64,000 nucleotides of DNA, taken from Sulfuricurvum sp. GTDB lineage: Bacteria > Campylobacterota > Campylobacteria > Campylobacterales > Sulfurimonadaceae. The notes under the pieces were generated by a model. The model was not told the origin of the DNA, did not search any database, and worked only from the letters and a program-made list of their open reading frames with translations. The translations under genes and the position numbers were made by a program. The stretch covers positions 186,001 through 250,000 of the forward strand of contig JAUXYP010000002.1 in NCBI GenBank assembly GCA_030694265.1, written 5' to 3'. Positions 1-64,000 of this stretch are shown here, piece after piece (positions within the stretch are counted from its first letter, which is position 1; every line of letters begins with the position of its first letter).

Positions 1-547
1 TCGTCACGCTGACCAGATGATCCGTGGCGCTGTTGTGCTTCCTCACGGTACGGGTAAAGTGGTCCGTGTAGCGGTTTTCGCTAAAGGTGCTAAAGCTGAT
101 GAAGCTAAAGCAGCCGGTGCTGACATTGTTGGTGCTGAAGATCTAGTAGATCAAATCAAATCTGGTAACATTAACTTCGATATCGTTGTTGCTGCACCTG
201 ATTGTATGGGTCTAGTAGGTCAAGTTGGCCGTATTCTTGGGCCAAAAGGTATGATGCCTAATCCTAAGACAGGCACTGTTACTGCTGATATCGCCAAGGC
301 TGTTTCCAATGTTAAAGGCGGGCAAGTAAATTTCCGTGTTGACAAAAAAGGAAATATCCACGCTGGTGTTGGTAAAGTAAGTTTTGACGCTGCTAAAATT
401 GAAGAAAACATCAAAGCGTTTGTTGGTGCTATTAATCGTGCAAAACCATCAACTGCAAAGGGCCGTTATATCAAAAACGCGGCACTTTCATTGACAATGA
501 GCCCAGCTATTAAGTTTGATATTCAAGAGCTTCTTGATATCCGTTAA
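1..547 (+). CDS. rplA: 50S ribosomal protein L1 (partial, 5' end outside window)
   Basis: L1 binds 23S rRNA at the L1 stalk, helps release deacylated tRNA, and in many bacteria represses its own operon. The window opens inside the gene: the frame is already open at base 2, so the start codon lies to the left. The visible part has the L1 hallmarks [11 protein letters not shown] near the start, [15 protein letters not shown] in the middle, and a normal C-terminus ending DIQELLDIR. It is the first visible gene of the rplA-rplJ-rplL-rpoB-rpoC block. A hairpin with a T-rich tail follows about 14 bases after the stop. Confidence 0.97.
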
Positions 548-560
548 CTACTAGCCTCAG

Positions 561-595
561 AAGCCGCCTTGTAAGGTGGTTTCTTTTTATTTTAT
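561..595 (+). terminator. hairpin with T-tract after rplA (partial terminator or attenuator)
   Basis: AAGCCGCCTT and AAGGTGGTTT can form a 10-bp stem with two G-U pairs and a tiny GT loop, followed by CTTTTTATTTT. It lies between rplA and rplJ, where many bacteria partly terminate or attenuate. Because rplJ follows on the same strand, it probably tunes rather than separates the two genes. Confidence 0.6.
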
Positions 596-603
596 GGACT
601 TAA

Positions 604-670
604 GATAGTAGGGGGCGAGAGCCTTAATCAGATTGATTCTGCCCCGCTTGAAGTTGTGTCTGGAAAGGAG
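604..670 (+). promoter_or_regulatory. ribosomal protein L10 leader (L10-L12 binding site)
   Basis: The leader just before rplJ can fold into an outer stem (GGGGC at 612-616 with GCCCC at 641-645) around an inner hairpin (AATCA 626-630 with TGATT 634-638) with purine-rich internal loops. Position and layout match the L10 leader, where the L10(L12)n complex binds its own mRNA to repress rplJL translation. The ribosome binding site AAGGAG follows at 663-668. The fold was drawn by eye; a covariance-model search would be decisive. Confidence 0.6.
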
Positions 671-675
671 AAACG

Positions 676-1161
676 ATGAACAAAACACAAAAATCAGAAA
701 TTGTTAATACTCTCACGTCAGAGTTTAAATCAGCTGCTGCTGTAGTGATGTGTGATTACCGTGGCCTTACTGTTTCAAATTTAGAGTCACTACGTAGTAT
801 TGCACGTGCTAAAGATACGAAAGTTCAAGTGGTTAAAAATACCCTTGCTTCAATCGCTTTAGCAAATGCAGATATGACTGGTATCGCTATTACAGATACT
901 AACATTTTTGTTTGGGGCGAAGATTCAATTGCAGCTGCAAAAACAGTTGTTGAATTTTCAAAAGCTAACGATAAATTTGTGATCCGTACGGCATACATCG
1001 ACGGTCAACCCGCTGATGAGAAAAAAGTACGTACATTTGCTACCCTACCGGGACGTGAAGAATTGCTTGGCATGTTGGCATCTGTTTGGATGGGTCCAGT
1101 ACGCAATTTCACAATCGGTCTCGATGCGCTTAAACGTAAAAAAGAAGAAGAAGCAGCTTAA
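676..1161 (+). CDS. rplJ: 50S ribosomal protein L10
   Basis: L10 is the base of the ribosomal stalk; its N-terminal domain binds 23S rRNA and its C-terminal helix carries L7/L12 dimers. At 161 residues it is normal length, with the family features VVMCDYRGLTVSNLESLR near the start and VVKNTLASIAL around residue 55. The end is lysine/glutamate-rich. The start is fixed by an AAGGAG site 7 bases upstream. It is co-transcribed with rplL, 68 bases downstream, and sits behind a probable autoregulatory L10 leader. Confidence 0.97.
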   Translation: MNKTQKSEIVNTLTSEFKSAAAVVMCDYRGLTVSNLESLRSIARAKDTKVQVVKNTLASIALANADMTGIAITDTNIFVWGEDSIAAAKTVVEFSKANDKFVIRTAYIDGQPADEKKVRTFATLPGREELLGMLASVWMGPVRNFTIGLDALKRKKEEEAA

Positions 1162-1229
1162 TCGCTGTTTTGAAGTAACGCTGGATTTAATTCCGGCATA
1201 AAAAAATAAAAATATCATAGGAGAATACA

Positions 1230-1598
1230 ATGGCTGTTACAAAACAAGACGTTCTTGAGTTTATCTCAAACCTTTCTGTCCTTGAGCTTTCTGAGCTTGT
1301 AAAAGAATTCGAAGAAAAATTCGGAGTATCTGCTCAACCGGTAGCGGTTGCTGGTGGCGCTGCTGTTGCAGAAGCTGCAGAAGAAAAAACTGAGTTTGAT
1401 GTTATCCTTAAAGACGCTGGTGAAAAGAAAATCAACGTTATTAAGGTAGTTCGTGCACTTACTGGTCTTGGTCTTAAAGAGGCAAAAGATGCAGTTGATG
1501 GCGCTCCAACAACTATCAAAGAGGGCATCAACAAAGAAGACGCTGAAGCCGCTAAAAAAGAGCTTGAAGAAGCTGGCGCAGTCGTAGAAGTTAAATAA
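1230..1598 (+). CDS. rplL: 50S ribosomal protein L7/L12
   Basis: L7/L12 is the flexible stalk protein that recruits and activates the translational GTPases EF-Tu, EF-G and IF2. The 122-residue product has the N-terminal dimerisation helix (about 1-35), an Ala/Val-rich hinge (about 36-55), and the globular domain with [17 protein letters not shown] and [12 protein letters not shown]. The upstream AGGAG gives a strong start, fitting its multi-copy stoichiometry. It is followed by a structured 167-base spacer before rpoB. Confidence 0.98.
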
Positions 1599-1611
1599 TT
1601 ATTTTATGATT

Positions 1612-1681
1612 GGAGGGTTTTCCCTCCGTTCAATCAGAGGGCACTTTTCCGAATTGATTTTTTCATTTTGGAAAAGTGCCC
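1612..1681 (+). promoter_or_regulatory. structured rplL-rpoB spacer with a 12-bp perfect inverted repeat
   Basis: A small hairpin GGAGGG-TTTT-CCCTCC (1612-1627) is followed by a perfect 12-bp stem, GGGCACTTTTCC (1639-1650) with GGAAAAGTGCCC (1670-1681), enclosing a 19-base T-rich loop. No proper T-tract follows either stem, so a simple terminator is unlikely. In E. coli the same junction carries an attenuator and an RNase III cleavage site; this may be the functional counterpart, allowing more L7/L12 than RNA polymerase. Confidence 0.55.
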
Positions 1682-1762
1682 ATACGTCGTTATACGGTTA
1701 AGGTCACTTAACTAGACATGCATTTATCCATCCCTCTGGGATTACAAACTTGATTGAGGTAG

Positions 1763-10412
<8,650 letters not shown>

Positions 10413-10413
10413 G

Positions 10414-10433
10414 TTTTTGGCTTCGGCCAAAAA
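10414..10433 (+). terminator. UUCG-tetraloop hairpin after rpoC
   Basis: TTTTTGGC and GCCAAAAA form a perfect 8-bp stem closed by a very stable C(UUCG)G tetraloop, two bases after the rpoC stop. The stem itself supplies A and T runs on either side, so it could terminate in both directions, although no T-tract follows. It separates the rpoBC block from rpsL-rpsG-fusA. Confidence 0.6.
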
Positions 10434-10507
10434 TACAAAATCAAACTCCTTCTCTTTCTTCAATTTAAACCTTCCTTAAAATAAGCTATATTTAATCATA
10501 AAACAGG

Positions 10508-10513
10508 TACAAT
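10508..10513 (+). promoter_or_regulatory. possible -10 box for the rpsL-rpsG-fusA operon
   Basis: TACAAT lies 68 bases before the rpsL start, downstream of an A/T-rich stretch and after the rpoC hairpin. I see no convincing -35, which is usual for sigma-70 promoters in this phylum. Confidence 0.35.
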
Positions 10514-10581
10514 TGCGCGTTTATTAGTCCCCTATGGGTGGATTAAAATTCTACTGGAACATTTCAAAACAAGGAGATTGT

Positions 10582-10962
10582 ATGCCAACAATCAACCAGC
10601 TTATTCGTAAAGAGCGACAAGCGGTAGTGAAAAAATCAAAATCACCCGCTTTGGTGTCATGCCCACAACGTCGTGGTGTATGTACTCGTGTATATACTAC
10701 AACCCCAAAGAAACCTAACTCGGCGCTTCGTAAAGTTGCTAAAGTTCGTTTGACTTCAGGGTTTGAAGTTATTAGTTATATCGGTGGTGAGGGTCACAAC
10801 TTGCAGGAGCACTCGATTGTTCTTGTTCGTGGTGGTCGTGTTAAAGACTTACCAGGGGTAAAATACCATATCGTTCGTGGTGCTCTTGATGCTGCGGGTG
10901 TTAAAGACCGTAAGGTATCTCGTTCTAAATACGGAACGAAAAAAGCTAAGGTTAAAAAATAA
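10582..10962 (+). CDS. rpsL: 30S ribosomal protein S12
   Basis: S12 lies at the decoding centre and controls accuracy; it is the classical streptomycin-resistance target. The product is 126 residues and begins [13 protein letters not shown] use this start rather than a longer in-frame ATG at 10534 because it matches the family N-terminus and has AAGGAG 6 bases upstream. The [18 protein letters not shown] block has the wild-type Lys (Lys42/43 region) and [10 protein letters not shown] has the wild-type Lys near residue 87-88, so no streptomycin-resistance change is apparent. It heads the rpsL-rpsG-fusA operon. Confidence 0.97.
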
Positions 10963-11010
10963 TCATTTAACCCGACAAGATTCGGTTTATGATGACCGTT
11001 TTTTGAGTAA

Positions 11011-11502
<492 letters not shown>

Positions 11503-11576
11503 TAGTTTCTATAACCTTTCGGTAACCTTTTCGGGTTACCATTCTCCCAACAAAAACTACTTTTAAGGCTATTATC

Positions 11577-13661
11577 ATGGCAAGATCCCACAAACTAGAA
11601 GACGTCAGAAATATTGGTATTGCAGCGCACATTGATGCGGGTAAAACGACAACAACTGAGCGTATTTTGTTCTACACAGGTGTTTCACACAAGATTGGTG
11701 AAGTTCACGAAGGTGCTGCAACTATGGACTGGATGGAGCAAGAGCAAGAGCGTGGTATCACGATTACTTCTGCTGCAACGACCTGTGAATGGAACGGTAG
11801 ACAAATCAATATTATTGATACTCCGGGCCACGTTGACTTCACCATTGAAGTTGAGCGTTCTATGCGTGTACTTGATGGTGCTGTTGCTGTATTTTGTGCG
11901 GTAGGTGGTGTTCAGCCACAATCAGAAACGGTATGGCGTCAAGCAAACCGTTACGGTGTACCGCGTATGGTTTTCGTTAATAAAATGGACCGTACCGGTG
12001 CTGATTTTTATAACGTTGAAGAGCAAATCCGTTTACGTCTTAAAGCTAATCCAATTGCAATTCAGTTGCCAATCGGTGCTGAAGACGGTTTCAAAGGTAT
12101 TGTTGACCTCGTTAAGATGAAAGCAATCCTTTGGGATGATGACGCTGCAATGGGTTCAAACTATCATGAAGCAGACATTCCTGCTGATATGGTGGAAATT
12201 GCTAATAAATACCGTGCACAAATGATGGAAGCGGCTGCTGAGGGTGACGATACTTTGATGGAGAAATTCTTCGAAGAGGGTGAGCTTAGCAACGAAGAGA
12301 TTATGCGCGGGATTAAAGCTGGATGTCTTAAGATGGAAATCATCCCTATGACATGTGGTACTGCGTTTAAAAACAAAGGAGTTCAAACTCTTTTGGATGC
12401 GGTTGTAGATTATTTACCATCTCCACTTGAAGTTGCTGCGATTACAGGAACAAAAGAAGACGATGAAGAGATCGAAGTAGCCGTTGAATCACGTGATGAT
12501 GCTCCGTTTGCTGGTCTTGCGTTTAAAATTATGACGGATCCATTTGTTGGTCAACTTACGTTCGTACGTGTTTACCGTGGTGTTCTTGAATCTGGTACCT
12601 ATGCTTACAATACCATCAAAGGTAAAAAAGAGCGTATCGGACGTATCGTAAAAATGCACGCTAACAAGCGTGAAGAGATTAAATCTCTTTACGCAGGTGA
12701 AATCGGTGCGGTTGTTGGTCTTAAAGATACAACAACAGGGGATACATTATGTTCAGAAGACGATCGTCTAATTTTGGAGCGTATGCACTTTCCTGAGCCA
12801 GTTATCTCGGTTGCGGTTGAGCCTAAAACAAAACCAGACCAAGAAAAAATGGGTATCGCTTTAGCTAAACTTGCAGCAGAGGATCCATCTTTCCGTGTTC
12901 ATACAGACGAAGAAACAGGTCAAACGATCATCTCAGGAATGGGTGAGCTTCACCTAGAAATCTTGGTCGACCGTATGTTCCGTGAGTTCAAAGTTGAAGC
13001 AGAGGTTGGTGCACCGCAAGTTGCTTACCGTGAGTCAATTCGTGCAGAAGTTAACCAAGAGTATAAATACGCTAAGCAATCAGGTGGACGTGGACAATTC
13101 GGTCACGTTTATCTTCGCGTTAAGCCGGGCGAGCCTGGTAGCGGATATACTTTCCACAACGAAATCAAAGGTGGGGTTATTCCAAAAGAATACGTTCCTG
13201 CAGTTGAAAAAGGGTGTAAAGAAGCAATGCAAAAAGGTGTTCTTGCGGGTTACCCGATCGAGGATATCGAAGTTGCGTTGTATGATGGTTCATACCACGA
13301 GGTTGACTCATCTGAGATGGCGTTTAAACTCGCTGCATCAATGGGATTCAAAGAGGCTTGTCGTAAGGCAAACCCTGCAATCCTTGAGCCTATGATGAAA
13401 GTTGAAGTAGAAGTACCTGAAAACTTCATGGGTGATGTTATCGGTGACCTTAACCGTCGTCGTGGACAAGTTAACAACATGGGTGACCGTTCAGGTAACA
13501 AAATTGTTGATGCATTTGTTCCATTGTCAGAAATGTTTGGTTATTCAACTGACCTTCGTTCTGCGACACAAGGACGTGCAAGTTATTCTATGGAATTCGA
13601 TCACTATGCTGAAGTCCCACGTAACGTTGCTGAAGAGATCATCAAAAAGCGTAACAGCTAA
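11577..13661 (+). CDS. fusA: elongation factor G
   Basis: EF-G is the GTPase that drives translocation on the ribosome and, with RRF, ribosome recycling. At 694 residues it is full length. The G domain shows G1 AHIDAGKTT (residues about 17-25), G2 [11 protein letters not shown]3 DTPGHVDF and G4 NKMDRTGAD, followed by domains II-V ending at [13 protein letters not shown]. No tuf gene follows, unlike in E. coli; the operon ends with a strong terminator. The start ATG follows AAGG in the rpsG-fusA spacer. Confidence 0.98.
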
Positions 13662-13675
13662 GAGATTCTTTTCTT

Positions 13676-13706
13676 TGCCCTCCGTTGGAGGGCATCTGTT
13701 TTTTCT
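13676..13706 (+). terminator. intrinsic terminator of the rpsL-rpsG-fusA operon
   Basis: TGCCCTCC-GTT-GGAGGGCA is a perfect 8-bp stem with a 3-base loop, followed by TCTGTTTTTTCT. It starts 15 bases after the fusA stop and is just outside the converging FAH-family gene. Confidence 0.9.
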
Positions 13707-13709
13707 CAT

Positions 13710-14321
13710 TTACCCTTGAACCTTCCAACTGCTTTCAACTAACAGCCGATCATCACTGTAAATCCGTCCGATAAATTCATCTCCAATTGTATAGGTTGCA
13801 ACTCCTTTTGGTGTTCCGCTCATAATGATATCGCCATCTTCTATTGTCATAAAGGACTGAATCTCTTCGATCATCTCCAGCGGTTTGTAGATCATCAGCG
13901 CGTACGTTCCTTCTTGTGTCAATACGCCGTTAACGTGTAGCGTCATCCGCAAGGTTTCCAGCGGCAGATCGAAAGGGACGAATTTCCCAAAAACTGCTGA
14001 ACCGTCAAATCCTTTGGCTCTCTCCCACGGTAGCCCTTTGGCTTTCAGATGGTTTTGAAGATCGGCTTTGGTCAGATCAAGGCCGAAGCCGACCCCTATG
14101 ATCTTTCCCCCTCTCAAGCAAAAACAGATCTCTCCCTCAAAACGGGTGTTGGCGGAGAAAAAGTTCAGTGTATCGCTGATGGCGGAGTTGGGTTTGTTGA
14201 AAACAACCATGGAGGAGGGGATCTCATTGTTTAGCTCACGGATGTGTGCGACGTAGTTACGCCCGATGCAGATCACTTTGGAGGGGGTAAAGGTGAGGGG
14301 TGAAAATGTGATCGTCTTCAT
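13710..14321 (-). CDS. fumarylacetoacetate hydrolase (FAH) family protein
   Basis: It belongs to the FAH superfamily, whose small single-domain members act on oxaloacetate (decarboxylase/tautomerase), acylpyruvates or 2-keto-4-pentenoate-type acids. Family marks are CIGRNYVAH near the N-terminus, the metal-ligand pattern FEGEIC (about residues 61-66), GFDGSAVFG, and the C-terminal MSGTPKGVATY. At 203 residues it matches the short FAHD1/YcgM-like type. The exact substrate cannot be told from sequence. It is a single gene on the minus strand, converging on fusA, and starts about 65 bases from the divergent cytochrome b gene. Confidence 0.85.
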   Translation of the reverse strand: MKTITFSPLTFTPSKVICIGRNYVAHIRELNNEIPSSMVVFNKPNSAISDTLNFFSANTRFEGEICFCLRGGKIIGVGFGLDLTKADLQNHLKAKGLPWERAKGFDGSAVFGKFVPFDLPLETLRMTLHVNGVLTQEGTYALMIYKPLEMIEEIQSFMTIEDGDIIMSGTPKGVATYTIGDEFIGRIYSDDRLLVESSWKVQG

Positions 14322-14386
14322 CGGATAATGCCCTGTGTTAAAAATATTGATATATAATAACGTATCTAAGCACGAAAGAGGTATCT

Positions 14387-14932
14387 ATGCGTCAGTTTTC
14401 ATCCTCGTTTCGCGTGTGGCATTGGCTGCAGGCAATCTCTGTTTTCGGTTTGTTTATAACGGTGTTGTTACGCGAAAGCGTGATGAGCAAAGAGGGGATC
14501 GGTACGATCATTCAGAGCAAACTTAGCGACATCGGCACGATGATTACAGATGAGCAGGCGGTGTTGATCGGCAAAGCGGTTCGCTCTCCGATGTGGGACT
14601 GGCACATTTATCTGGGGATCACCGTTACGGTGCTACTGGTGTGGCGATTCGGCATGATTCTTAAAAACGGGTTCGGATTTGATGAAGATCCGAAAATGAA
14701 AAAGGTGTACGGACTCTATAGGGCGGTCTACGTGGTGTTGACGCTTATGTCGATTAGCGGGCTGGTTTTGTACTGGAAACTCGCAGGAGAGTCAAAAGAG
14801 TTGGTCGAGACGCTGCATATGTACATGGGATGGGGGATATTTGTATTTGCAGCTGTCCATATCGTCGGTGTGATTCTCGCTGAGCGAAGCGATCAGAGCG
14901 GATTGGTCTCCCGTATGATCAACGGGAAATAA
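14387..14932 (+). CDS. cytochrome b561-type membrane protein
   Basis: A four-helix di-heme cytochrome b of the b561 / Ni-Fe-hydrogenase b-subunit fold, probably moving electrons in the inner membrane. The candidate heme ligands are histidines in WHWLQ (residue about 12), WDWHIYLG (about 73), LHMYMGW (about 143) and VHIVG (about 157), one in each of the four hydrophobic segments. The loop between helices 1 and 2 is polar and about 35 residues long. No hydrogenase or other partner is adjacent, so its redox partner is unknown. Its last 14 bases overlap the end of convergent bpt. Confidence 0.85.
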   Translation: MRQFSSSFRVWHWLQAISVFGLFITVLLRESVMSKEGIGTIIQSKLSDIGTMITDEQAVLIGKAVRSPMWDWHIYLGITVTVLLVWRFGMILKNGFGFDEDPKMKKVYGLYRAVYVVLTLMSISGLVLYWKLAGESKELVETLHMYMGWGIFVFAAVHIVGVILAERSDQSGLVSRMINGK

Positions 14933-15668
14933 AGGAGGATTCCCATAGCGGAAGCTCATCTTCTTCGGGTCTACCTTCTAATTGCAATGAGGGCTGATAA
15001 TCGGCCTTGTAAGATAGGCTGAGGCACTCCTGAACATAATAACCAAGATAGATCCATTTGAGTCCTAGACGCTTTGCTAGGGCTATTTGTTCTAAGAGTG
15101 TATATTTGCCTAGGGAAAGATTCTTATGGTGGGGATCGTAATAGCAATAAAGAGACGATATCCCCTCATTAAGTATGTCGATTAAATCTACGGCAATGAG
15201 TTTGTCATCTTGAAAATAGAGTATTTCATAGCCAAAGTCGCCATGGCCGTGCACAAAAGAAGAATAATAGTTTTTAGGATCAACCTTAGGAGTTTCCCAA
15301 TCACGTGTATGATGTTTGTAGGCATGGTATCGGTAAAAGAGTTCCAGATGTTCGGTGGTCATTGTTGGGTGACGGACAATGGTGTGCAAATTACTGTTTT
15401 TACGTAAAATTCGTCGTTCAGATTTGCTGAAAGTATAACTTTCTACATCAATTTTAAGACTTTCACATGCTCGGCAGTCTTGGCAGATAGGGCGAAAATA
15501 CATTGCCCCGAATCGTCTCCAACCTCTTAAAATCAACGCTTCACATTGTTCTTTAGTACAATCTTGGATGACTTTATAATGGATGGTCTGGGTATTACCG
15601 GGAATGTACGAGCATGGCTCGTGAAGAGCACACTCTTTGATAATGGTGTTTTCGTTATTCGTCGTCAT
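14919..15668 (-). CDS. bpt: aspartate/glutamate leucyltransferase (L/F-transferase-like Bpt)
   Basis: Bpt transfers leucine from Leu-tRNA to N-terminal Asp or Glu of proteins, marking them for ClpS/ClpAP degradation in the N-end rule pathway. The family pattern is clear: a Cys-containing start, [16 protein letters not shown], then [10 protein letters not shown] (residues about 62-71), and the GNAT-like half with SLYCYYDP and [10 protein letters not shown]. At 249 residues it is normal length. The start overlaps the prfB stop by 14 bases, so it is probably translated from the prfB transcript. Confidence 0.9.
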
Positions 15669-16764
15669 CTTTTCGGTTAAGGGCGATTAGTACCCCTTCG
15701 ATCATTTCGTCGATATCGCCATCTAGGATGGCGTTGATATTTGAATAAGGAATCCCTGAACGGGTATCTTTGACTTGCTGATACGGTGCCAGGACATAGG
15801 ATCGTATTTGATGACCCCAGCCGATATCACTTTTTTCGACACCGTCAACGGCCGCTTTTTGTTTTGCAAGTTCGAGGTCATAAATACGCGATTTGAGCAT
15901 TTTAAACGCGGTTGCTTTGTTTTTATGCTGGCTACGGTCGTTTTGACACTGCACTACGATGCCTGTCGGGATGTGAGTAATACGGATGGCAGATTCAGTT
16001 TTATTAACGTGCTGACCGCCTGCGCCCGACGCACGATAGGTGTCGATACGGATATCGCGATCTTCAATTTCAACGGCAATGTCGTCGTCCAGTTCAGGGG
16101 AAACAAGAACAGAAGTAAAACTGGTATGGCGTTTAGCTGCGGAGTCATAAGGGCTGATACGAACAAGACGGTGAATGCCATTTTCATTTTTGAGATAGCC
16201 GTAGACGTTTATCCCTTTGATGAGGATGGCAGCGTCTTTAATACCCGCTTCTTCACCCGACTGGTAGTCGAGCATTTCGACGGTAAAATCATGACGCTCT
16301 GCCCAACGGGTGTACATACGCAATAGCATAGAAGCCCAGTCTTGTGATTCCGTTCCTCCAGCACCTGGATGGATAGTGACAATGGCGTTATGTCCGTCAT
16401 GCTCACCGCTCAAAAGGACGTCAACTTCCATGAGCTTGACCTCATTTTCAAGTTTTGGTGCATCATCGAAAAGAGATTGGATGGTTTCTTCATCGTTCTC
16501 GTCTTTTGCCATTTCGTATAAATCAACAGCATCACTTAAGATATTGTACGTTTTAGTGTATCTGCTAAGACGACGTTCAAGCTGTGTTTTTTCTTTTTGA
16601 ACAATTCCTGCATTAGTAGCATCGTTCCAAAAACCATCGGAGTTTTCAAGTGCAGTGATTTCATGCAAACGCGCATTTATGTCTTTTGGGCGGACAACAT
16701 CCGTGACATTTTGCATTTTAATCGTCAATGTTTTCAATAATTCGGTATATTCGTAGTGATCCAT
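15655..16764 (-). CDS. prfB: peptide chain release factor 2
   Basis: RF2 terminates translation at UAA and UGA. I choose the ATG at 16764 ([10 protein letters not shown]), giving 369 residues, because AGAGGA lies 9 bases upstream; the frame stays open further upstream but would run across panC. The catalytic GGQ is at residues 249-251 in [13 protein letters not shown]. The stop-codon-reading tripeptide, SPF in E. coli, reads SPY here (residues 204-206, in [19 protein letters not shown]). The frame is continuous through the region where E. coli has its programmed +1 frameshift, so that autoregulation is absent. bpt overlaps its end. Confidence 0.96.
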
Positions 16765-16785
16765 AAAGGAATATCCTCTAACTGT

Positions 16786-16793
16786 ATTATAAT
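16786..16793. promoter_or_regulatory. palindromic -10 (ATTATAAT) serving both prfB and panC
   Basis: ATTATAAT is its own reverse complement and contains TATAAT on both strands: 16788-16793 for panC and 16791-16786 for prfB. It lies 22 bases from the prfB start and 30 from the panC start, and the whole intergenic gap is only 58 bases. One bidirectional promoter explains both genes. Confidence 0.6.
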
Positions 16794-16822
16794 TGTGATT
16801 ATATTGCATAGAGGCTAAAACG

Positions 16823-17644
16823 ATGATTATCGCACGTACAGCAGTTGAATTAAGAGCTGCTTTGGATTCTAAAACAGGATCAATTGGATTTGTGCCGACG
16901 ATGGGAGCACTGCATATTGGGCATCGCACCCTCATTGAGAAAGCGAGAGTAGAGAACGATGTGGTTGTGGTGTCGATTTTTGTGAATCCGACACAGTTTT
17001 TGGCCGGTGAGGATTTGAGTAAATATCCCCGCAGGGAAGAGGCGGATTTCAAAATCTGTCAACTGAGCGGTGTGGACATACTGTTTTACCCTGAGGTGGA
17101 CGCCATGTACGGAAATGATGAGGTGAGTATCAAAGCCCCTGATATTCGTGGTTATATTCTGGAAGGCGCTGTTAGACCCGGTCACTTTGACGGCGTATTG
17201 AGTGTGGTGATCAAACTGCTCAATATAACACGGGCCACTCGCGCTTACTTTGGAAAAAAAGATGCGCAGCAGCTTGCTCTTATCACCCAAATGGTAGAAA
17301 ATTTTTTTATGTGTGTTGAGATCATTGCAGTGGATACGGTTCGTGAAAGCGATGGGTTGGCGCTTTCCAGTCGTAATGTATATCTTAGTGCATCAGAGCG
17401 CATTGAAGCATTAAAACTTTCTGCCTCGCTTAAACGTGCTACGCATTTGGTGATGCAGGGGGTGCGGGCTTCGAATGAAATACAAAGGGTGATGTTCGAG
17501 ATCTTGCAGCCATTAGATGTTGAGTATGTAGCGATAGTGAATCGTCGTTTTGAATCGATTTCTGAGGTGGTTATAGGGGATACAATTGTATTGGTTGCGG
17601 CACGTGTTGGGACCACCAGATTAATTGACAATGTATGGATGTAA
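16823..17644 (+). CDS. panC: pantothenate synthetase
   Basis: PanC condenses pantoate and beta-alanine using ATP, the last step of vitamin B5 synthesis. The protein shows [17 protein letters not shown] (residues about 22-38, including the HIGH nucleotide-binding signature), [10 protein letters not shown], the pantoate-binding region, [10 protein letters not shown] and [11 protein letters not shown]. At 273 residues it is normal length. Some typical positions vary slightly ([10 protein letters not shown] and SVVIKLLNI are usual). It is divergent from prfB and followed at once by a lipoprotein gene whose ATG lies one base after the panC stop. Confidence 0.95.
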
Positions 17645-17645
17645 T

Positions 17646-18173
17646 ATGAAAAAATTTATAGTATTCACTGCAGTATTAGGCTTACTAAGCGGATGTGCTC
17701 CTAAGATGGGCAAAGATGTGATGATTGAGCCCTCAGGTAATCTGCGATGGGAAAATACGAAAAGTGAGATGGTACTAGGAATATTGTCTCTGCTTGGCGG
17801 TACGGCAGATCGAGAGGTGATACGCATCGGTACAGATGTGACCATAACGAATCGATGGCACAGCGAATTAAAGCTTAAATCATTTACCTATGGTCTGCTT
17901 GAAGGGACGAAAACGCTGGCAACAGGGTCAGCATGTATTAACGGAGGCAAAGCTTTTAGTGTAGCTCCTAATACACAACGTGTTCTTCCTCTTACCATTG
18001 AAGTTGATCCCAAGTACATCACATTTAATCGTGTTGTTGCGATTATGCAGGAAAAAAGTAAACTTACTCTTAGCGGTGAAGCAGTCGTTGAAGTATGGGG
18101 GCTGGAATATCGTTATGCTTTTAGCAAAGATGCGACCCTCTTAATCTCTAAAGCGCTAAATGGAAAAAAATAA
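17646..18173 (+). CDS. putative lipoprotein with a LEA14-like domain
   Basis: The 175-residue product starts MKKFIVFTAVLGLLSGCAPK: a short signal peptide with the lipobox LSGC, so it should be lipid-anchored at Cys19 in the periplasm. An in-frame ATG exists upstream at 17631 (inside panC), but this one puts the signal peptide at the very start. The mature part resembles the LEA type 2 (LEA14) beta-sandwich pattern: TNRWHSELKLKSFTYGLL followed by VAPNTQRVLPLTIEVDP. That assignment is tentative. The gene lies one base after panC and is probably co-transcribed with it. Function unknown. Confidence 0.75.
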   Translation: MKKFIVFTAVLGLLSGCAPKMGKDVMIEPSGNLRWENTKSEMVLGILSLLGGTADREVIRIGTDVTITNRWHSELKLKSFTYGLLEGTKTLATGSACINGGKAFSVAPNTQRVLPLTIEVDPKYITFNRVVAIMQEKSKLTLSGEAVVEVWGLEYRYAFSKDATLLISKALNGKK

Positions 18174-18192
18174 GAAAGAGTAAAAAAACCGT

Positions 18193-19989
18193 TTAATGAT
18201 GCTCGACTGCCGGAGTATCTTGTGCAACGGCCACGGCTCTCGGATCTGGCTGAAGGTATTTTTCATCTACCATAACATCCACGATAGCTTTGAAAACGGG
18301 GACGGCTGTGACGGAAGCAAAATAAACAGTACGCGGATCAATTACCATGATCCCAATTGTATAGGTGTGTTTGCCATCGTTGGCAAAGCCAATAAATGAG
18401 GTATGATAGCTGTTAACGTATCCTCCGTGTTTTGCAATGTGGGCGGTTCCTGTTTTTCCCCCTACTTCTAGCCCAGGAGTCTTAGCCAAAGTTGCAGTCC
18501 CTTCATTAACGGTTTTAATTAAAATCAGCTTCATGCGCTCTGCAGTTGCAGGAGCGATTACTTGAATCGGAGTTTGAACCTGCATAGGTCTAGAAACTCC
18601 TTTTTCATCAATGAGTGCATCAACAATCATTGGATTTACAAGCTTACCTCCATTATTAAAAACATTGAAAGCTTTGACCAACTGCATGGCATTCGCTCGC
18701 ATCCCGTATCCATAGGATGTGATTGCTTTATACAGGTAATTATTGAGTTGCGCACTGCTAGGGATTGAGCCTCGTTTTTCATAGGGAAGATCGGTTCCAC
18801 TAAAATGAGTAAATCCAAAACGTTTTAATCCTTCGGTAAATTCAGTGCCATTGAGTTTTTGTCCCAGTTGGGCAATGCCGATATTAGAGGAGTGGACGAT
18901 AACGTCTTCGGCACTGATCATTTGAAATGCGTGTTCATCAACGATCATTTTTCGACCTAATTGATAGCGTCCATTGTGCCCATTTACCATGTCGTAAGGG
19001 TTGATAAGATGCCGATCCAGTAATAAAGAAAAAATAATAGGTTTAATAACGGAACCGGGTTCATAACTGTATTCGATAGCATTGGCATTGAGAGATGGAT
19101 AGTCTTCTACTTGGATATGGCTGGGATTAAATCGGTTGGAGCTTGCCAGAGCAATGACTTTTCCTGTTTTAGATTCCATTACGGTTGCGATGATTTCATC
19201 AGCTTGCAGGTTGTTTTTGATTCTGTCGGTGATCGCTTCTACGCGTGTTTGAAGAGCAATAGGAATATTGAGTTTGACATCAAATCCATTAATTTGTGAT
19301 TTGATAGAGCTTTGTTTATTTAAAATCAAGTAGCCATTGACATCCCGCATCGCTTTTTGGCTTTTGTTTTGTTGAGGATTGAGCTCCTCATCAAAATATT
19401 TTTCTAACCCTTTAATTCCGTAGATACGAGTATAGCCATCTTCCTCCATCTTTCTAGGATAACCGATGAGCGGTGTTAGAAGTTTTTTATAGGGATATTC
19501 ACGTGCTTCACCGCTTTCGATGATGTTTAAGCCCTGTAAAACACGTTGGCCGTTAGGCAGTTCGTATTCGATAAATACTTTGAGTTTCCGCAGTTCAAAG
19601 GCGAGTGTTTTTAGATACATCGCCTCTTTGGGCCCGATATGATAGCTCAGCGTTACCGAGCCTTTTCGTGTACGGAGACGTTGTCGAATTTCATCGGGAC
19701 TGATGCCGCTGTAAATACTGAAAAGCTGAATAAAAAGTTCTCTTTTATCGGGATCGATATTTTTAGTATTCACAACTGCTTTGTAAAGTTTTTGAGTTGC
19801 TGTGATGTGAAATCCATCCGCACTGATGATGTTTCCACGCTGCGCTTGAGTGGTTTCTTCAGAGTAAATAGAGGGAATGTCCCGCTCATGAACGGCCGTG
19901 TAAAACATGACAGCTAAAAAGATGCCAAAGCCCATTAATAGGACGAGGAAAAGTGCTAATATTTTTTTGGATTTATTGGAATGGCGCAT
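18193..19989 (-). CDS. ftsI: peptidoglycan transpeptidase FtsI (PBP3)
   Basis: FtsI cross-links septal peptidoglycan during division. The 598-residue product has one membrane segment (about residues 9-31), a pedestal domain starting at AQRGNIISADG, and a class B transpeptidase domain with the three active-site motifs: SVIK (Ser313), SSN (367-369) and KTGT (512-515). It follows fliE by 19 bases as the last gene of flgB-flgC-fliE-ftsI, an order also known in Helicobacter pylori. Transcription from the sigma-54 flgB promoter may therefore reach a division gene. Confidence 0.95.
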   Translation of the reverse strand: MRHSNKSKKILALFLVLLMGFGIFLAVMFYTAVHERDIPSIYSEETTQAQRGNIISADGFHITATQKLYKAVVNTKNIDPDKRELFIQLFSIYSGISPDEIRQRLRTRKGSVTLSYHIGPKEAMYLKTLAFELRKLKVFIEYELPNGQRVLQGLNIIESGEAREYPYKKLLTPLIGYPRKMEEDGYTRIYGIKGLEKYFDEELNPQQNKSQKAMRDVNGYLILNKQSSIKSQINGFDVKLNIPIALQTRVEAITDRIKNNLQADEIIATVMESKTGKVIALASSNRFNPSHIQVEDYPSLNANAIEYSYEPGSVIKPIIFSLLLDRHLINPYDMVNGHNGRYQLGRKMIVDEHAFQMISAEDVIVHSSNIGIAQLGQKLNGTEFTEGLKRFGFTHFSGTDLPYEKRGSIPSSAQLNNYLYKAITSYGYGMRANAMQLVKAFNVFNNGGKLVNPMIVDALIDEKGVSRPMQVQTPIQVIAPATAERMKLILIKTVNEGTATLAKTPGLEVGGKTGTAHIAKHGGYVNSYHTSFIGFANDGKHTYTIGIMVIDPRTVYFASVTAVPVFKAIVDVMVDEKYLQPDPRAVAVAQDTPAVEHH

Positions 19990-20008
19990 AACTTATGAAT
20001 TCAGCGCA

Positions 20009-20311
20009 TTACATTTGGGTTCGAGTGATCTCTTTGTATGCATTGAGCGCTTTATTACGCACTTCAAGCATCAATTTCATACTGATTTCGGCTTTATCAA
20101 TGGCAATTGCCGCTTGATGCAGATCTTTGACAGAACCGGTCGCGATATCGCTCATCGCTTTCTCGCCTTGGACTTGCATCTCATTGACATTACCAAGGGC
20201 ATTTTTGAGCTCCTGAGCAAAGTCAGTTGTGCTTTCTTGAGTTGGAGATATCCCTTTTACTTTGAATAAGTCGGCAGTAGAAAGAGATTTAATAGAGGTT
20301 AAATCTTGCAT
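20009..20311 (-). CDS. fliE: flagellar hook-basal body protein FliE
   Basis: FliE joins the MS ring to the proximal rod and is an early export substrate. The 100-residue product ends with the family signature KAEISMKLMLEVRNKALNAYKEITRTQM, split here as KAEISMKLML and VRNKALNAYKEI. The start ATG follows AAGGA. It lies 18 bases after flgC in the flgBC-fliE-ftsI cluster. Confidence 0.95.
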   Translation of the reverse strand: MQDLTSIKSLSTADLFKVKGISPTQESTTDFAQELKNALGNVNEMQVQGEKAMSDIATGSVKDLHQAAIAIDKAEISMKLMLEVRNKALNAYKEITRTQM

Positions 20312-20329
20312 AATAGTTAGTCCTTAAGG

Positions 20330-20824
20330 TTATGCTTGCAAGATGCTGATTGCACCGCTAGCCATATTTTTGGCGCTCTCAAACGCTGCAACGTTTGCTT
20401 GATATGAGCGTGTCGCTTCTACTAAATCGGCCATTTCGATGACAGGATTAATATTGGGGTAAGCAACGTACCCTTTTGCATCCGCATCGGGATGGCTTGG
20501 ATCGTATTTCATGTTCGGCGCTTTATCGTCACGAGCAATTTTATCGACAACCACACTCATGATCGCCGGAGTAGGTTTAAGACCTTGAAGTCCTTCTTTT
20601 AGAGGATCTGAATAGCCTAGAGAAGAGGTTTGACGTTCAAGCGCTTGATTATAGACACTGTTAAAATCCATGGCTTTAAAAACAACTTCTTGACGGCGGT
20701 ACGGGCCACCCTCAGCCGTACGGGTAGTCTGAGCATTAGCGATGTTAGAACTTATTGTATTAACACGAACACGCTGAGCTGAAAGACCGTAACCGCTAAT
20801 ATCAAAACTGTCTAAAAATGCCAT
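20330..20824 (-). CDS. flgC: flagellar basal-body rod protein FlgC
   Basis: FlgC is one of the proximal rod subunits of the flagellum. Rod-family marks are at both ends: ISGYGLSAQRVRVNTISSNIANAQTT near the N-terminus (quoted in blocks ISGYGLSAQRVR and NTISSNIANAQTT) and MADLVEATRSYQANVAAFESAK at the C-terminus. At 164 residues it is normal. It begins 10 bases after flgB and ends 18 bases before fliE. Confidence 0.96.
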   Translation of the reverse strand: MAFLDSFDISGYGLSAQRVRVNTISSNIANAQTTRTAEGGPYRRQEVVFKAMDFNSVYNQALERQTSSLGYSDPLKEGLQGLKPTPAIMSVVVDKIARDDKAPNMKYDPSHPDADAKGYVAYPNINPVIEMADLVEATRSYQANVAAFESAKNMASGAISILQA

Positions 20825-20834
20825 TGTTTAATCC

Positions 20835-21266
20835 TTACGCTGTCTTGCTCGAAGCATCTATGACGCTTTTGAACAACATGGAATCTTTTTTAAGTGCGGC
20901 TGTGAGGGCATTAAACATCGTAGAATTTTTGGCCATTTCCGAACTCTCAACATCCAAATCTACACTGTTACCATCGTTACGTGCCATATGACCGTCACGG
21001 AAAAATGTTGTTGCTTTTGTATCACTAGAAGGTGAGAATCCATTGAGGTGAGCACCATTGGTATGGGTCATTTGGAGTTCTTGACCTTTTTGTGCGAAAA
21101 TAGCAGCACTTTCTTTGGCAAGTGCTTCCTCGAAACGGACGTCACGAGGTCGGTAGAAAGGGGTATCAGCATTGGCAATGTTACTGGCGATCATGTCTTG
21201 ACGCGCTGCACGATAATCCATAGCGCTTGTCATCAGATCATGTGCTCGTGAGATATTAATGCCCAT
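20835..21266 (-). CDS. flgB: flagellar basal-body rod protein FlgB
   Basis: FlgB is the rod subunit nearest FliE. The 143-residue product has the signature YRAARQDMIASNIANADTPFYRPRD (blocks RQDMIASNIANA and DTPFYRPRD) near the N-terminus and a helical C-terminus. AAAGGGG lies 6-7 bases upstream of the ATG. It is the first gene of the cluster and is preceded by a good sigma-54 promoter at 21384-21399, with a leader of about 100 bases that carries a dispersed repeat. Confidence 0.95.
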   Translation of the reverse strand: MGINISRAHDLMTSAMDYRAARQDMIASNIANADTPFYRPRDVRFEEALAKESAAIFAQKGQELQMTHTNGAHLNGFSPSSDTKATTFFRDGHMARNDGNSVDLDVESSEMAKNSTMFNALTAALKKDSMLFKSVIDASSKTA

Positions 21267-21293
21267 CGTGTACCCCTTTCATCTATTTTTGAA

Positions 21294-21362
21294 AGCCAAA
21301 GGAATTAATCCCTTTGGCTACGCTTGCCGCTCTGGCACTAAAGCTTGCCCCATTGCGAGGCA
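21294..21362. repeat. dispersed intergenic hairpin repeat, copy A (flgB leader)
   Basis: It opens with a 9-bp inverted repeat AGCCAAAGG (21294-21302) / CCTTTGGCT (21311-21319) and continues TTGGCTACG...GCACTA...GCTTGCC. A shorter relative lies at 58126-58185 between purE and the U32 peptidase gene, sharing TTGGCTACG, CACTA and GCTT-CC in the same order but missing about 10 bases. Confidence 0.55.
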
Positions 21363-21383
21363 GAAGTTTAATTAATCTTATCA

Positions 21384-21399
21384 AGCAAAATACATTCCA
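21384..21399 (-). promoter_or_regulatory. sigma-54 promoter for flgB-flgC-fliE-ftsI
   Basis: Read on the minus strand: TGGAAT-GTATT-TTGC followed by T. The GG and GC dinucleotides are separated by exactly 10 bases, as sigma-54 requires, and TGGAA...TTGCTT fits the Campylobacter/Helicobacter form. Rod genes are class 2, RpoN/FlgR-controlled genes in those relatives. The predicted start lies about 105 bases before flgB. Confidence 0.75.
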
Positions 21400-21433
21400 C
21401 TTTCTATTTATAGGTGCTTTAATGTGTGCTTGC

Positions 21434-21439
21434 TATACT
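21434..21439 (+). promoter_or_regulatory. extended -10 promoter for ftsW-murG
   Basis: TGC-TATACT: an extended -10, with TG one base upstream of the hexamer, 31 bases before the ftsW ATG. A T-rich stretch precedes it. The presence of this promoter argues against the upstream GTG at 21426 being the ftsW start. Confidence 0.6.
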
Positions 21440-21470
21440 TTTAGAAATTATACACCAAACAAGTCAAAAG

Positions 21471-22649
21471 ATGCCCGATAAAAAATTATTTATTTTAACT
21501 ACTATTCTTATTACCGTTGGAATTATTTGTTCCTATACTCTAACAGCATATGCCGTTATTTTATTTGATTACAACTCCTTTCACTTCGTTTTTCGTGAGC
21601 TTTTGATTGCCATTATTTCCATTTTATTGATGTGGATGATTGCGCAACTTGACCCAGATGTGTGGCTCCACCCACTGGGGCTAACCCTGTTTTGGGGCGG
21701 AATAGCTCTGATGGTGGCGATGCCGTTTCTTCCCTCTTTTTTGGTAAGCGAAGTTGGGGGTGCAAAACGGTGGATTAAGATCTTTGGGATGTCGATTGCC
21801 CCCGTGGAATTTTTCAAGATAGGTTTTGTCTATTTCTTGGCTTGGAGTTTTTCACGTAAATTGGGTCATCATGGAGGCATGGGGGTTAGAGAAGAATTTA
21901 AGCGTTTTTTACCGTATGCCGCACTCTTTATTTTAGTCATGTTTTTGATTGCCATTGTTCAAAATGATTTAGGGCAGGTGGTTGTTTTATCCTTGACACT
22001 GGCCTTTATGCTCTTTTTTGCAGGGAGTAGTTTTCGCTTTTTCCTTAGTCTGATTGGGGGTGCTGTCCTCTTTTTCCTTTTATTTATTGCTATGGCACCG
22101 CACCGAATCAACCGTATCCTCTCGTGGTGGGCATCGGCACAGAGCACGATACTCGCCTTTTTTCCCGAATCAATAGCCAAGCATTTACGTATTGCTAACG
22201 GGGAAGAGGCCTATCAGATTGGTCACTCTTTGAATGCTATCCATAATGGGGGACTTTTGGGAACGGGTTTGGGGAACGGAACGTTTAAACTGGGGTTTTT
22301 GAGTGAGGTTCATACGGACTTTGTCCTTGCCGGAATTGCCGAAGAGTTTGGATTTATAGGGGTTTTTGGAGTGACAATGCTCTTTATAATGATTTTGCAT
22401 CGTCTCTTCAAAATTGCCAATCGTTCCAAAGCGGATACCGATTATCTCTTTAGTTTGGGTGTGGGATTGCTGATTACGTTTGCATTTATGATCAATGCGT
22501 ATGGAATCAGCGGGTTAACACCAATCAAGGGGATTTCTGTTCCGTTACTCAGTTATGGAGGATCTGCGATGTTGGCCTCAAGTGTCGGTATTGGTATGGT
22601 ACTGATGATCTCTAAGAAAATAAAGCCCAAGTCAGGAGAGGATACATGA
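21471..22649 (+). CDS. ftsW: SEDS peptidoglycan glycosyltransferase FtsW
   Basis: FtsW polymerises glycan strands at the septum together with its partner FtsI, whose gene lies nearby. The 392-residue product is a polytopic membrane protein with about 9-10 hydrophobic segments. SEDS marks are GGAKRWIKI followed by PVEFFKI, QNDLGQVVVLSLT, the large loop ending SLNAIHNGGLLGTGLGNG, and GLTPIKGISVPLLSYGGSAML. I place the start at MPDKKLF because the longer GTG-started form would include the promoter. RodA is an alternative name for this fold; the murG neighbour favours FtsW. murG overlaps by 4 bases (ATGA). Confidence 0.9.
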   Translation: MPDKKLFILTTILITVGIICSYTLTAYAVILFDYNSFHFVFRELLIAIISILLMWMIAQLDPDVWLHPLGLTLFWGGIALMVAMPFLPSFLVSEVGGAKRWIKIFGMSIAPVEFFKIGFVYFLAWSFSRKLGHHGGMGVREEFKRFLPYAALFILVMFLIAIVQNDLGQVVVLSLTLAFMLFFAGSSFRFFLSLIGGAVLFFLLFIAMAPHRINRILSWWASAQSTILAFFPESIAKHLRIANGEEAYQIGHSLNAIHNGGLLGTGLGNGTFKLGFLSEVHTDFVLAGIAEEFGFIGVFGVTMLFIMILHRLFKIANRSKADTDYLFSLGVGLLITFAFMINAYGISGLTPIKGISVPLLSYGGSAMLASSVGIGMVLMISKKIKPKSGEDT

Positions 22650-23668
22650 CCCTGATTTTTACGGGTGGCGGCACGGGAGGACATTTGGTTATTGCTCTCT
22701 CGCTTGCGCAAGCGGCGAAGGCGCGCGGGCATAAAGTGGTCTTCATCGGCTCAATGAGCGGACAAGACCGGCAATGGTTTGAACATGGTATGGTTTTTGA
22801 AAAAACCTATTTCTTAGACACGACGGGAGTGGTGAATAAAAAAGGGTTTGAAAAGCTAGGTGCGATGTGGAAAATTTTTAAAGCCGTTATTGAGTCACGA
22901 CGCATTATCAAGATGTTGCATGCCGATGCAATTGTGAGTGTCGGAGGTTTCTCAGCAGCGCCTGCGGCCATTGCGGCTATTACCATGAAACGCCCGTTGT
23001 ACATACATGAACAAAATGCGATTACGGGAAAACTCAATACTCTTTTACGCCCTTATGCAAAGGGATTTGTCAGCTCTTATGAAACGGATGAGGGACATTG
23101 TGACTATCCGGTGAATGAGCTTTATTTTCAACATGCACGAACTCGAACAGAGGTGAAAACCGTTATCTTTTTAGGAGGCTCTCAGGGGGCAAAATTTATC
23201 AATGATCTTGCTTTACAATGTGCTCCTTGGTTGCGTCAAAAAGGGATTTCTATCATCCATCAATGCGGCGCTTCGGAAGAAGAGCGTGTTCGTAATGCCT
23301 ATCATGAGCTTGGAATTGAGGCTGAGGTTTATGGATTTACAACGCAAATAGCCCAATTGATAGAGAGAAGCGATTTTGCGGTGAGCCGATCGGGTGCGAG
23401 TACACTATGGGAACTGTGTGCGGCACGAGTCCCGGCTTTTTATATCCCGTTCCCGTTTGCTGCGGCGGATCATCAGTTTCATAATGCGCGCTATATTGTA
23501 GAACACAATGTAGGATGGTGTGAGCGTCAGGGTGAGGGAATCTTAGCCAAGCTCCAAGAGGCAATTGGCAGTGACATACAACCCAAAAGTGCAGCATTGG
23601 ATCGTCTGATTGCTATGAACGGCGCACAACACATTATAGAAATGGTTGAACGAAAGTCTGAAGCGTAA
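22646..23668 (+). CDS. murG: undecaprenyldiphospho-muramoylpentapeptide beta-N-acetylglucosaminyltransferase
   Basis: MurG adds GlcNAc to lipid I to make lipid II on the inner face of the cytoplasmic membrane. The GT-B protein shows FTGGGTGGHLVIALSLA at the N-terminus, IVSVGGFSAAPAAIAA, HEQNAITGKLN, FLGGSQGAKFIND, and the acceptor/UDP region RSGASTLWELCAARVPAFYIPFP (blocks RSGASTLWEL and PAFYIPFP). At 340 residues it is slightly short but complete. The ATGA overlap with ftsW implies coupled translation. Confidence 0.95.
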   Translation: MTLIFTGGGTGGHLVIALSLAQAAKARGHKVVFIGSMSGQDRQWFEHGMVFEKTYFLDTTGVVNKKGFEKLGAMWKIFKAVIESRRIIKMLHADAIVSVGGFSAAPAAIAAITMKRPLYIHEQNAITGKLNTLLRPYAKGFVSSYETDEGHCDYPVNELYFQHARTRTEVKTVIFLGGSQGAKFINDLALQCAPWLRQKGISIIHQCGASEEERVRNAYHELGIEAEVYGFTTQIAQLIERSDFAVSRSGASTLWELCAARVPAFYIPFPFAAADHQFHNARYIVEHNVGWCERQGEGILAKLQEAIGSDIQPKSAALDRLIAMNGAQHIIEMVERKSEA

Positions 23669-23696
23669 AAATTAATGACCTCAAAGTGCTTTTGGC

Positions 23697-23702
23697 TATA
23701 AT
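23697..23702 (+). promoter_or_regulatory. -10 box of leuA
   Basis: Perfect TATAAT within TTTTGGCTATAAT, a typical Campylobacterota sigma-70 arrangement with a T-run in front and no clear -35. It is 62 bases before the leuA ATG. Confidence 0.7.
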
Positions 23703-23763
23703 TCCATTACTTAATTGTCATCAGCAAGAGACAATAAGAAGAGAAAATTCGAAGGAAACCAAC

Positions 23764-25431
23764 ATGAAAAACATGTCTGCGGGCAAATACCGCCCTTATC
23801 CTCAAGTTGATTTGCCAAACCGTGTTTGGCCTACTAAAACCATTACACATGCTCCTATCTGGTGCAGTGTTGATCTTCGCGACGGTAACCAAGCATTGAT
23901 TACTCCGATGAATTTAGATCAAAAATTACGTCTCTTCTCTCTCTTGCTGAAACTTGGATTTAAACACATTGAGGTGGGTTTTCCTTCTGCTTCCAAAGTT
24001 GAATTTGACTTTTTACGTACCCTCGTCGAGCAGAATTTGATCCCCGATGATGTGACGGTACAAGTGCTTGTACAAGCACGGGAACATTTGATCGACAAAA
24101 CGTTTGAAGCGTTGGCCGGGGTAAAAAAAGCGACCGTGCACCTCTATAACTCCACTTCAACGGCACAGCGCAAGATTGTCTTTGGCAAAGAACAAGATGA
24201 GATTATCGCCTTGGCGCTTGAGGGTGTTGATATGGTCAAGGCACGCGCGGCACAGCATGATGGAGAGATTTTTTTAGAGTATTCTCCTGAGAGCTTTACA
24301 GGAACCGAGCTAGAGTATGCGGCACGTATCTGTAATGCGGTCACGGATCGATGGGGTATTAGCGCCCAGCGTAAAGTCGTTATCAACCTACCTGCAACCG
24401 TAGAGATGGCAACTCCCAATGTCTATGCCGATCAGATCGAGTGGATGAGTCGTCATCTGACGAACCGTGAGCATGTATTGATCTCAACGCATACGCATAA
24501 TGATCGCGGAACTTCCGTTGCGGCAACGGAATTGGCGCTTCTCGCAGGAGCGGATCGTGTTGAGGGGACGTTGCTTTCTAACGGTGAGCGTACGGGGAAT
24601 GTCGATATCATCACTTTGGCACTTAACATGTACACGCAGGGAGTTGATCCCCAACTTGACTTTAGTGATTTACAAACAGTGGTTGAGATTGTTGAAGAGT
24701 GTACGGATATGAAGACCCATGAACGCCATCCGTATGTGGGTGAACTTGTGTACACGGCATTTTCAGGGTCACATCAAGATGCGATCAAGAAAGGGCTTGA
24801 ATATCAGCGTGCCAAAGAAGATACGTTTTGGGAAGTTCCCTATTTGCCTATTGATCCTGCCGATGTGGGACGTAATTATGAGGGGATTATTCGTATCAAT
24901 TCTCAGTCAGGAAAAGGGGGAGTCGCGTATGTACTCGAAGATACGTTCGGCTACTCTCTCCCTAAAAAAATGCATCCTGAAATTGGGGGTATTGTTCAAA
25001 AAGTGACCGATGAAGTCGGACGTGAACTAACCTCAGAAGAGATATTGAATATTTTCGAGAAAACGTATTTCGGTGAACCGCATGATATTGAATTTGTCGA
25101 TTATTCGGTAATTTCTGAGAGTGCTAAAGAACATTCGGCTAAGTGCATTTTAGAGTATACCCATAATGGCAAGACGATCCGCTCAGAGGGTCAGGGAAAT
25201 GGTCCTATCGACGCATGTAAAAATGCACTGATGGTAGAGTATTCTCATGAGTTTAAAATCCTCTCATACAGTGAGCACTCTCGTGGGGAACTCTCAAGCG
25301 CCGAAGCAGTAGCGTATATTGAGATTCAAACCGAGAGTTTGGAGAAATTTTTTGGCGTTGGATGTGATAATGATATTACCGTAGCTTCTATCAAAGCGAT
25401 GTTTAGCGCGTTAAACAGAGCTTTTTCTTAG
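23764..25431 (+). CDS. leuA: 2-isopropylmalate synthase (long type)
   Basis: LeuA condenses acetyl-CoA with 2-ketoisovalerate, the first committed step of leucine synthesis. The catalytic TIM barrel shows WCSVDLRDGNQALI (family DLRDGNQ, residues about 38-45), HTHNDRGTSVA with the metal-binding HxH, and EGTLLSNGERTGNVD. The C-terminal regulatory LeuA dimer domain runs from about residue 430. The 555-residue length matches the longer LeuA class. I use the ATG at 23764, with AAGGA 8 bases upstream; a longer in-frame start at 23686 would include the promoter. Confidence 0.95.
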   Translation: MKNMSAGKYRPYPQVDLPNRVWPTKTITHAPIWCSVDLRDGNQALITPMNLDQKLRLFSLLLKLGFKHIEVGFPSASKVEFDFLRTLVEQNLIPDDVTVQVLVQAREHLIDKTFEALAGVKKATVHLYNSTSTAQRKIVFGKEQDEIIALALEGVDMVKARAAQHDGEIFLEYSPESFTGTELEYAARICNAVTDRWGISAQRKVVINLPATVEMATPNVYADQIEWMSRHLTNREHVLISTHTHNDRGTSVAATELALLAGADRVEGTLLSNGERTGNVDIITLALNMYTQGVDPQLDFSDLQTVVEIVEECTDMKTHERHPYVGELVYTAFSGSHQDAIKKGLEYQRAKEDTFWEVPYLPIDPADVGRNYEGIIRINSQSGKGGVAYVLEDTFGYSLPKKMHPEIGGIVQKVTDEVGRELTSEEILNIFEKTYFGEPHDIEFVDYSVISESAKEHSAKCILEYTHNGKTIRSEGQGNGPIDACKNALMVEYSHEFKILSYSEHSRGELSSAEAVAYIEIQTESLEKFFGVGCDNDITVASIKAMFSALNRAFS

Positions 25432-25472
25432 TCGTCATACCGTACTTGATATGGTATCCATTAATACTTTCC

Positions 25473-25505
25473 CCGTTCGTGGTGAGCCTGTCGAACCATG
25501 AACGG
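25473..25505. repeat. REP-like palindrome between leuA and brnA
   Basis: CCGTTCGTGGT (25473-25483) and ACCATGAACGG (25495-25505) form an 11-bp imperfect hairpin (one G-U type mismatch) around GAGCCTGTCGA. It lies between two converging genes. This sequence type (GAGCCTGTCGAA flanked by GTTCG/CGAAC arms) recurs as an interspersed palindrome in many unrelated bacterial genomes, to my recollection. Confidence 0.6.
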
Positions 25506-25507
25506 AA

Positions 25508-25747
25508 CTAACTCGCCTTATGCGTCTGCTCCTCTTTTAACCGTTCAGCAATCCAAACTTTTATAATCGATTGGCGTGTCACCCCGATCTTTTTGGCTTC
25601 GATATCGAGGGCATTGACGATCCATTCGGGAAAATCAACATTCACTTTTTTAGGTTGTGTCCCGATACGCTTCGCAGAAGTGAGATCGAGATGTTCACTT
25701 ATATCTTCACCTGAGTCAAATAATTCGTCTAATTTTTCAGCTTTCAT
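25508..25747 (-). CDS. brnA: BrnA-family antitoxin
   Basis: BrnA neutralises the BrnT ribonuclease and represses the operon. The 79-residue product ends with the ribbon-helix-helix-like segment KKVNVDFPEWIVNALDIEAKK followed by GVTRQSIIKVWIAERL, the usual DNA-binding half of BrnA. I use the ATG at 25747 (MKAEKLDELF) because AAGGA lies 6 bases upstream; the ATG at 25765 is less well placed. It overlaps the end of brnT by 11 bases, so the toxin-first order typical of BrnTA is kept. Confidence 0.8.
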   Translation of the reverse strand: MKAEKLDELFDSGEDISEHLDLTSAKRIGTQPKKVNVDFPEWIVNALDIEAKKIGVTRQSIIKVWIAERLKEEQTHKAS

Positions 25748-26000
25748 CGTAAATCCTTTTTTCATTTTCTCGTGTTCGACGCACTGAAATCAGCCGAACG
25801 CTATCCTCGCGATAGGTATAAAATGCGATCCAAATTTTGTCATCTATCTTGCCGATAAGGGCAAAACGGTTTTCATCATCACTTTTTGCTTTTATTTCAA
25901 GTGCATTTGGATCACGCCATAATAACTGCGCTTTTTCAAAGTCGATACCATGCTTGTGTAGGTTGGAACTACTTTTATCGGGGTCATACTCAAATAGCAT
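25737..26000 (-). CDS. brnT: BrnT-family toxin
   Basis: BrnT is a small RelE-fold ribonuclease toxin. The 87-residue product has the family pattern: MLFEYDPDKSSSNLHKHGIDFEKAQLLW (blocks FEYDPDKS and NLHKHGIDF), ENRFALIGKID, and the C-terminal VRLISVRRTRENEKRIYDE. The ISVRRTRENEKRIY end corresponds to the conserved (I/V)SARRA...E...Y of BrnT, with Val-Arg replacing Ala-Arg. It has its own promoter with a palindromic operator and is divergent from alaS. Confidence 0.85.
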   Translation of the reverse strand: MLFEYDPDKSSSNLHKHGIDFEKAQLLWRDPNALEIKAKSDDENRFALIGKIDDKIWIAFYTYREDSVRLISVRRTRENEKRIYDES

Positions 26001-26035
26001 TGCACAACTTTTCAGTTAAGTTATTAGATATAAAA

Positions 26036-26064
26036 ATAGTATCATTTCTATACTTTTATGTCAA
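26036..26064 (-). promoter_or_regulatory. brnTA promoter with palindromic operator
   Basis: On the minus strand a consensus -35 TTGACA (26064-26059), a 17-base spacer and a -10 TACTAT (26041-26036). Inside lies the inverted repeat AGTAT-N7-ATACT (26038-26054), spanning the spacer and -10. This is where a BrnA repressor would block RNA polymerase. Confidence 0.7.
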
Positions 26065-26111
26065 TTATTTTTAGACAAAGCGCAAAAATTTTGTATTAAA
26101 CCCTTATTCGC

Positions 26112-26117
26112 TATAAT
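26112..26117 (+). promoter_or_regulatory. -10 box of alaS
   Basis: TATAAT within TTCGCTATAAT, 32 bases before the alaS ATG. The same TTCGCTATAAT string occurs at the glnA promoter. Confidence 0.65.
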
Positions 26118-26148
26118 CGCGACAATTTTACCCGAATGAGAGTAACCC

Positions 26149-28701
26149 ATGATGGATGTCCGCGAAGCTTTTTTAGCCTTTTTTGAATCAAAACAACACG
26201 ATCGTGTAGGGAGTTCACCCCTTGTTCCTGACGATGCAACACTGCTTTTTACCAATGCCGGCATGGTTCCATTTAAGTCTGTTTTTACGGGCGAGATTCC
26301 TGCACCTAAAAATCCTAGAGCAACCAGCTCACAAACATGTCTGCGTGCGGGCGGCAAGCACAATGATTTAGAAAATGTCGGTCATACGGCACGCCACCAT
26401 ACTTTTTTCGAGATGCTTGGGAACTTTAGTTTTGGGGATTATTTTAAAGAAGAAGCGATTGCCTATGCGTGGGAATTTATCACTCAAGTAATGAAGCTTC
26501 CTGTTGAGAAGCTATGGGTAACGGTTCATGAGAGTGATGATGAGGCTGAAGAGATGTGGAAGAAACACATTTCAGCTGATCGTATCATGCGGTTGGGTGA
26601 CAAAGATAACTTTTGGCAAATGGGTGATACCGGACCGTGCGGACCATGTTCAGAGATTTTTGTGGATCAGGGTGCAGAGCATTTTAACGGACCGGAAGAC
26701 TATATGGGAGGCGATGGGGATCGTTTCTTGGAGATTTGGAATCTCGTCTTTATGCAGTATGAGCGCAATGCCAAAGGGGAACTGAATCCTCTTCCAAAAC
26801 CTTCTATTGATACGGGTATGGGGTTGGAGCGTGCAGTCGCGGTTCTTGAAGGGGTTCGTAGCAACTACGATTCAAGCCTCTTTATGCCTATTATTCGTAA
26901 AGTTGAAGCCCTTATCGGTAAGCCTTATGCGTACGCCAGCGGTGCATCGTACCGCGTTATCGCTGATCACATCCGTACGGTTACCTTTCTTTTGGCACAA
27001 GGGACTAACTTCTCCAACGAAGGGCGTGGTTATGTTCTTCGCCGTATTTTGCGTCGTGCGGTACGTCATGGCTATCTTCTTGGCTTCACTAAGCCATTTA
27101 TGTTTGAAATCGCTGATACGGTAGCCGAGCTTATGGGACAACAATACCCCTATATCGTGGAAAAACTGAGCGTCTTAAAAGAGCAGATCATGCTGGAGGA
27201 AGAGCGTTTTTTCAAAACGATCGCATCAGGGATCGAGCTGTTTAACGAAGAACTCAAAAATACAAAAGCAACGTTTAGCGGTGAAGTGGCCTTTAAACTC
27301 TACGATACCTTTGGTTTCCCTTTGGATTTGACCGAAGATATGTTGCGTGAGAAAAACTTAGCCTTGGATACGGATACGTTTGAAGTTCTTATGAAAGAGC
27401 AGCGAACGCGTGCAAAAGCGGCTTGGAAAGGTTCTGGTGATGCAGCCGTTGAAGGTGATTTTAAAACCCTTCTCGAAACGTTTGGCGTCAATACGTTTAT
27501 CGGTTACGGTTACACGAAAGCACCGGTTAAAATTCAAGCATTGCTAAGCGAAAGTTTCCAACGTGTCGAATCACTTCATGCGTGTCAAAAAGGGTGGATT
27601 CTTCTCGAAGAGACTCCATTTTATGCACAAAGCGGTGGACAAGCCGGAGATATTGGTATTTTGGGTGATAAAGCAACGGTCTTGGATACGCAAAAATTTC
27701 ATGGACTCAATCTCTCCCATATTGAGACAAGCGCAACGATCAGCGTGGGTGAAACGGTAGAAGCGATTGTGGATCTTTCACGCAATGAGATTGCCAAGCA
27801 TCACTCAGCAACGCATCTACTGCATGCGGCGCTTTATGAGTTGTTGGGTGAGCATATTTCCCAAGCGGGCTCTCTTGTCGAGCACAACCGCTTGCGTTTT
27901 GACTTCTCTCATCCCAAAGCGATGAGCCATGAAGAGGTTGCGCTTATAGAAGAGCGCGTTAATCAACACATTTTTCATGCATTGAGTGGCATAACCAAAG
28001 AGATGAGTATTGATGAAGCCAAAAAGAGCGGTGCAAAAGCACAGTTTGGTGAAAAATACGGTGATCGCGTTCGTGTCGTTGATTTTGGTGGCGCTTCCGT
28101 AGAATTCTGTGGCGGTACGCATGTCGAGAACACAGCAGTGATTGGCACGTTTATTATCACCAAAGAGAGCGGCGTAAGCGCGGGTGTTCGTCGTATCGAA
28201 GCGGTGTGTGGAAATGCCGCGTACAATGTCTTTAAATCACAGCGCCATTTACTCGAAGAGGTTGAGGGATCGGTCAAAAACCGTGATGTCTTGGCAGGTA
28301 TCGAGCGTCTTAAAGAGCAGGTTAAAACCCTTAAGCACGAAATGACGTCTCTTGCATCCGCGTCCAAAGAAGAGATCAGTATTACGATGATGGGTTCTAC
28401 GGCGGTTGTTGTGGCAGAGCTTGGTGTTGGTGATATCAAAGAACGTATTGATGAGCTTAAGAACGAACATGAATCGGTTGCCGTAATGTTGTTCCAAGTC
28501 AAAGACGATAAAGTGTTGCTCGCAAGCGGTGTCAAAAATGCGAACGCAAAAGCCGGTGATTGGATCAAAGCAATCGCACCTATTTTGGGCGGCGGGGGCG
28601 GTGGACGACCGGATTTCGCACAAGCAGGTGGAAAAGACCCTAGTAAAATAGGCGAAGCCAAAGAGGCCGCAACGGCATACATCACAAAGGAATTAGCATG
28701 A
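26149..28701 (+). CDS. alaS: alanine--tRNA ligase
   Basis: AlaRS charges tRNA-Ala and edits mischarged Ser/Gly. At 850 residues it is full length: class II core with [16 protein letters not shown] at the start, [31 protein letters not shown] (blocks [13 protein letters not shown] and [14 protein letters not shown]), GMGLERAV; editing domain with [12 protein letters not shown] and CGGTHVENT (zinc ligands); and the C-terminal [15 protein letters not shown]. Two ATG codons stand at 26149 and 26152. It heads a long co-directional run through to DUF808, with the next start overlapping its stop by 4 bases. Confidence 0.97.
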
Positions 28702-29234
28702 AGGCTTTTTTAGTACAGACATTTTCGGATTATCGTACGATAATTATTTTTCTACACGTTATCAGTGCCGTTTTATGGGTAGGCGGGATGATTACGATGC
28801 GTTTTGCGGCGCATGCATCATGCAGTATGATACAAGATCCAAAATTACGTATGCAGCGTGCAGCACATGCACTTAATCGTCTTTTTAACATAGCGTGGCC
28901 GGCGGCAACGGTATTGATTATTACAGCTATCTTGATGGCAGTAGGTTTAGGCTTTCGTGAAGCTGCTGTGGATGCGAGCGGAAATGTCATTGACGCGTAT
29001 GCGATGAGTTTGTATCAAACCGTGCACATCAAAGAGGCGATTTGGATTGTCATGGCGATCAATTTGGGCGCTATGATGTACGGACGTGGACAAGCTGCAA
29101 AAGCATTGGCAGAAGATAATTTAGCGCGTGCAAAAGCAATGTTGACTCCTATCGCACAATACATGGTTCCCGTGAATATCGCATTGGGGCTTATCGCTAT
29201 TTTTATGGGTGTAGTTTTACGTAACGCATATTAA
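28698..29234 (+). CDS. four-helix membrane protein, CopD-like
   Basis: A 178-residue integral membrane protein with four hydrophobic segments (about residues 15-35, 65-85, 110-128, 153-174). The first contains [15 protein letters not shown]; a His followed by a WxGG turn at this place is typical of the CopD/HemJ-like superfamily, where the His may bind heme or metal. Further histidines are in [15 protein letters not shown] and TVHIKEAIW. It overlaps alaS by ATGA and maf by one base, so it is translated as part of that operon. Specific function unknown. Confidence 0.65.
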
Positions 29235-29782
29235 TGCTACGACTTTGCTCTTCTTCACTCACTCGCGCGCAACTACTAAGTGCCGCGGGTATCCCATATA
29301 GGCAAGAATCCATCGATTTTGATGAAGATTCAATTGTCTCTTCTTGCCCTAAAAATTTTGTTTATCAAGCAACACTTGGAAAATATCGTGTCAATTTTGA
29401 GAAATTCGGATGCAGTGATTATCCGTTACTCGTTGCTGATACCGTGGTTACAGCACAAGGAAAGATTTTGCGCAAGGCCAAAGATGAGAGTGACGCACGA
29501 GCTATTTTAGCTACGCAAAGCGGCAGTGAAGTCTCCATTATTACTTGTATGATTTACAAAACACCCCGACTTGAACTTCTCGATATTTCTTCAACCCATT
29601 ATTTTTTCGATTTTTTTGATCCGGAAGCCGTGGAGGCCTATATCCAAAGCGGAGAATGGCGCGGAAAAGCAGGTGCGTGTATGGTTGAGGGATTTTGTAA
29701 ATCGTATATTCGCGAAACAAGAGGGTATGAGAGTACGGCGATGGGTCTTAGTGTCGAAGTTCTCAAGCCGTTTTTAGCATGA
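29234..29782 (+). CDS. maf: Maf-family nucleoside triphosphate pyrophosphatase
   Basis: Maf proteins hydrolyse non-canonical or normal nucleoside triphosphates (dTTP/UTP type or m7GTP type) to monophosphates. Recognisable parts are the N-terminal CSSSLTRAQLLSAAGIPYR (the S-x-S-x-x-R substrate motif), VADTVVTAQGKILRKAKDESDARAIL (blocks VADTVVTAQGKILRKA and DESDARAIL) and YIQSGEWRGKAGACMVEGF. At 182 residues it is normal length. It starts one base inside the previous gene's stop (TAATG) and overlaps bioF by 4. Confidence 0.85.
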   Translation: MLRLCSSSLTRAQLLSAAGIPYRQESIDFDEDSIVSSCPKNFVYQATLGKYRVNFEKFGCSDYPLLVADTVVTAQGKILRKAKDESDARAILATQSGSEVSIITCMIYKTPRLELLDISSTHYFFDFFDPEAVEAYIQSGEWRGKAGACMVEGFCKSYIRETRGYESTAMGLSVEVLKPFLA

Positions 29783-30897
29783 CTAATCCTTACGAAAACG
29801 AGCTCAAAGCTTTAAAGCGCTCAGGACGTTATCGAGAGCGTCATGTAAGTGATGAGGAACTTTTGGATGGTGCTTCCAATGATTATTTGGGTTTGGCACA
29901 TTTAAAAGAATTGCATCTTAAAGCGTGTGAAACACTTAACGCTTATACATTCCATGCCCCGAAATCTTCGATGCTTGTCAATGGCTACCACCCTATTCAT
30001 CGTAACTTTGAACAGGCATTATGCGAAGCAAACGGCTTTGAAGCGGGCATCGTTATGGGGAGCGGATTTAATGCGAATATTGGTTTGATCGAGGCTCTTG
30101 GGCGTAAGGGGGATTTGATCTTGATGGATGAGGCCTATCATGCCAGCGGCGTGATGGCTACTCGTATGTGTGATGCACGAGTGGAGTTTTTCGCTCATAA
30201 TGATTCCAAAGCACTTCACAATGCACTGAAAACAGCATCTGAAAAACGTATTATCGTTGCAGTGGAGGGAATCTACTCGATGAGCGGAGATAAACTTTCT
30301 AAAGAAATTTTAGAGGTGTGTGAACGTTATGATGTTCTCGTTATTTTGGATGAAGCACACAGCAGTGGAGTTATCGGCGAGAATCTTATGGGTATATTGG
30401 ATTATTATAGCATTTTACCCAGCCAAAATATGATCAAGATGGGAACACTGGGCAAAGCCTATGGCAGTTTTGGCGCGTATGTCCTTTCGTCACACCATAT
30501 CAGCGAGTATCTTATCAATCGTGCTAAAAACGTTATTTATGCAACAGCGCCATCTTTGTATGACACGGCGCTGGCCCATCATGCACTTAACTATATTCAA
30601 AACAATGTTATGCACTTAAAAGAGGCCATTGCAGTGCGTCAGCGTATTGTCAAAGAGGTGCTTGGGATAAAGGTGGATGGTTTGATTGTCCCGATAGAAA
30701 TAGGTGATAATGTACGGGTGATGGAGTTACAAAAATCCTTAAAAGAGGAGTTGGGGATTTTGGTAGGTGCCATCCGTCAGCCAACGGTCAATCGTGCTAT
30801 TATACGCCTGATTGCACGGCTTAACATACCTGAGGAGACTTTGGTGCGTGTGTGTGAACGTTTTAGTCACAATAGGGTAAAATCACGAGATGAGTAG
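29779..30897 (+). CDS. bioF: 8-amino-7-oxononanoate synthase
   Basis: BioF is a PLP-dependent alpha-oxoamine synthase joining pimeloyl-ACP/CoA with L-alanine in biotin synthesis. The 372-residue protein shows ASNDYLGLAHL, SSMLVNGYHPIHRNFE, GSGFNANIGLIEAL, the PLP Asp region VILDEAHSSGVIG, and the Schiff-base Lys in KMGTLGKAYGSFGAYV. The family also includes 2-amino-3-ketobutyrate CoA ligase, but no threonine dehydrogenase is near, so BioF is preferred. No other bio gene is in the window. The next gene overlaps it by 8 bases. Confidence 0.85.
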   Translation: MTNPYENELKALKRSGRYRERHVSDEELLDGASNDYLGLAHLKELHLKACETLNAYTFHAPKSSMLVNGYHPIHRNFEQALCEANGFEAGIVMGSGFNANIGLIEALGRKGDLILMDEAYHASGVMATRMCDARVEFFAHNDSKALHNALKTASEKRIIVAVEGIYSMSGDKLSKEILEVCERYDVLVILDEAHSSGVIGENLMGILDYYSILPSQNMIKMGTLGKAYGSFGAYVLSSHHISEYLINRAKNVIYATAPSLYDTALAHHALNYIQNNVMHLKEAIAVRQRIVKEVLGIKVDGLIVPIEIGDNVRVMELQKSLKEELGILVGAIRQPTVNRAIIRLIARLNIPEETLVRVCERFSHNRVKSRDE

Positions 30898-31588
30898 TAT
30901 CCACGTAGATCAATTGAGTGTTGCTTATGGGGATGCGATGCTGGTTGATTGCAGTTTCGATATTGGGCATTCGCTTGCGCTGGTAGGTGAGAGCGGAAGC
31001 GGAAAATCGCTGATTCTAAAAGCCCTTTTGGGATTGTGTGACACTGCTTTGGATGTACGTTTGCAAAAGCGCTCACCTTTTGAGTGGAGTAGAGGCAAAA
31101 GCGTGGCGCTTGTTCCTCAAAATCCTTTTACGGCACTCTCGCCTCTGACGCGAATTAAAGATCAGATGTTTCTGATGCCTGAGCACTCACAAGAGCTGTT
31201 TACGATGCTGGGGCTGGATGTTGCGTTGTTGCAACGGTATCCTAATGAACTCTCAGGGGGGCAATTGCAACGGGTGGTTGTCGCGATGGCGCTTGGATCT
31301 AATCCCAAGCTGCTATTGCTGGATGAACCGACAACAGCGTTAGACGGTGACTCTCGAATTGTGATGATTGAACAGTTACTCTCTTTGCAAGAAACATTAG
31401 GATTTTCGATCCTCTTTGTGACGCACGATATGAGTGTTGCGGCGGCTTTATGTGAGGATATATGTGTTCTACAAAAGGGAACAATTATTGAGAGTGGAAA
31501 TTTGAAGAAAGTATTAGAAAATCCAAAGATGCCGTATACGTATCAATTGATTGAAGCTGATTTTAAAAACCGGGAATACAGAAAATGA
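30890..31588 (+). CDS. orphan ABC transporter ATP-binding protein (peptide/nickel type)
   Basis: An ABC ATPase with Walker A GESGSGKS (residues about 33-40), Q-loop VPQNPFTALSP, signature LSGGQLQRVVV, Walker B LLLLDEPTTALD and H-loop FVTHDMSV. NPFTALSPLTRI and the spacing resemble the Opp/Dpp/Nik ATPases. At 232 residues it lacks the usual C-terminal oligopeptide extension of those proteins. No permease or binding-protein gene is adjacent; it is embedded in the alaS-to-DUF808 run, overlapping bioF and the PBP1A gene. Substrate unknown. Confidence 0.8.
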   Translation: MSSIHVDQLSVAYGDAMLVDCSFDIGHSLALVGESGSGKSLILKALLGLCDTALDVRLQKRSPFEWSRGKSVALVPQNPFTALSPLTRIKDQMFLMPEHSQELFTMLGLDVALLQRYPNELSGGQLQRVVVAMALGSNPKLLLLDEPTTALDGDSRIVMIEQLLSLQETLGFSILFVTHDMSVAAALCEDICVLQKGTIIESGNLKKVLENPKMPYTYQLIEADFKNREYRK

Positions 31589-33549
31589 ATAAAAATTTAT
31601 GGATCGCACTAGGTCTTGTTATCATGATACCGCTGGGGTATTTAGGATATGTCATTTACAGTTTTGAATATGAAACTCAGCGTTTGATCAACTATAAGCC
31701 TCGTTTGACCACAGAGGTTTACGACCGTAACGGTGAAAAAATTGCTAACTTATTTAGTAATGAGCACCGTTATTACGTATCAATAGATAATATCCCTCCT
31801 CGTCTTATCGAAGCATTGCTCGCGATTGAAGATACCGACTTTTTTGAACATCACGGGGTAAATCCCGATGCGATTATGCGTGCGATCATCAAAGACGTCA
31901 GCGCTGGAAAGCTCAAAGAGGGGGCGAGTACGATTACTCAGCAATTGGTTAAAAATGCCCTTTTAACGAGAGAAAAGAAATTTTCGAGAAAGTTTAAAGA
32001 AGTTCTGTATGCAATACGCATTGAGCAGGAGCTGACAAAAGAGCAGATTTTAGAGCGTTATTTTAATGAAATATATTTGGGTCATGGTTATTACGGAGTG
32101 AAAACGGCAGCGGACGGGTATTTTAGAAAAGGGCTCAAAGAATTGACTCTCAAAGAGATGGCGATGCTTGTGGCCCTCCCAAAGGGACCCAATTTTTATG
32201 CCCCTACTAAAAATTATGAGCTAAGTCTTGGCCGTGCCAATCGCATTATTGAGAGAATGTTAGAATTGGGCTGGATCGATCAAGATACCTATGACCATGC
32301 CACTCAAGAGCGTCCAAAAGTCTACAACGATACTTTGAGCAAAAATTCAGGTCCTTATGTTATTGATGAGGTTATGCGTCAGCTTGGAGATGCTTTCCCG
32401 GATATTCGAAGCGGCGGATACAAAATATATACCACCATTGATATGCGGCTTCAAGAAGCAGGGTACAAAGCGCTGCAGTCAGGACGTAACGAGATTATAG
32501 CCCGAGCGCAAGAGGCAGGTGAACTGGACGCCAATATACAGTCACAGCTCAACGGTGCCTTGATGAGTTTGGATCCCAATACAGGCGAGATTTTGGCAAT
32601 GGTTGGAGGATATGATTATTCAACGAGTCCTTATAACCGTGTAACTCAAGCCAAGCGCCAACCGGGTTCTGCTTTTAAGCCGTTTGTGTATCAAGTAGCT
32701 CTTGATGGCGGTATGTCTCCCGCATCTCTCGTACCGGATATTGCCCGTACCTACACCTATGCCGGTGATGATGGCGAAGAAAAAACATGGAAACCTAAAA
32801 ACTATAAAAACGAGTACAAAGGGATGGTGACGATTCGCGATGCACTGACACACTCTCGCAACTTGGCAACGATCAACATGGTCAGCGATATGGGATTTGG
32901 AAAAGTGGTTGAGGGATTGCACCGTTATGGGATTGTTGAAAATCTTCCTCCCGATTTGTCAATTGCTCTGGGAACCATTGGTATTTCGCCGTTTGATTTA
33001 GCAAAATATTATACGATGTTTGCAACGGGAGGTGTTTTGACCAATCCGATTTTGATTCGCCAGGTTATCAGTCCAAAAGGGGAGACGTTCCGGTATGAAA
33101 ACAAGCGCCGTCAAGTCAACACGCGCGAGCAAACCTACCTTATGACCTCGATTTTACAAGATGTTGTTCGATATGGGACGGGAACGGGAGCCAGTGTTCC
33201 GGGGCTTGAAATCGCAGGTAAGACGGGGACAACCAACAAAAATGTGGATGCATGGTTTATCGGATACTCACCTACGGTGGAAACGGTAGTGTGGATGGGG
33301 CATGATAACAATACGCCAATGCGTCGCAGTGAGACGGGGGGACGTGCAGCCGCCCCTATTTTTCGTTATTATTACCAAGATCTATTGCGTATATACCCCA
33401 ATACAAAGCGTTATTTTGATCGACCTGCAGGTGTTTACGCAGAGAGCCAAGGAGATTCAAACGCAACTGAAAACTTTACCGATGTATCTCAAACCCCTGA
33501 TGCATTGCAAGAGCAAGTGCCTAAAACAGACGAGAAATTGGTTTTTTAA
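31585..33549 (+). CDS. mrcA: penicillin-binding protein 1A (bifunctional)
   Basis: A class A PBP that both polymerises and cross-links peptidoglycan. The 654-residue product has one N-terminal membrane segment (about 7-27); a GT51 glycosyltransferase domain with AIEDTDFFEHHGV, GASTITQQLVKN and RYFNEIYLGHGYYGV; and a transpeptidase domain with the active Ser in RQPGSAFKPF, SRN in THSRNLATI, and KTGTTN. The C-terminal tail after about residue 610 is polar and low-complexity. It overlaps the ABC ATPase gene by ATGA. Confidence 0.93.
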   Translation: MNKNLWIALGLVIMIPLGYLGYVIYSFEYETQRLINYKPRLTTEVYDRNGEKIANLFSNEHRYYVSIDNIPPRLIEALLAIEDTDFFEHHGVNPDAIMRAIIKDVSAGKLKEGASTITQQLVKNALLTREKKFSRKFKEVLYAIRIEQELTKEQILERYFNEIYLGHGYYGVKTAADGYFRKGLKELTLKEMAMLVALPKGPNFYAPTKNYELSLGRANRIIERMLELGWIDQDTYDHATQERPKVYNDTLSKNSGPYVIDEVMRQLGDAFPDIRSGGYKIYTTIDMRLQEAGYKALQSGRNEIIARAQEAGELDANIQSQLNGALMSLDPNTGEILAMVGGYDYSTSPYNRVTQAKRQPGSAFKPFVYQVALDGGMSPASLVPDIARTYTYAGDDGEEKTWKPKNYKNEYKGMVTIRDALTHSRNLATINMVSDMGFGKVVEGLHRYGIVENLPPDLSIALGTIGISPFDLAKYYTMFATGGVLTNPILIRQVISPKGETFRYENKRRQVNTREQTYLMTSILQDVVRYGTGTGASVPGLEIAGKTGTTNKNVDAWFIGYSPTVETVVWMGHDNNTPMRRSETGGRAAAPIFRYYYQDLLRIYPNTKRYFDRPAGVYAESQGDSNATENFTDVSQTPDALQEQVPKTDEKLVF

Positions 33550-33558
33550 AGGAACAAG

Positions 33559-34443
33559 GTGACAGGCGGTTTTTTCGCGATACTCGATGATATTGGAGTC
33601 TTGCTTGATGATACGGCCGCGATGAGTAAGGTCGCGGTTCAAAAAACAGCAGGTGTTCTTGGGGATGATTTGGCAGTCAATGCTGAAAAAGCGGCAGGTT
33701 TTCATGCTTCCAGAGAACTTCCAGTTCTTTGGGCAATTACCAAAGGCTCTTTTAGAAACAAGATCATCTTGCTTCCAATGGCATTTTTGTTAAGCGCTTT
33801 TGCCCCCAGCTGGATTATTCCTATTTTGCTGATTGGCGGAGTATACTTGAGTTTTGAGGGAGCCGAAAAAATTTATGATTATTTTTCTCCTTCACAATAT
33901 CACCCGAAACCTCTGGCCGAAACGATAGAAAATGAAGATGATTTGTTAGTAGGTGAAGATAATAAAATAAAGTCGGCGATATTAACAGACTTTATCCTCT
34001 CTATCGAAATTATCGTTATTGCATTGGGAACGGTTACTCATCAGAGCATTATGATGCAAGTGATAATTGTTTCTCTTGTTGCAATCTTGGCAACGATAGG
34101 TGTATATGGAATCGTCGCGTTTATCGTCCGTATGGACGACATGGGCTTTGGCTTGATCCAAATTTCTGAACGTTTTATCGGATGGAGAAAATTTGTATAT
34201 CAAAAAACGGGTGAGATTTTGGTGAGTGCATTGCCAAAAGTGGTTAAAGCACTGGCAGTAATCGGGACGATCGCGATGCTATTGGTGGGCGGTGGTATTT
34301 TCGTTCATAATATTGAACCTTTACATCATGCTCTTGAATCCCTTCCTATACTTATCGCTGAGCTTTCCAGCGGATTGGTAATAGGATTTGTCGCTTTGGG
34401 AGTTGAAAAGCTCTTAAGTCCTGTATTTCATAAGGGAAGCTAG
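33559..34443 (+). CDS. DUF808 family inner membrane protein
   Basis: A YedI-type protein of unknown function. The family N-terminus is clear: GGFFAILDDIGVLLDD, AMSKVAVQKTAGVLGDDLAVNA, then RELPVLWAITKGSFRNK. About four hydrophobic segments follow (residues about 73-95, 138-158, 165-185, 230-250), plus a possible fifth near the end. I accept a GTG start at 33559, with AAAGGAAC about 7 bases upstream. It is the last gene of the run that starts with alaS; about 150 AT-rich bases follow. Confidence 0.85.
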   Translation: MTGGFFAILDDIGVLLDDTAAMSKVAVQKTAGVLGDDLAVNAEKAAGFHASRELPVLWAITKGSFRNKIILLPMAFLLSAFAPSWIIPILLIGGVYLSFEGAEKIYDYFSPSQYHPKPLAETIENEDDLLVGEDNKIKSAILTDFILSIEIIVIALGTVTHQSIMMQVIIVSLVAILATIGVYGIVAFIVRMDDMGFGLIQISERFIGWRKFVYQKTGEILVSALPKVVKALAVIGTIAMLLVGGGIFVHNIEPLHHALESLPILIAELSSGLVIGFVALGVEKLLSPVFHKGS

Positions 34444-34592
34444 ATAGCTATCCTTTATGAGTTTCTTGCGAGTGTTAACTTCCATATTCTTGAAATTTGC
34501 TGCTGTTAAAAATAACAATATAATAATAAATCATATTTCTAAATAATACGATATAATAATTTGTTATAAAATTGCTTCATAAGGAATTTCAA

Positions 34593-35018
34593 ATGGGAAC
34601 AGTTCTGGTTTTGATAGGTATAGGGTTTGTATTTGCTCTTTTGGTTTTTTTCTTTTGTGAAGAAAAGTCGCTTAAGGATGTAAAATTTTCTGATATGAAA
34701 TGTATGATCACGGAAGAGGCTAATATATCGGAATGTTTTGAAAAGTTTAAAACGGTTCGTTATCTGGCTTTTTATTTTGCGGTCATGTTTGTTTTTGATG
34801 TTCTTATCGCAAACTTTGTCTATCTTCCCCAGGGCTTCGGTCTGCTTGAGATAACATTGTATACGTTTGTACCATCTCTTATTGGCTCAGGTATCATCTT
34901 ACTTGTCAAATGGACATATCAACCGGTTATCAAACTAATTTCGTCATTTTTGTTCGGGTCTATTTTTATGGCTGCGTCAGGGTTGGCTTTTGCCTTGACC
35001 TATCTTGTAAATGGCTAA
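34593..35018 (+). CDS. small membrane protein of unknown function
   Basis: The 141-residue product has about four hydrophobic segments: residues about 3-21, 57-77, 84-105 and 117-137. I choose the ATG at 34593 because AAGGAATTTC lies just upstream; a TTG at 34572 in the same frame is less likely. I recognise no family. The 150 bases before it are strongly AT-rich with several TATAAT-like strings around 34519-34565, so it probably has its own promoter rather than reading from the DUF808 gene. It converges on the DedA gene. Confidence 0.65.
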   Translation: MGTVLVLIGIGFVFALLVFFFCEEKSLKDVKFSDMKCMITEEANISECFEKFKTVRYLAFYFAVMFVFDVLIANFVYLPQGFGLLEITLYTFVPSLIGSGIILLVKWTYQPVIKLISSFLFGSIFMAASGLAFALTYLVNG

Positions 35019-35070
35019 AAGAAGTGAGGTTCTTTTTATAGAACCTCTGTTTAATAGGAACAACTAGGTA

Positions 35071-35631
35071 TCAGTGTTTTTTAGTTGCTTGAGTGAGATA
35101 AAACCATACGCTTCCCCCGACGATGATGAGCATCACTGGGGCGAGATAAGGTTTATCGGAAACCATTTTATACCCTTCGATCAGCGCTCCGCCAAACAGA
35201 TAACTTCCCCCTCCTACAACGACTGTCCAGATAAGTGCTCCTAGCGCATTATAAGTGCTGAATTTCCAAAAACTGTACTTACTCAATCCAATGGCAAGAG
35301 GAATCAGCGTTTTAAGACCGTAGATGAATTTTTTCATAATGATAATCCATGAACCATGTCGTTTCATAAGCAAATGGGAAAACGCGAGCTTGCGTTTGTG
35401 CTTCGCGAGGTATTCCATCATCTCAGTCTTATGATAGCGAGACATGTAAAACAGTAGGGAATCGCCGATAAAATTGGCGATAAAAGCAATACTCATAGAG
35501 AGTCCTAAATCCATCTTTCCCATAAAGCTCAGTACCCCCGCTCCCAAAAGAGCAAGTAGTCCACCGCCAAGTGAGTACAAAAATAGAACTAAATAGCCAT
35601 ATGTGGCTAGATTTTTGAGCATATCATCCAT
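35071..35631 (-). CDS. DedA family membrane protein
   Basis: DedA/SNARE-associated (VTT) proteins are undecaprenyl-phosphate or phospholipid flippases or related membrane-homeostasis factors. The 186-residue product has the family layout: hydrophobic N-terminus, ANFIGDSLLFYMSRY, the re-entrant loop with MKKFIYGLKTLIPLAIGLSKYSFWKF (blocks KKFIYGLKTLIPLAIGLS and YSFWKF), and a C-terminal helix pair. The conserved F-x-R/K...P-x-x-A-G pattern appears as FIYGLKTLIPLAIG. It follows uvrB by two bases and is probably co-transcribed with it. Confidence 0.85.
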   Translation of the reverse strand: MDDMLKNLATYGYLVLFLYSLGGGLLALLGAGVLSFMGKMDLGLSMSIAFIANFIGDSLLFYMSRYHKTEMMEYLAKHKRKLAFSHLLMKRHGSWIIIMKKFIYGLKTLIPLAIGLSKYSFWKFSTYNALGALIWTVVVGGGSYLFGGALIEGYKMVSDKPYLAPVMLIIVGGSVWFYLTQATKKH

Positions 35632-35633
35632 AA

Positions 35634-37607
35634 TTATAATTTCCTTATTTTTGCAATTTCATCACGTAGGCGTGCAGCTTCTTCGAATTCTAGCTTCTTG
35701 GAGGCTTCTTTCATTTTGAGGGTCAGTTCGTCGACCAGTTTTTTACGTTCAGCCGCAGGGAGTGTTTTGGCTTTTTTTGATCGATTGTAGAGTTCGCCCA
35801 CATCTTCAAGTTTTAGATTTTCATCAAGGGAACGTTTGGTGGTTATCGGTGTAATTCCATGTGCTGCGTTATGGGCCTCTTGAATTGCTCGCCGATCATT
35901 GGTTTTTTTGATGGCACGTTCCATAGAGCCCGTTATTTTGTTGGCGTAGAGGATGACTCTTCCTCGTGAGTTACGTGCCGCACGTCCGATTGTTTGGATC
36001 AGGGAGGTTTCTGAACGCAAGAAGCCCTCTTTATCAGCATCGAGAATAGCTACGAGGCTTACTTCAGGAAGATCAAGACCCTCTCTCAATAGGTTGATGC
36101 CGATCAGGACATCAAAATCCCCTACGCGAAGTCCGCGTATGATTTGATTACGCTCTATCGTGTCAATTTCAGAGTGCATGTATTGCACTTTGATCCCTAG
36201 ATCCGCGAGATATTTTGTGAGTGCTTCCGCCATTTTTTTGGTCAAAACCGTCACCAAGACACGATCGCCTAGCGCGACGGTTTTGATTATCTCATCGTGT
36301 AAATCTTCGACTTGATTGGTGGAGGATTTGATTGTGATGGGAGGGTCTAGTAATCCTGTAGGCCGGATAACTTGATGGGCTATTGTGGTGCTTAGTTCCA
36401 ACTCTTGCAGTGCAGGGGTTGCTGAAACGAAGAGATAGTGAGGTGATTTATTCAGATACTCATCGATCATCAAAGGCCGGTTGTCCAGTGCGCTTGGAAG
36501 CCGAAAACCGTAGTCTACGAGTACTTCTTTACGACTACGGTCAGCAGCATACATCCCACGAAACTGCGGCAGGCTCACATGCGATTCATCGACGATAATA
36601 AGGAACTTGTCGTGATGTAACGTGAAATAATCGAGTAGGGTGTACGGTGCTTCCCCCGGAAGTTTGTCAGTTAAAAGACGCGAATAGTTTTCGATCCCCT
36701 TACACATACCCGTTGCTTGAAGCATTTCGAGATCAAACTCACAGCGTTGGCGTAGGCGTTGGGCTTCGACTATTTTTCCCTGCGCTTCGAGCTCTTGGAG
36801 CCGCTCACCCAGCTCATCTTCGATACGTTTTATGGCACGGGAGAGTTTCTCTTGACCTACGGCAAACTGACTCGTGGCGTAGATGGTAACAGATTCGTGT
36901 TTCTCGGTCATCGTGTTGCTAAGCGGTTCAAAATAGACGATACGCTCCACTTCATCTCCGTAAAATTCAACTCGTATTGCTTGATCTTGCCAATAGGGAG
37001 GATAAATATCAATCACCTCGCCATTAACCCGCATATTCCCACCGTCAAAATAGGCATCGTTGCGTGTATATCCCATCTCTACGAGACGTAAAAGGAGCTG
37101 CTTTTGATTGATCTCATCACCGATAGCGATAACCTGTACCATCTTTTCATACTCTTCAGGATCTCCCAATCCATAGTTGGCAGAGACGGAAGCGACGACA
37201 ATAACATCATCATAGCTTAGGAGATTGGCAGAGGCAGATAGACGTAAGCGCTCCAGTTCTTCGTTGATCGAGCTGTCTTTTTCGATGAAAAGGTCTTGGC
37301 GCGGAATGTACGCCTCGGGCTGATAGTAATCATAGTACGATACAAAATACTCGACATGGTTTTGAGGAAAGAAACTTCTAAACTCACTGTAAAGCTGTGC
37401 AGCAAGCGTTTTATTATGGGTCATGATGATCGTCGGTAGCTGTACGCTCTCGATGACCTTCGCCATAGTGTACGTCTTACCGCTACCCGTGACACCTTCA
37501 AGTGCTACAAAACGCTCACCATGCTTGATAGCAGAGGATAGTGCATCAATAGCTACAGGCTGATCACCGGCGGGTTGATACGGGGTATGGACTTTAAAAA
37601 TCGGCAA
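35634..37607 (-). CDS. uvrB: excinuclease ABC subunit B
   Basis: UvrB verifies damage and scaffolds incision in nucleotide excision repair. It shows [14 protein letters not shown], Walker A GVTGSGKT, the beta-hairpin region [52 protein letters not shown] and a C-terminal UVR domain [21 protein letters not shown] (blocks [15 protein letters not shown]). I place the start at TTG 37607 (reads [17 protein letters not shown]), matching the family N-terminus with AGGG 6 bases upstream. A TTG at 37622 would add five residues. Confidence 0.95.
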
Positions 37608-37644
37608 TATATGACCCTGCAATAAAATGGTTTAAATGTGTCGA

Positions 37645-37650
37645 ATTATA
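37645..37650 (-). promoter_or_regulatory. -10 box of uvrB-dedA
   Basis: TATAAT on the minus strand within TTGCGCTATAAT, about 38 bases before the uvrB start. I see no LexA-like box near it. Confidence 0.6.
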
Positions 37651-37737
37651 GCGCAATTGCTGTTTTCTAAAGAGGATGACTGCCTATAGGCTGCTTGGTT
37701 AAGGGAAGTTAATTGAAATCTTAAAACGAGAACAAGT

Positions 37738-37743
37738 TATAAT
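37738..37743 (+). promoter_or_regulatory. -10 box of the YdhR-like gene
   Basis: TATAAT 20 bases before the ATG, with the ribosome binding site AAAAAGGGG between them. The leader is very short. Confidence 0.6.
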
Positions 37744-37762
37744 CCTAAAAAAGGGGTAAAAA

Positions 37763-38068
37763 ATGAAAAAATTATTACAGATTGATTTTACAATGGAGGC
37801 TCCATTTGGAGAGCAGATGAGTGAGGCCTTTGAACCGTTAGCTCAGAGTATTGCTCAAGAGAAAGGGTTGATTTGGAAAATATGGACCGAAAATGCCCAA
37901 AACAAAGAAGCCGGAGGGATTTATTTGTTTGAGAATGAAGAATCGGCTATGAGCTACCTGGAGATGCACACCCAACGTCTTAACGGTTTTGGTATTACAC
38001 CGATAAATGCAAAAATATTCGATATCAATATTCCGCTTTCTCTGATCGATCGTGCCCCATTGGCCTAA
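37763..38068 (+). CDS. YdhR-like putative monooxygenase
   Basis: A 101-residue dimeric ferredoxin-like (ABM-type) domain protein resembling E. coli YdhR. Family marks are LLQIDFTMEAPFGEQM at the N-terminus, IWKIWTENAQNKEAGGIYLFENEESAMSYLEMH (blocks LIWKIWTEN, EAGGIYLFENEESA and YLEMH) and KIFDINIPLSLIDRA at the end. No enzymatic activity has been firmly shown for this family. It is a single gene divergent from uvrB with its own promoter. Confidence 0.8.
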   Translation: MKKLLQIDFTMEAPFGEQMSEAFEPLAQSIAQEKGLIWKIWTENAQNKEAGGIYLFENEESAMSYLEMHTQRLNGFGITPINAKIFDINIPLSLIDRAPLA

Positions 38069-38110
38069 TAAGGAGTGTGAACATTTTTTAAATATATAAG
38101 CTTTTACTAG

Positions 38111-38269
38111 TGTGTCTTTTCAGATAATATACTCTTTATAAAAGTGGGGGATATTGAGGTTTTTGAGAAAGAGTTTTTCCAAGATCATAATGCCATAAAG
38201 CAAATTTACTCATACCGATCAAGAGTTGAAAAACTGGAATATTATGTTTTAGTTCAATCTAATATTTAA
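38111..38269 (+). other. possible gene remnant
   Basis: An open stretch follows a TAG at 38108 and runs to TAA at 38267. From GTG 38144 it would give 41 residues, with EVFEKEFFQDHNAIKQIY and RVEKLEYYVLV as the most protein-like parts. There is no good start or ribosome binding site. I do not recognise the family. Together with the lysine-rich gene on the other strand it fills part of an otherwise gene-free stretch from 38069 to 38457; the rest of that stretch shows nothing clear. Confidence 0.25.
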
Positions 38270-38361
38270 TCTTTTTTCGTATTTTTGTCATTGCGTTTTT
38301 CTTTTAAAGTTTTTGTTGGTGCTTTTTTAACTGCTTTTTTTGAATCTTGACCTTTTGCCAT
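38266..38361 (-). CDS. 31-residue lysine-rich small protein
   Basis: Reads MAKGQDSKKAVKKAPTKTLK then EKRNDKNTKKD: 11 Lys and 1 Arg in 31 residues, no Trp, Tyr or Cys. It has a good ribosome binding site (AAAGGGG about 5 bases upstream) and a -10 TATACT on the same strand at 38414-38409, so it looks like a real gene rather than chance. Very similar MAKGQD-type lysine-rich peptides are familiar to me from other bacteria as unannotated small ORFs. A nucleic-acid-binding or ribosome-associated role is conceivable but not shown. Confidence 0.6.
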   Translation of the reverse strand: MAKGQDSKKAVKKAPTKTLKEKRNDKNTKKD

Positions 38362-38408
38362 AATATCCCCTTTATTTGGATTTGTTACTCATGTAATCGT
38401 TCACACAT

Positions 38409-38414
38409 AGTATA
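38409..38414 (-). promoter_or_regulatory. -10 box of the lysine-rich small gene
   Basis: TATACT on the minus strand, about 48 bases before the ATG at 38361, in the gap between this gene and the upstream secreted-protein gene. Confidence 0.45.
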
Positions 38415-38457
38415 CAACTTATACTTAAAAGGCAGTGGCAATAAAGATAAATGGCAC

Positions 38458-38898
38458 TTACTCGTTGTCCTCTTTATGCGCATTAATAAATGCATCCACC
38501 AAGAGCGTGAGGGATTCAAGCGTGTTTTTATAGGGGTCACTATACCCCTCTATAAACTGGCTATCTAAATAGGTATAAGCAAAAGTCCCTATCTTGTCTT
38601 TACGCTTTGTTGTGACCTCTTCCCCAAGACCAACTTCTATATGAAGGGCTTGCGTCCCTTCTATCTCCAAAGCATCAATTTTGACGACAAAAATAGGGGC
38701 ATCGGTTTCTCCCAAGACAAAACCTGCTTTTTTTAGCTTTTCGGTGACCATGCTCTTTAACATGGCTTCTTGATCCTGACTCAGAAAATTTGTCTGATTG
38801 GAGAAGTAAAGATTTAACGAATGCACATTGTCAAGCGTGTAGAGCGAGGCTGAAAAAAGCGAACTTGAGAGTAAAAGCGCTAACAATAACTTTCTCAT
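38458..38898 (-). CDS. secreted protein of unknown function
   Basis: The 146-residue product has a clear signal peptide (MRKLLLALLLSSSLFSA, cleavage about after residue 17). The mature part has alternating beta-type stretches: IFVVKIDALEIEGTQALHIEVGLGEEV (blocks PIFVVKIDALEIEG and ALHIEVGLGEEV) and FAYTYLDSQFIEGY. I recognise no family. Its ATG overlaps the stop of the thioredoxin gene by one base (TAATG), so it is the last gene of a three-gene secreted-protein operon divergent from a MerR regulator. Confidence 0.7.
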   Translation of the reverse strand: MRKLLLALLLSSSLFSASLYTLDNVHSLNLYFSNQTNFLSQDQEAMLKSMVTEKLKKAGFVLGETDAPIFVVKIDALEIEGTQALHIEVGLGEEVTTKRKDKIGTFAYTYLDSQFIEGYSDPYKNTLESLTLLVDAFINAHKEDNE

Positions 38899-39332
38899 TA
38901 TTTTTGCTCTGACTTATGGAGGCTTAGCGCATTGTTCATGTTGGTTATAAACTCGTCTGGTTTCATATAGGCAACCGTTTTCGTCAGGACTTTTTGCTCT
39001 TTAGGCTCAATAAAAAATACTACAGGAATTATGGGAGTCAAAAATTCTTCGGGATATTTACCTTTATCCTTGTATTTGTCGATAACAATGCTCACAAAGT
39101 TTTCATGGACTTTTGCCATAACATCAGAATCCTTGAGTGTCTTTCTTTCAAACTTTTTACACCAAGGACAATAATCGGCTACAACGACCAACATGACGAT
39201 CTTGTTTTGTTCTTTGGCCGTTTTAATAGCCATCTCATAGTTTCGTAGATAATTCACTTCAGCAGCAAACTCATCAATTTGTGCTGCATAGATAAAGCTA
39301 AAAAGGGTCAGTAGTGTGATTAAAATTTTCAT
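38898..39332 (-). CDS. periplasmic thioredoxin-fold protein
   Basis: The 144-residue product has a signal peptide (about residues 1-16, ending IYAA) and a thioredoxin fold with the redox motif CPWC at residues 55-58 in ADYCPWCKKFERKTLKD. The cis-Pro is in TPIIPVVFFIE. The layout (helix first, VVVADYCPWCKK, then KVHENFVSIVID) matches the thioredoxin_7/DUF255-like class that reduces or protects periplasmic thiols. It lies between two small genes of the same operon. The precise partner is unknown. Confidence 0.8.
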   Translation of the reverse strand: MKILITLLTLFSFIYAAQIDEFAAEVNYLRNYEMAIKTAKEQNKIVMLVVVADYCPWCKKFERKTLKDSDVMAKVHENFVSIVIDKYKDKGKYPEEFLTPIIPVVFFIEPKEQKVLTKTVAYMKPDEFITNMNNALSLHKSEQK

Positions 39333-39340
39333 TTCATTCC

Positions 39341-39559
39341 TTATAATGGATTAACGTTTTTACTAACTTTATTGGCTCTGTAAATTTTATGGGGAGGTTG
39401 TTTATTTTCACCACCTCTGAAGATGTGGTCTAGCTCGTCTAGCTTTAACTTACTGGCTTGTTTTTCGTAGGGCATACCAAAAAAAAAGAAAATAAAATCC
39501 CACATAAAAATAAGTGATTTGATACTGTATTTAGCGATCATCCTAAAAATGTATTTCAA
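39341..39559 (-). CDS. small membrane-associated protein
   Basis: A 72-residue basic protein with one hydrophobic segment (SLIFMWDFIFFFFGMP, residues about 15-30) and a polar tail with HIFRGGENKQPPHK. A TTG start at 39559 is preferred because AAGGA lies 6 bases upstream; an ATG at 39541 would shorten it by six residues. It is first in the operon with the thioredoxin gene (8 bases downstream). Not recognised. Confidence 0.5.
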   Translation of the reverse strand: MKYIFRMIAKYSIKSLIFMWDFIFFFFGMPYEKQASKLKLDELDHIFRGGENKQPPHKIYRANKVSKNVNPL

Positions 39560-39587
39560 ACTTTTTCCTTCAATTTATGCAAGTAAA

Positions 39588-39610
39588 AACGTTAACTAAG
39601 ACTTAACGTT
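39588..39610. promoter_or_regulatory. perfect inverted repeat between merR and the thioredoxin operon
   Basis: AACGTTAA (39588-39595) and TTAACGTT (39603-39610) are exact reverse complements separated by 7 bases. The right arm lies at the -35 position of the merR-type gene's promoter, and the left arm is just upstream of the divergent operon. A natural operator candidate for the adjacent regulator. Confidence 0.6.
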
Positions 39611-39623
39611 TTGAATTATAGGG

Positions 39624-39629
39624 TATAAT
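39624..39629 (+). promoter_or_regulatory. -10 box of the MerR-family gene
   Basis: TATAAT within GGGTATAAT, about 65 bases before the start codon and 14 bases after the inverted repeat. Confidence 0.6.
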
Positions 39630-39690
39630 TCTTACATCAATATTAATTTAAACTCATCTTTAAAAGTAGATTATTAATAAAAAAAGGCTC

Positions 39691-40371
39691 ATGATGGAAT
39701 ATAAAATATCAGAGGTTGTTGCTCGTACAAATGTACCAAAATCGACAATTTTGTATTACATCAGAGAAGGCCTGCTCCCTGAGGCTAAAAAGTTAAAATC
39801 AAATGTTCACAGATACAGTGATGAACATATTGAACTTATTCGATATATTAAGTACATGCAAGAAGAAATAGGCAGTACGAATGAACAGATTAAGTTCGCA
39901 TTGCAAAATAAAAATCAGTCTTTATCGAGCTCTTTTTCTATGATAGAACCACTCATGAATACGCTAGCTTCTATCCCCAGTGGGGTTATACACTATACTA
40001 AAAAACAGTTCCTAAAACATTTTGATATTGACAGTAAACTGTTTGAACAGCTTTTAGATGATGGTGTTTTAGCGCCGATTAATGACGATGATTTTACAGA
40101 AAAAGAGGTTTCAATTATTAATCTTGTGCTCTCTTTTAATGAAGTCGGTGTCGATTATTCAATCATCAAAGCGTATGTGGAACATGCGAAAGCTCTCAGT
40201 GAACTTGAGTCTAAAATGCAGATGCAGCTGTGCAGTGTACGAAGTGATCAAAATTTTTCGATGCTTTGGAAAATCATGTTTGAAACCTTGTTTAATGCCA
40301 AAGAGTACCTTTTTAATCGTTATACCTACAAAGTGTTATTGAAATCTCTCAAAGATGAGATTATTAAATAG
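39691..40371 (+). CDS. MerR-family transcriptional regulator
   Basis: The N-terminal winged helix is typical: YKISEVVARTNVPKSTILYYIREGLLPEAKK (blocks YKISEVVARTNVPKSTILYY and REGLLPEAKK), then VHRYSDEHIELIRYI. Most MerR proteins are 120-150 residues; this 226-residue protein has an extra C-terminal part, possibly a second degenerate helix-turn-helix (TKKQFLKHFDIDSKLFEQLL then DDGVLAPINDDDF) and a helical effector domain. There is no cysteine cluster typical of metal sensing. It is divergent from the secreted thioredoxin operon, with an inverted repeat between them. Confidence 0.8.
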   Translation: MMEYKISEVVARTNVPKSTILYYIREGLLPEAKKLKSNVHRYSDEHIELIRYIKYMQEEIGSTNEQIKFALQNKNQSLSSSFSMIEPLMNTLASIPSGVIHYTKKQFLKHFDIDSKLFEQLLDDGVLAPINDDDFTEKEVSIINLVLSFNEVGVDYSIIKAYVEHAKALSELESKMQMQLCSVRSDQNFSMLWKIMFETLFNAKEYLFNRYTYKVLLKSLKDEIIK

Positions 40372-40451
40372 AAAAGAATTTAAAGTAGCTGCTGGAAAGA
40401 TTTAGATATAGTAATTTGAAGATATATTTATCAGGAAAGTGAGACACAGTT

Positions 40452-40889
40452 ATGTTTTCTGAATTTAAAAAGTTTTTAATCAGTGGTAATGTTATTGATA
40501 TGGCAGTAGGTTTTATTTTTGGAGCGGCATTTGCCACCGTTGTAAAATCATTGGTGACGAATATCATTATGCCTCCTGTGGGTCTGTTGATGGGGGGAGT
40601 TGATTTTTCATCCTTGTTTATTGCTTTGGATGGGAAAGAGTATGTTTCCTTGGCAGCACTTGATGCCGCTGGTGCACCGGCGATCAAATTGGGTGTGTTT
40701 GTAAATGATCTCATTTCATTTACTATTTTAGGATTCGTGATGTTTATGATGGTAAAAGCGTATAACAAGCTCAAAGCTTCACAGACTATAGTCGAAGCGG
40801 TAGTTCCTGTAACCAAAGTATGTCCAGAATGCGCAATGGAGATTCCCGTTGCTGCAAAAACGTGCCCTCATTGCAGAACAGCACAATAG
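40452..40889 (+). CDS. mscL: large-conductance mechanosensitive channel with C-terminal zinc ribbon
   Basis: MscL opens under membrane tension to release solutes. The channel core is normal: FKKFLISGNVIDMAVGFIFGAAFATVVKSLV (blocks FKKFLISGNVIDMAVGFIFG and AAFATVVKSLV), NIIMPPVGLLMGG, and TM2 with FVNDLISFTILGFVMFMMVKAYNKL (blocks FVNDLISFTILGFVMF and VKAYNKL). The usual C-terminal helix is replaced or extended by VCPECAMEIPVAAKTCPHCR: two CxxC knuckles, a zinc ribbon, at residues about 123-142. The gene is single; the ribosome binding site is weak. Confidence 0.92.
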   Translation: MFSEFKKFLISGNVIDMAVGFIFGAAFATVVKSLVTNIIMPPVGLLMGGVDFSSLFIALDGKEYVSLAALDAAGAPAIKLGVFVNDLISFTILGFVMFMMVKAYNKLKASQTIVEAVVPVTKVCPECAMEIPVAAKTCPHCRTAQ

Positions 40890-40956
40890 CTTGATCGTAT
40901 TATAAGTTCTAAATATCAAATAAAGTGTTACAATATTATAAATTGTGGAGGATATT

Positions 40957-41565
40957 ATGAAACAGTTACTATGTATTGCAGTAATAGCAGGGTGTTTAAG
41001 TGTAGAGTTGAGTGCAGCCAATTACGATATTGGCATTTCGGGTTCCGATCGGGGGATTGACGGTTTTAGTCTCTCCATCGGTAATTATTACAATGTCCCG
41101 AGACAGGAGATTATGGTGATTGAACGTTCTATCCCCCGTGAGGAGATGAGTGTCGTCTACTATCTGGCGAACCGATCACACAGGGATGCCCGTTTTATTA
41201 CAGACTTACGTCTGAGAGGAATAAGCTGGTGGGATATCAGTATTCGGTTAGGTCTTGATCCACGCACTTTATATGTCGTTGAGAGCCGTAGGTATTCGGG
41301 TCCCCCATATGGAAATGCTTATGGATACGATAAACATAATAAATACCGTTTACGTGACGCTGAAATCGTCGATCTCGTGAATGTTCGGTTTCTGTCTGAT
41401 TATCACCATATAAGTCCGGATGATGTAATCGATCGTCGACGCAGAGGGGAAAATTATAACAATATCAATGAACATTATCGAGGTAATAAAGATCGTGCTG
41501 GTAATCGTAAAGATCGGCGTGATGATAAAGACGACAAAAGGCATGGTAATCCGCACGAGCGTTAA
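40957..41565 (+). CDS. secreted basic protein with two related repeats
   Basis: The 202-residue product starts MKQLLCIAVIAGCLSVELSAA, a signal peptide. GGAGG lies 6 bases before this ATG, which I prefer to a GTG at 40945. The mature part holds two related units: LANRSHRDARFITDLRLRG-ISWWDI (residues about 67-91) and FLSDYHHISPDDVIDRRRRG-ENYNNI (about 145-170), sharing a D-x-R-x-R-G-x-x-[WY]-x-[DN]-I ending. The last 35 residues are highly charged (KDRAGNRKDRRDDKDDKRHG). Proteins with the GISWWDI-type unit occur in other proteobacteria without known function. Confidence 0.65.
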   Translation: MKQLLCIAVIAGCLSVELSAANYDIGISGSDRGIDGFSLSIGNYYNVPRQEIMVIERSIPREEMSVVYYLANRSHRDARFITDLRLRGISWWDISIRLGLDPRTLYVVESRRYSGPPYGNAYGYDKHNKYRLRDAEIVDLVNVRFLSDYHHISPDDVIDRRRRGENYNNINEHYRGNKDRAGNRKDRRDDKDDKRHGNPHER

Positions 41566-41625
41566 TCCTAATAATGGCAAAATGTGTTAGAATTCTAACC
41601 AAGACTCTACTACTCAAGGTTAACT

Positions 41626-41856
41626 ATGCTTTTTAATCCAACTCCATTGGAACGCCTAACAACACTCACTTCAGAGCTAATTACGAAACACTCAACTACC
41701 GCTCAAGAGCTTCAAGCTCTTAGAGAAGAGATCGTCTCAATTCGTGCTCACGCTAAAAGTAAAGATGACGAAATTGAGCGCTTGACAGCGGATCTCGCTG
41801 AAAAAGACAATGAGATTGAAGCAATCGTTGCTAAAATCGAAAGTTTATTGGGCTAA
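41626..41856 (+). CDS. small coiled-coil protein
   Basis: The 76-residue product is almost all heptad-patterned: residues about 22-74 (TTAQELQALREEIVSIRA, then DDEIERLTADLAEKDNEIEA) should form a coiled coil. No signal or membrane segment is present. The size and pattern recall ZapB-like division proteins, but I cannot confirm that. The next gene starts 3 bases after its stop, so the two likely work together. Confidence 0.65.
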   Translation: MLFNPTPLERLTTLTSELITKHSTTAQELQALREEIVSIRAHAKSKDDEIERLTADLAEKDNEIEAIVAKIESLLG

Positions 41857-41859
41857 ATC

Positions 41860-42081
41860 GTGAATGTCAAAGTCTCTTTAACACTCAATGCAAAGCGATA
41901 CGATATTGATGTTGAAGAAGATTTTGCCCATTTTTTGACAGGGCATATGAAGCACGATTTTCAGGTTGATGGCAATAATGATCTTCGTGCACTTTTGCAG
42001 GCATATGTTCGCAGTAACTTTGCATTGTATACCCAAGAAAAAGAAATTACTTCTTTAGTGGATAAACTACAAACGATTTAA
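41860..42081 (+). CDS. small protein of unknown function, paired with the coiled-coil gene
   Basis: A 73-residue protein from a GTG start: VNVKVSLTLNAKRYDIDVEE, then a helical part LRALLQAYVRSNFALYTQEKE. The beta-strand start followed by a long helix resembles ZapA-type layout only loosely. It starts 3 bases after the coiled-coil gene, with no independent ribosome binding site, so translation is probably coupled. Not recognised. Confidence 0.6.
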   Translation: MNVKVSLTLNAKRYDIDVEEDFAHFLTGHMKHDFQVDGNNDLRALLQAYVRSNFALYTQEKEITSLVDKLQTI

Positions 42082-42085
42082 TCCC

Positions 42086-42118
42086 CTTCACAATCTCTTC
42101 ACAATCATTTTTTATACT
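42086..42118 (+). promoter_or_regulatory. direct-repeat operator and -10 for the cytochrome c operon
   Basis: CTTCACAATC occurs twice, at 42086-42095 and 42097-42106: an exact 10-base direct repeat with 11-base periodicity. It is followed by a T-run and the -10 TATACT (42113-42118). OmpR/PhoB-type regulators bind just such 11-base direct repeats over the -35. A response regulator of this class is encoded 1.9 kb away (44008-44676). Confidence 0.6.
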
Positions 42119-42173
42119 GCTCCTATCAAATGAGAGTCTCAACTAAGAGATTTTCAAAATGAAGGAGTTACCA

Positions 42174-42503
42174 ATGAAAAAGTTACTAATGATCTTAGCT
42201 TCAGTTGCCTTAGTGGTTTCGGTTGCACAAGCAGATGTAAAATCAGGGCAAAAAGCGTATTTAAAAACGTTAAAAAGCTATTTTTCCATGAATGGAACCA
42301 AGTTTGCGGCAGAGCATTCGGTAGCTGAGTGGGAAGCGCTTTTTGCCGATGGTGCAAAAGGATTTATCAAAGAGTACGGTGAGCGTTTTCCAAATGCACA
42401 AGCGCAATTAAATAACCCGGCTAACGCTGCCAAGCTTCAAGATATTGGCGATTTCGCAAAAGAATACGGCAACGATTCGGGTAATGTCCCATCTTGCGGT
42501 TAA
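42174..42503 (+). CDS. small periplasmic protein
   Basis: The product is 109 residues with a signal peptide (MKKLLMILASVALVVSVAQA, cleavage about after residue 20). I use the ATG at 42174, with AAGGAG 7 bases upstream, not the in-frame ATG at 42159. The mature part is helical (SGQKAYLKTLKSYFSMNGTK, HSVAEWEALFADG) and ends NVPSCG, with a single Cys; no CxxCH heme site. The shape resembles a cytochrome-like helical fold without heme, which is only a guess. It lies 24 bases before a cytochrome c gene, under a direct-repeat promoter. Confidence 0.65.
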   Translation: MKKLLMILASVALVVSVAQADVKSGQKAYLKTLKSYFSMNGTKFAAEHSVAEWEALFADGAKGFIKEYGERFPNAQAQLNNPANAAKLQDIGDFAKEYGNDSGNVPSCG

Positions 42504-42527
42504 ATAAAGAGTATACATAAAGGATTT

Positions 42528-42824
42528 ATGATGAAAACGTTACTTGCAATTTTAGGTCTTACGGTTATGTTGAGCGCTGCGGATGGCAGTGCTTTGTATC
42601 AAAAATGTGCGGCGTGTCACGGGCTAAAAGGGGAAAAACAGGCCCTAGGAAAGTCTCAGGCTATTGGCGGATGGAAAGCGGATAAAACGCTTGAAGCTCT
42701 GAAGGGCTATAAAGCTGGAACCCGTAATACCAAAGGGATGGGTGCTTTGATGAAAGGTCAAATGGCGAGTATTAATGATGCTGATATGAAAGTATTGGCA
42801 GATTACATCGCAACAATAAAATAA
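42528..42824 (+). CDS. monoheme c-type cytochrome (c553-like)
   Basis: A 98-residue periplasmic cytochrome c: signal peptide to about residue 17 (LSAA), heme site CAACH in YQKCAACHGLKGE, and a late Met ligand candidate in KGMGALMKGQM. The size and the GWKADKTLEALKGYKAG block match class I c553-type electron carriers in Campylobacterota, which feed terminal oxidases or peroxidases. It probably forms an operon with the preceding small periplasmic protein and converges on a sensor kinase gene. Confidence 0.88.
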   Translation: MMKTLLAILGLTVMLSAADGSALYQKCAACHGLKGEKQALGKSQAIGGWKADKTLEALKGYKAGTRNTKGMGALMKGQMASINDADMKVLADYIATIK

Positions 42825-42839
42825 TTCTTTCTTAGGCTT

Positions 42840-42857
42840 TTCCCATATTTATGGGAA
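42840..42857. terminator. hairpin between convergent cytochrome and kinase genes
   Basis: TTCCCATA and TATGGGAA form a perfect 8-bp stem with a TT loop, exactly in the 33-base gap between the two converging stops. It could serve both directions; the T-tracts are short. Confidence 0.55.
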
Positions 42858-44045
42858 TTAGCCCCTCCAACTCACACAAATCTTCGTTCCCTTTTGCTCT
42901 TCGGATTCGATGGTGATATCTAGATCATATTCTTTTGCGATCATGGCAACGATATGCAGACCGATCCCGAATCCCCCAACACTTTTATCGGCTCTGGTAT
43001 AGCGCTCGAATACCTGTTGGATCATGGAGGAAGGAATTCCGATTCCATTATCTTGTATGCACAACAATGTCGGATTTAAGTTAATGGTGAGGATTCCCTC
43101 CATTTTGTTGTATTTGATAGCATTTGAGAGGAGGTTGTCGATAATACGGGTCATCTTGGTACGATCAATGGTGAGGATACAATGAGGGGTTATAGCAAGC
43201 TCTACGTGAAGCTTCTTTTGCACTATGTGATGGCGAAAGTATTCCAGCCGTTCTTGTAATAATTCACTCACATCAAGCGGTTCGTTTATGACGGCCAGAT
43301 CATGATTCAAGATGAGGTAGGTCAGATCATTGTACAGGGTGGAGATTGTTCGCGATGCGATTTCGATACGGTTTAATTTTTTTTGCATCGTTTGAGGGAT
43401 ATCTGTTTCTTTAAGTGCTTCTAAATTGGTCAAAATAGCACTAATGGGTGTGTTGAGCTCATGGGTGGTGTCTTTGATAAAATCATCCAATAGGGCAATG
43501 GCTTCGTTCATTGGGCGCAAGAGTAAGCGAGAAAATATAAAGCCGATCAGAAGTAAAAAAGTGAATAAGATGGACCCAATTACAACCGATGTTTCAATAG
43601 CATCTGTTCGCCATAATCCATCATCAGGGGTTTCGATTACCAAATAAAACTCTCCCAGCCCATAAGGGGCCAAAGGGACAACAAGATGCACGTAGTTGTT
43701 TTTTAAGGCAATGTTCTCTTTGAAATCTATGGAATTATTGTGTAAATTTCCAACAAGAATTTTTTTATCGTATCCATAAAGAGCGGTTTCGTAAGCGAGA
43801 TCTTTTGGGAATGTGGCCAGATCGCGGTCTTTTTCAAGCCATTGTTTGAGGATGGGGACATAGCTCTCAGATTCCAACTGCATCGCAAGCCGGTGAGAGG
43901 AGAGCATCTGCATTTTAGAGTATTGAAAATACAACGTCCCTAATAATGCCAGAATCACGATAATCAACGCTCCATAGAGCGCCAAAAATCGTTTGAGTGT
44001 TCGGTATTTAGCGGAACTGATACCCGATGCGTTTGTGGCTGACAA
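42858..44045 (-). CDS. two-component sensor histidine kinase (system 1)
   Basis: A 395-residue membrane kinase: TM1 about residues 21-40, periplasmic sensor about 41-150, TM2 about 151-174, then the HisKA domain with phospho-acceptor His195 in THELNTPISAIL, and an ATPase domain with NLLSNAIKYN, DNGIGIP and GFGIGLHIV. The sensor shows no known domain. A TTG start at 44045 is used, overlapping the regulator gene by 38 bases with GGATCG upstream; there is no nearby ATG. It pairs with the regulator at 44008-44676. Confidence 0.9.
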   Translation of the reverse strand: MSATNASGISSAKYRTLKRFLALYGALIIVILALLGTLYFQYSKMQMLSSHRLAMQLESESYVPILKQWLEKDRDLATFPKDLAYETALYGYDKKILVGNLHNNSIDFKENIALKNNYVHLVVPLAPYGLGEFYLVIETPDDGLWRTDAIETSVVIGSILFTFLLLIGFIFSRLLLRPMNEAIALLDDFIKDTTHELNTPISAILTNLEALKETDIPQTMQKKLNRIEIASRTISTLYNDLTYLILNHDLAVINEPLDVSELLQERLEYFRHHIVQKKLHVELAITPHCILTIDRTKMTRIIDNLLSNAIKYNKMEGILTINLNPTLLCIQDNGIGIPSSMIQQVFERYTRADKSVGGFGIGLHIVAMIAKEYDLDITIESEEQKGTKICVSWRG

Positions 44046-44676
44046 TACGATCCTTTCCTAATAGTTTGCGAAGCGTTTTAATGTAGGTGCGCAGGCTTCC
44101 ATCGTTGGACGTTTCATCGTATTCCCATAAATGATCTATGATGGTTTCGTGTGTAAGCAGTTCTCCGGTATGTTGAATAAAGAGTTTGAGCAGTTTGTGT
44201 TCTTTGGGTTGAAGTGATTGCTCGGCGCCATTGATTTTGAGGGATTGATTCTCGGTATCGTAGCTAATTCCTTCTCCCAAAGCAATAACATCGCTGGGTG
44301 GGTGATAAAAATTACGTTTGAGTATGGTTTGTATCCGTAATAGAAGCTCTTTAAGTTCGTAAGGTTTGCGCAAGTAATCATCACCTCCGCTTTTAAATCC
44401 TTCTTCCAAATCGTTCATAGCGTTACGAGAGGTGATAAAAATGGCAGGAGTAGTATTCCCACTGCTGCGGGAGTTTTTCAAAAGTGAAAATCCATCCCCT
44501 CCGGGAACATTGACATCCAGCAGGAGTAAATCAAATTTGGTTTCATAAAGGAGGTCTTCTGCGCTTGCGGCATCGTAGGCACAGACAACCGTATACCCTT
44601 GAGCCTCTAGATATTCAGCGACGCTCTCGGAGAGGTTTGGATCATCTTCTAAAAGAAATAGCTTTGCTTTTGTCAT
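44008..44676 (-). CDS. OmpR-family response regulator (system 1)
   Basis: A 222-residue regulator: receiver domain with acidic pocket LLEDD, phospho-acceptor Asp54 in LLLLDVNVPGGDG, conserved Thr/Ser and Lys in FITSR and LRKPYEL; then an OmpR/PhoB winged helix with LTHETIIDHLWEYDETSNDGSLRTYIKTLRKLL (blocks LTHETIIDHLW, SLRTYIKTLRKLL) and RIGYQF. It is first of the pair with the kinase. Its likely target is the TTCACAATC direct repeat at 42086-42106, by proximity and spacing. Confidence 0.9.
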   Translation of the reverse strand: MTKAKLFLLEDDPNLSESVAEYLEAQGYTVVCAYDAASAEDLLYETKFDLLLLDVNVPGGDGFSLLKNSRSSGNTTPAIFITSRNAMNDLEEGFKSGGDDYLRKPYELKELLLRIQTILKRNFYHPPSDVIALGEGISYDTENQSLKINGAEQSLQPKEHKLLKLFIQHTGELLTHETIIDHLWEYDETSNDGSLRTYIKTLRKLLGKDRIVSHKRIGYQFR

Positions 44677-44701
44677 GAAAAGATTTTAGCATACGCAAAC
44701 A

Positions 44702-45511
44702 CTAAAAATAATAACCTAACCGCACGGCAATCTCGTTGTCACTGGTGGAATCACTCAGTCCATAGCGGTAATTTCCCAAAACAAACCAATGGGCATCGAG
44801 GGGAACCATACCATTAAGGGAAAAAGTTTTAAACGCTTCAACTCCTGTATAAATACTTTGGGATTGCGTATAGGCGACATTTACAAATCCGTTATTAAGC
44901 GTAGCGTATCCAATACCTGCGGTAAAAGCGGTGGTGTTGCGATATTGCACTGTATTGGGGATATTTTTATCGTTGGTCAGTGTGTAGGTTAACCCTCCAA
45001 AAACATGGTAGTGTTCATTCAAATCATACTGTGCATTTATGGATCCAAAGATATCTATAGCTTCGTTGTTGTACCCTGACTTATAGGTGGGTAAAATAAC
45101 TCCAAATCCTGGTTGGAGCGTTAGCGAAGAAGAAGGGTGCGTTTTAATATACAATCCCAACTGAGTATCATTCCATCCACTATCACTGGTATTGGTTTCA
45201 TCGGATCGAAAATAAGAGGTTAAAATCTGCGCGGACATATTTCCACGGTACACATCTGCTTGTAAAGTTGTCGTCAGAGTATTGGCCTTTTCCAAGGTAT
45301 TGTAATTGGTATCCGAATAGTTTGCACCAACGATGACATCGTAGGAAGTATCCGTAAAGAGTGTTTTCTTGGTACATCCAACATTGTCGACTAGATCACC
45401 AAAGGGAGTGTTCTTGCATCGATCCAATGTGTTATTGACTCCATCTAGATCGCTATCGGCCGCAAAAATCTGTAAAACACTTAGTAAAAGAATGAGTAGT
45501 ATTCGTTGCAT
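44702..45511 (-). CDS. outer membrane beta-barrel protein with one calcium-type repeat
   Basis: The 269-residue product has a signal peptide (about 1-17), then a thrombospondin type 3-like Ca-binding unit DSDLDGVNNTLDRCKNTPFGD with VDNVGC, followed by a barrel with alternating strands and many aromatic strand ends, closing EIAVRLGYYF (a C-terminal aromatic as in outer membrane barrels). The barrel resembles DUF3187/transporter-like porins. It follows the Met-rich secreted-protein gene by 8 bases and precedes system 1, so it may be in that operon. Function unknown. Confidence 0.75.
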   Translation of the reverse strand: MQRILLILLLSVLQIFAADSDLDGVNNTLDRCKNTPFGDLVDNVGCTKKTLFTDTSYDVIVGANYSDTNYNTLEKANTLTTTLQADVYRGNMSAQILTSYFRSDETNTSDSGWNDTQLGLYIKTHPSSSLTLQPGFGVILPTYKSGYNNEAIDIFGSINAQYDLNEHYHVFGGLTYTLTNDKNIPNTVQYRNTTAFTAGIGYATLNNGFVNVAYTQSQSIYTGVEAFKTFSLNGMVPLDAHWFVLGNYRYGLSDSTSDNEIAVRLGYYF

Positions 45512-45519
45512 AAGATCTC

Positions 45520-45846
45520 CTAGCGTCGAGTGTTTGTATGTTGATTGTTCATTGCGCCCATACTGCCTTGATGTTGTACATTAGAGTGCATGTTTTGCAT
45601 CGACATATCTTGTCCGCTGCGTGTGCCCGCCAAATTTCCATTCATCCCTATTTGAAGCTTGCGAATTGCTTCGCTTCGCTCTTGTGCATTCATAGCGGCG
45701 AGTCTTGTTTTGAGTTGATTCATCATCTCTGCCCGTTCTTTTTGAGGGGCTTTTAGGATGCGTGTAATTTCTTGATCGATTGAGCTGTCCGCATAGAGAT
45801 GACTGATCAAAGCGAGAAAGAGTACAACAGAGATACTACGTTTCAT
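45520..45846 (-). CDS. secreted Met/His/Gln-rich protein A
   Basis: The 108-residue product has a signal peptide (MKRSISVVLFLALISHLYA, about 19 residues). A helical middle (IDQEITRILKAPQKERAEMM, LAAMNAQERSEAIRKLQ) is followed by a tail rich in Met, His, Gln and Asn: QDMSMQNMHSNVQHQGSMG then AMNNQH. Such Met/His tails can bind copper or silver ions. The helical part recalls CpxP/Spy-type periplasmic sensors, but I see no LTxxQ motif. It is preceded at 45886-45907 by the operator-like repeat shared with protein B. Confidence 0.7.
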   Translation of the reverse strand: MKRSISVVLFLALISHLYADSSIDQEITRILKAPQKERAEMMNQLKTRLAAMNAQERSEAIRKLQIGMNGNLAGTRSGQDMSMQNMHSNVQHQGSMGAMNNQHTNTRR

Positions 45847-45885
45847 TAAAGAATCCTTCTTAATTTCAATAGAGTATTTTAGGCA

Positions 45886-45907
45886 AAAAACATTAGCGAA
45901 GCGTTAG
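45886..45907 (-). promoter_or_regulatory. 22-bp regulatory element, copy 1 (before protein A)
   Basis: On the plus strand: AAAAACATTAG, CGAAG, CGTTAG. It contains TTAG at 45893 and 45904, an exact 11-base period. It matches the element at 48002-48023 at 19 of 22 positions. It ends 40 bases before the protein A ATG and overlaps the stop of the system 2 kinase gene. Confidence 0.65.
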
Positions 45908-46948
45908 TGCTTTTAGGTTCAGAGTAAAAAGACTTCCCTGATTCACGGTACTTTGGACATGAATTATTATACCAAGCTCATCACACAATTTTTTAACGAT
46001 ATGGAGTCCTATTCCAAGTCCTCGTTCATGTTCTTTATAAAAACGATCAAATATTTTTTCAGGATAGTGAATCCCTTTTCCGGTATCTTGGATACGCAGT
46101 ATTGCCGTTTTGGGATCAATGTTGATGGTTACAGACCCCTGATCTGTATTGTATTTAGCGGCATTGCTCAACAAATTGTCGATAATGCGGGTGATAGCAT
46201 CGTGATTGACGAGAATTTTGAGCGTTGAATCGTTAATGAAGAAAGAAATATGAGGGTACAGTCTTTGGACGATCGCAAGTCGTTCTTGCAGTAACGTATG
46301 CAGTTCCAATGGAGCACTTTGGAGGGCATGCCCCTCGAGGTATCCACGTAAATTGTCGCCAAGAGAAACGATGGTCTGTATGCTTTGTTCGATTCGATGA
46401 AGCTTTTTTGTTTCGCTTTGGGGGAGGTTTAATCGGCTGACATTAAGCCGTAAACTGGAGAGTGGCGTGTTTAAATCATGCAGTATATCGCGACTGAATT
46501 CTTGAGTTAAATGCAATGCTTTTCGTAGAGGATACAGAGCGTAAAGTGAAAAGAGGGCAGACAATAGAGCAAGAACTGTCAGGATAATCAGATAGGTTTT
46601 GATCATTGTGGTTTTTGTTTGATACAGCAGCGCTTCATAATGGCGCTTGGCATAATGAAGCTTGAGCGCGTATTGGTCGCTTCCTGGAATGGAGAAGAGG
46701 GCGTACATCCCCCCTTGATCCTGCTGTAGTTGGTAAAGGGTGCTGGTATGCAAAGGGACAAAATCAAAAGTAAACTGGGTACACTTTAAATCGAAACTGC
46801 ATAACTTCATTTCGTTGAAAACAGAGAGCTCAATTGCCTGACGTTTCTTGGTGTACTCATAATAGACAACCAAACCGCTTAACAGTGCGAGAGAGATGAA
46901 GAACACTAAAAAGCTTTTGATAAAAGATTCTGTTTCAGCTCTCTTCAA
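45893..46948 (-). CDS. two-component sensor histidine kinase (system 2)
   Basis: A 351-residue kinase: TM1 about residues 11-31, a periplasmic loop of about 80 residues with two Cys (50 and 56, in KLCSFDLKC), TM2 about 115-139, then HisKA with His157 in DILHDLNTPLSSLRLN and the ATPase domain with NLLSNAAKYN, DTGKGI and RGLGIGLHIV. The two Cys in the sensor could form a disulfide or bind metal. Its start overlaps the regulator's end by 14 bases. The 22-bp element of protein A overlaps its stop codon. Confidence 0.9.
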   Translation of the reverse strand: MKRAETESFIKSFLVFFISLALLSGLVVYYEYTKKRQAIELSVFNEMKLCSFDLKCTQFTFDFVPLHTSTLYQLQQDQGGMYALFSIPGSDQYALKLHYAKRHYEALLYQTKTTMIKTYLIILTVLALLSALFSLYALYPLRKALHLTQEFSRDILHDLNTPLSSLRLNVSRLNLPQSETKKLHRIEQSIQTIVSLGDNLRGYLEGHALQSAPLELHTLLQERLAIVQRLYPHISFFINDSTLKILVNHDAITRIIDNLLSNAAKYNTDQGSVTINIDPKTAILRIQDTGKGIHYPEKIFDRFYKEHERGLGIGLHIVKKLCDELGIIIHVQSTVNQGSLFTLNLKALTLR

Positions 46949-47567
46949 GACGGTATCCTATTCCTCTTACATTGTGAATTTCCCATCCAGTAGTATGTTT
47001 GAGTTTGTTAATCGCAACGCGCAAGGCGGTATCGCTTGGATGCTCCATAAGATCAAAAAGAGATTCTTTGGTAAGTGTTTTACCGATATTTTCGATAAAT
47101 AATTGCAAGAATGGGAGTTGAACTTCTCCCAGTGTAATAAGGTAATTGTTTTTTTTGACTTCACGAGTTTGTGGGTTGAATTCAATCTCCCCAACCTGAA
47201 TGAGTTTTTCTTTTCTGGCCATTTTTGCCTGAATACGTACGAGCAGTTCTTCAGGGAAAAACGGTTTTTTGAGATAATCTTCCGCCCCTAATGTAAAACC
47301 TTTGGAAATAGTGGCAATATCACTCATCGCGCTGATAAAAATAACAGAGGTGCTATCACCTGCATGACGTAAATCTTCGAGGAGTTGCAACCCATTTATT
47401 TTTGGGACGTTGATATCGAGAATGTAGAGATCATATCGGGTGTCGAATGAAGCATCGGCAGCTTCTTCACCATCTTTGACCCAATTGACATCATGATGAG
47501 CTTCCATTAGCATCTCTTCGATGGTTTCACCCAGGATGGTATCGTCTTCCATAAGCAATATTTTCAC
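46935..47567 (-). CDS. OmpR-family response regulator (system 2)
   Basis: A 210-residue regulator: MEDD acidic pocket, phospho-acceptor Asp51 in LYILDINVPKINGLQLL, FISAMSD and LKKPFFPEELL; then an OmpR-type winged helix with KESLFDLMEHPSDTALRVAIN and VRGIGYRLEES. It is slightly shorter in the DNA-binding part than PhoB-type proteins. A palindromic ATTATAAT at 47597-47604 gives a -10 about 30 bases upstream. It is the best candidate to bind the paired 22-bp elements flanking its operon. Confidence 0.9.
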   Translation of the reverse strand: MKILLMEDDTILGETIEEMLMEAHHDVNWVKDGEEAADASFDTRYDLYILDINVPKINGLQLLEDLRHAGDSTSVIFISAMSDIATISKGFTLGAEDYLKKPFFPEELLVRIQAKMARKEKLIQVGEIEFNPQTREVKKNNYLITLGEVQLPFLQLFIENIGKTLTKESLFDLMEHPSDTALRVAINKLKHTTGWEIHNVRGIGYRLEES

Positions 47568-47596
47568 CCAGATGCTCCTATTCTCAATTTCTGAAC

Positions 47597-47602
47597 ATTA
47601 TA
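47597..47602 (-). promoter_or_regulatory. -10 box for the system 2 regulator/kinase operon
   Basis: TATAAT on the minus strand (part of palindromic ATTATAAT), 30 bases before the regulator start. This separates the TCS operon from the upstream Met/Gln-rich gene, which ends in a hairpin. Confidence 0.55.
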
Positions 47603-47651
47603 ATAGACATCTTCAAAAAGTTCTATTGTATGAAAACGTTTTGAAAATGTT

Positions 47652-47672
47652 TTTGAGGGAGATCCCCTCAAA
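47652..47672 (-). terminator. hairpin after Met/Gln-rich protein B gene
   Basis: TTTGAGGG (47652-47659) and CCCTCAAA (47665-47672) form an 8-bp stem with a 5-base loop, 5 bases beyond the stop of the gene on the minus strand. It is followed on that strand by AAAACATTTTC; only a weak T-tract. Confidence 0.55.
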
Positions 47673-47676
47673 GGCT

Positions 47677-47964
47677 TTAGTGGCGTCCGCCACCTGCACG
47701 TGATTGCTGCATTCGGTTTTGCATGTGCGATTGTGATTGTGTCTGCATTTGCGACTGCATTTGAGTTTGCACACGATTCTGCATTTGGTTTTGGATTTGA
47801 GCGTCTGTTCCTATATTGGCTTGTTTCACTTGCATTTGATAGGCAGACTGAGTTCGATATTGTTCCTGAACTTTTGTTTGCTCCTGTGTCATGAGTGCAG
47901 ACTCATCTGCCATTGCGCAAAAAGCACTTAAGCTCCAAAGAGCGATTAGTTTGATTGTTTTCAT
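47677..47964 (-). CDS. secreted Met/Gln-rich protein B
   Basis: The 95-residue product has a signal peptide (MKTIKLIALWSLSAFCAMA) and a mature chain dominated by Gln and Met: QIQNQMQNRVQTQMQSQMQT then QSQSHMQNRMQQ, ending RAGGGRH. No fold is recognisable; it may be disordered or coiled. The DNA shows a matching low-complexity repeat. I use the ATG at 47964, with AAGGAA upstream; a longer in-frame ATG at 48009 would precede the signal peptide. The 22-bp element shared with protein A lies 38 bases upstream. Confidence 0.7.
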   Translation of the reverse strand: MKTIKLIALWSLSAFCAMADESALMTQEQTKVQEQYRTQSAYQMQVKQANIGTDAQIQNQMQNRVQTQMQSQMQTQSQSHMQNRMQQSRAGGGRH

Positions 47965-48001
47965 GGTGATTCCTTTTGTTTTGATAGCGTTATTGTCGCT
48001 G

Positions 48002-48023
48002 AAAAACATTAGTGCAGTGTTAG
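48002..48023 (-). promoter_or_regulatory. 22-bp regulatory element, copy 2 (before protein B)
   Basis: On the plus strand: AAAAACATTAG, TGCAG, TGTTAG, with TTAG at 48009 and 48020 (11-base period). It differs from copy 1 at three positions only and sits at almost the same distance from its gene (38 versus 40 bases). Confidence 0.65.
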
Positions 48024-48042
48024 CAGAAAAGTGCGATGGCGT

Positions 48043-48903
48043 TTAGAGATTCTTGACGCCATTTTTCCATGCAAGCGGAATCTCTTTGAGTGCAGCACCC
48101 ATAATCATTCCAATGATCATCCCCCGTGCGGCATTATCCCCGCCTGCTTGCGCATTGGCAATCATGGCACTTTGGTAATCATCATAACTCAGAAGAACGT
48201 GGATCGTCCCCTCAAATCCCCCTTCAACACCGCAGGCAGGGCCAAAGGTACGAATGGCATTAAAACTCTCTTCTCCCTTACTGTTGATCGCTGCACCGTG
48301 CGCACGAGCTAATAGCGGATCAACAGCAGTGTGTTTGAGTGTATCTGCAATAGTCGCTCCGAGAGCTACATCAAAGAGTACGGAGGCAAAAAACTGTGCC
48401 GCTTTGAGGGCAACGAGAGAGTTATGGGTCAAAGATACAAACATTTCGGTATTGGCTAAAAATTCTTCTTTGGATTTTGAGACTAACAGCAGTGGCGCGA
48501 TACGTCCGATAATAGAGAGATCATGAGAACTTGCACCACAAAGGGTTGAAGGATTATTTTTAAGAATAGCGAGCGTTTCACGACTGGAGCCATCGACGTA
48601 GCCTTGGTAAGCTTCCATTTTTTCAGCCCAAAAAGAAGCATAAAGGGAAGGGTCAAAACGGTTATGCATTTGGATGAATTCATGAAGCCACTTTGCGTGA
48701 TCGCCATAGTGGGTGAAGTCCCCTTTTTCTTTTCCCTTGTGCCACATGGCTTGGGGAGCATTGAGATCTTCCCAGTCGATTGGAAGATTTTTGAGTTGTC
48801 CCTCATCGTATATCCAGTGCGAACCTAGAGCGTAGGCATCTGCGACGAGAGCACCTTGGATAGCATTTATAATGGTTTGGGTTTCTAGATATTTATCGTT
48901 CAT
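48043..48903 (-). CDS. ADP-ribosylglycohydrolase family protein
   Basis: Members remove ADP-ribose from proteins (e.g. DraG) or act on related substrates. The 286-residue product has the helical fold marks: GALVADAYALGSHWIYD at the N-terminus, PSTLCGASSHDLSIIGRIAPLL (blocks GASSHDLSIIGRIAPLL), SLTHNSLVALKAAQFF, and QAGGDNAARGMIIGMIMGAAL near the end, where the GGDN-A region supplies metal ligands (usual form GGDTDT). The start ATG 48903 has AAGGA 8 bases upstream; ATG 48912 is less well placed. No obvious nitrogenase or toxin partner is adjacent. Confidence 0.82.
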   Translation of the reverse strand: MNDKYLETQTIINAIQGALVADAYALGSHWIYDEGQLKNLPIDWEDLNAPQAMWHKGKEKGDFTHYGDHAKWLHEFIQMHNRFDPSLYASFWAEKMEAYQGYVDGSSRETLAILKNNPSTLCGASSHDLSIIGRIAPLLLVSKSKEEFLANTEMFVSLTHNSLVALKAAQFFASVLFDVALGATIADTLKHTAVDPLLARAHGAAINSKGEESFNAIRTFGPACGVEGGFEGTIHVLLSYDDYQSAMIANAQAGGDNAARGMIIGMIMGAALKEIPLAWKNGVKNL

Positions 48904-49162
48904 CTTCTTCATCCTTTAAGGGTTTGAGCAGTGTTTGCATTTTTTTTTGTATTTGGGTTTTGATCGATTCATCGATACTTTTATTGGACGTTTTAGTACT
49001 TTTTATTAGTGTTTCTTGTGGATTGGAGGTGAGGGGGATCCATTTGATCGATTTGTCTTGGGTAGTGTTGGTAGTGGTCATACTAAGCGGCGTTTGTTCT
49101 TGGAAGGGTTCAAGGGCATGTGCGCTCAAAATGATGAGGCACAAAAAAGAAAACTTAGGCAA
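48893..49162 (-). CDS. small secreted protein
   Basis: From a TTG start at 49162 the 89-residue product begins MPKFSFLCLIILSAHALEPF, a good signal peptide. The mature part is polar, Thr/Lys/Ser-rich, and ends in a charged helix (KKMQTLLKPLKDEEDER). An upstream TTG at 49177 in the same frame is also possible. It overlaps the end of the antiporter gene and the start of the next gene, so it lies inside one operon. Not recognised. Confidence 0.5.
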   Translation of the reverse strand: MPKFSFLCLIILSAHALEPFQEQTPLSMTTTNTTQDKSIKWIPLTSNPQETLIKSTKTSNKSIDESIKTQIQKKMQTLLKPLKDEEDER

Positions 49163-50528
49163 TGAGTAATCCGACAATGATGAATAAGAGCAGAGAAATC
49201 CCTGCTGAAATCAGCGCATAGGGGAGCTGGGTTTTGGTGTGTTCTTGGACTGAACACCCTGAAGCCATAGCTGAAATGATGGTGGTATCGGAAATAGGGG
49301 AGCAGTGATCGCCAAAGACTCCACCTGAGATGACGGCACCCATGGCGAGTGCTACGGGTGCATCCAAGCCCACAGCAAGAGGAATCGCGATAGGCAGCAT
49401 GATACTAAACGTTCCCCAGCTTGTCCCCGTTGCAAACGCGATAATGGCACTCAGGATAAAAATCGCGGCAGGAAGATAGGGGCTAGGGAGATAATCTCCG
49501 ATGAAGCTCGCGAGAAATTGCCCCACATGCATGTCGGAAGTCACCCCTCCGATGGCAAAGGCGAGGAGGAGAATGGAAGCAATGGGTACCATTGTTTTAG
49601 CCCCTTGCAGTGTTGCGCTTAAAAAATCTTTGCTATTCATGGCATTTTTAGCTCGATAATAACCGAACGTCAGCAACAGCGTTACGATAAGGGTATAGAA
49701 AATAGAGGTTGAACCTGACCCTTTGAGCAAATTTCCATTGCCGGTAATGAGCATAAATACTAAAACTCCGCCGACCATCCACACCATTGGCCACACAAAT
49801 AGACCTAAAGACCCTTTGTCATCCTCACACTCAATAGATGGTTCCACGACAATGGCGTGCTTCATGGGCCCGATATCAATGTTATACCAAATAGTGACAA
49901 AGGTAACAATGAGGGTAATATAGGCGTAAAAATTGTAACCGATCGCGCTGATAAGCCAACGTGCTTCTTCACCTAATATGAGTCCCGCAGCAATCTGTCC
50001 GCCGATAAGTCCCAAGAGTAATGCCCCCCAGCCGTTTATGGCGATAATCGAGCAAACAGGGGCAGACGTGGAGTCACAGACAAAAGCAAGTTTAGCGCGG
50101 CTGATCCCATAACGATCACAAAATGGTCGTCCGATGGCACCTGCTACGAGTGAAGTGATGGACGATTCGATAAAGATGATGATTCCTGCAATGAAGCTTG
50201 GCATGAGCGCGGCACGTTTGGAGGTGACAAGAGAGCGTTTAGTGCTGAGTTCATGTACGAGCCCATCAACTCCGCCACTGCGTTCGATGAGGGCCATGAC
50301 ACTTCCCACCATCATCGCAAAGGCGAGGGTTTTTAGAACCCACAGTTCGTTGAGCAAGCTCCAAAACCGCTCACTCATGAGGAATAGGGTGTCTAGGGGA
50401 TGGTATCCTGAAATGATAAATTCACCTAGAAGAATAGCCGACAAGAGGGCAATAAAAACAGAACGGCTGAAAAGTGCGAGAACAATCGCGATAAAAGGGG
50501 GAACGAGTCCTAAGAGTCCAAATTCGAT
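49155..50528 (-). CDS. NhaC-family Na+/H+ antiporter, apparent AUC start
   Basis: A polytopic antiporter: TM-rich throughout, with RSGGVDGLVHEL, FIAGIIIFIESSITSLVAGA, CDSTSAPVCSIIAINGWGALLL (blocks CDSTSAPVCSII and NGWGALLL), FATGTSWGTFSIMLPIAIPL and ISGGVFGDHCSPISDTTIIS as family marks. The first ordinary start in frame is TTG 50444, which would delete the first membrane helix. Translation upstream continues I-EFGLLGLVPPFIAIVLALF, a typical NhaC beginning, back to ATC at 50528, with AAGGA 6 bases upstream and an in-frame stop 9 bases further up. The length from ATC is 457 residues. Confidence 0.82.
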   Translation of the reverse strand: MEFGLLGLVPPFIAIVLALFSRSVFIALLSAILLGEFIISGYHPLDTLFLMSERFWSLLNELWVLKTLAFAMMVGSVMALIERSGGVDGLVHELSTKRSLVTSKRAALMPSFIAGIIIFIESSITSLVAGAIGRPFCDRYGISRAKLAFVCDSTSAPVCSIIAINGWGALLLGLIGGQIAAGLILGEEARWLISAIGYNFYAYITLIVTFVTIWYNIDIGPMKHAIVVEPSIECEDDKGSLGLFVWPMVWMVGGVLVFMLITGNGNLLKGSGSTSIFYTLIVTLLLTFGYYRAKNAMNSKDFLSATLQGAKTMVPIASILLLAFAIGGVTSDMHVGQFLASFIGDYLPSPYLPAAIFILSAIIAFATGTSWGTFSIMLPIAIPLAVGLDAPVALAMGAVISGGVFGDHCSPISDTTIISAMASGCSVQEHTKTQLPYALISAGISLLLFIIVGLLIA

Positions 50529-50537
50529 TGAAGATCC

Positions 50538-51161
50538 TTACAGTATCATTTGCAGACGCATAAGTCCGGCACGGCTAAATTGCTCTTCGTAATAATCGCT
50601 TCTTTTTTCATCGACGAGGGTAAAGCCCAATTTTTTATAGATCAGTTCTGTCTCCACGGAGCCGATTTCTACCATCGTTTGTACTTTGCGGTATCCTTTT
50701 AGGCGTGCAGGAAGCATGCTTTTGGTGACAAGCTCTTTGTAGTTTTCGATGCTTTTGAACTCTTCTTCGAGCATCAGAAAATCTAGCACCCATGTTTGAT
50801 TATCCACTTCAGGCTCGCATAGCAAATAACCTGCGATTCGTTCATGATAGCTCTCATCAATTCCAATCTCTTCAAGGGCTTTGGCAAACGCATCATGCGT
50901 AGCGATACGTGGTTCGTAGGCACAAATTGCACCCACGTTGACCGTTCCCGCTAAGGCAATAAAAAAGTTAGAATAATGGCAATAGCACTTGGTCGGCGCA
51001 GTGGCGAGACGTTTAAGATAATCCAAGAGTTGAGCGTCACTGGAAGCTTGAAAAACAAAATCAAAAAGACCCACCCGTTTTTCGGCGCGAGAACTTTCGA
51101 GCAAAGCTTTGCAGATAATCACGATATCGGCTTCGGATGCTTTTCGAACAGTGACCTTCAT
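50538..51161 (-). CDS. GNAT-type acetyltransferase-like protein
   Basis: The 207-residue product has a GNAT-like layout: VTVRKASEADIVIICKALLESS at the start, a beta sheet with FFIALAGTVNVGAICAYEPR and WVLDFLMLEEEF, and a C-terminal VETELIYKKLGFTLVDEKRSDYYEEQF (blocks VETELIYKKLGFTLV). The KKLGF block matches the end of many GNAT domains. The acetyl-CoA loop Q/R-x-x-G-x-G/A is not clear, so activity is uncertain. It is followed by the antiporter gene, whose start lies 9 bases beyond this stop in the same frame. Confidence 0.65.
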   Translation of the reverse strand: MKVTVRKASEADIVIICKALLESSRAEKRVGLFDFVFQASSDAQLLDYLKRLATAPTKCYCHYSNFFIALAGTVNVGAICAYEPRIATHDAFAKALEEIGIDESYHERIAGYLLCEPEVDNQTWVLDFLMLEEEFKSIENYKELVTKSMLPARLKGYRKVQTMVEIGSVETELIYKKLGFTLVDEKRSDYYEEQFSRAGLMRLQMIL

Positions 51162-51233
51162 GCTCTATCCCTCTTGTCAATTTTTCATTATGCTATACTA
51201 CCTAACTTTAAAAGGAACTAAGGCCATCTTTTT

Positions 51234-51914
51234 ATGTCACCATTTAAACCAATAACTTTTTTTATTCTCCTTTCTCCTTTCTTATTTGGATCGCAACAGC
51301 TTGTAGTGGTGATCTCCACTGATATCAATGCCACGTCAGCTATGATGACACGATATGAGAAGGATTCAGACGTATACAGGGCTGTTTCTGCATCTGTCCC
51401 AGTCGTATTGGGACGAAGCGGATTAGGCTGGGACCAAGGCTATGAACCTTTAAAGAGAGAGGGAGATGGACGAAGTCCTGCTGGAATTTTTGATATTTCT
51501 GCTACGTTTGGGGAAGCGCCTAATGCCAATTCTGCTCTGACATATTGGTATGCAGATGATAAACTTATTTGTATTGACGATGTTAATGATACCCGGTACA
51601 ACACAATGGGACGTTTAGACCCCGCAAATCCTCCTAAAAGTTTTGAGCAAATGCGTCGTAATGATATGGTGTACCGCAACGGTGCAGTGATCGATTATAA
51701 TAGCAAACGAATAAGCGGACGCGGTTCATGCATCTTTTTTCATCTCAACCATCCGAACAAGCGTCCCACAGCTGGATGTACGGCGATGGATGAACAGCCG
51801 TTATTGGAACTCATACACTGGTTGGATCCGAATAAAAAACCGAAGTTACTGCAAATACCAAAAAGTGCGTGTGAGGAGTATCAAAAAGAGTTCGTTGGAA
51901 TAATGTGTGAGTGA
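51234..51914 (+). CDS. YkuD-type L,D-transpeptidase-like secreted protein
   Basis: The 226-residue product has a signal peptide (about 1-19) and a YkuD-like domain: PVVLGRSGLGWDQGY, EGDGRSPAGIFDISATFG, and the active-site region SGRGSCIFFHLNHPNKRPTAGCTAMDE (blocks GSCIFFHLNHP and TAGCTAMDE), where His and Cys are the catalytic pair. YkuD proteins make 3-3 cross-links or attach lipoproteins to peptidoglycan. This member belongs to the YafK/ErfK-distant branch with GD-x-R-x-P-x-G. It is a single gene divergent from the GNAT-like gene. Confidence 0.8.
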   Translation: MSPFKPITFFILLSPFLFGSQQLVVVISTDINATSAMMTRYEKDSDVYRAVSASVPVVLGRSGLGWDQGYEPLKREGDGRSPAGIFDISATFGEAPNANSALTYWYADDKLICIDDVNDTRYNTMGRLDPANPPKSFEQMRRNDMVYRNGAVIDYNSKRISGRGSCIFFHLNHPNKRPTAGCTAMDEQPLLELIHWLDPNKKPKLLQIPKSACEEYQKEFVGIMCE

Positions 51915-51938
51915 TTTCCCCGAAGGGAATCAGCGGGA

Positions 51939-52952
51939 TTAGTTCACGTCTACTTTAGGGGTAGTTGCGTTTGAAGCGGGGAACATCGGATAGGTAATCT
52001 GAGGTTTACGTCCATCCAATGCTTTTAGAAAGGTCTCGATAGAAGCTGTTTCTTCGTCGCTTAGAGTAGCTCCAAGCTGAATACGTCCCATCTCTTTGAT
52101 TGCTTCGCTCAGTGTAGCGATTTGGCCATTGTGGAAATACGGAGCAGTTTGTGTAATATTACGCAAGGTAGGTACACGCACCAATCCGTTTTTATCTCCT
52201 TTGAAATCACCGACGTTCATGTGCTTATATTCACCGGTTACGCCAAATGCCTGCATCGTTCCGCCCAATGCGATGTCGTTATGACAGTTCGCGCACCCTT
52301 TGTCAATAAAGGTCTTAAGCCCTTTTTGCTCCGGTGCGGTGAGTGCTTTCTTATTTCCATTGAGGAAATCGTCATAGCGTGAAGGTGTGACAAGTGTACG
52401 CTCGAAAACAGCGATGGTATCGGCCACTTTTTCAAAAGTGATTTTGACACTTTTTCCGTACGCTTTTTGAAACATCGTTACGTATTCAGGTATTGAATTC
52501 ACAACATCTGTGACCAGCCCTTTAGGAGAAGCCATTTCAGGAGCTGCTTGCATAGGCCCTTGTGCTTGATCTTCTAGGTGTGGAGAACGTCCATCCCAAA
52601 ATTGTTGGCTGTAAAAAACCGCATTGTAGACGGTCGGGGAACTAAGCCCATGAGGATTAGCAGTCCATTTGTGACCGATTGCTGCACCCATTCCGTCGCT
52701 TCCTCCGAGTCCTACATTATGACATGTGTTACAGCTGATGAGACCACTTTTAGAGAGGCGCGGATCCATGTAGAGCATTTTGCCAAGGTCAACTTTGGCA
52801 GCTGTTGTAGGATTTTTTGGATTAGAGGTCAGTTTTGTTAATGCCGCTTTGGAAGCAGGGATAGGTTTTAAACCTGCTTTTTGTGCATCACTTTGAAGAG
52901 AGCCTGCCATGAGGGCACTGGCTACAAGTGTTGATAAAATGAATACTTTCAT
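51939..52952 (-). CDS. di-heme cytochrome c peroxidase
   Basis: It reduces hydrogen peroxide in the periplasm using cytochrome c electrons. The 337-residue product has a signal peptide (about 1-17) and two heme c sites: CNTCH (74-78) and CANCH (220-224). MauG/CcpA family marks include KVDLGKMLYMDPRLSKSGLISC (blocks LGKMLYMDPRLS), QFWDGRSPHLEDQA, and VPTLRNITQTAPYFHNGQIATL (blocks VPTLRNITQTAPYFHNG). I use ATG 52952 with AAGGA upstream; longer starts are unsupported. It follows recD2 but has its own promoter. Confidence 0.93.
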   Translation of the reverse strand: MKVFILSTLVASALMAGSLQSDAQKAGLKPIPASKAALTKLTSNPKNPTTAAKVDLGKMLYMDPRLSKSGLISCNTCHNVGLGGSDGMGAAIGHKWTANPHGLSSPTVYNAVFYSQQFWDGRSPHLEDQAQGPMQAAPEMASPKGLVTDVVNSIPEYVTMFQKAYGKSVKITFEKVADTIAVFERTLVTPSRYDDFLNGNKKALTAPEQKGLKTFIDKGCANCHNDIALGGTMQAFGVTGEYKHMNVGDFKGDKNGLVRVPTLRNITQTAPYFHNGQIATLSEAIKEMGRIQLGATLSDEETASIETFLKALDGRKPQITYPMFPASNATTPKVDVN

Positions 52953-52985
52953 TACTATTCCTTCTGTGAACTTTATGATGGATAT

Positions 52986-52991
52986 ATTGTA
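52986..52991 (-). promoter_or_regulatory. -10 box of the cytochrome c peroxidase gene
   Basis: TACAAT on the minus strand within TTTTGCTACAAT, about 33 bases before the ATG at 52952 and downstream of the recD2 stop. A recognisable regulator site is not evident. Confidence 0.5.
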
Positions 52992-53013
52992 GCAAAATCT
53001 TATCACATTGCGG

Positions 53014-55245
53014 TTACAATTCTTGCATGACCGTGTGTCGATTAGTGTGTTCCAGTCGTCTGCACGATGCTTCAAAAGCTCCCGATTCTCCGACAATATA
53101 GCAGTGCCCCTTTGCCCGTGTGATGGCGGTGTAAAGCAATTTTGTATTGAGCATGATCAGGTGGGAAAAACTCATCACCATAACGACGGTATCATACTCC
53201 ATCCCCTGTACTTTATGGACACTTAACGCATAAGAGAGACTTAGCAGATTGGTGAGTTCATCGTATTTGTACTGTACAACGATCTCTTCATTGGGATAAA
53301 AGACATAACACAGCTCTTCTTCTTCATCCAGTCTGAAAATAAGGCCGCACATACCGTTGAAGATTCTGCGCTCAGAGGGGTCACCGTTTTCTTTGAACTG
53401 TTCTGTAGTATAGGAGGGCATATTTTCATTCTTGGTATGGACGACTTTATCCAAAAGTCGATACTCCCCTTTGTGGGTTTTGACTTTTTTCTTTGGGTTT
53501 GGATTAAAGTACTCTTGCAGGAGGATATTGAGATTGTCAACACCCAGTGCATGGCTTCGCATAGGAGAGATTACCTGAAACGCTGTCAGATATTCGCGTA
53601 TTTTTTTATCGGCTAGCTTTTGTCTTGAAAAGGGGAGATGTTCAAGTGTTACCTGTGCGATTGAAGCCAGAATATTATGGGCGTTAGTTTTGACTACCTC
53701 GTCAAACTCTTGGGGACCAAGCGAGTGTTTCAGGGCATGGCGGTTGGCAATATCGACCCCAATAAACGTAAAATCTTCATAATGCTCTTTATAGGGAGGA
53801 ATAACCCCTTGACGAACATCATTGGCGATGAGAGCAATGGCCTGTTCCGCGCTTTGGCGGTAAATTTGGGTGAGCATAACGGTGGGTGCGAGTTTGAGGG
53901 CGATTGCATCTGTGAGAGGATTGCCCGCACCGATAGGGGGGAGTTGTGCATCATCACCGACGATGATGACGACAGCATCGAAGGCTATTTTAACCATCAG
54001 GCGGGCAAAAAGGGTGGAGTTGATCATGGAGGCTTCGTCGATGAGCACCACTTTATAGGGCAGGGTATCTTGAGACTCGAACTTGACCAGCAGGCTTTGG
54101 ATGGTACCGCTGGAATAGCCACTGCGCTCACGGATACGTTGGGATGCGATACCGCTGAGGGCGCAGGTCATAATGAGCGAGGGGTCCATGCGCAGTGCGA
54201 GGAGGTCCAGCAGCGCTTTGGCGGTCGTACTTTTTCCGGTACCTGCGTACCCAATGAGAAACAGCAGTCCTACTCCCACATTGATTTGTTCGAGCGCCGT
54301 GCGTTGTTGATCGCCTAGATTAAGGGAATGTTCGGTTAAAAAGTTCTCTAAATCTTTGCAAACCGTTTCCCCTTTGCTCTTCCCTCGACGGACAAACTGA
54401 TCGAAAAGCACTTTTTCAGCTTGGTACAGTCGTGAGGGAGAGAGTCTTCCGCTGGGCAGGAGCATAATTTTGTCTTCACGTATGCGGTCTTCGAGTGCAT
54501 GACCATAAATCTCTTCGTCATTAAGCTCGAGGAGTAAATCGAGTTTGCTGTAAAGAATGTCTTGACCGATGCAGCTGTTTCCCTCAGCATCGCAATATTC
54601 GCTTAGCGTGTATTCCATAGCAGCTTGAATGCGGCGCTCATCATGATGGGAAATTCCCATTTGATGTGCGATCTCATCTGCTTTTTTAAATCCGATACCG
54701 TTGATGGACATGAGGCCGTAGGGATTTTTTTTGATCACATCAATGGGTTCTGCAACCCCTTTCATTGCCGTAGCAATCAAACGCAGCAGCGTAGGGGTGA
54801 CACCATAAGGAGCGAGAAATTCACCCAACAAACGCATGGATCGAAATTGTTTCCACCCGCTTGAGAGTTTTTCAAGGCGCTTGGCGTTCATCCCCTTGAT
54901 CTCCATGAGGCGCTCGATATCGTTTTCCAAAATTTCTATAAGTCCTTCTTGCCCGTATTTCTCGATAAGCTCAGCGGTGAGTTTTTTGGTAAAGCCTTTG
55001 ACGACGCGGTTAAGGAAGAAAAAGAGTTCATTTTGGTTGACGAGTAGAGATTCGGCTTTAAAGGTTTTGCCGTAGTTTTTGTGAACTTCCCATTCGCCTT
55101 TGAGGGTAATGGCGGCATTGAGAAGATTTTCGACATCACTCTCGTAATAGTGGGCGCTGATTTTTTCACCGCTTTTGAGCGCGGCGATGAAAAAACCGCT
55201 ATTCTCGTAGATGATTTTATCGATTTGGCCTATGAGTGTTTGCAT
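53014..55245 (-). CDS. recD2: RecD2-type DNA helicase
   Basis: A superfamily 1B 5'-3' helicase of the RecD2/TraA class, working without RecBC. At 743 residues: N-terminal OB-like and helix-hairpin-helix part (about 1-190), Walker A GYAGTGKSTTAKALL, VVLIDEASMINSTLF (motif II), VGDDAQLPPIGAGNPL (motif III), and C-terminal SYALSVHKVQGMEYDTVVMV (motif V) with LYTAITRAKGHCYIVG (motif VI). The ATG at 55245 (MQTLIGQIDK) has no Shine-Dalgarno, but an extended -10 sits exactly one turn upstream, suggesting a leaderless message. A TTG at 55269 is an alternative. Confidence 0.85.
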   Translation of the reverse strand: MQTLIGQIDKIIYENSGFFIAALKSGEKISAHYYESDVENLLNAAITLKGEWEVHKNYGKTFKAESLLVNQNELFFFLNRVVKGFTKKLTAELIEKYGQEGLIEILENDIERLMEIKGMNAKRLEKLSSGWKQFRSMRLLGEFLAPYGVTPTLLRLIATAMKGVAEPIDVIKKNPYGLMSINGIGFKKADEIAHQMGISHHDERRIQAAMEYTLSEYCDAEGNSCIGQDILYSKLDLLLELNDEEIYGHALEDRIREDKIMLLPSGRLSPSRLYQAEKVLFDQFVRRGKSKGETVCKDLENFLTEHSLNLGDQQRTALEQINVGVGLLFLIGYAGTGKSTTAKALLDLLALRMDPSLIMTCALSGIASQRIRERSGYSSGTIQSLLVKFESQDTLPYKVVLIDEASMINSTLFARLMVKIAFDAVVIIVGDDAQLPPIGAGNPLTDAIALKLAPTVMLTQIYRQSAEQAIALIANDVRQGVIPPYKEHYEDFTFIGVDIANRHALKHSLGPQEFDEVVKTNAHNILASIAQVTLEHLPFSRQKLADKKIREYLTAFQVISPMRSHALGVDNLNILLQEYFNPNPKKKVKTHKGEYRLLDKVVHTKNENMPSYTTEQFKENGDPSERRIFNGMCGLIFRLDEEEELCYVFYPNEEIVVQYKYDELTNLLSLSYALSVHKVQGMEYDTVVMVMSFSHLIMLNTKLLYTAITRAKGHCYIVGESGAFEASCRRLEHTNRHTVMQEL

Positions 55246-55248
55246 GGT

Positions 55249-55267
55249 GCGATTGTAGCACAATCGC
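55249..55267 (-). promoter_or_regulatory. palindrome over the recD2 -10 box
   Basis: GCGATTGT-AGC-ACAATCGC is a perfect 8-bp inverted repeat. On the minus strand it contains TGC-TACAAT, an extended -10 (55257-55252), ending 6 bases before the recD2 ATG, which places +1 on the A of ATG. A protein bound to the palindrome would cover the -10. Confidence 0.5.
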
Positions 55268-55302
55268 AAATAATGGAGAATGTAAGGTGGCAGAATGCCT
55301 AA

Positions 55303-56184
55303 TTATGCTTTGACGCGCAAAATACGCTCGGCTTCTTGGGATTTATACAGCTCTGCACATCCCTTGGACAATTCTCTGATTTTGAGAATGTAGTTTGCCC
55401 GTTCGGTGACCGAAATCGCTTTGCGTGCATCGAGGGTATTAAAGGTATGCGATGCCATCATGCACAGATCATAAGCAGGAAGGGGAAGCTGGGCTTCCAA
55501 ACATTTTTTACACTCCGCCGATTTTGCTTCAAATTCGGCAAACAGCATCGCAGTATCGGCGATCTCAAAATTGTATTTGCTAAACTGAATTTCACCCTCT
55601 TTATGAATATCGCGGTAGAGTGTTTTGCCGTATTGATTTTCACTCCACACGATGTCAAATACCGTATCAACACCTTGAAGATACATCGCTAAACGCTCGG
55701 TTCCATAAGTGATCTCAACTGCGACAGGATCACACGCGATGCCGCCGACTTGCTGAAAATAGGTGAACTGCGTTACTTCCATACCATTGAGCCATACTTC
55801 CCAACCCAGACCCCAGGCCCCCAATGTCGGAGATTCCCAGTTGTCTTCAACAAAACGGATATCGTGCTCTTTGAGATTTAGCCCCAAGTATTCGAGACTT
55901 TTGAGATAGAGTTCTTGGATATTTTCGGGGCTTGGTTTGATAAGCGCTTGAAACTGATAGTAGCTTCCTAAACGGTTAGGGTTTTCTCCATAGCGACCAT
56001 CGGTTGGACGACGGCTTGGGGCGACATAGGCTACAGACCACGGCTGTGAATCAAGAGAGCGCAAAAAAGTGGCAGGATGAAACGTACCTGCTCCCGCAGG
56101 AATGTCATAAGGCTGAACGATTGCGCACCCTTGCTCATTCCAAAATTGTTGAAGTTTTAAAAGCATATCGCCGAATGTAATCAT
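55303..56184 (-). CDS. glyQ: glycine--tRNA ligase alpha subunit
   Basis: The alpha chain of the alpha2-beta2 bacterial GlyRS carries the class II catalytic core. The 293-residue product shows [32 protein letters not shown] (blocks [20 protein letters not shown] and TFHPATFLR), [25 protein letters not shown] (blocks [21 protein letters not shown]), [19 protein letters not shown] and [18 protein letters not shown]. glyS (beta) is not in the window. The order purE-DUF3972-glyQ matches Campylobacter; here a DUF89 gene lies between the last two. Confidence 0.97.
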
Positions 56185-56219
56185 AAAAAGTCTCCGCTAA
56201 ATAGTGGTGGAAGTATAAC

Positions 56220-57077
56220 TTAGTCTATCTTACAGATAATAGAACCTATATCATGTCCTAAAGAGCGGGAAACGACGGAACATTTTACCTTTAGTAAAAA
56301 ACAGATATTTGCGCGAACGGTTGGGGTCATACATTCATAATTCCCCATACCTTTGGCGATGATAACATCTGCTGTATCGAACAAGTTCTGTGCTTCGAGA
56401 GTGGCGCGCTCATAAACAAATCCGGGAGTATTGACACCGCTGTCGATGAGGGTACACAGCTGATCCATATTCGCTTCTTTTGCCTCTTTCATGGTGACAT
56501 CGTTGATGATGAAATTACCGCGTACCATGTAAAAAATCTCCAGCTTGGGATAAAGCAGCTGTAGATATTCAATCGCCAAAGCATCAAACAGATGCTCGCC
56601 GGTATTGTCACCGATGTACAGCAGAGATTTTACATCCTTTAGCTGTTCCCGTAAAACTTCCACATCATCATGAGCAAACGCCGTATCAAATACAGACGTA
56701 ATCGAACCGTGTAAATCAAACGTGACTTCTGCGGCCAGATCAATAACATTACCAACCACTGCCGTTTTAAGCAGTGCCATAAACGGATCGTTACTTTTTT
56801 CAATGGTCTCTCGCAGAAATGGCATATAGTGGTGTGCTTGCGTCGTGGCATGTGCTTTTTGCTCATCATAGAGGTCGATTTTTTGACTCAAACGGGCCAT
56901 TTCTTCATACAAAGGAGTCGCAATCACGGGAGGAGTAAGGGTGAAATCAGCGTTTTCAAGTGAGTTTTCTACGTGAGAGGTAATGGCACGGGTTAAGGTA
57001 TTATTTGCACCGATTGCTTCGGCTACCCGTTTACTTTGGCCTATAATACACGCAATACATTCATGCTCGATCGTCAT
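56220..57077 (-). CDS. DUF89 (ARMT1-type) damage-control phosphatase-like protein
   Basis: DUF89 proteins are metal-dependent phosphatases that clear damaged phosphometabolites. The 285-residue product starts MTIEHECIACIIGQ, with the CxxC found in the microbial subgroup, and has GDNTGEHLFDALAIEYL, the Asp-Asn metal-site block, VRGNFIINDVTMKEA, and VIIAKGMGNYECM near the end. I use ATG 57077, which overlaps the stop of the DUF3972 gene by 4 bases (ATGA), not the upstream TTG/ATG region at 57110. Specific substrate unknown. Confidence 0.85.
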   Translation of the reverse strand: MTIEHECIACIIGQSKRVAEAIGANNTLTRAITSHVENSLENADFTLTPPVIATPLYEEMARLSQKIDLYDEQKAHATTQAHHYMPFLRETIEKSNDPFMALLKTAVVGNVIDLAAEVTFDLHGSITSVFDTAFAHDDVEVLREQLKDVKSLLYIGDNTGEHLFDALAIEYLQLLYPKLEIFYMVRGNFIINDVTMKEAKEANMDQLCTLIDSGVNTPGFVYERATLEAQNLFDTADVIIAKGMGNYECMTPTVRANICFLLKVKCSVVSRSLGHDIGSIICKID

Positions 57078-57556
57078 GCAGTACCATGTTCGTCGATTAC
57101 TTTTCCCCACATCAGTTTGTATTTACGACGCATAAATTCGACTTCTTGGGCAGAAAGTTTGAGCTGTGTGGTGAGTGTGTCGATGGTGCGGCGGTCTTCA
57201 TCGTAAAGTTCTTGTAAGGAAGAGAGGGCCTCTTTTAAAAACATATTTTCATTTTTGATTGATTCAATCGTCTCTTCTTTGGCAGAGAGAACTTTTTCAT
57301 GGAGGTTGATAATGGTACCGATTGTTTTTTCAACGAAACTTGCACCCATAGTGATATCGGCATGAGATGCGCTAAGATCGGTGAGGGTTGCTGGGACAAT
57401 ATCTCCCATGCTTTGTGAAGGATCGATGAGAACAACCCCCTCTTCAACAATAGTTGTAAGTTTTCCGCGAACAATGAGAGCTTCAACGGCTTCAACTTCC
57501 ATGTTGGTCAAGTCGGCATATTCGTGAATACTCATCCAGTGTTCGTGCATTTTCAT
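57074..57556 (-). CDS. DUF3972 family protein
   Basis: A 160-residue protein of a family restricted, to my knowledge, to Campylobacterota and always near purE/glyQ. It has a small helix-turn-helix-like start (WMSIHEYADLTNMEVEAVEA, then LIVRGKLTTIVEEG) and a long coiled coil from about residue 75 to 145 (TIINLHEKVLSAKEETIESI, LKEALSSLQELYDEDRRTID). The domain layout suggests a DNA- or partner-binding scaffold, but the function is unknown. Two starts (57556 and 57550) are possible. Confidence 0.8.
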   Translation of the reverse strand: MKMHEHWMSIHEYADLTNMEVEAVEALIVRGKLTTIVEEGVVLIDPSQSMGDIVPATLTDLSASHADITMGASFVEKTIGTIINLHEKVLSAKEETIESIKNENMFLKEALSSLQELYDEDRRTIDTLTTQLKLSAQEVEFMRRKYKLMWGKVIDEHGTA

Positions 57557-57600
57557 ACCCTTTTGTTATTTAACACTTCTAAAGCAAAAGGCGTACCTAC

Positions 57601-58095
57601 TTATAAAATAGTTTCGATTTCCATAGAATCCATTTCTACTTTTTTCGCTTTTGAAATACGGTCTTCTTGGAGTTTCATTCGCAACTCTTCATTTTCGAGT
57701 GCCAAGATTTGCATTGCAAGATAGGCCGAATTGATTGCTCCCGCTTTTCCGATAGCCACTGTTGCAACCGGCATCCCAGCAGGCATTTGTACGGTTGAAA
57801 GTAGTGCATCAATACCGCTAAGGGCAGAAGCACTCATAGGAACACCGATAATCGGTTTGATTGTTTTAGAGGCTAAAACACCTGCCAAATGAGCGGCCAT
57901 TCCAGCAGCTGCGATAAATATCTGCGCCCCTTTTGCTTCAGCAGCGATAACATAGTCTTTGGTACGCTCAGGAGAGCGATGCGCAGAGGAAATGATAAGT
58001 TCGTACTGAACGCCAAATTCTTCGAGGGTTTGAGAGCACGATTGCATAACGTCATAATCGCTTTTGCTCCCCATAATAATCGATACAAATTTCAT
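57601..58095 (-). CDS. purE: 5-(carboxyamino)imidazole ribonucleotide mutase
   Basis: PurE converts N5-CAIR to CAIR in purine synthesis. The class I protein shows IIMGSKSDYDVMQSCSQTLEEFGV (blocks MGSKSDYDVM and LEEFGV), SAHRSPERT, FIAAAGMAAHLAGVLAS, PIIGVPMSASALSGIDALLSTVQMP (blocks IIGVPMSASALSGIDAL and STVQMP) and VATVAIGKAGAINSAYLA. At 164 residues it is normal. It lies between the U32 peptidase and DUF3972 genes, an order shared with Campylobacter. Confidence 0.96.
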   Translation of the reverse strand: MKFVSIIMGSKSDYDVMQSCSQTLEEFGVQYELIISSAHRSPERTKDYVIAAEAKGAQIFIAAAGMAAHLAGVLASKTIKPIIGVPMSASALSGIDALLSTVQMPAGMPVATVAIGKAGAINSAYLAMQILALENEELRMKLQEDRISKAKKVEMDSMEIETIL

Positions 58096-58125
58096 TTTAA
58101 GTCCTTAGGTTTTTATTGATTTAAT

Positions 58126-58185
58126 ACGCTACAGGAGCTAAGCCCCTGTTGGCTACGTTAGCACTAGGCTTACCTCGGCGGTATG
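58126..58185. repeat. dispersed intergenic hairpin repeat, copy B (before purE)
   Basis: Contains a partly self-complementary start (ACAGGAGCT...GCCCCTGT) followed by TTGGCTACG, TTAGCACTA, GGCTTACC. The order and spacing match copy A at 21294-21362, except for a deletion of about 10 bases in the middle. It fills most of the 99-base gap between the U32 peptidase and purE genes. Confidence 0.5.
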
Positions 58186-58194
58186 CCCATTTTA

Positions 58195-59487
58195 CTAGCA
58201 TTTAGTAATTGTCCCCATGTCCTCGGTAGCAGGGATACGGAAAAAGGTATACGCCGGTAATACGCACGGGAGTTTAAAACGGTTTAGATTACCACTGTGA
58301 ACTTGATCCCAGACTTTTCCATTTTCAGCAATTAACTGTTTGAAACGGATACTCCATTGCCCATTGTCGTAAAAAACAGTCCCGATGTCGTTATCGATTT
58401 CACTCAGTACGGAGCCTTCTGGAACAACAAGTTCCATTGAATCACCTGGAAAGGTTTTGTATTTGCACTCAAAAAATTCACCACTCTCATCGACAATAGC
58501 GGCAACTTGATGTGTACCCATCATCATGGTGAAATCGAGGTTTTGGGTATCGTGCTTTTCAAAAGGGCGGTTGATGAGGTATGCATCGGTAAATCCGCGG
58601 TTTTGAGTGGTGTTGAGTTCACGCTGATAAACATCACCATCAAATTTCCCCGCATAAAAATCATCTATGGCACGACGATAGGTTTTGGCAGTGATCGCAG
58701 CGTAATACGGCGATTTGGTACGCCCCTCGACTTTGACCGAATCAATACATCCGCTCTCTAAAATTTCTTTCATGTGGGAGGCTAGATTGAGGTCTTTGGA
58801 ATTCATGATATACGTACCCACCCCCTCATGCTCTTCGAGTCTAAACAGTGTCCCCGTTTCAGGATTGGCAGCGTACATTTCATACGGGAATCGGCAATCG
58901 TTTGCACAGCTTCCACGGTTAGGAACACGGCCGCTTTGCAGCGTCGAGATCAAACAGCGTCCGCTGTACGCAAAACACATGGATCCGTGAACAAATACTT
59001 CAATCTCCAAATCAGGGAGCTCTTCTTTGATGATGGTCAAATCTTTGAGCGATATTTCACGTGCCGCGATAATACGGCGGGCCCCCATGTCATAATAGAC
59101 TTGCGCGTCTAGAACGTTCATAACGTTAGCTTGCGTAGAGAGGTGAAGAGGAATTTGAGGAGCGATTTGATGTGCGAGTTTCAAAACCCCGGGAGTGGCT
59201 ACGATAAAGGCATCAGGCTGTAGTGAAGCCATGGTGGCAATATGCTCTTTGAGAAGTTTGAGTTGTGAGTTAAAGGGAAAACCGTTGATGGTAACGTAGA
59301 CTTTTCGTCCGCGTGCATGTGCGTAGTCAATCCCTTCTTTGAAACTTTCGAGATCGAACTCTTTACCCGAACGAATGCGAAGTGAGAAGTGGCTTACCCC
59401 GCCATAAACGGCATCAGCGCCATAGTCAATGGCAATTTTGAGTTTTTCTAAATTTCCCGCAGGGGAGAGGAGCTCCACTTTCTTCAA
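58195..59487 (-). CDS. U32 family peptidase / tRNA hydroxylation protein TrhP-like
   Basis: U32 proteins were named collagenases; the YegQ/TrhP branch instead helps hydroxylate U34 of tRNAs. The 430-residue product has LLSPAGNLEKLKIAIDYGADAVYGG (blocks LLSPAGNLEKLKIAIDYGAD), HLSTQANVMN, ARRIIAAREISL, the Cys-rich EVFVHGSMCFAYSGRCLIS, GSCANDCRFPYE, and VKVEGRTKSPYYAA. The four cysteines in GSMC, GRC, GSC and NDC fit Fe-S or metal binding in the TrhP type. It is first in the operon leading to purE, DUF3972, DUF89 and glyQ. Confidence 0.88.
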   Translation of the reverse strand: MKKVELLSPAGNLEKLKIAIDYGADAVYGGVSHFSLRIRSGKEFDLESFKEGIDYAHARGRKVYVTINGFPFNSQLKLLKEHIATMASLQPDAFIVATPGVLKLAHQIAPQIPLHLSTQANVMNVLDAQVYYDMGARRIIAAREISLKDLTIIKEELPDLEIEVFVHGSMCFAYSGRCLISTLQSGRVPNRGSCANDCRFPYEMYAANPETGTLFRLEEHEGVGTYIMNSKDLNLASHMKEILESGCIDSVKVEGRTKSPYYAAITAKTYRRAIDDFYAGKFDGDVYQRELNTTQNRGFTDAYLINRPFEKHDTQNLDFTMMMGTHQVAAIVDESGEFFECKYKTFPGDSMELVVPEGSVLSEIDNDIGTVFYDNGQWSIRFKQLIAENGKVWDQVHSGNLNRFKLPCVLPAYTFFRIPATEDMGTITKC

Positions 59488-59570
59488 AGCATGTTCTCGA
59501 TTCGTGTGTAATTTTAAGGGAATTTTACCGTGAAAAAGGTGTTAAGAAAATGAAGCGCATGAGTTAATCG

Positions 59571-59595
59571 TTATTCCCAATGATATTGGGAATAA
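59571..59595. terminator. hairpin after cheZ
   Basis: TTATTCCCAA and TTGGGAATAA form a perfect 10-bp stem with a 5-base loop, 5 bases beyond the cheZ stop on the minus strand. It lacks a long T-tract on that side, so it may also act as an RNA-stability element. Confidence 0.5.
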
Positions 59596-59600
59596 GAGTA

Positions 59601-60299
59601 CTATTTTTGTCCAAATGAAGCGAGCAGTGCTTCGATGTCTTCACTACTTACAATATCTGTAGTATTGTCACCTGGGAGATGGACTGCGGAAGTGACGCGT
59701 TTAGAGTCATCGACTTTACTTGAAAAAAGGTGATTCATATACGTAGAAAGGGCACGCATTACATTGATAACCCGTTCAATTTTCTGGCGATGGATATCCT
59801 GATATTGCATAATGTCCATGATATTCATGACGGTATCAATATTGGTTTCCATCATATCTTTTAAAGAAGCATTTTTTGCTTTTGCTGCTTTATTTTGTGC
59901 CAATTGCGTTTGAAATGCTTCTACATGAGGAAATTTAGTACATAAGGTTCCAAAAAGGGCGATGTTGGCTTCTAAAATGTCGTCAATCTCTGCAACTGTA
60001 TCTTCCGCATTAGTAAGATCATTACTAATTCCCTCGACTAGATCAAAAATTTCCGTTGCTTTTTCTTCGCTTTCTTTTGTTACATCGTCCAGTTGATGTA
60101 CCATTTTATTATCATCGGTAGGAGGTGGAGGAGGCCAACTGTGAACGGCGGAAGCACGGTATCCATGAGGATCGTCTATACTATTAAAAAGCGCTTCGCT
60201 ATCCTCTTCGCTGGTATCGGTTACTGCTTCATTAGCTATCTCACCCATGTCCATATCAATATCTTCATTCATCAGTGCATCAAGTTCTTCTTGAGTCAT
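59601..60299 (-). CDS. cheZ: CheZ-like CheY-P phosphatase (Campylobacterota type)
   Basis: It dephosphorylates CheY-P. The 232-residue product has an acidic N-terminal part with a proline run (PPPPP, about 56-60), then a long helical hairpin with the catalytic pattern D168-IHR-Q172 (in QYQDIHRQKIERV), equivalent to Asp143 and Gln147 of E. coli CheZ. The C-terminal SSEDIEALLASFGQ matches the CheY-binding tail. The N-terminal MTQEELDALM also resembles the CheY-binding start of FliM. This is the divergent CheZ known from Helicobacter (HP0170) and Campylobacter (Cj0700), beside prfB/U32 there. Confidence 0.82.
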   Translation of the reverse strand: MTQEELDALMNEDIDMDMGEIANEAVTDTSEEDSEALFNSIDDPHGYRASAVHSWPPPPPTDDNKMVHQLDDVTKESEEKATEIFDLVEGISNDLTNAEDTVAEIDDILEANIALFGTLCTKFPHVEAFQTQLAQNKAAKAKNASLKDMMETNIDTVMNIMDIMQYQDIHRQKIERVINVMRALSTYMNHLFSSKVDDSKRVTSAVHLPGDNTTDIVSSEDIEALLASFGQK

Positions 60300-60332
60300 A
60301 ATATTAGTACCTCAGGTTGCGAAATATTGCAC

Positions 60333-60339
60333 TATAATA
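60333..60339. promoter_or_regulatory. overlapping -10 boxes for cheZ and the PHP gene
   Basis: TATAATA reads TATAAT on the plus strand (60333-60338) and, on the minus strand, TATTAT (60339-60334) preceded by TGA for an extended -10. The two start codons lie about 34-35 bases away on either side, a nearly symmetrical arrangement. Confidence 0.5.
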
Positions 60340-60372
60340 TCATGAATATGATTATTTTCAATAGGAAATTGC

Positions 60373-61152
60373 ATGAAAGTTGACCTTCATAACCATACCG
60401 TACTGTGTAATCACGCAACAGGAAGCGTAAATGAGTACGTGGAAGCTGCGATTGCGTGCGGAACACAGTATTTTGGTTTTTCCGATCATGCTCCGATGAT
60501 GTTTGATCCCCAATATCGGATGAAGTTCGAAGAGATGGAGCTGTACGAAGGGTGGGTGCACCAAGCGCAAGAGCAGTATCGGGATAAGATCACCGTTTTA
60601 TTAGGCTATGAAGTGGATTACCTTCCCGGGTATCTAGACGAGCGAGTTTTAAAACGTTCGTGTGATTATTTGATCGGTTCTGTCCATTTTATTGATGAGT
60701 GGGGATTTGATAACCCTGAATTTATAGGACACTATAATAATATCAATATGGATGAAATTTATATTCGCTATTTTTCTCTCGTAGAAGAGATGGCGAAATT
60801 GGGAAAATTTAACATTGTCGGCCATTTTGATTTGCTCAAAGTATTTAATTTTTTTCCAAAAACTGATATTCGTCTTTTAGCTAAAGATGCCCTCAAAGCG
60901 ATCAAAAAAGCGGATATGACGATTGAAATCAATATGTCGGGTTTACGAAAACCGGTCAAAGAAGCTTATCCTTCGGATGAATTGCTTGAAGAGATTGCAA
61001 GTTTTGATATACCGATTACCTTTGCTTCTGATGCACATCGCAGCGATCAGGTTGGAATGTTCAGCGATGAGATAGAAGCCCTTGCACGGCAGATGGGATA
61101 CCGTGAATGTGCGTTATACCGAAACAAAGAACGGACAATGATTAAAATTTAA
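60373..61152 (+). CDS. hisK: PHP-family histidinol-phosphatase
   Basis: PHP-type histidinol phosphatases carry out the penultimate phosphate removal in histidine synthesis. The 259-residue product has the PHP metal motifs: DLHNHTVLCNHATGS (residues about 4-18), GFSDHAPM, GYEVDYLPG, IGSVHFIDEW, VGHFDLLKVF and FASDAHRSDQVG. The size and the GSVH/GHFDL motifs match the HisK/HisJ group, though other PHP phosphoesterases are similar. It is divergent from cheZ with a shared -10. No other his gene is in the window. Confidence 0.85.
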   Translation: MKVDLHNHTVLCNHATGSVNEYVEAAIACGTQYFGFSDHAPMMFDPQYRMKFEEMELYEGWVHQAQEQYRDKITVLLGYEVDYLPGYLDERVLKRSCDYLIGSVHFIDEWGFDNPEFIGHYNNINMDEIYIRYFSLVEEMAKLGKFNIVGHFDLLKVFNFFPKTDIRLLAKDALKAIKKADMTIEINMSGLRKPVKEAYPSDELLEEIASFDIPITFASDAHRSDQVGMFSDEIEALARQMGYRECALYRNKERTMIKI

Positions 61153-61186
61153 GCAGTAACCTTTTTTGGTTTAACGTTTAATTCGC

Positions 61187-61192
61187 TATAAT
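61187..61192 (+). promoter_or_regulatory. -10 box of glnA
   Basis: TATAAT within TTCGCTATAAT, 34 bases before the glnA ATG, with the strong ribosome binding site CAGGAGAAA between. I see no NtrC-type or sigma-54 site here. Confidence 0.65.
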
Positions 61193-61225
61193 TTTTGAAC
61201 TATTATCACATTTCAGGAGAAACGC

Positions 61226-62656
61226 ATGGGTAAATTCGTAAACAGCGTCGACGAGTTTTTTAGTTTTTGTAAAGAGAACGATGTTCAGTTCGTAGATTTT
61301 CGCTTCACAGATATGAAAGGGACATGGCATCATGTTACCTACCGTTACAGTGCAGTAAATGCAGGTCAATTTGAGGCTGGTTTACCATTTGACGGTTCTT
61401 CTATAGACGCGTGGCAGCCGATCAATAAATCTGATATGCTTTTGAAACCAGATGCACAATCTGCATTTATGGACCCGTTTACGGCTGATCCGACCATTAT
61501 CGTTTTCTGTGATGTTTTTGACATTTACAAAGGTCAAATGTACGAAAAATGCCCACGTTCAATCGCTAAAAAAGCATTAGAACACCTTGCGCATGCTGGA
61601 GTAGGCGATGTTGCGTATTTCGGTCCTGAAAATGAATTTTTCGTCTTTGATGATGTCAAAATTCGTGATGAAGTAAACTGCTCATACTATGAAGTAGATA
61701 CCGAAGAGGGTTCATGGAACGATGCAAAATCATTCCCAGACGGTTACAACACAGGGCACCGCCCACGTAACAAGGGGGGGTACTTCCCAGTAGCACCAAT
61801 CGACACTATGGTTGATTTACGTGCAGAAATGATGTTGGTACTAGAGCAAGTAGGTCTCGAAGTTATCCTGGGTCACCACGAAGTAGCGCAGGGTCAAGGC
61901 GAAATCGGAATCGTATTCGATACGCTTGTAAATGCAGCAGACAACGTTCAAAAGCTAAAATACGTTATCAAAATGGTAGCGCACCTCAATGGCAAGACAG
62001 TAACCTTTATGCCAAAACCACTTTACGGTGACAACGGTAACGGTATGCACGTTCACCAATCCATCTGGAAAGACGGTAAAAATACGTTCTACAAAGAGGG
62101 TGGTTACAGTAATTTGAGCGAAACGGCTCTTCACTATGTTGGTGGTGTTTTTGCACACGCACGCGCAATCGCAGCATTTACAAATCCGTCAACAAACTCT
62201 TACAAGCGTCTTATCCCAGGTTTTGAAGCACCGTCAATCTTGACGTACTCAAGCCAAAACCGTTCAGCATCTTGTCGTGTTCCATACGGTGCGGGTGAAA
62301 AAGCGACACGTATTGAAATGCGTTTCCCTGACTCTACTTCATGCCCATACCTTGCGTTTACGGCTATGTTGCTAGCAGGACTTGATGGTATCAAAAACAA
62401 AATGGTTCCAATCGGGCCAATGGATGAAGATCTATTCGAGTTAAGCCTTGATGAGATCCGTGAAAAAGGGATCCCTCAAATGCCACACACACTACGTGGT
62501 GCACTTGAATCCCTTATCCGTGATAATGAATTCCTAAGACCGGTAATGAGTGAATTGTTTATCGATACTTATCAGCACTACAAATTTGAAACACAAGTAT
62601 GGCCGGATGAAGCACGTCCAACAGCCTTCGAGTTCATTTCAACGTATTCTTGCTAA
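61226..62656 (+). CDS. glnA: glutamine synthetase type I
   Basis: GlnA makes glutamine from glutamate, ammonia and ATP. The 476-residue protein has the GSI motifs: [19 protein letters not shown] (blocks [15 protein letters not shown]), [55 protein letters not shown] (blocks [12 protein letters not shown]), and [17 protein letters not shown]. The adenylylation site, NLYDLPPEE in enterics, reads DLFELSLDE with Phe404 in place of Tyr, so GlnE-type control cannot work. It is a single gene between a PHP phosphatase and a membrane-anchored protein. Confidence 0.97.
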
Positions 62657-62674
62657 TCTAAAGACTTCTCTTCC

Positions 62675-62688
62675 CCCGCGTAAGCGGG
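62675..62688 (+). terminator. GUAA-tetraloop hairpin after glnA
   Basis: CCCGC and GCGGG close a GTAA (GNRA) tetraloop, 18 bases after the glnA stop, followed by ACTCCTCTATTAC. A short stem with a weak T-tract; it also resembles the CCCGCG-GCGGG palindromes dispersed in many bacterial genomes. Confidence 0.5.
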
Positions 62689-62769
62689 ACTCCTCTATTA
62701 CATTTCTATGACAATTATTTAAGAAACATTAGGCATAATTATTTACATTACTTATTAAAGGAAGTTCTT

Positions 62770-63201
62770 ATGCAACGTTATGGTTACACACGCGCCGGTA
62801 TGGCAATCTCATTGGCAGCAGCTGTAGGATTAGGCTATATTGCTTATTTACAATACAGTCTTGCCCAGGCTGATGCTGTTATTGCAACAACAATCGCTGA
62901 AGCGCATAAAGCAGCAAAAACGGTCTCAAAACAAAGTATGGATAAAAATGGTTCAGTAGAATTTTCAAAAAATGATGAGCTTGAGAAAAAAGGTTGGACC
63001 CTCTCGGAAAATAAGCAAAGCTACGAGCTTAAAACAGATGGAAAAGTACATGCCTCAATGCTATTGGATCATGTATCAGGCAAAGTTGTGTATAAAATTG
63101 ATTGCGGAAGTTTCAAAGAAGAAGCGGCACAGCAAGAGTGTTCAGATGTTTTAGATGGGACAGGTAAAAACTACGTCAACACGGACGAGGTACCTTGGTA
63201 G
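62770..63201 (+). CDS. membrane-anchored protein of unknown function
   Basis: The 143-residue product has one N-terminal anchor (TRAGMAISLAAAVGLGYIAY, residues about 8-27) followed by a periplasmic region: a helix to about residue 55 and a beta-rich C-terminal part with LSENKQSYELKTDGKVHASML and VVYKIDCGSFKEEAAQQECSD. Two Cys (about 117 and 128) may form a disulfide. The long N-terminal helix followed by beta strands recalls type IV pilin-like pseudopilins, but there is no pilin-type leader cleavage site. Not recognised; single gene, terminated by a strong hairpin. Confidence 0.65.
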   Translation: MQRYGYTRAGMAISLAAAVGLGYIAYLQYSLAQADAVIATTIAEAHKAAKTVSKQSMDKNGSVEFSKNDELEKKGWTLSENKQSYELKTDGKVHASMLLDHVSGKVVYKIDCGSFKEEAAQQECSDVLDGTGKNYVNTDEVPW

Positions 63202-63204
63202 TAT

Positions 63205-63233
63205 GAATATCCGTTCTTGAGGAACGGATATTC
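63205..63233. terminator. bidirectional terminator between the membrane protein gene and pckA
   Basis: GAATATCCGTTC and GAACGGATATTC form a perfect 12-bp stem around a TTGAG loop, in the 33-base gap between two converging stop codons. The stem is flanked by TTTA on the right and ATAC on the left. Confidence 0.8.
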
Positions 63234-63234
63234 T

Positions 63235-64000
63235 TTAGTCTATAACTTTTGGACCGGCAGCTGAGAAATCAAAACCGTTTTGTCCATCGTATTTTTTGAA
63301 GTTTTTGATAAACATTGCGGCTAGATTGTCACGCTGTACCAAATAAGCTTCTTTGTCAGCCCAAGCGTTACGTGGATTTAGAATAATCGGATCGACACCC
63401 TTAAGTGTTTTTGGAATATTAAAACGGAATGTATTGGTCGTATCGAATTCACTTTCACGAATAGAACCATCGAGAATAGCACGGATACATGAACGGGTAT
63501 CTTTGATGCTCATACGTTTTCCAACGCCATAAGCTCCTCCTGTCCATCCAGTGTTAACCAAATAAACATTTACATTATGTTTATCAATTTTTTCGCCCAA
63601 AAGTTTTGCATATACGGTTGGATGTAAAGGGAGAAACGCTTCGCCGAAACATGAGCTAAAGGTAGCAACAGGTTCGGTGATACCTCTCTCTGTTCCCGCA
63701 ACTTTAGCCGTATAGCCGCTGAGGAAGTAGTACATTGCCTGCTCTTTCGAAAGTTTACTAACCGGAGGAAGAACACCAAATGCATCTGCAGAGAGGAAGA
63801 TGATGTTTTGTGGATGGTCAGCTTGCAGAGAGGGTTTATGATTTTCAATGTGTTCAATAGGATAAGAGACACGGGTATTTTCGGTCTTAGAACCATCATT
63901 GTAGTTGACCATACCGTCTTCATCATAGACGACGTTTTCAAGCAACGCACCCTTACGGATAGCAGCATGAATCTCAGGCTCACTTGAAGGATCAAGATTG
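63235..64000 (-). CDS. pckA: phosphoenolpyruvate carboxykinase (ATP), C-terminal part
   Basis: PckA converts oxaloacetate to PEP in gluconeogenesis. The gene enters the window from the right edge: the frame stays open past 63945 to base 64000, reading [20 protein letters not shown] before [18 protein letters not shown], so what looks like a start at 63945 is internal. Family marks include [67 protein letters not shown] and NPRNAW. About 255 C-terminal residues are visible of an expected 520-530. Confidence 0.96.

Follow-up and report, generated by a model that had tools for sequence, protein, structure and literature searches.

Two OmpR-type two-component systems (TCS) lie side by side in a sulfur-oxidising Sulfuricurvum, together with a cytochrome c, an outer-membrane barrel and several small exported proteins, which raises the question of whether they form one sensing system or two. 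A preliminary description of the window (the whole 64,000-nt stretch of DNA that was analysed) proposed a single, undescribed double sensing module. In the current study, we compared the locus with about 100 Campylobacterales genomes, including 41 of Sulfuricurvum. Every component listed in that description was recovered, i.e., two OmpR-type regulator/kinase pairs, a periplasmic protein, a cytochrome c, a barrel, two Met-bearing proteins (Met1 and Met2) and both direct repeats (Table 1). Our reading, to which we give a probability of about 0.6, is that positions 42087-48024 hold two independent modules, M1 and M2, that have since become neighbours, M1 being DccRS-like and M2 most likely a guard against metal.

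Table 1. Features of the two modules, in window coordinates.
Feature	Position	Strand	Basis or content
M1	42087-44676		RR1, HK1, geneA, c553-type cytochrome, box1
box1, predicted RR1 site	42087..42102	+	TTCAC-N6-TTCAC over -35
geneA, small exported (periplasmic) protein	42174..42503	+	predicted haem-less class I cytochrome c-like fold
c553-type cytochrome c	42528..42824	+	Pfam PF00034 (Cytochrom_C), E 4e-11
HK1, sensor histidine kinase of M1	42858..44045	-	HisKA + HATPase_c
RR1, OmpR-type response regulator	44008..44676	-	DccR clade, tree 95/78
M2	44702-48024		operon RR2-HK2-Met1-barrel plus Met2, box2
barrel, outer-membrane barrel-type protein with N-terminal TSP3 Ca-type repeat	44702..45511	-	DUF3187, TSP_3
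Met1, exported helical Met-bearing protein	45520..45846	-	distant DUF1104 relative
box2a ACTAACGCTTCGCTAATG, predicted RR2 site for Met1-barrel	45891..45908	-	inside HK2 3' end; -10 TAAAAT 45876-45881
HK2, sensor histidine kinase	45893..46948	-	Pfam; periplasmic C50-x5-C56
RR2, OmpR-type response regulator	46935..47567	-	Pfam; own clade 100/99
Met2, exported Met/Gln-rich protein	47677..47964	-	occupies place of DUF1104 protein
box2b GCTAACACTGCACTAATG, predicted RR2 site for Met2	48007..48024	-	

Separate Conservation of the Two Modules

RR1 is present in 36 of the 41 Sulfuricurvum genomes and RR2 in 16, and the two modules adjoin in nine of the 41 and are provably apart in five. None of the nine genomes of other genera that carry both has them adjacent. 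M2 recurs without M1 as a four-gene set in relatives, and outside the adjacent clade the barrel is always accompanied by Met1, HK2 and RR2. Thus, the parts of the supposed island do not, for the most part, stay together in relatives; they are mostly scattered independently, an outcome that speaks mostly against linkage, and distribution, trees and operator boxes alike divide the proposed single module. What appeared to be one island is instead resolved into two regulons with their own predicted operators, and each can therefore be tested separately.

In a subset of Sulfuricurvum, M2 is inserted at one site, between RR1 and an NhaC-like gene, and in genomes without M2 the stop of the NhaC-like gene and RR1 overlap. 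Linked HK2 copies form a single clade (99/98). Their HK1 partners fall into two clades, mixed with genomes that lack M2, a pattern that would fit either a second transfer or a single insertion that was lost several times. Within the adjacent clade, RR1 starts 26, 26, 15, 15, and 15 nt beyond the stop of the barrel on the same strand (26 nt in the window), and a scan of the window's gap found no terminator-like site. One-way transcriptional coupling is therefore possible in this subset, where the M2 transcript may run on into RR1-HK1. It is rather improbable that such coupling is functional, with the second sensor setting the level of the first. Although the short gap, the occurrence of adjacency in nine genomes and the common clade of the linked M2 copies favour this, RR1 overlaps the NhaC-like gene instead when M2 is missing, M1 promoters carry no RR2 boxes, linkage is absent outside the genus, and genome G022, close to sister genome G010 by its HK1, has no M2.

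Module M1 and Its Promoter

RR1 groups with Campylobacter DccR in a 56-row tree (95/78, the SH-aLRT value of 78 being only borderline), and CprR, RacR, CosR, PhosR, and RR2 all fall outside this clade. The product of geneA probably folds like a class I cytochrome c but without haem. Its AF2 model (pLDDT 83.6) gave four fold matches with Z of at least 2, all of them cytochromes c (Z 4.6-5.4 over 64-75 residues), the best being cytochromes c6 (Z 5.3-5.4). Foldseek returned nothing for geneA at an E-value of 0.001 or better, and the CXXCH haem motif is absent from all 16 aligned homologues. The neighbouring cytochrome c is conserved together with geneA in relatives.

The sole exact match to TTCAC-N6-TTCAC in the window lies upstream of geneA, with a -10 element (TATACT) at 42113-42118. 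Across genomes, the exact box occurs in 28 of 33 geneA upstream regions vs. 3 of 1022 other genes, and in all 28 of these geneA promoters exactly 10 nt separate the end of the box from the -10 element (TANNNT). Campylobacter, including C. bilis and C. jejuni, shows the same geometry with the -10 at +10, and its boxes precede PepSY_like genes. We infer that RR1, once activated by HK1 through phosphorylation, would bind the pair of TTCAC half-sites in box1, which are spaced 11 bp apart and cover the -35 region, and switch on geneA and the c553-type cytochrome. A second candidate target, ccoN (cbb3 oxidase), has a box1 upstream in this genome, but TANNNT is missing from the +10 position of this promoter, and the other genomes with a readable ccoN upstream region, including the close sister G010, showed no exact box there; the occurrence is attributed to chance.

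Module M2 and Its Predicted Regulon

The barrel matches DUF3187 at 24.5 bits, just above the cut-off of 24, and TSP_3 below cut-off. Met1 gave only scattered sub-threshold matches against Pfam; profile-profile comparison with a DUF1104 set yielded a probability of 96.5%, and residues R38, M42, N43, and K46 are invariant. Its AF2 model (pLDDT 61.5) was too weak for a fold search. The Met2 ORF spans 47677-48009 and contains 20% Gln, with the true start probably at 47964. Sister-genome copies of Met2 match PF06518 (26.3 bits vs. a gathering threshold of 25), and all 16 of the set of Met2-type proteins from these genomes match DUF1104 at an E-value of 0.1 or better; the window copy, in which the DUF1104 core is degenerate, has no Pfam match.

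The second repeat has the consensus RCTAAY-N5-RCTAAYR, and exact matches to CATTAGNNNAGNGTTAG occur only twice in the window, at 45891 and 48007. With one mismatch allowed, box2 was found in 25 of 28 Met1 upstream regions vs. 18 of 1022 other genes. It also precedes Met2 and DUF2202 genes and, in relatives, genes for secreted peptides of ~24 residues, here termed HH peptides, which carry His-His at the N-terminus together with a conserved S[PG]HL motif and occur in several genera. These peptides are an undescribed secreted family, every genome in which they were found also has RR2, and box2 precedes 17 of their 23 genes compared to 11 of 1150 shuffles. Genus g11 has CTCAC in place of CTAAC as the half-site at Met1 and peptide promoters alike, and this parallel change at two unlinked promoters argues strongly that one regulator serves both. 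In M2, HK2 would phosphorylate and activate RR2, which would bind a pair of CTAAY half-sites that lie 11 bp apart and cover the -35 region, and switch on Met1-barrel, Met2 and a DUF2202 gene elsewhere in the genome.

The earlier observation that each TCS has its own direct-repeat motif, box1 at geneA and box2 at Met1, was borne out across genomes. Both boxes have a repeat period of 11 bp, and they are module-specific, with no cross-over between M1 and M2 promoters. Mismatch-tolerant scans of the window gave counts not above chance for either box; the significance of the motifs therefore rests on their conservation across genomes. The analysis also supports extracytoplasmic outputs for both TCS, comprising the exported geneA product, the cytochrome c, Met1, Met2, and the barrel.

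The Signal Sensed by M2

A metal or redox theme had been suggested for the whole locus; it is plausible for M2. Circumstantial evidence makes a metal-responsive envelope system the best reading of M2, and we infer that metal is the signal at roughly even odds. M2 would then protect the cell surface and the periplasm when copper, zinc or another divalent metal is in excess. Consistent with this, the secreted M2 targets bear His and Met, and CDF, HME-RND, and ZIP transporters lie near some M2 copies, a CusA/CzcA RND adjoining two M2 loci (L145 and L149). Metal transporters were found near 10 of 36 M2 vs. 4 of 66 M1 loci, a comparison that is uncorrected for kinship and, since its queries were picked post hoc, treated as circumstantial only. 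No metal transporter is located near the window's own M2, and RR2 (104 bits vs. 279) and HK2 (55 bits vs. 293) score below the curated heavy-metal TCS cut-offs (TIGR01387 and TIGR01386, respectively).

The main rival is a sensor of thiols or oxidants such as reactive chlorine, in which C50-x5-C56 of HK2 would act as a disulfide switch and the Met-rich proteins as sacrificial scavengers. The Cys pair is conserved in 23 of 27 HK2 relatives, Met1 and Met2 each contain 9% Met, and papers such as PMC7464077 and PMC8315932 discuss a role for Met-rich proteins of the periplasm in defence against hypochlorite. However, the g11 and Sulfurospirillum kinases lack the pair and the operon is nonetheless kept, Met1 homologues range from 4 to 12% Met, a methionine sulfoxide reductase was not observed next to M2, and the HH peptides conserve His as well as Met. 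We consider this reading unlikely.

It is also conceivable, if unlikely, that M2 responds to envelope stress in general, as a Cpx/Zra-type system, with DUF1104-like proteins as periplasmic adaptors or chaperones and the barrel as an outer-membrane assembly or porin output. Such an arrangement would agree with a kinase flanked by small helical exported proteins, a box-controlled gene upstream of the regulator, the conserved barrel, and sub-threshold similarity to Metal_resist in 3 of 16 DUF1104-type proteins. On the other hand, neither Met1 nor Met2-type proteins match LTXXQ, no protease or chaperone gene occurs among the box2 sites, and the HH peptides and DUF2202 better fit a stress-specific output.

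Comparison with Known Systems

The first TCS is DccRS-like, and the label "undescribed" given to the locus therefore does not apply to it; for the second, no description was found in the literature searched. Under the metal reading, M2 shares with CusRS, CzcRS, ZraPSR, and CrdRS of Helicobacter pylori (CrdR by description) an OmpR-type regulator, a periplasm-facing kinase and exported Met/His-bearing proteins, and metal transporters lie near some M2 copies. Such systems are not known to include DUF1104-like proteins, TSP3 barrels, DUF2202, or HH peptides. Tentatively, M2 may head an undescribed metal-defence regulon of exported products: DUF1104-like Met-rich proteins, the Ca-repeat barrel, possibly ferritin-like DUF2202, and HH peptides that might bind copper or another metal outside the cell. 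Compared to the DUF1104 protein HP0721 (PDB 2xrh), which matches the DUF1104 protein beside a Helicobacter DccR-clade regulator, the M2 proteins bear Met/Gln/Gly-rich tails. Our literature searches found no function or TCS link for DUF1104 and no function for DUF2202; both families, for which no established function was found, gain a common predicted regulator.

M1 and DccRS of Campylobacter jejuni (Cj1223c-Cj1222c) have regulators in one clade, and in both the -10 lies at +10 from a TTCAC-N6-TTCAC box. We take the DccR box to be WTTCAC-N6-TTCACW over the -35 region; in the window, the first W is replaced by C. Unlike DccRS, M1 does not lie beside groEL, and in Sulfuricurvum it is coupled to an NhaC-like gene. 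The targets are exported proteins in both C. jejuni (PMC9449129) and M1. However, M1 targets a cytochrome c and a cytochrome-like protein, whereas Campylobacter boxes lie upstream of genes for PepSY_like proteins, and because the targets differ from those of C. jejuni we use the label "DccRS-like." M1 widens the range of the DccRS family, which now takes in free-living sulfur oxidisers in addition to animal-associated Campylobacter. The promoter geometry is fixed, and the respiratory-type target of M1 offers a lead on the original role of DccR-type regulators.

Results

The genome around the window measures 2.15 Mb, and the window is C18:186001-250000 of it. On the minus strand, the island reads Met2, RR2, HK2, Met1, barrel, RR1 and HK1, where RR1 and RR2 are OmpR-type response regulators, HK1 and HK2 their sensor kinases, Met1 and Met2 exported Met-bearing proteins, and the barrel an outer-membrane protein with a Ca-type repeat. 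The small exported geneA and a c-type cytochrome gene lie on the plus strand, convergent to this set. Every part named in the preliminary description is present at its given position, and two kinds of direct repeat, box1 and box2, occur in the island (Table). An MscL-like channel with an apparent C-terminal CPxC-type zinc-ribbon extension is predicted nearby.

Table. Features of the island and of related loci.
Feature	Position	Remark
box1 TTCACAATCTCTTCAC	42087	11-bp-spaced direct repeat
box2, two copies	45891-45908 and 48007-48024	11-bp-spaced direct repeat
geneA	42174-42503	plus strand
MscL-like gene	40452-40889	putative zinc-ribbon extension
ADP-ribosylglycohydrolase-like gene	48043-48912	between Met2 and NhaC
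OprD-like porin gene	C18:115969 (L235)	exact box1, TANNNT at +11; possible extra M1 target
Extra DUF1104-RR-HK set	L193:7526-9933	record named Campylobacter jejuni isolate_S4
Tiny secreted peptides, e.g. HHMAEYEDAGIYIPDWSPHLLMEFF past signal sequence	L387:4107-4241, L388:3209-3340, L382:3083-3375, L389-L405	related genomes, usually box2 ahead

Each regulator was used as a query against 100 relatives, and about 100 regions were then read. Among 41 Sulfuricurvum genomes, RR1 was found in 36, RR2 in 16 and both in 15, the two being adjacent in nine. Five genomes (G004, G011, G012, G025, and G035) carry them on separate contigs with other neighbors, and in G015 a contig end cuts off the view of adjacency; none of the nine double carriers outside Sulfuricurvum has them adjacent. 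The loci read assign geneA and the cytochrome to RR1-HK1 (module M1), a pair whose neighbors in other families are a DUF1104 gene and a small cytochrome-like one. M2 is a four-gene set, RR2-HK2-Met1-barrel, often with a Met2/DUF1104 or DUF2202 gene in front. This gene content places the cytochrome with the first two-component system (TCS) and assigns the barrel and Met-rich proteins to the second.

The boxes were scanned from -200 to +60 of each gene in the fetched loci. Exact box1 preceded 28/33 geneA and 7/52 cytochrome genes vs. 3/1022 other genes, and box2 (≤1 mismatch) preceded 25/28 Met1 and 10/20 DUF1104-cluster genes vs. 18/1022 others. All ten of the latter were in M2 loci, where only second tandem copies lacked box2, and no geneA or cytochrome gene scanned had box2 at this threshold. 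The box distribution thus supports separation into two modules, each TCS having its own direct-repeat motif, as previously proposed. The accompanying proposal, a single double sensing module, is not supported by these separate distributions and module-specific boxes.

In 28 of 28 box1-bearing geneA promoters, TANNNT lies exactly 10 nt past the box, which therefore overlies the -35 region, the usual site for PhoB/OmpR-type activation; box2 spacing to the -10 is similar but less strict. GeneA itself matched no family in the databases searched. Its confident AF2 model (83.6) is all-helical, and the only structures at Z ≥ 2 were cytochromes c (Z 4.6-5.4). CXXCH is absent from every homologue examined, and we infer a haem-less cytochrome-like protein beside a true cytochrome c, the Z values being too low for certainty.

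Genome-wide, box2 recurs upstream of DUF2202 genes (in the window's own genome, G012, G024, G035, G043, G047, and others), and DUF2202 is present in 8/16 M2-positive vs. 1/16 M2-negative Sulfuricurvum examined (Fisher p 0.015, kinship ignored). Undescribed secreted peptides likewise have box2 ahead of their genes; they comprise 23 distinct precursors, 41-54 residues long (one clipped by a contig end), whose mature form begins with HH after an A-x-A site and carries S[PG]HL or similar further on. Box2 (≤1 mismatch) was found at 17/23 peptide genes, mostly at -59 to -63, vs. 11/1150 shuffled controls. The peptides matched neither a Pfam family above cut-off nor a solved structure, and none is encoded in the window's own genome. 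Of 399 genomes in the order, 12 encode them, all 12 with an RR2 match (ten at E < 1e-50; G050 and G055 from a separate search); 4 of 10 peptide-negative genomes searched alongside also had one. In four genomes of another genus, g11, CTCRC-N6-CTCAC precedes the peptide and CTCAC-N6-CTCAC precedes Met1, a parallel replacement of CTAAC by CTCAC in the half-sites of both promoters (L143, L406-L408; peptide loci L375, L394-L396). The second TCS is, as far as searched, an undescribed variant with a predicted regulon.

Discussion

In M2-less genomes, RR1 usually comes after an NhaC-like gene, and in those measured it overlaps the NhaC stop; G022, near G010 by HK1, has no M2 at this place. M2 thus appears to have been inserted at the NhaC|RR1 junction. 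In the HK2 tree, linked copies group together (99/98), joined by those of G015 and G032, and a second clade (87/87) holds the unlinked Sulfuricurvum copies. In G032 (57% complete), M2 lies between an NhaC-like gene and argS/tatA, and RR1 was not found; M2 adjoins nitrogenase-like genes in G035 and G012, and likewise in G011, judged by the same match pattern. The barrel stop lies 15-26 nt ahead of RR1 in the adjacent genomes measured, and no terminator-like site occurs within the window's barrel-RR1 gap. In two other adjacent genomes, an ADP-ribosylglycohydrolase-like gene intervenes, 13 nt from RR1. It is possible that the M2 promoter drives RR1-HK1 in the adjacent clade as a one-way cascade; if so, this would be a by-product of insertion. 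The ADP-ribosylglycohydrolase-like gene itself shifts place, lying between barrel and RR1 in L055/L058 and between NhaC and RR1 in L053.

We put the probability that M2 senses a metal at about one half, given the conserved His and Met of the HH peptides, a CusA/CzcA-type RND gene adjoining M2 in L145 and L149 (both TIGR00914) and in L418, putative cation-diffusion-facilitator genes next to Met1 in g11 and, in L417, 80 nt past the barrel, and probable ZIP-like genes near L416 and near the G055 peptide. Against curated heavy-metal TCS models, the M2 regulator and kinase fell below cut-off. The Met content, together with a C50-x5-C56 pair in 23/27 HK2 sequences, would also suit an oxidant signal, which we consider unlikely, and a general envelope stress system is about as unlikely.

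A genome scan also yielded the dccRS locus of Campylobacter bilis, presumably kefB-hspR-cbpA-htrA-cprRS-hemerythrin-dccRS-groEL-groES, as named from sequence and gene order. A 56-sequence regulator tree puts RR1 in one clade with DccR (95/78), RR2 in a clade of its own (100/99), and CprR, RacR, CosR, and PhosR elsewhere. The extra set in L193, in a mutY-like/ung interval, groups near DccR. WTTCAC-N6-TTCACW, which we take to be the published DccR motif, is found in C. bilis and C. jejuni ahead of genes for exported PepSY_like proteins. M1 is accordingly DccRS-like, and the term "undescribed" fails for the first TCS. According to a review, DccS phosphorylates DccR in late stationary phase, and DccR activates a handful of periplasmic and membrane protein genes (PMC9449129; also PMC3156733, PMC9426514). 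M1 shares with Campylobacter the regulator clade, box motif and +10 geometry, but its predicted targets are geneA and the cytochrome, whereas Campylobacter boxes precede PepSY_like proteins; because M1 targets differ from those reported for DccR, we name it DccRS-like rather than DccRS.

Follow-up and report, generated by a model that had tools for sequence, protein, structure and literature searches.

The promoter of a small cytochrome c operon in Sulfuricurvum sp. carries two direct half-sites with an 11-base period. This box is very probably the site at which a dimer of RR1, the OmpR/PhoB-type response regulator encoded in the neighboring convergent operon, would bind and, when phosphorylated, switch on the cytochrome operon (42174-42824). 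Sequence comparison established the box, its conservation, its fixed promoter spacing, and its association across families with RR1 orthologues and cytochrome c genes. The window (the whole stretch of 64,000 nucleotides that was analyzed, C18:186001-250000 of a 2.15 Mb assembly) contained the following features at this locus:

42086-42095, plus strand: first half-site of the box, CTTCACAATC; CTYCACAAT in 11 of 14 relatives; the remaining three each carry a single change
42097-42106, plus strand: second half-site, CTTCACAATC, 11 bp after the first; CTYCACAAT in 15 of 15 promoters, the window's own included
42107-42112, plus strand: T-rich spacer from the box to the -10 element; all 15 promoters have 10 bases between the second TYCAC and the -10
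42113-42118, plus strand: -10 element, TATACT in 15 of 15 promoters
42162-42167, plus strand: AAGGAG, recognized by eye as the ribosome binding site serving the ATG at 42174
42174-42503, plus strand: first gene of the operon, a periplasmic protein of 109 amino acids, homologous to small c-type cytochromes and without CxxCH (homologue alignment)
42528-42824, plus strand: second gene of the operon, a class I monoheme cytochrome c of 98 amino acids (PF00034, E 4.4e-11)
42858-44045, minus strand: HK1, the sensor histidine kinase of system 1 (HisKA, HATPase_c)
44008-44676, minus strand: RR1, an OmpR/PhoB-type response regulator (Response_reg, Trans_reg_C), the proposed box binder by neighborhood, co-occurrence and phylogeny

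Architecture of the cytochrome promoter

The initial annotation had described an exact 11-base direct repeat followed by a T-run and TATACT, and all three elements were present at 42086-42118. The 11-base period and the TTCACA-N5-TTCACA pattern were also read correctly, while the exactly repeated unit proved to be 10 bases long, with T at 42096 and A at 42107. The box contains an exact TTCAC-N6-TTCAC core (TTCACAATCTCTTCAC); the second CTTCACAATC is followed by an A, the T-run, and then TATACT, which lies 10 bases past the second TTCAC and 6 bases past the end of the box. A search for CTTCACAATCNCTTCACAATC with up to three mismatches gave one match in the window, where 0.01 was expected from shuffled sequence, and the repeat pair is far from chance. 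The core TTCAC-N6-TTCAC with up to one mismatch was not in excess in the window (5 matches, 5.98 expected), and its count in the whole genome was not unusual (172, versus 157 for a reversed control).

A classical -35 element at 17-base spacing would fall at 42090-42095 (ACAATC), within the first half-site. Relative to a presumed transcription start near 42125, the box spans approximately -39 to -19, with both half-sites on the same side of the helix. Translation likely begins at 42174 rather than at the start of the open reading frame at 42159. Two direct half-sites about 11 bp apart, overlapping the -35 position (from the presumed start) at a fixed distance from the -10 in all 15 promoters, are what is expected of an OmpR/PhoB-type box, and the activator layout proposed in the initial annotation therefore appears sound. 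A DnaA box was considered and rejected: the best word, CTCTTCACA at 42095, had mismatches at 2 of 9 positions, and conservation reached the AAT and the fixed -10.

The first protein of the operon had no Pfam match, and its structural model had no counterpart in the PDB (best E 3.6), but in the alignment two homologues from other genera had a CKKCH heme motif. HK1 was 68-83% identical in 12 relatives across almost its full length, and by eye its periplasmic domain is flanked by two membrane helices; its structural model was of low confidence (pLDDT 67), with the periplasmic domain poorly modeled. Adjoining system 1 on the minus strand (44702-47567) were genes for a beta-barrel protein, a small periplasmic protein, and a second response regulator-kinase pair (system 2), an order found also in several relatives.

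Conservation of the box within the genus

Fourteen relatives were identified using the first protein of the operon, 12 of them labeled Sulfuricurvum and the others labeled only Epsilonproteobacteria and Campylobacterales. The box was found at the cytochrome operon in every one, 12 matching TYCACAATNNNTYCACAAT exactly and two with one mismatch; for one relative, whose locus (L042) was cut upstream, the box was taken from another contig (L114) whose final stretch overlaps with the beginning of L042. Across the 15 promoters, the second half-site CTYCACAAT, TATACT, and the 10-base gap between TYCAC and TATACT were all invariant. Variation was confined to the third base of each half-site, which was T or C, and to single changes in the first half-site in three relatives. 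RR1 was encoded within the retrieved locus in 12 of the 14, and in the other two on the same contig, 7.3 and 10.4 kb away.

The box pattern with up to one mismatch was not enriched by number in the 14 relatives (29 matches, versus 36 for the reversed control); it is position, not number, that distinguishes the box in these genomes. By eye, 14 of the 29 matches were in the cytochrome promoter, seven were upstream of glycine-zipper-like genes, three preceded a gene for a small glycine-rich protein, two preceded a DUF302-type gene, and three were intragenic. Pfam searches of the window genome's own box-associated genes identified two glycine-zipper proteins, one DUF302 protein, and CcoN. The cbb3 oxidase gene ccoN has a perfect 19-base box 186 bp upstream (G000:C18:101204, L011), but none of the 14 relatives matched it within three mismatches; with this lack of conservation and a poor -10 it was dropped as a strong regulon member. 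The porin site (L012) was likewise set aside, its support being limited to the window genome.

The initial annotation had also compared the repeat with Pho boxes and suggested looking for the motif near pho or respiration genes. The boxes examined stood mostly before genes for cytochrome c and envelope proteins, and no phosphate gene was noticed downstream of them. The Pho-box likeness was not supported. An 11-bp direct repeat with TCACA-like words does resemble a Pho box in outline, but the E. coli sequence (CTGTCAT-N4-CTGTCAT) fits the repeat with 6 of 14 mismatches at best, and, given also the genes found downstream, recognition by a PhoB/PhosR homologue is scarcely credible.

Association of the box with RR1 across the phylum

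Of 298 genomes, 95 had matches to a composite of the box and the -10 element, TYCAC-N6-TYCAC-N10-TAWAMT, and these totaled 165, versus 15 for the reversed control (table summed by hand). Twenty box loci outside Sulfuricurvum, with as much as 6 kb of sequence on either side, were picked by hand from families f1, f7, f8, f9 and f10, a choice that favored TYCACAAT-like boxes and spread. In 18 of the 20, the locus contained a response regulator whose best match among the window genome's 20 OmpR-type regulators was RR1 (50-60% identity); the exceptions were L191 and L190, in the latter of which the regulator was closer to L057. A class I c-type cytochrome was the first or second gene past the box in 16 of the 20. 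A transposase-like open reading frame lay between box and cytochrome gene in L182, a glycine-zipper-like gene came first after the box in L184, other genes followed it in L190 and L191, and the gene in L192 could not be resolved.

Gene order differed among these groups. The kinase and cytochrome operons are convergent in Sulfuricurvum and genus g6, whereas in f7, f8, f9, f10 and genus g2 of f1 the regulator and kinase genes are followed co-directionally by the box and cytochrome gene, mostly with a small CxxCH gene between. That the association of box and RR1 survives this rearrangement is the strongest argument for RR1. A small CxxCH protein gene followed the RR1-type kinase in L174, L175, L180-L189, L192, L230, L240, L241 and L243. 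The window genome had no clear homologue of this protein (best E 0.03), which is possibly a sensor partner of the RR1-type kinase.

Two further arrangements were observed. In L190 (G070:C1:2609177), a TCCAC-N6-TCCAC box with a -10 preceded a copper-type operon near the regulator closer to L057; by eye this operon encodes a small periplasmic protein and TolC-like and RND efflux proteins, reminiscent of crdAB-czc. In L155-L158 and L147 (f3 genus g8; f7 genus g23), the composite box was followed by a small open reading frame and then a regulator-kinase operon, which suggests autoregulation.

The association was also examined in reverse, starting from the regulator. A search with the RR1 protein gave matches with E values no higher than 1e-62 in 30 of 61 family genomes, and 16 of these, together with four genomes from f4, f11 and f12, provided 20 reverse loci; the window's own genome, eight of its genus, and G157, G204, G301, G335 and G347 were left out. 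Three of the loci (L236, L238 and L239) belong to genus g6, which was already represented in the box set. With a matrix trained solely on Sulfuricurvum promoters, nine of the 20 scored 24.0-39.6, versus a maximum of 12.7 among 400 shuffles, and two others (12.0 and 10.1) exceeded their own 20 shuffles and hold a weaker box. Nine of these 11 boxes were convergent to RR1 and two co-directional. Ten preceded either a cytochrome c gene or a homologue, with or without the heme motif, and then a cytochrome c gene; downstream of the eleventh (L233) the genes could not be resolved.

The remaining nine reverse loci had no convincing box by the matrix. A variant box was visible by eye in L243, the stretch upstream of the cytochrome gene in L224 mirrors itself, perhaps through an assembly fault, and the contig of L232 ends within the locus. 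L227, L234 and L237, all from f1 genus g62, had a different gene or little sequence past the kinase, and no box was found in L239, L241 or L242. In genus g62 a TonB-receptor-like gene followed the RR1-type kinase in L227 and L234, and a TTAACA/GTAACA repeat, possibly a diverged box, preceded a -10 downstream of the kinase in L234 and L237.

As a control, the matrix was applied to 16 loci surrounding 18 of the window genome's other 19 response regulators, and these scored 8.1 or less; the RR1 locus, in which RR2 also lies, scored 52.0, the window promoter being part of the training set. Among the 20 family genomes covered by both scans, the composite box was present anywhere in the genome in all six with RR1 and in two of the 14 without (G213 and G265), a co-occurrence with a Fisher value of 0.0007 that treats related, non-independent genomes as independent. 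In a tree of 73 response regulators, all 26 RR1-type proteins (18 from box loci, four from f4, f11 and f12, and four from Sulfuricurvum, including the window's) formed one clade with modest support (0.743), and the DccR-like and L057-like regulators fell outside it. The initial annotation had named the regulator of system 1 as the nearest protein of the right type; its orthologues beside the box and cytochrome c genes despite altered gene order, their single clade, and the co-occurrence all point to it as the best candidate.

Another OmpR-type regulator of the same subfamily, chiefly L057 (G000:C11:161725), might instead bind the box, with RR1 a mere neighbor. Its recognition helix, LRTHIKNLRK, is mostly that of RR1, and it has an element of its own where the gene for its kinase reaches its 3' end (CTCAC-N6-TTCAC, CTCACAGTAACTTCAC, then N10-TATAAT; G000:C11:160545-160560). 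However, that element reads TCACAGT and TCACTCT rather than TCACAAT and scored 2.2 with the RR1-box matrix, the cytochrome box and L057 are on different contigs of the window genome, and in 18 of the 20 box loci elsewhere the regulator is closer to RR1 than to L057; we regard this alternative as unlikely.

A further candidate is L054 (C11:76982), the CosR/HP1043 orthologue, whose DNA-binding domain we take to be nearly identical to that of HP1043 and which could govern this promoter as HP1043 does that of H. pylori cytochrome c553. Two reports describe activation of the c553 (hp1227) promoter by HP1043 through a bound 11-bp direct repeat (PMC5253667, PMC8345958), and on the minus strand the box, with GTGAAG twice, is among the two best fits to TTTAAG-N5-TTTAAG in 42041-42180. 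The fit is nevertheless poor (4 of 12 mismatches), and the HP1043/CosR half-site is TTTAAG rather than TTCACAAT. L054 is also located elsewhere in the genome, where its flanks score 1.3 or less with the box matrix, and we consider control by L054 very unlikely.

RR1 could also bind the box and repress. The repeat reaches approximately -19, so that bound RR1 could block RNA polymerase, and the 6-base gap to TATACT is shorter than in the E. coli Pho promoters. By contrast, all 15 promoters keep the box at one distance from the -10, and across the phylum the fixed-distance composite outnumbers its control; both observations fit a factor that cooperates with polymerase. DccR (PMC9449129) and HP1043 are reported to be activators, and the sites of PceP overlap the -35 of induced promoters (PMC7755780). 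Repression by RR1 thus seems improbable.

Proposed mechanism and known systems

For RR1, we infer binding to the box, dependence on phosphorylation, and activation rather than repression. HK1 would phosphorylate RR1, and an RR1 dimer would bind head-to-tail on the two TYCACAAT half-sites one helical turn apart, standing beside RNA polymerase in place of the missing -35, with the second TTCAC always 10 bases from the -10. Promoters of C. jejuni are without a -35 consensus (PMC4456614), and a regulator at that position would therefore provide an upstream contact. The operon activated would be the small one encoding the heme-less cytochrome homologue and the class I cytochrome c (42174-42824); within the genus, the box also stands before genes for glycine-zipper-like envelope proteins and a DUF302 gene. 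The signal would probably be a respiratory or envelope state. Other regulators of the same group (the genome's own L057, DccR, and CrdR-like proteins) probably read similar TTCAC repeats, making cross-regulation possible.

A more tentative and rather doubtful extension is that RR1 and HK1 constitute an uncharacterized module across several families, in which the kinase would report the state of periplasmic cytochrome c (redox, heme loading or supply) and tune cytochrome c transcription. In several other families the small CxxCH protein encoded directly downstream of the kinase may be the sensor partner, and in H. pylori HP1043 would take this role at the promoter, reading another word within an identical 11-bp frame.

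A published account linking this box with cytochrome c was not found in the literature searched. Judged by sequence, the box belongs to a known sort of control site, and the association of regulator and target is unusually wide and tidy. A two-component system tied to a small periplasmic cytochrome c by neighborhood and by a defined box offers a directly testable control point of respiration in the phylum's free-living members. It also connects DccRS with a larger set of regulators that seem to share one DNA word.

DccR of C. jejuni is the closest parallel. By eye, the gene order in G187 was hspR-cbpA-htrA-regulator-kinase, hemerythrin, regulator-kinase-groEL, which matches the Cj1230-Cj1221 region of C. 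jejuni (DccRS being Cj1223c-Cj1222c), and the second regulator of G187 was therefore equated with DccR. Over 203 amino acids it shares 46% identity with RR1, and the recognition helices are near-identical (LRTYIKNLRK in RR1, LRAYIKNLRK in DccR). The DccR box, reportedly described by Wosten in 2010, is said to be WTTCAC-N6-TTCACW over the -35. Its core, TTCAC-N6-TTCAC, is present at the window box, where the outer W before the first TTCAC is a C, and the RR1 half-sites have AAT after TYCAC, unlike the DccR box. In G187 the composite of box and -10 had four matches, upstream of genes whose small protein products begin with signal-like sequences. DccR is described as activating genes for putative periplasmic and membrane proteins (PMC9449129), and Cj0200c and MacABC are tied to the DccRS regulon (PMC11365321), whereas the main conserved target of RR1 is cytochrome c. 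RR1 is not a DccR orthologue, as it falls in a separate clade from the DccR of G187 and adjoins cytochrome c genes rather than hemerythrin or groEL; given the shared helix and overall likeness, it probably works like DccR.

The other systems share the layout and differ in sequence or target. E. coli PhoB binds as a head-to-tail dimer to an 11-bp direct repeat that replaces the -35, and the Pho box thus has the layout of the RR1 box with a mismatched sequence. HP1043/HsrA at hp1227 is likewise an OmpR-family activator with an 11-bp direct repeat over the promoter of a small cytochrome c, but its half-site is TTTAAG and it belongs to a different regulator lineage (here L054). HP1043 is reported to be an orphan regulator active without phosphorylation. 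PceP, of the PceP/PceS system of Sulfurospirillum, is, like RR1, an OmpR-type regulator with direct repeats over the -35; these are CTATA words at an 11-bp period (PMC7755780), and it differs from RR1 in a proposed dimer site of CTATW-N17-CTATW and in its targets, the genes of organohalide respiration.
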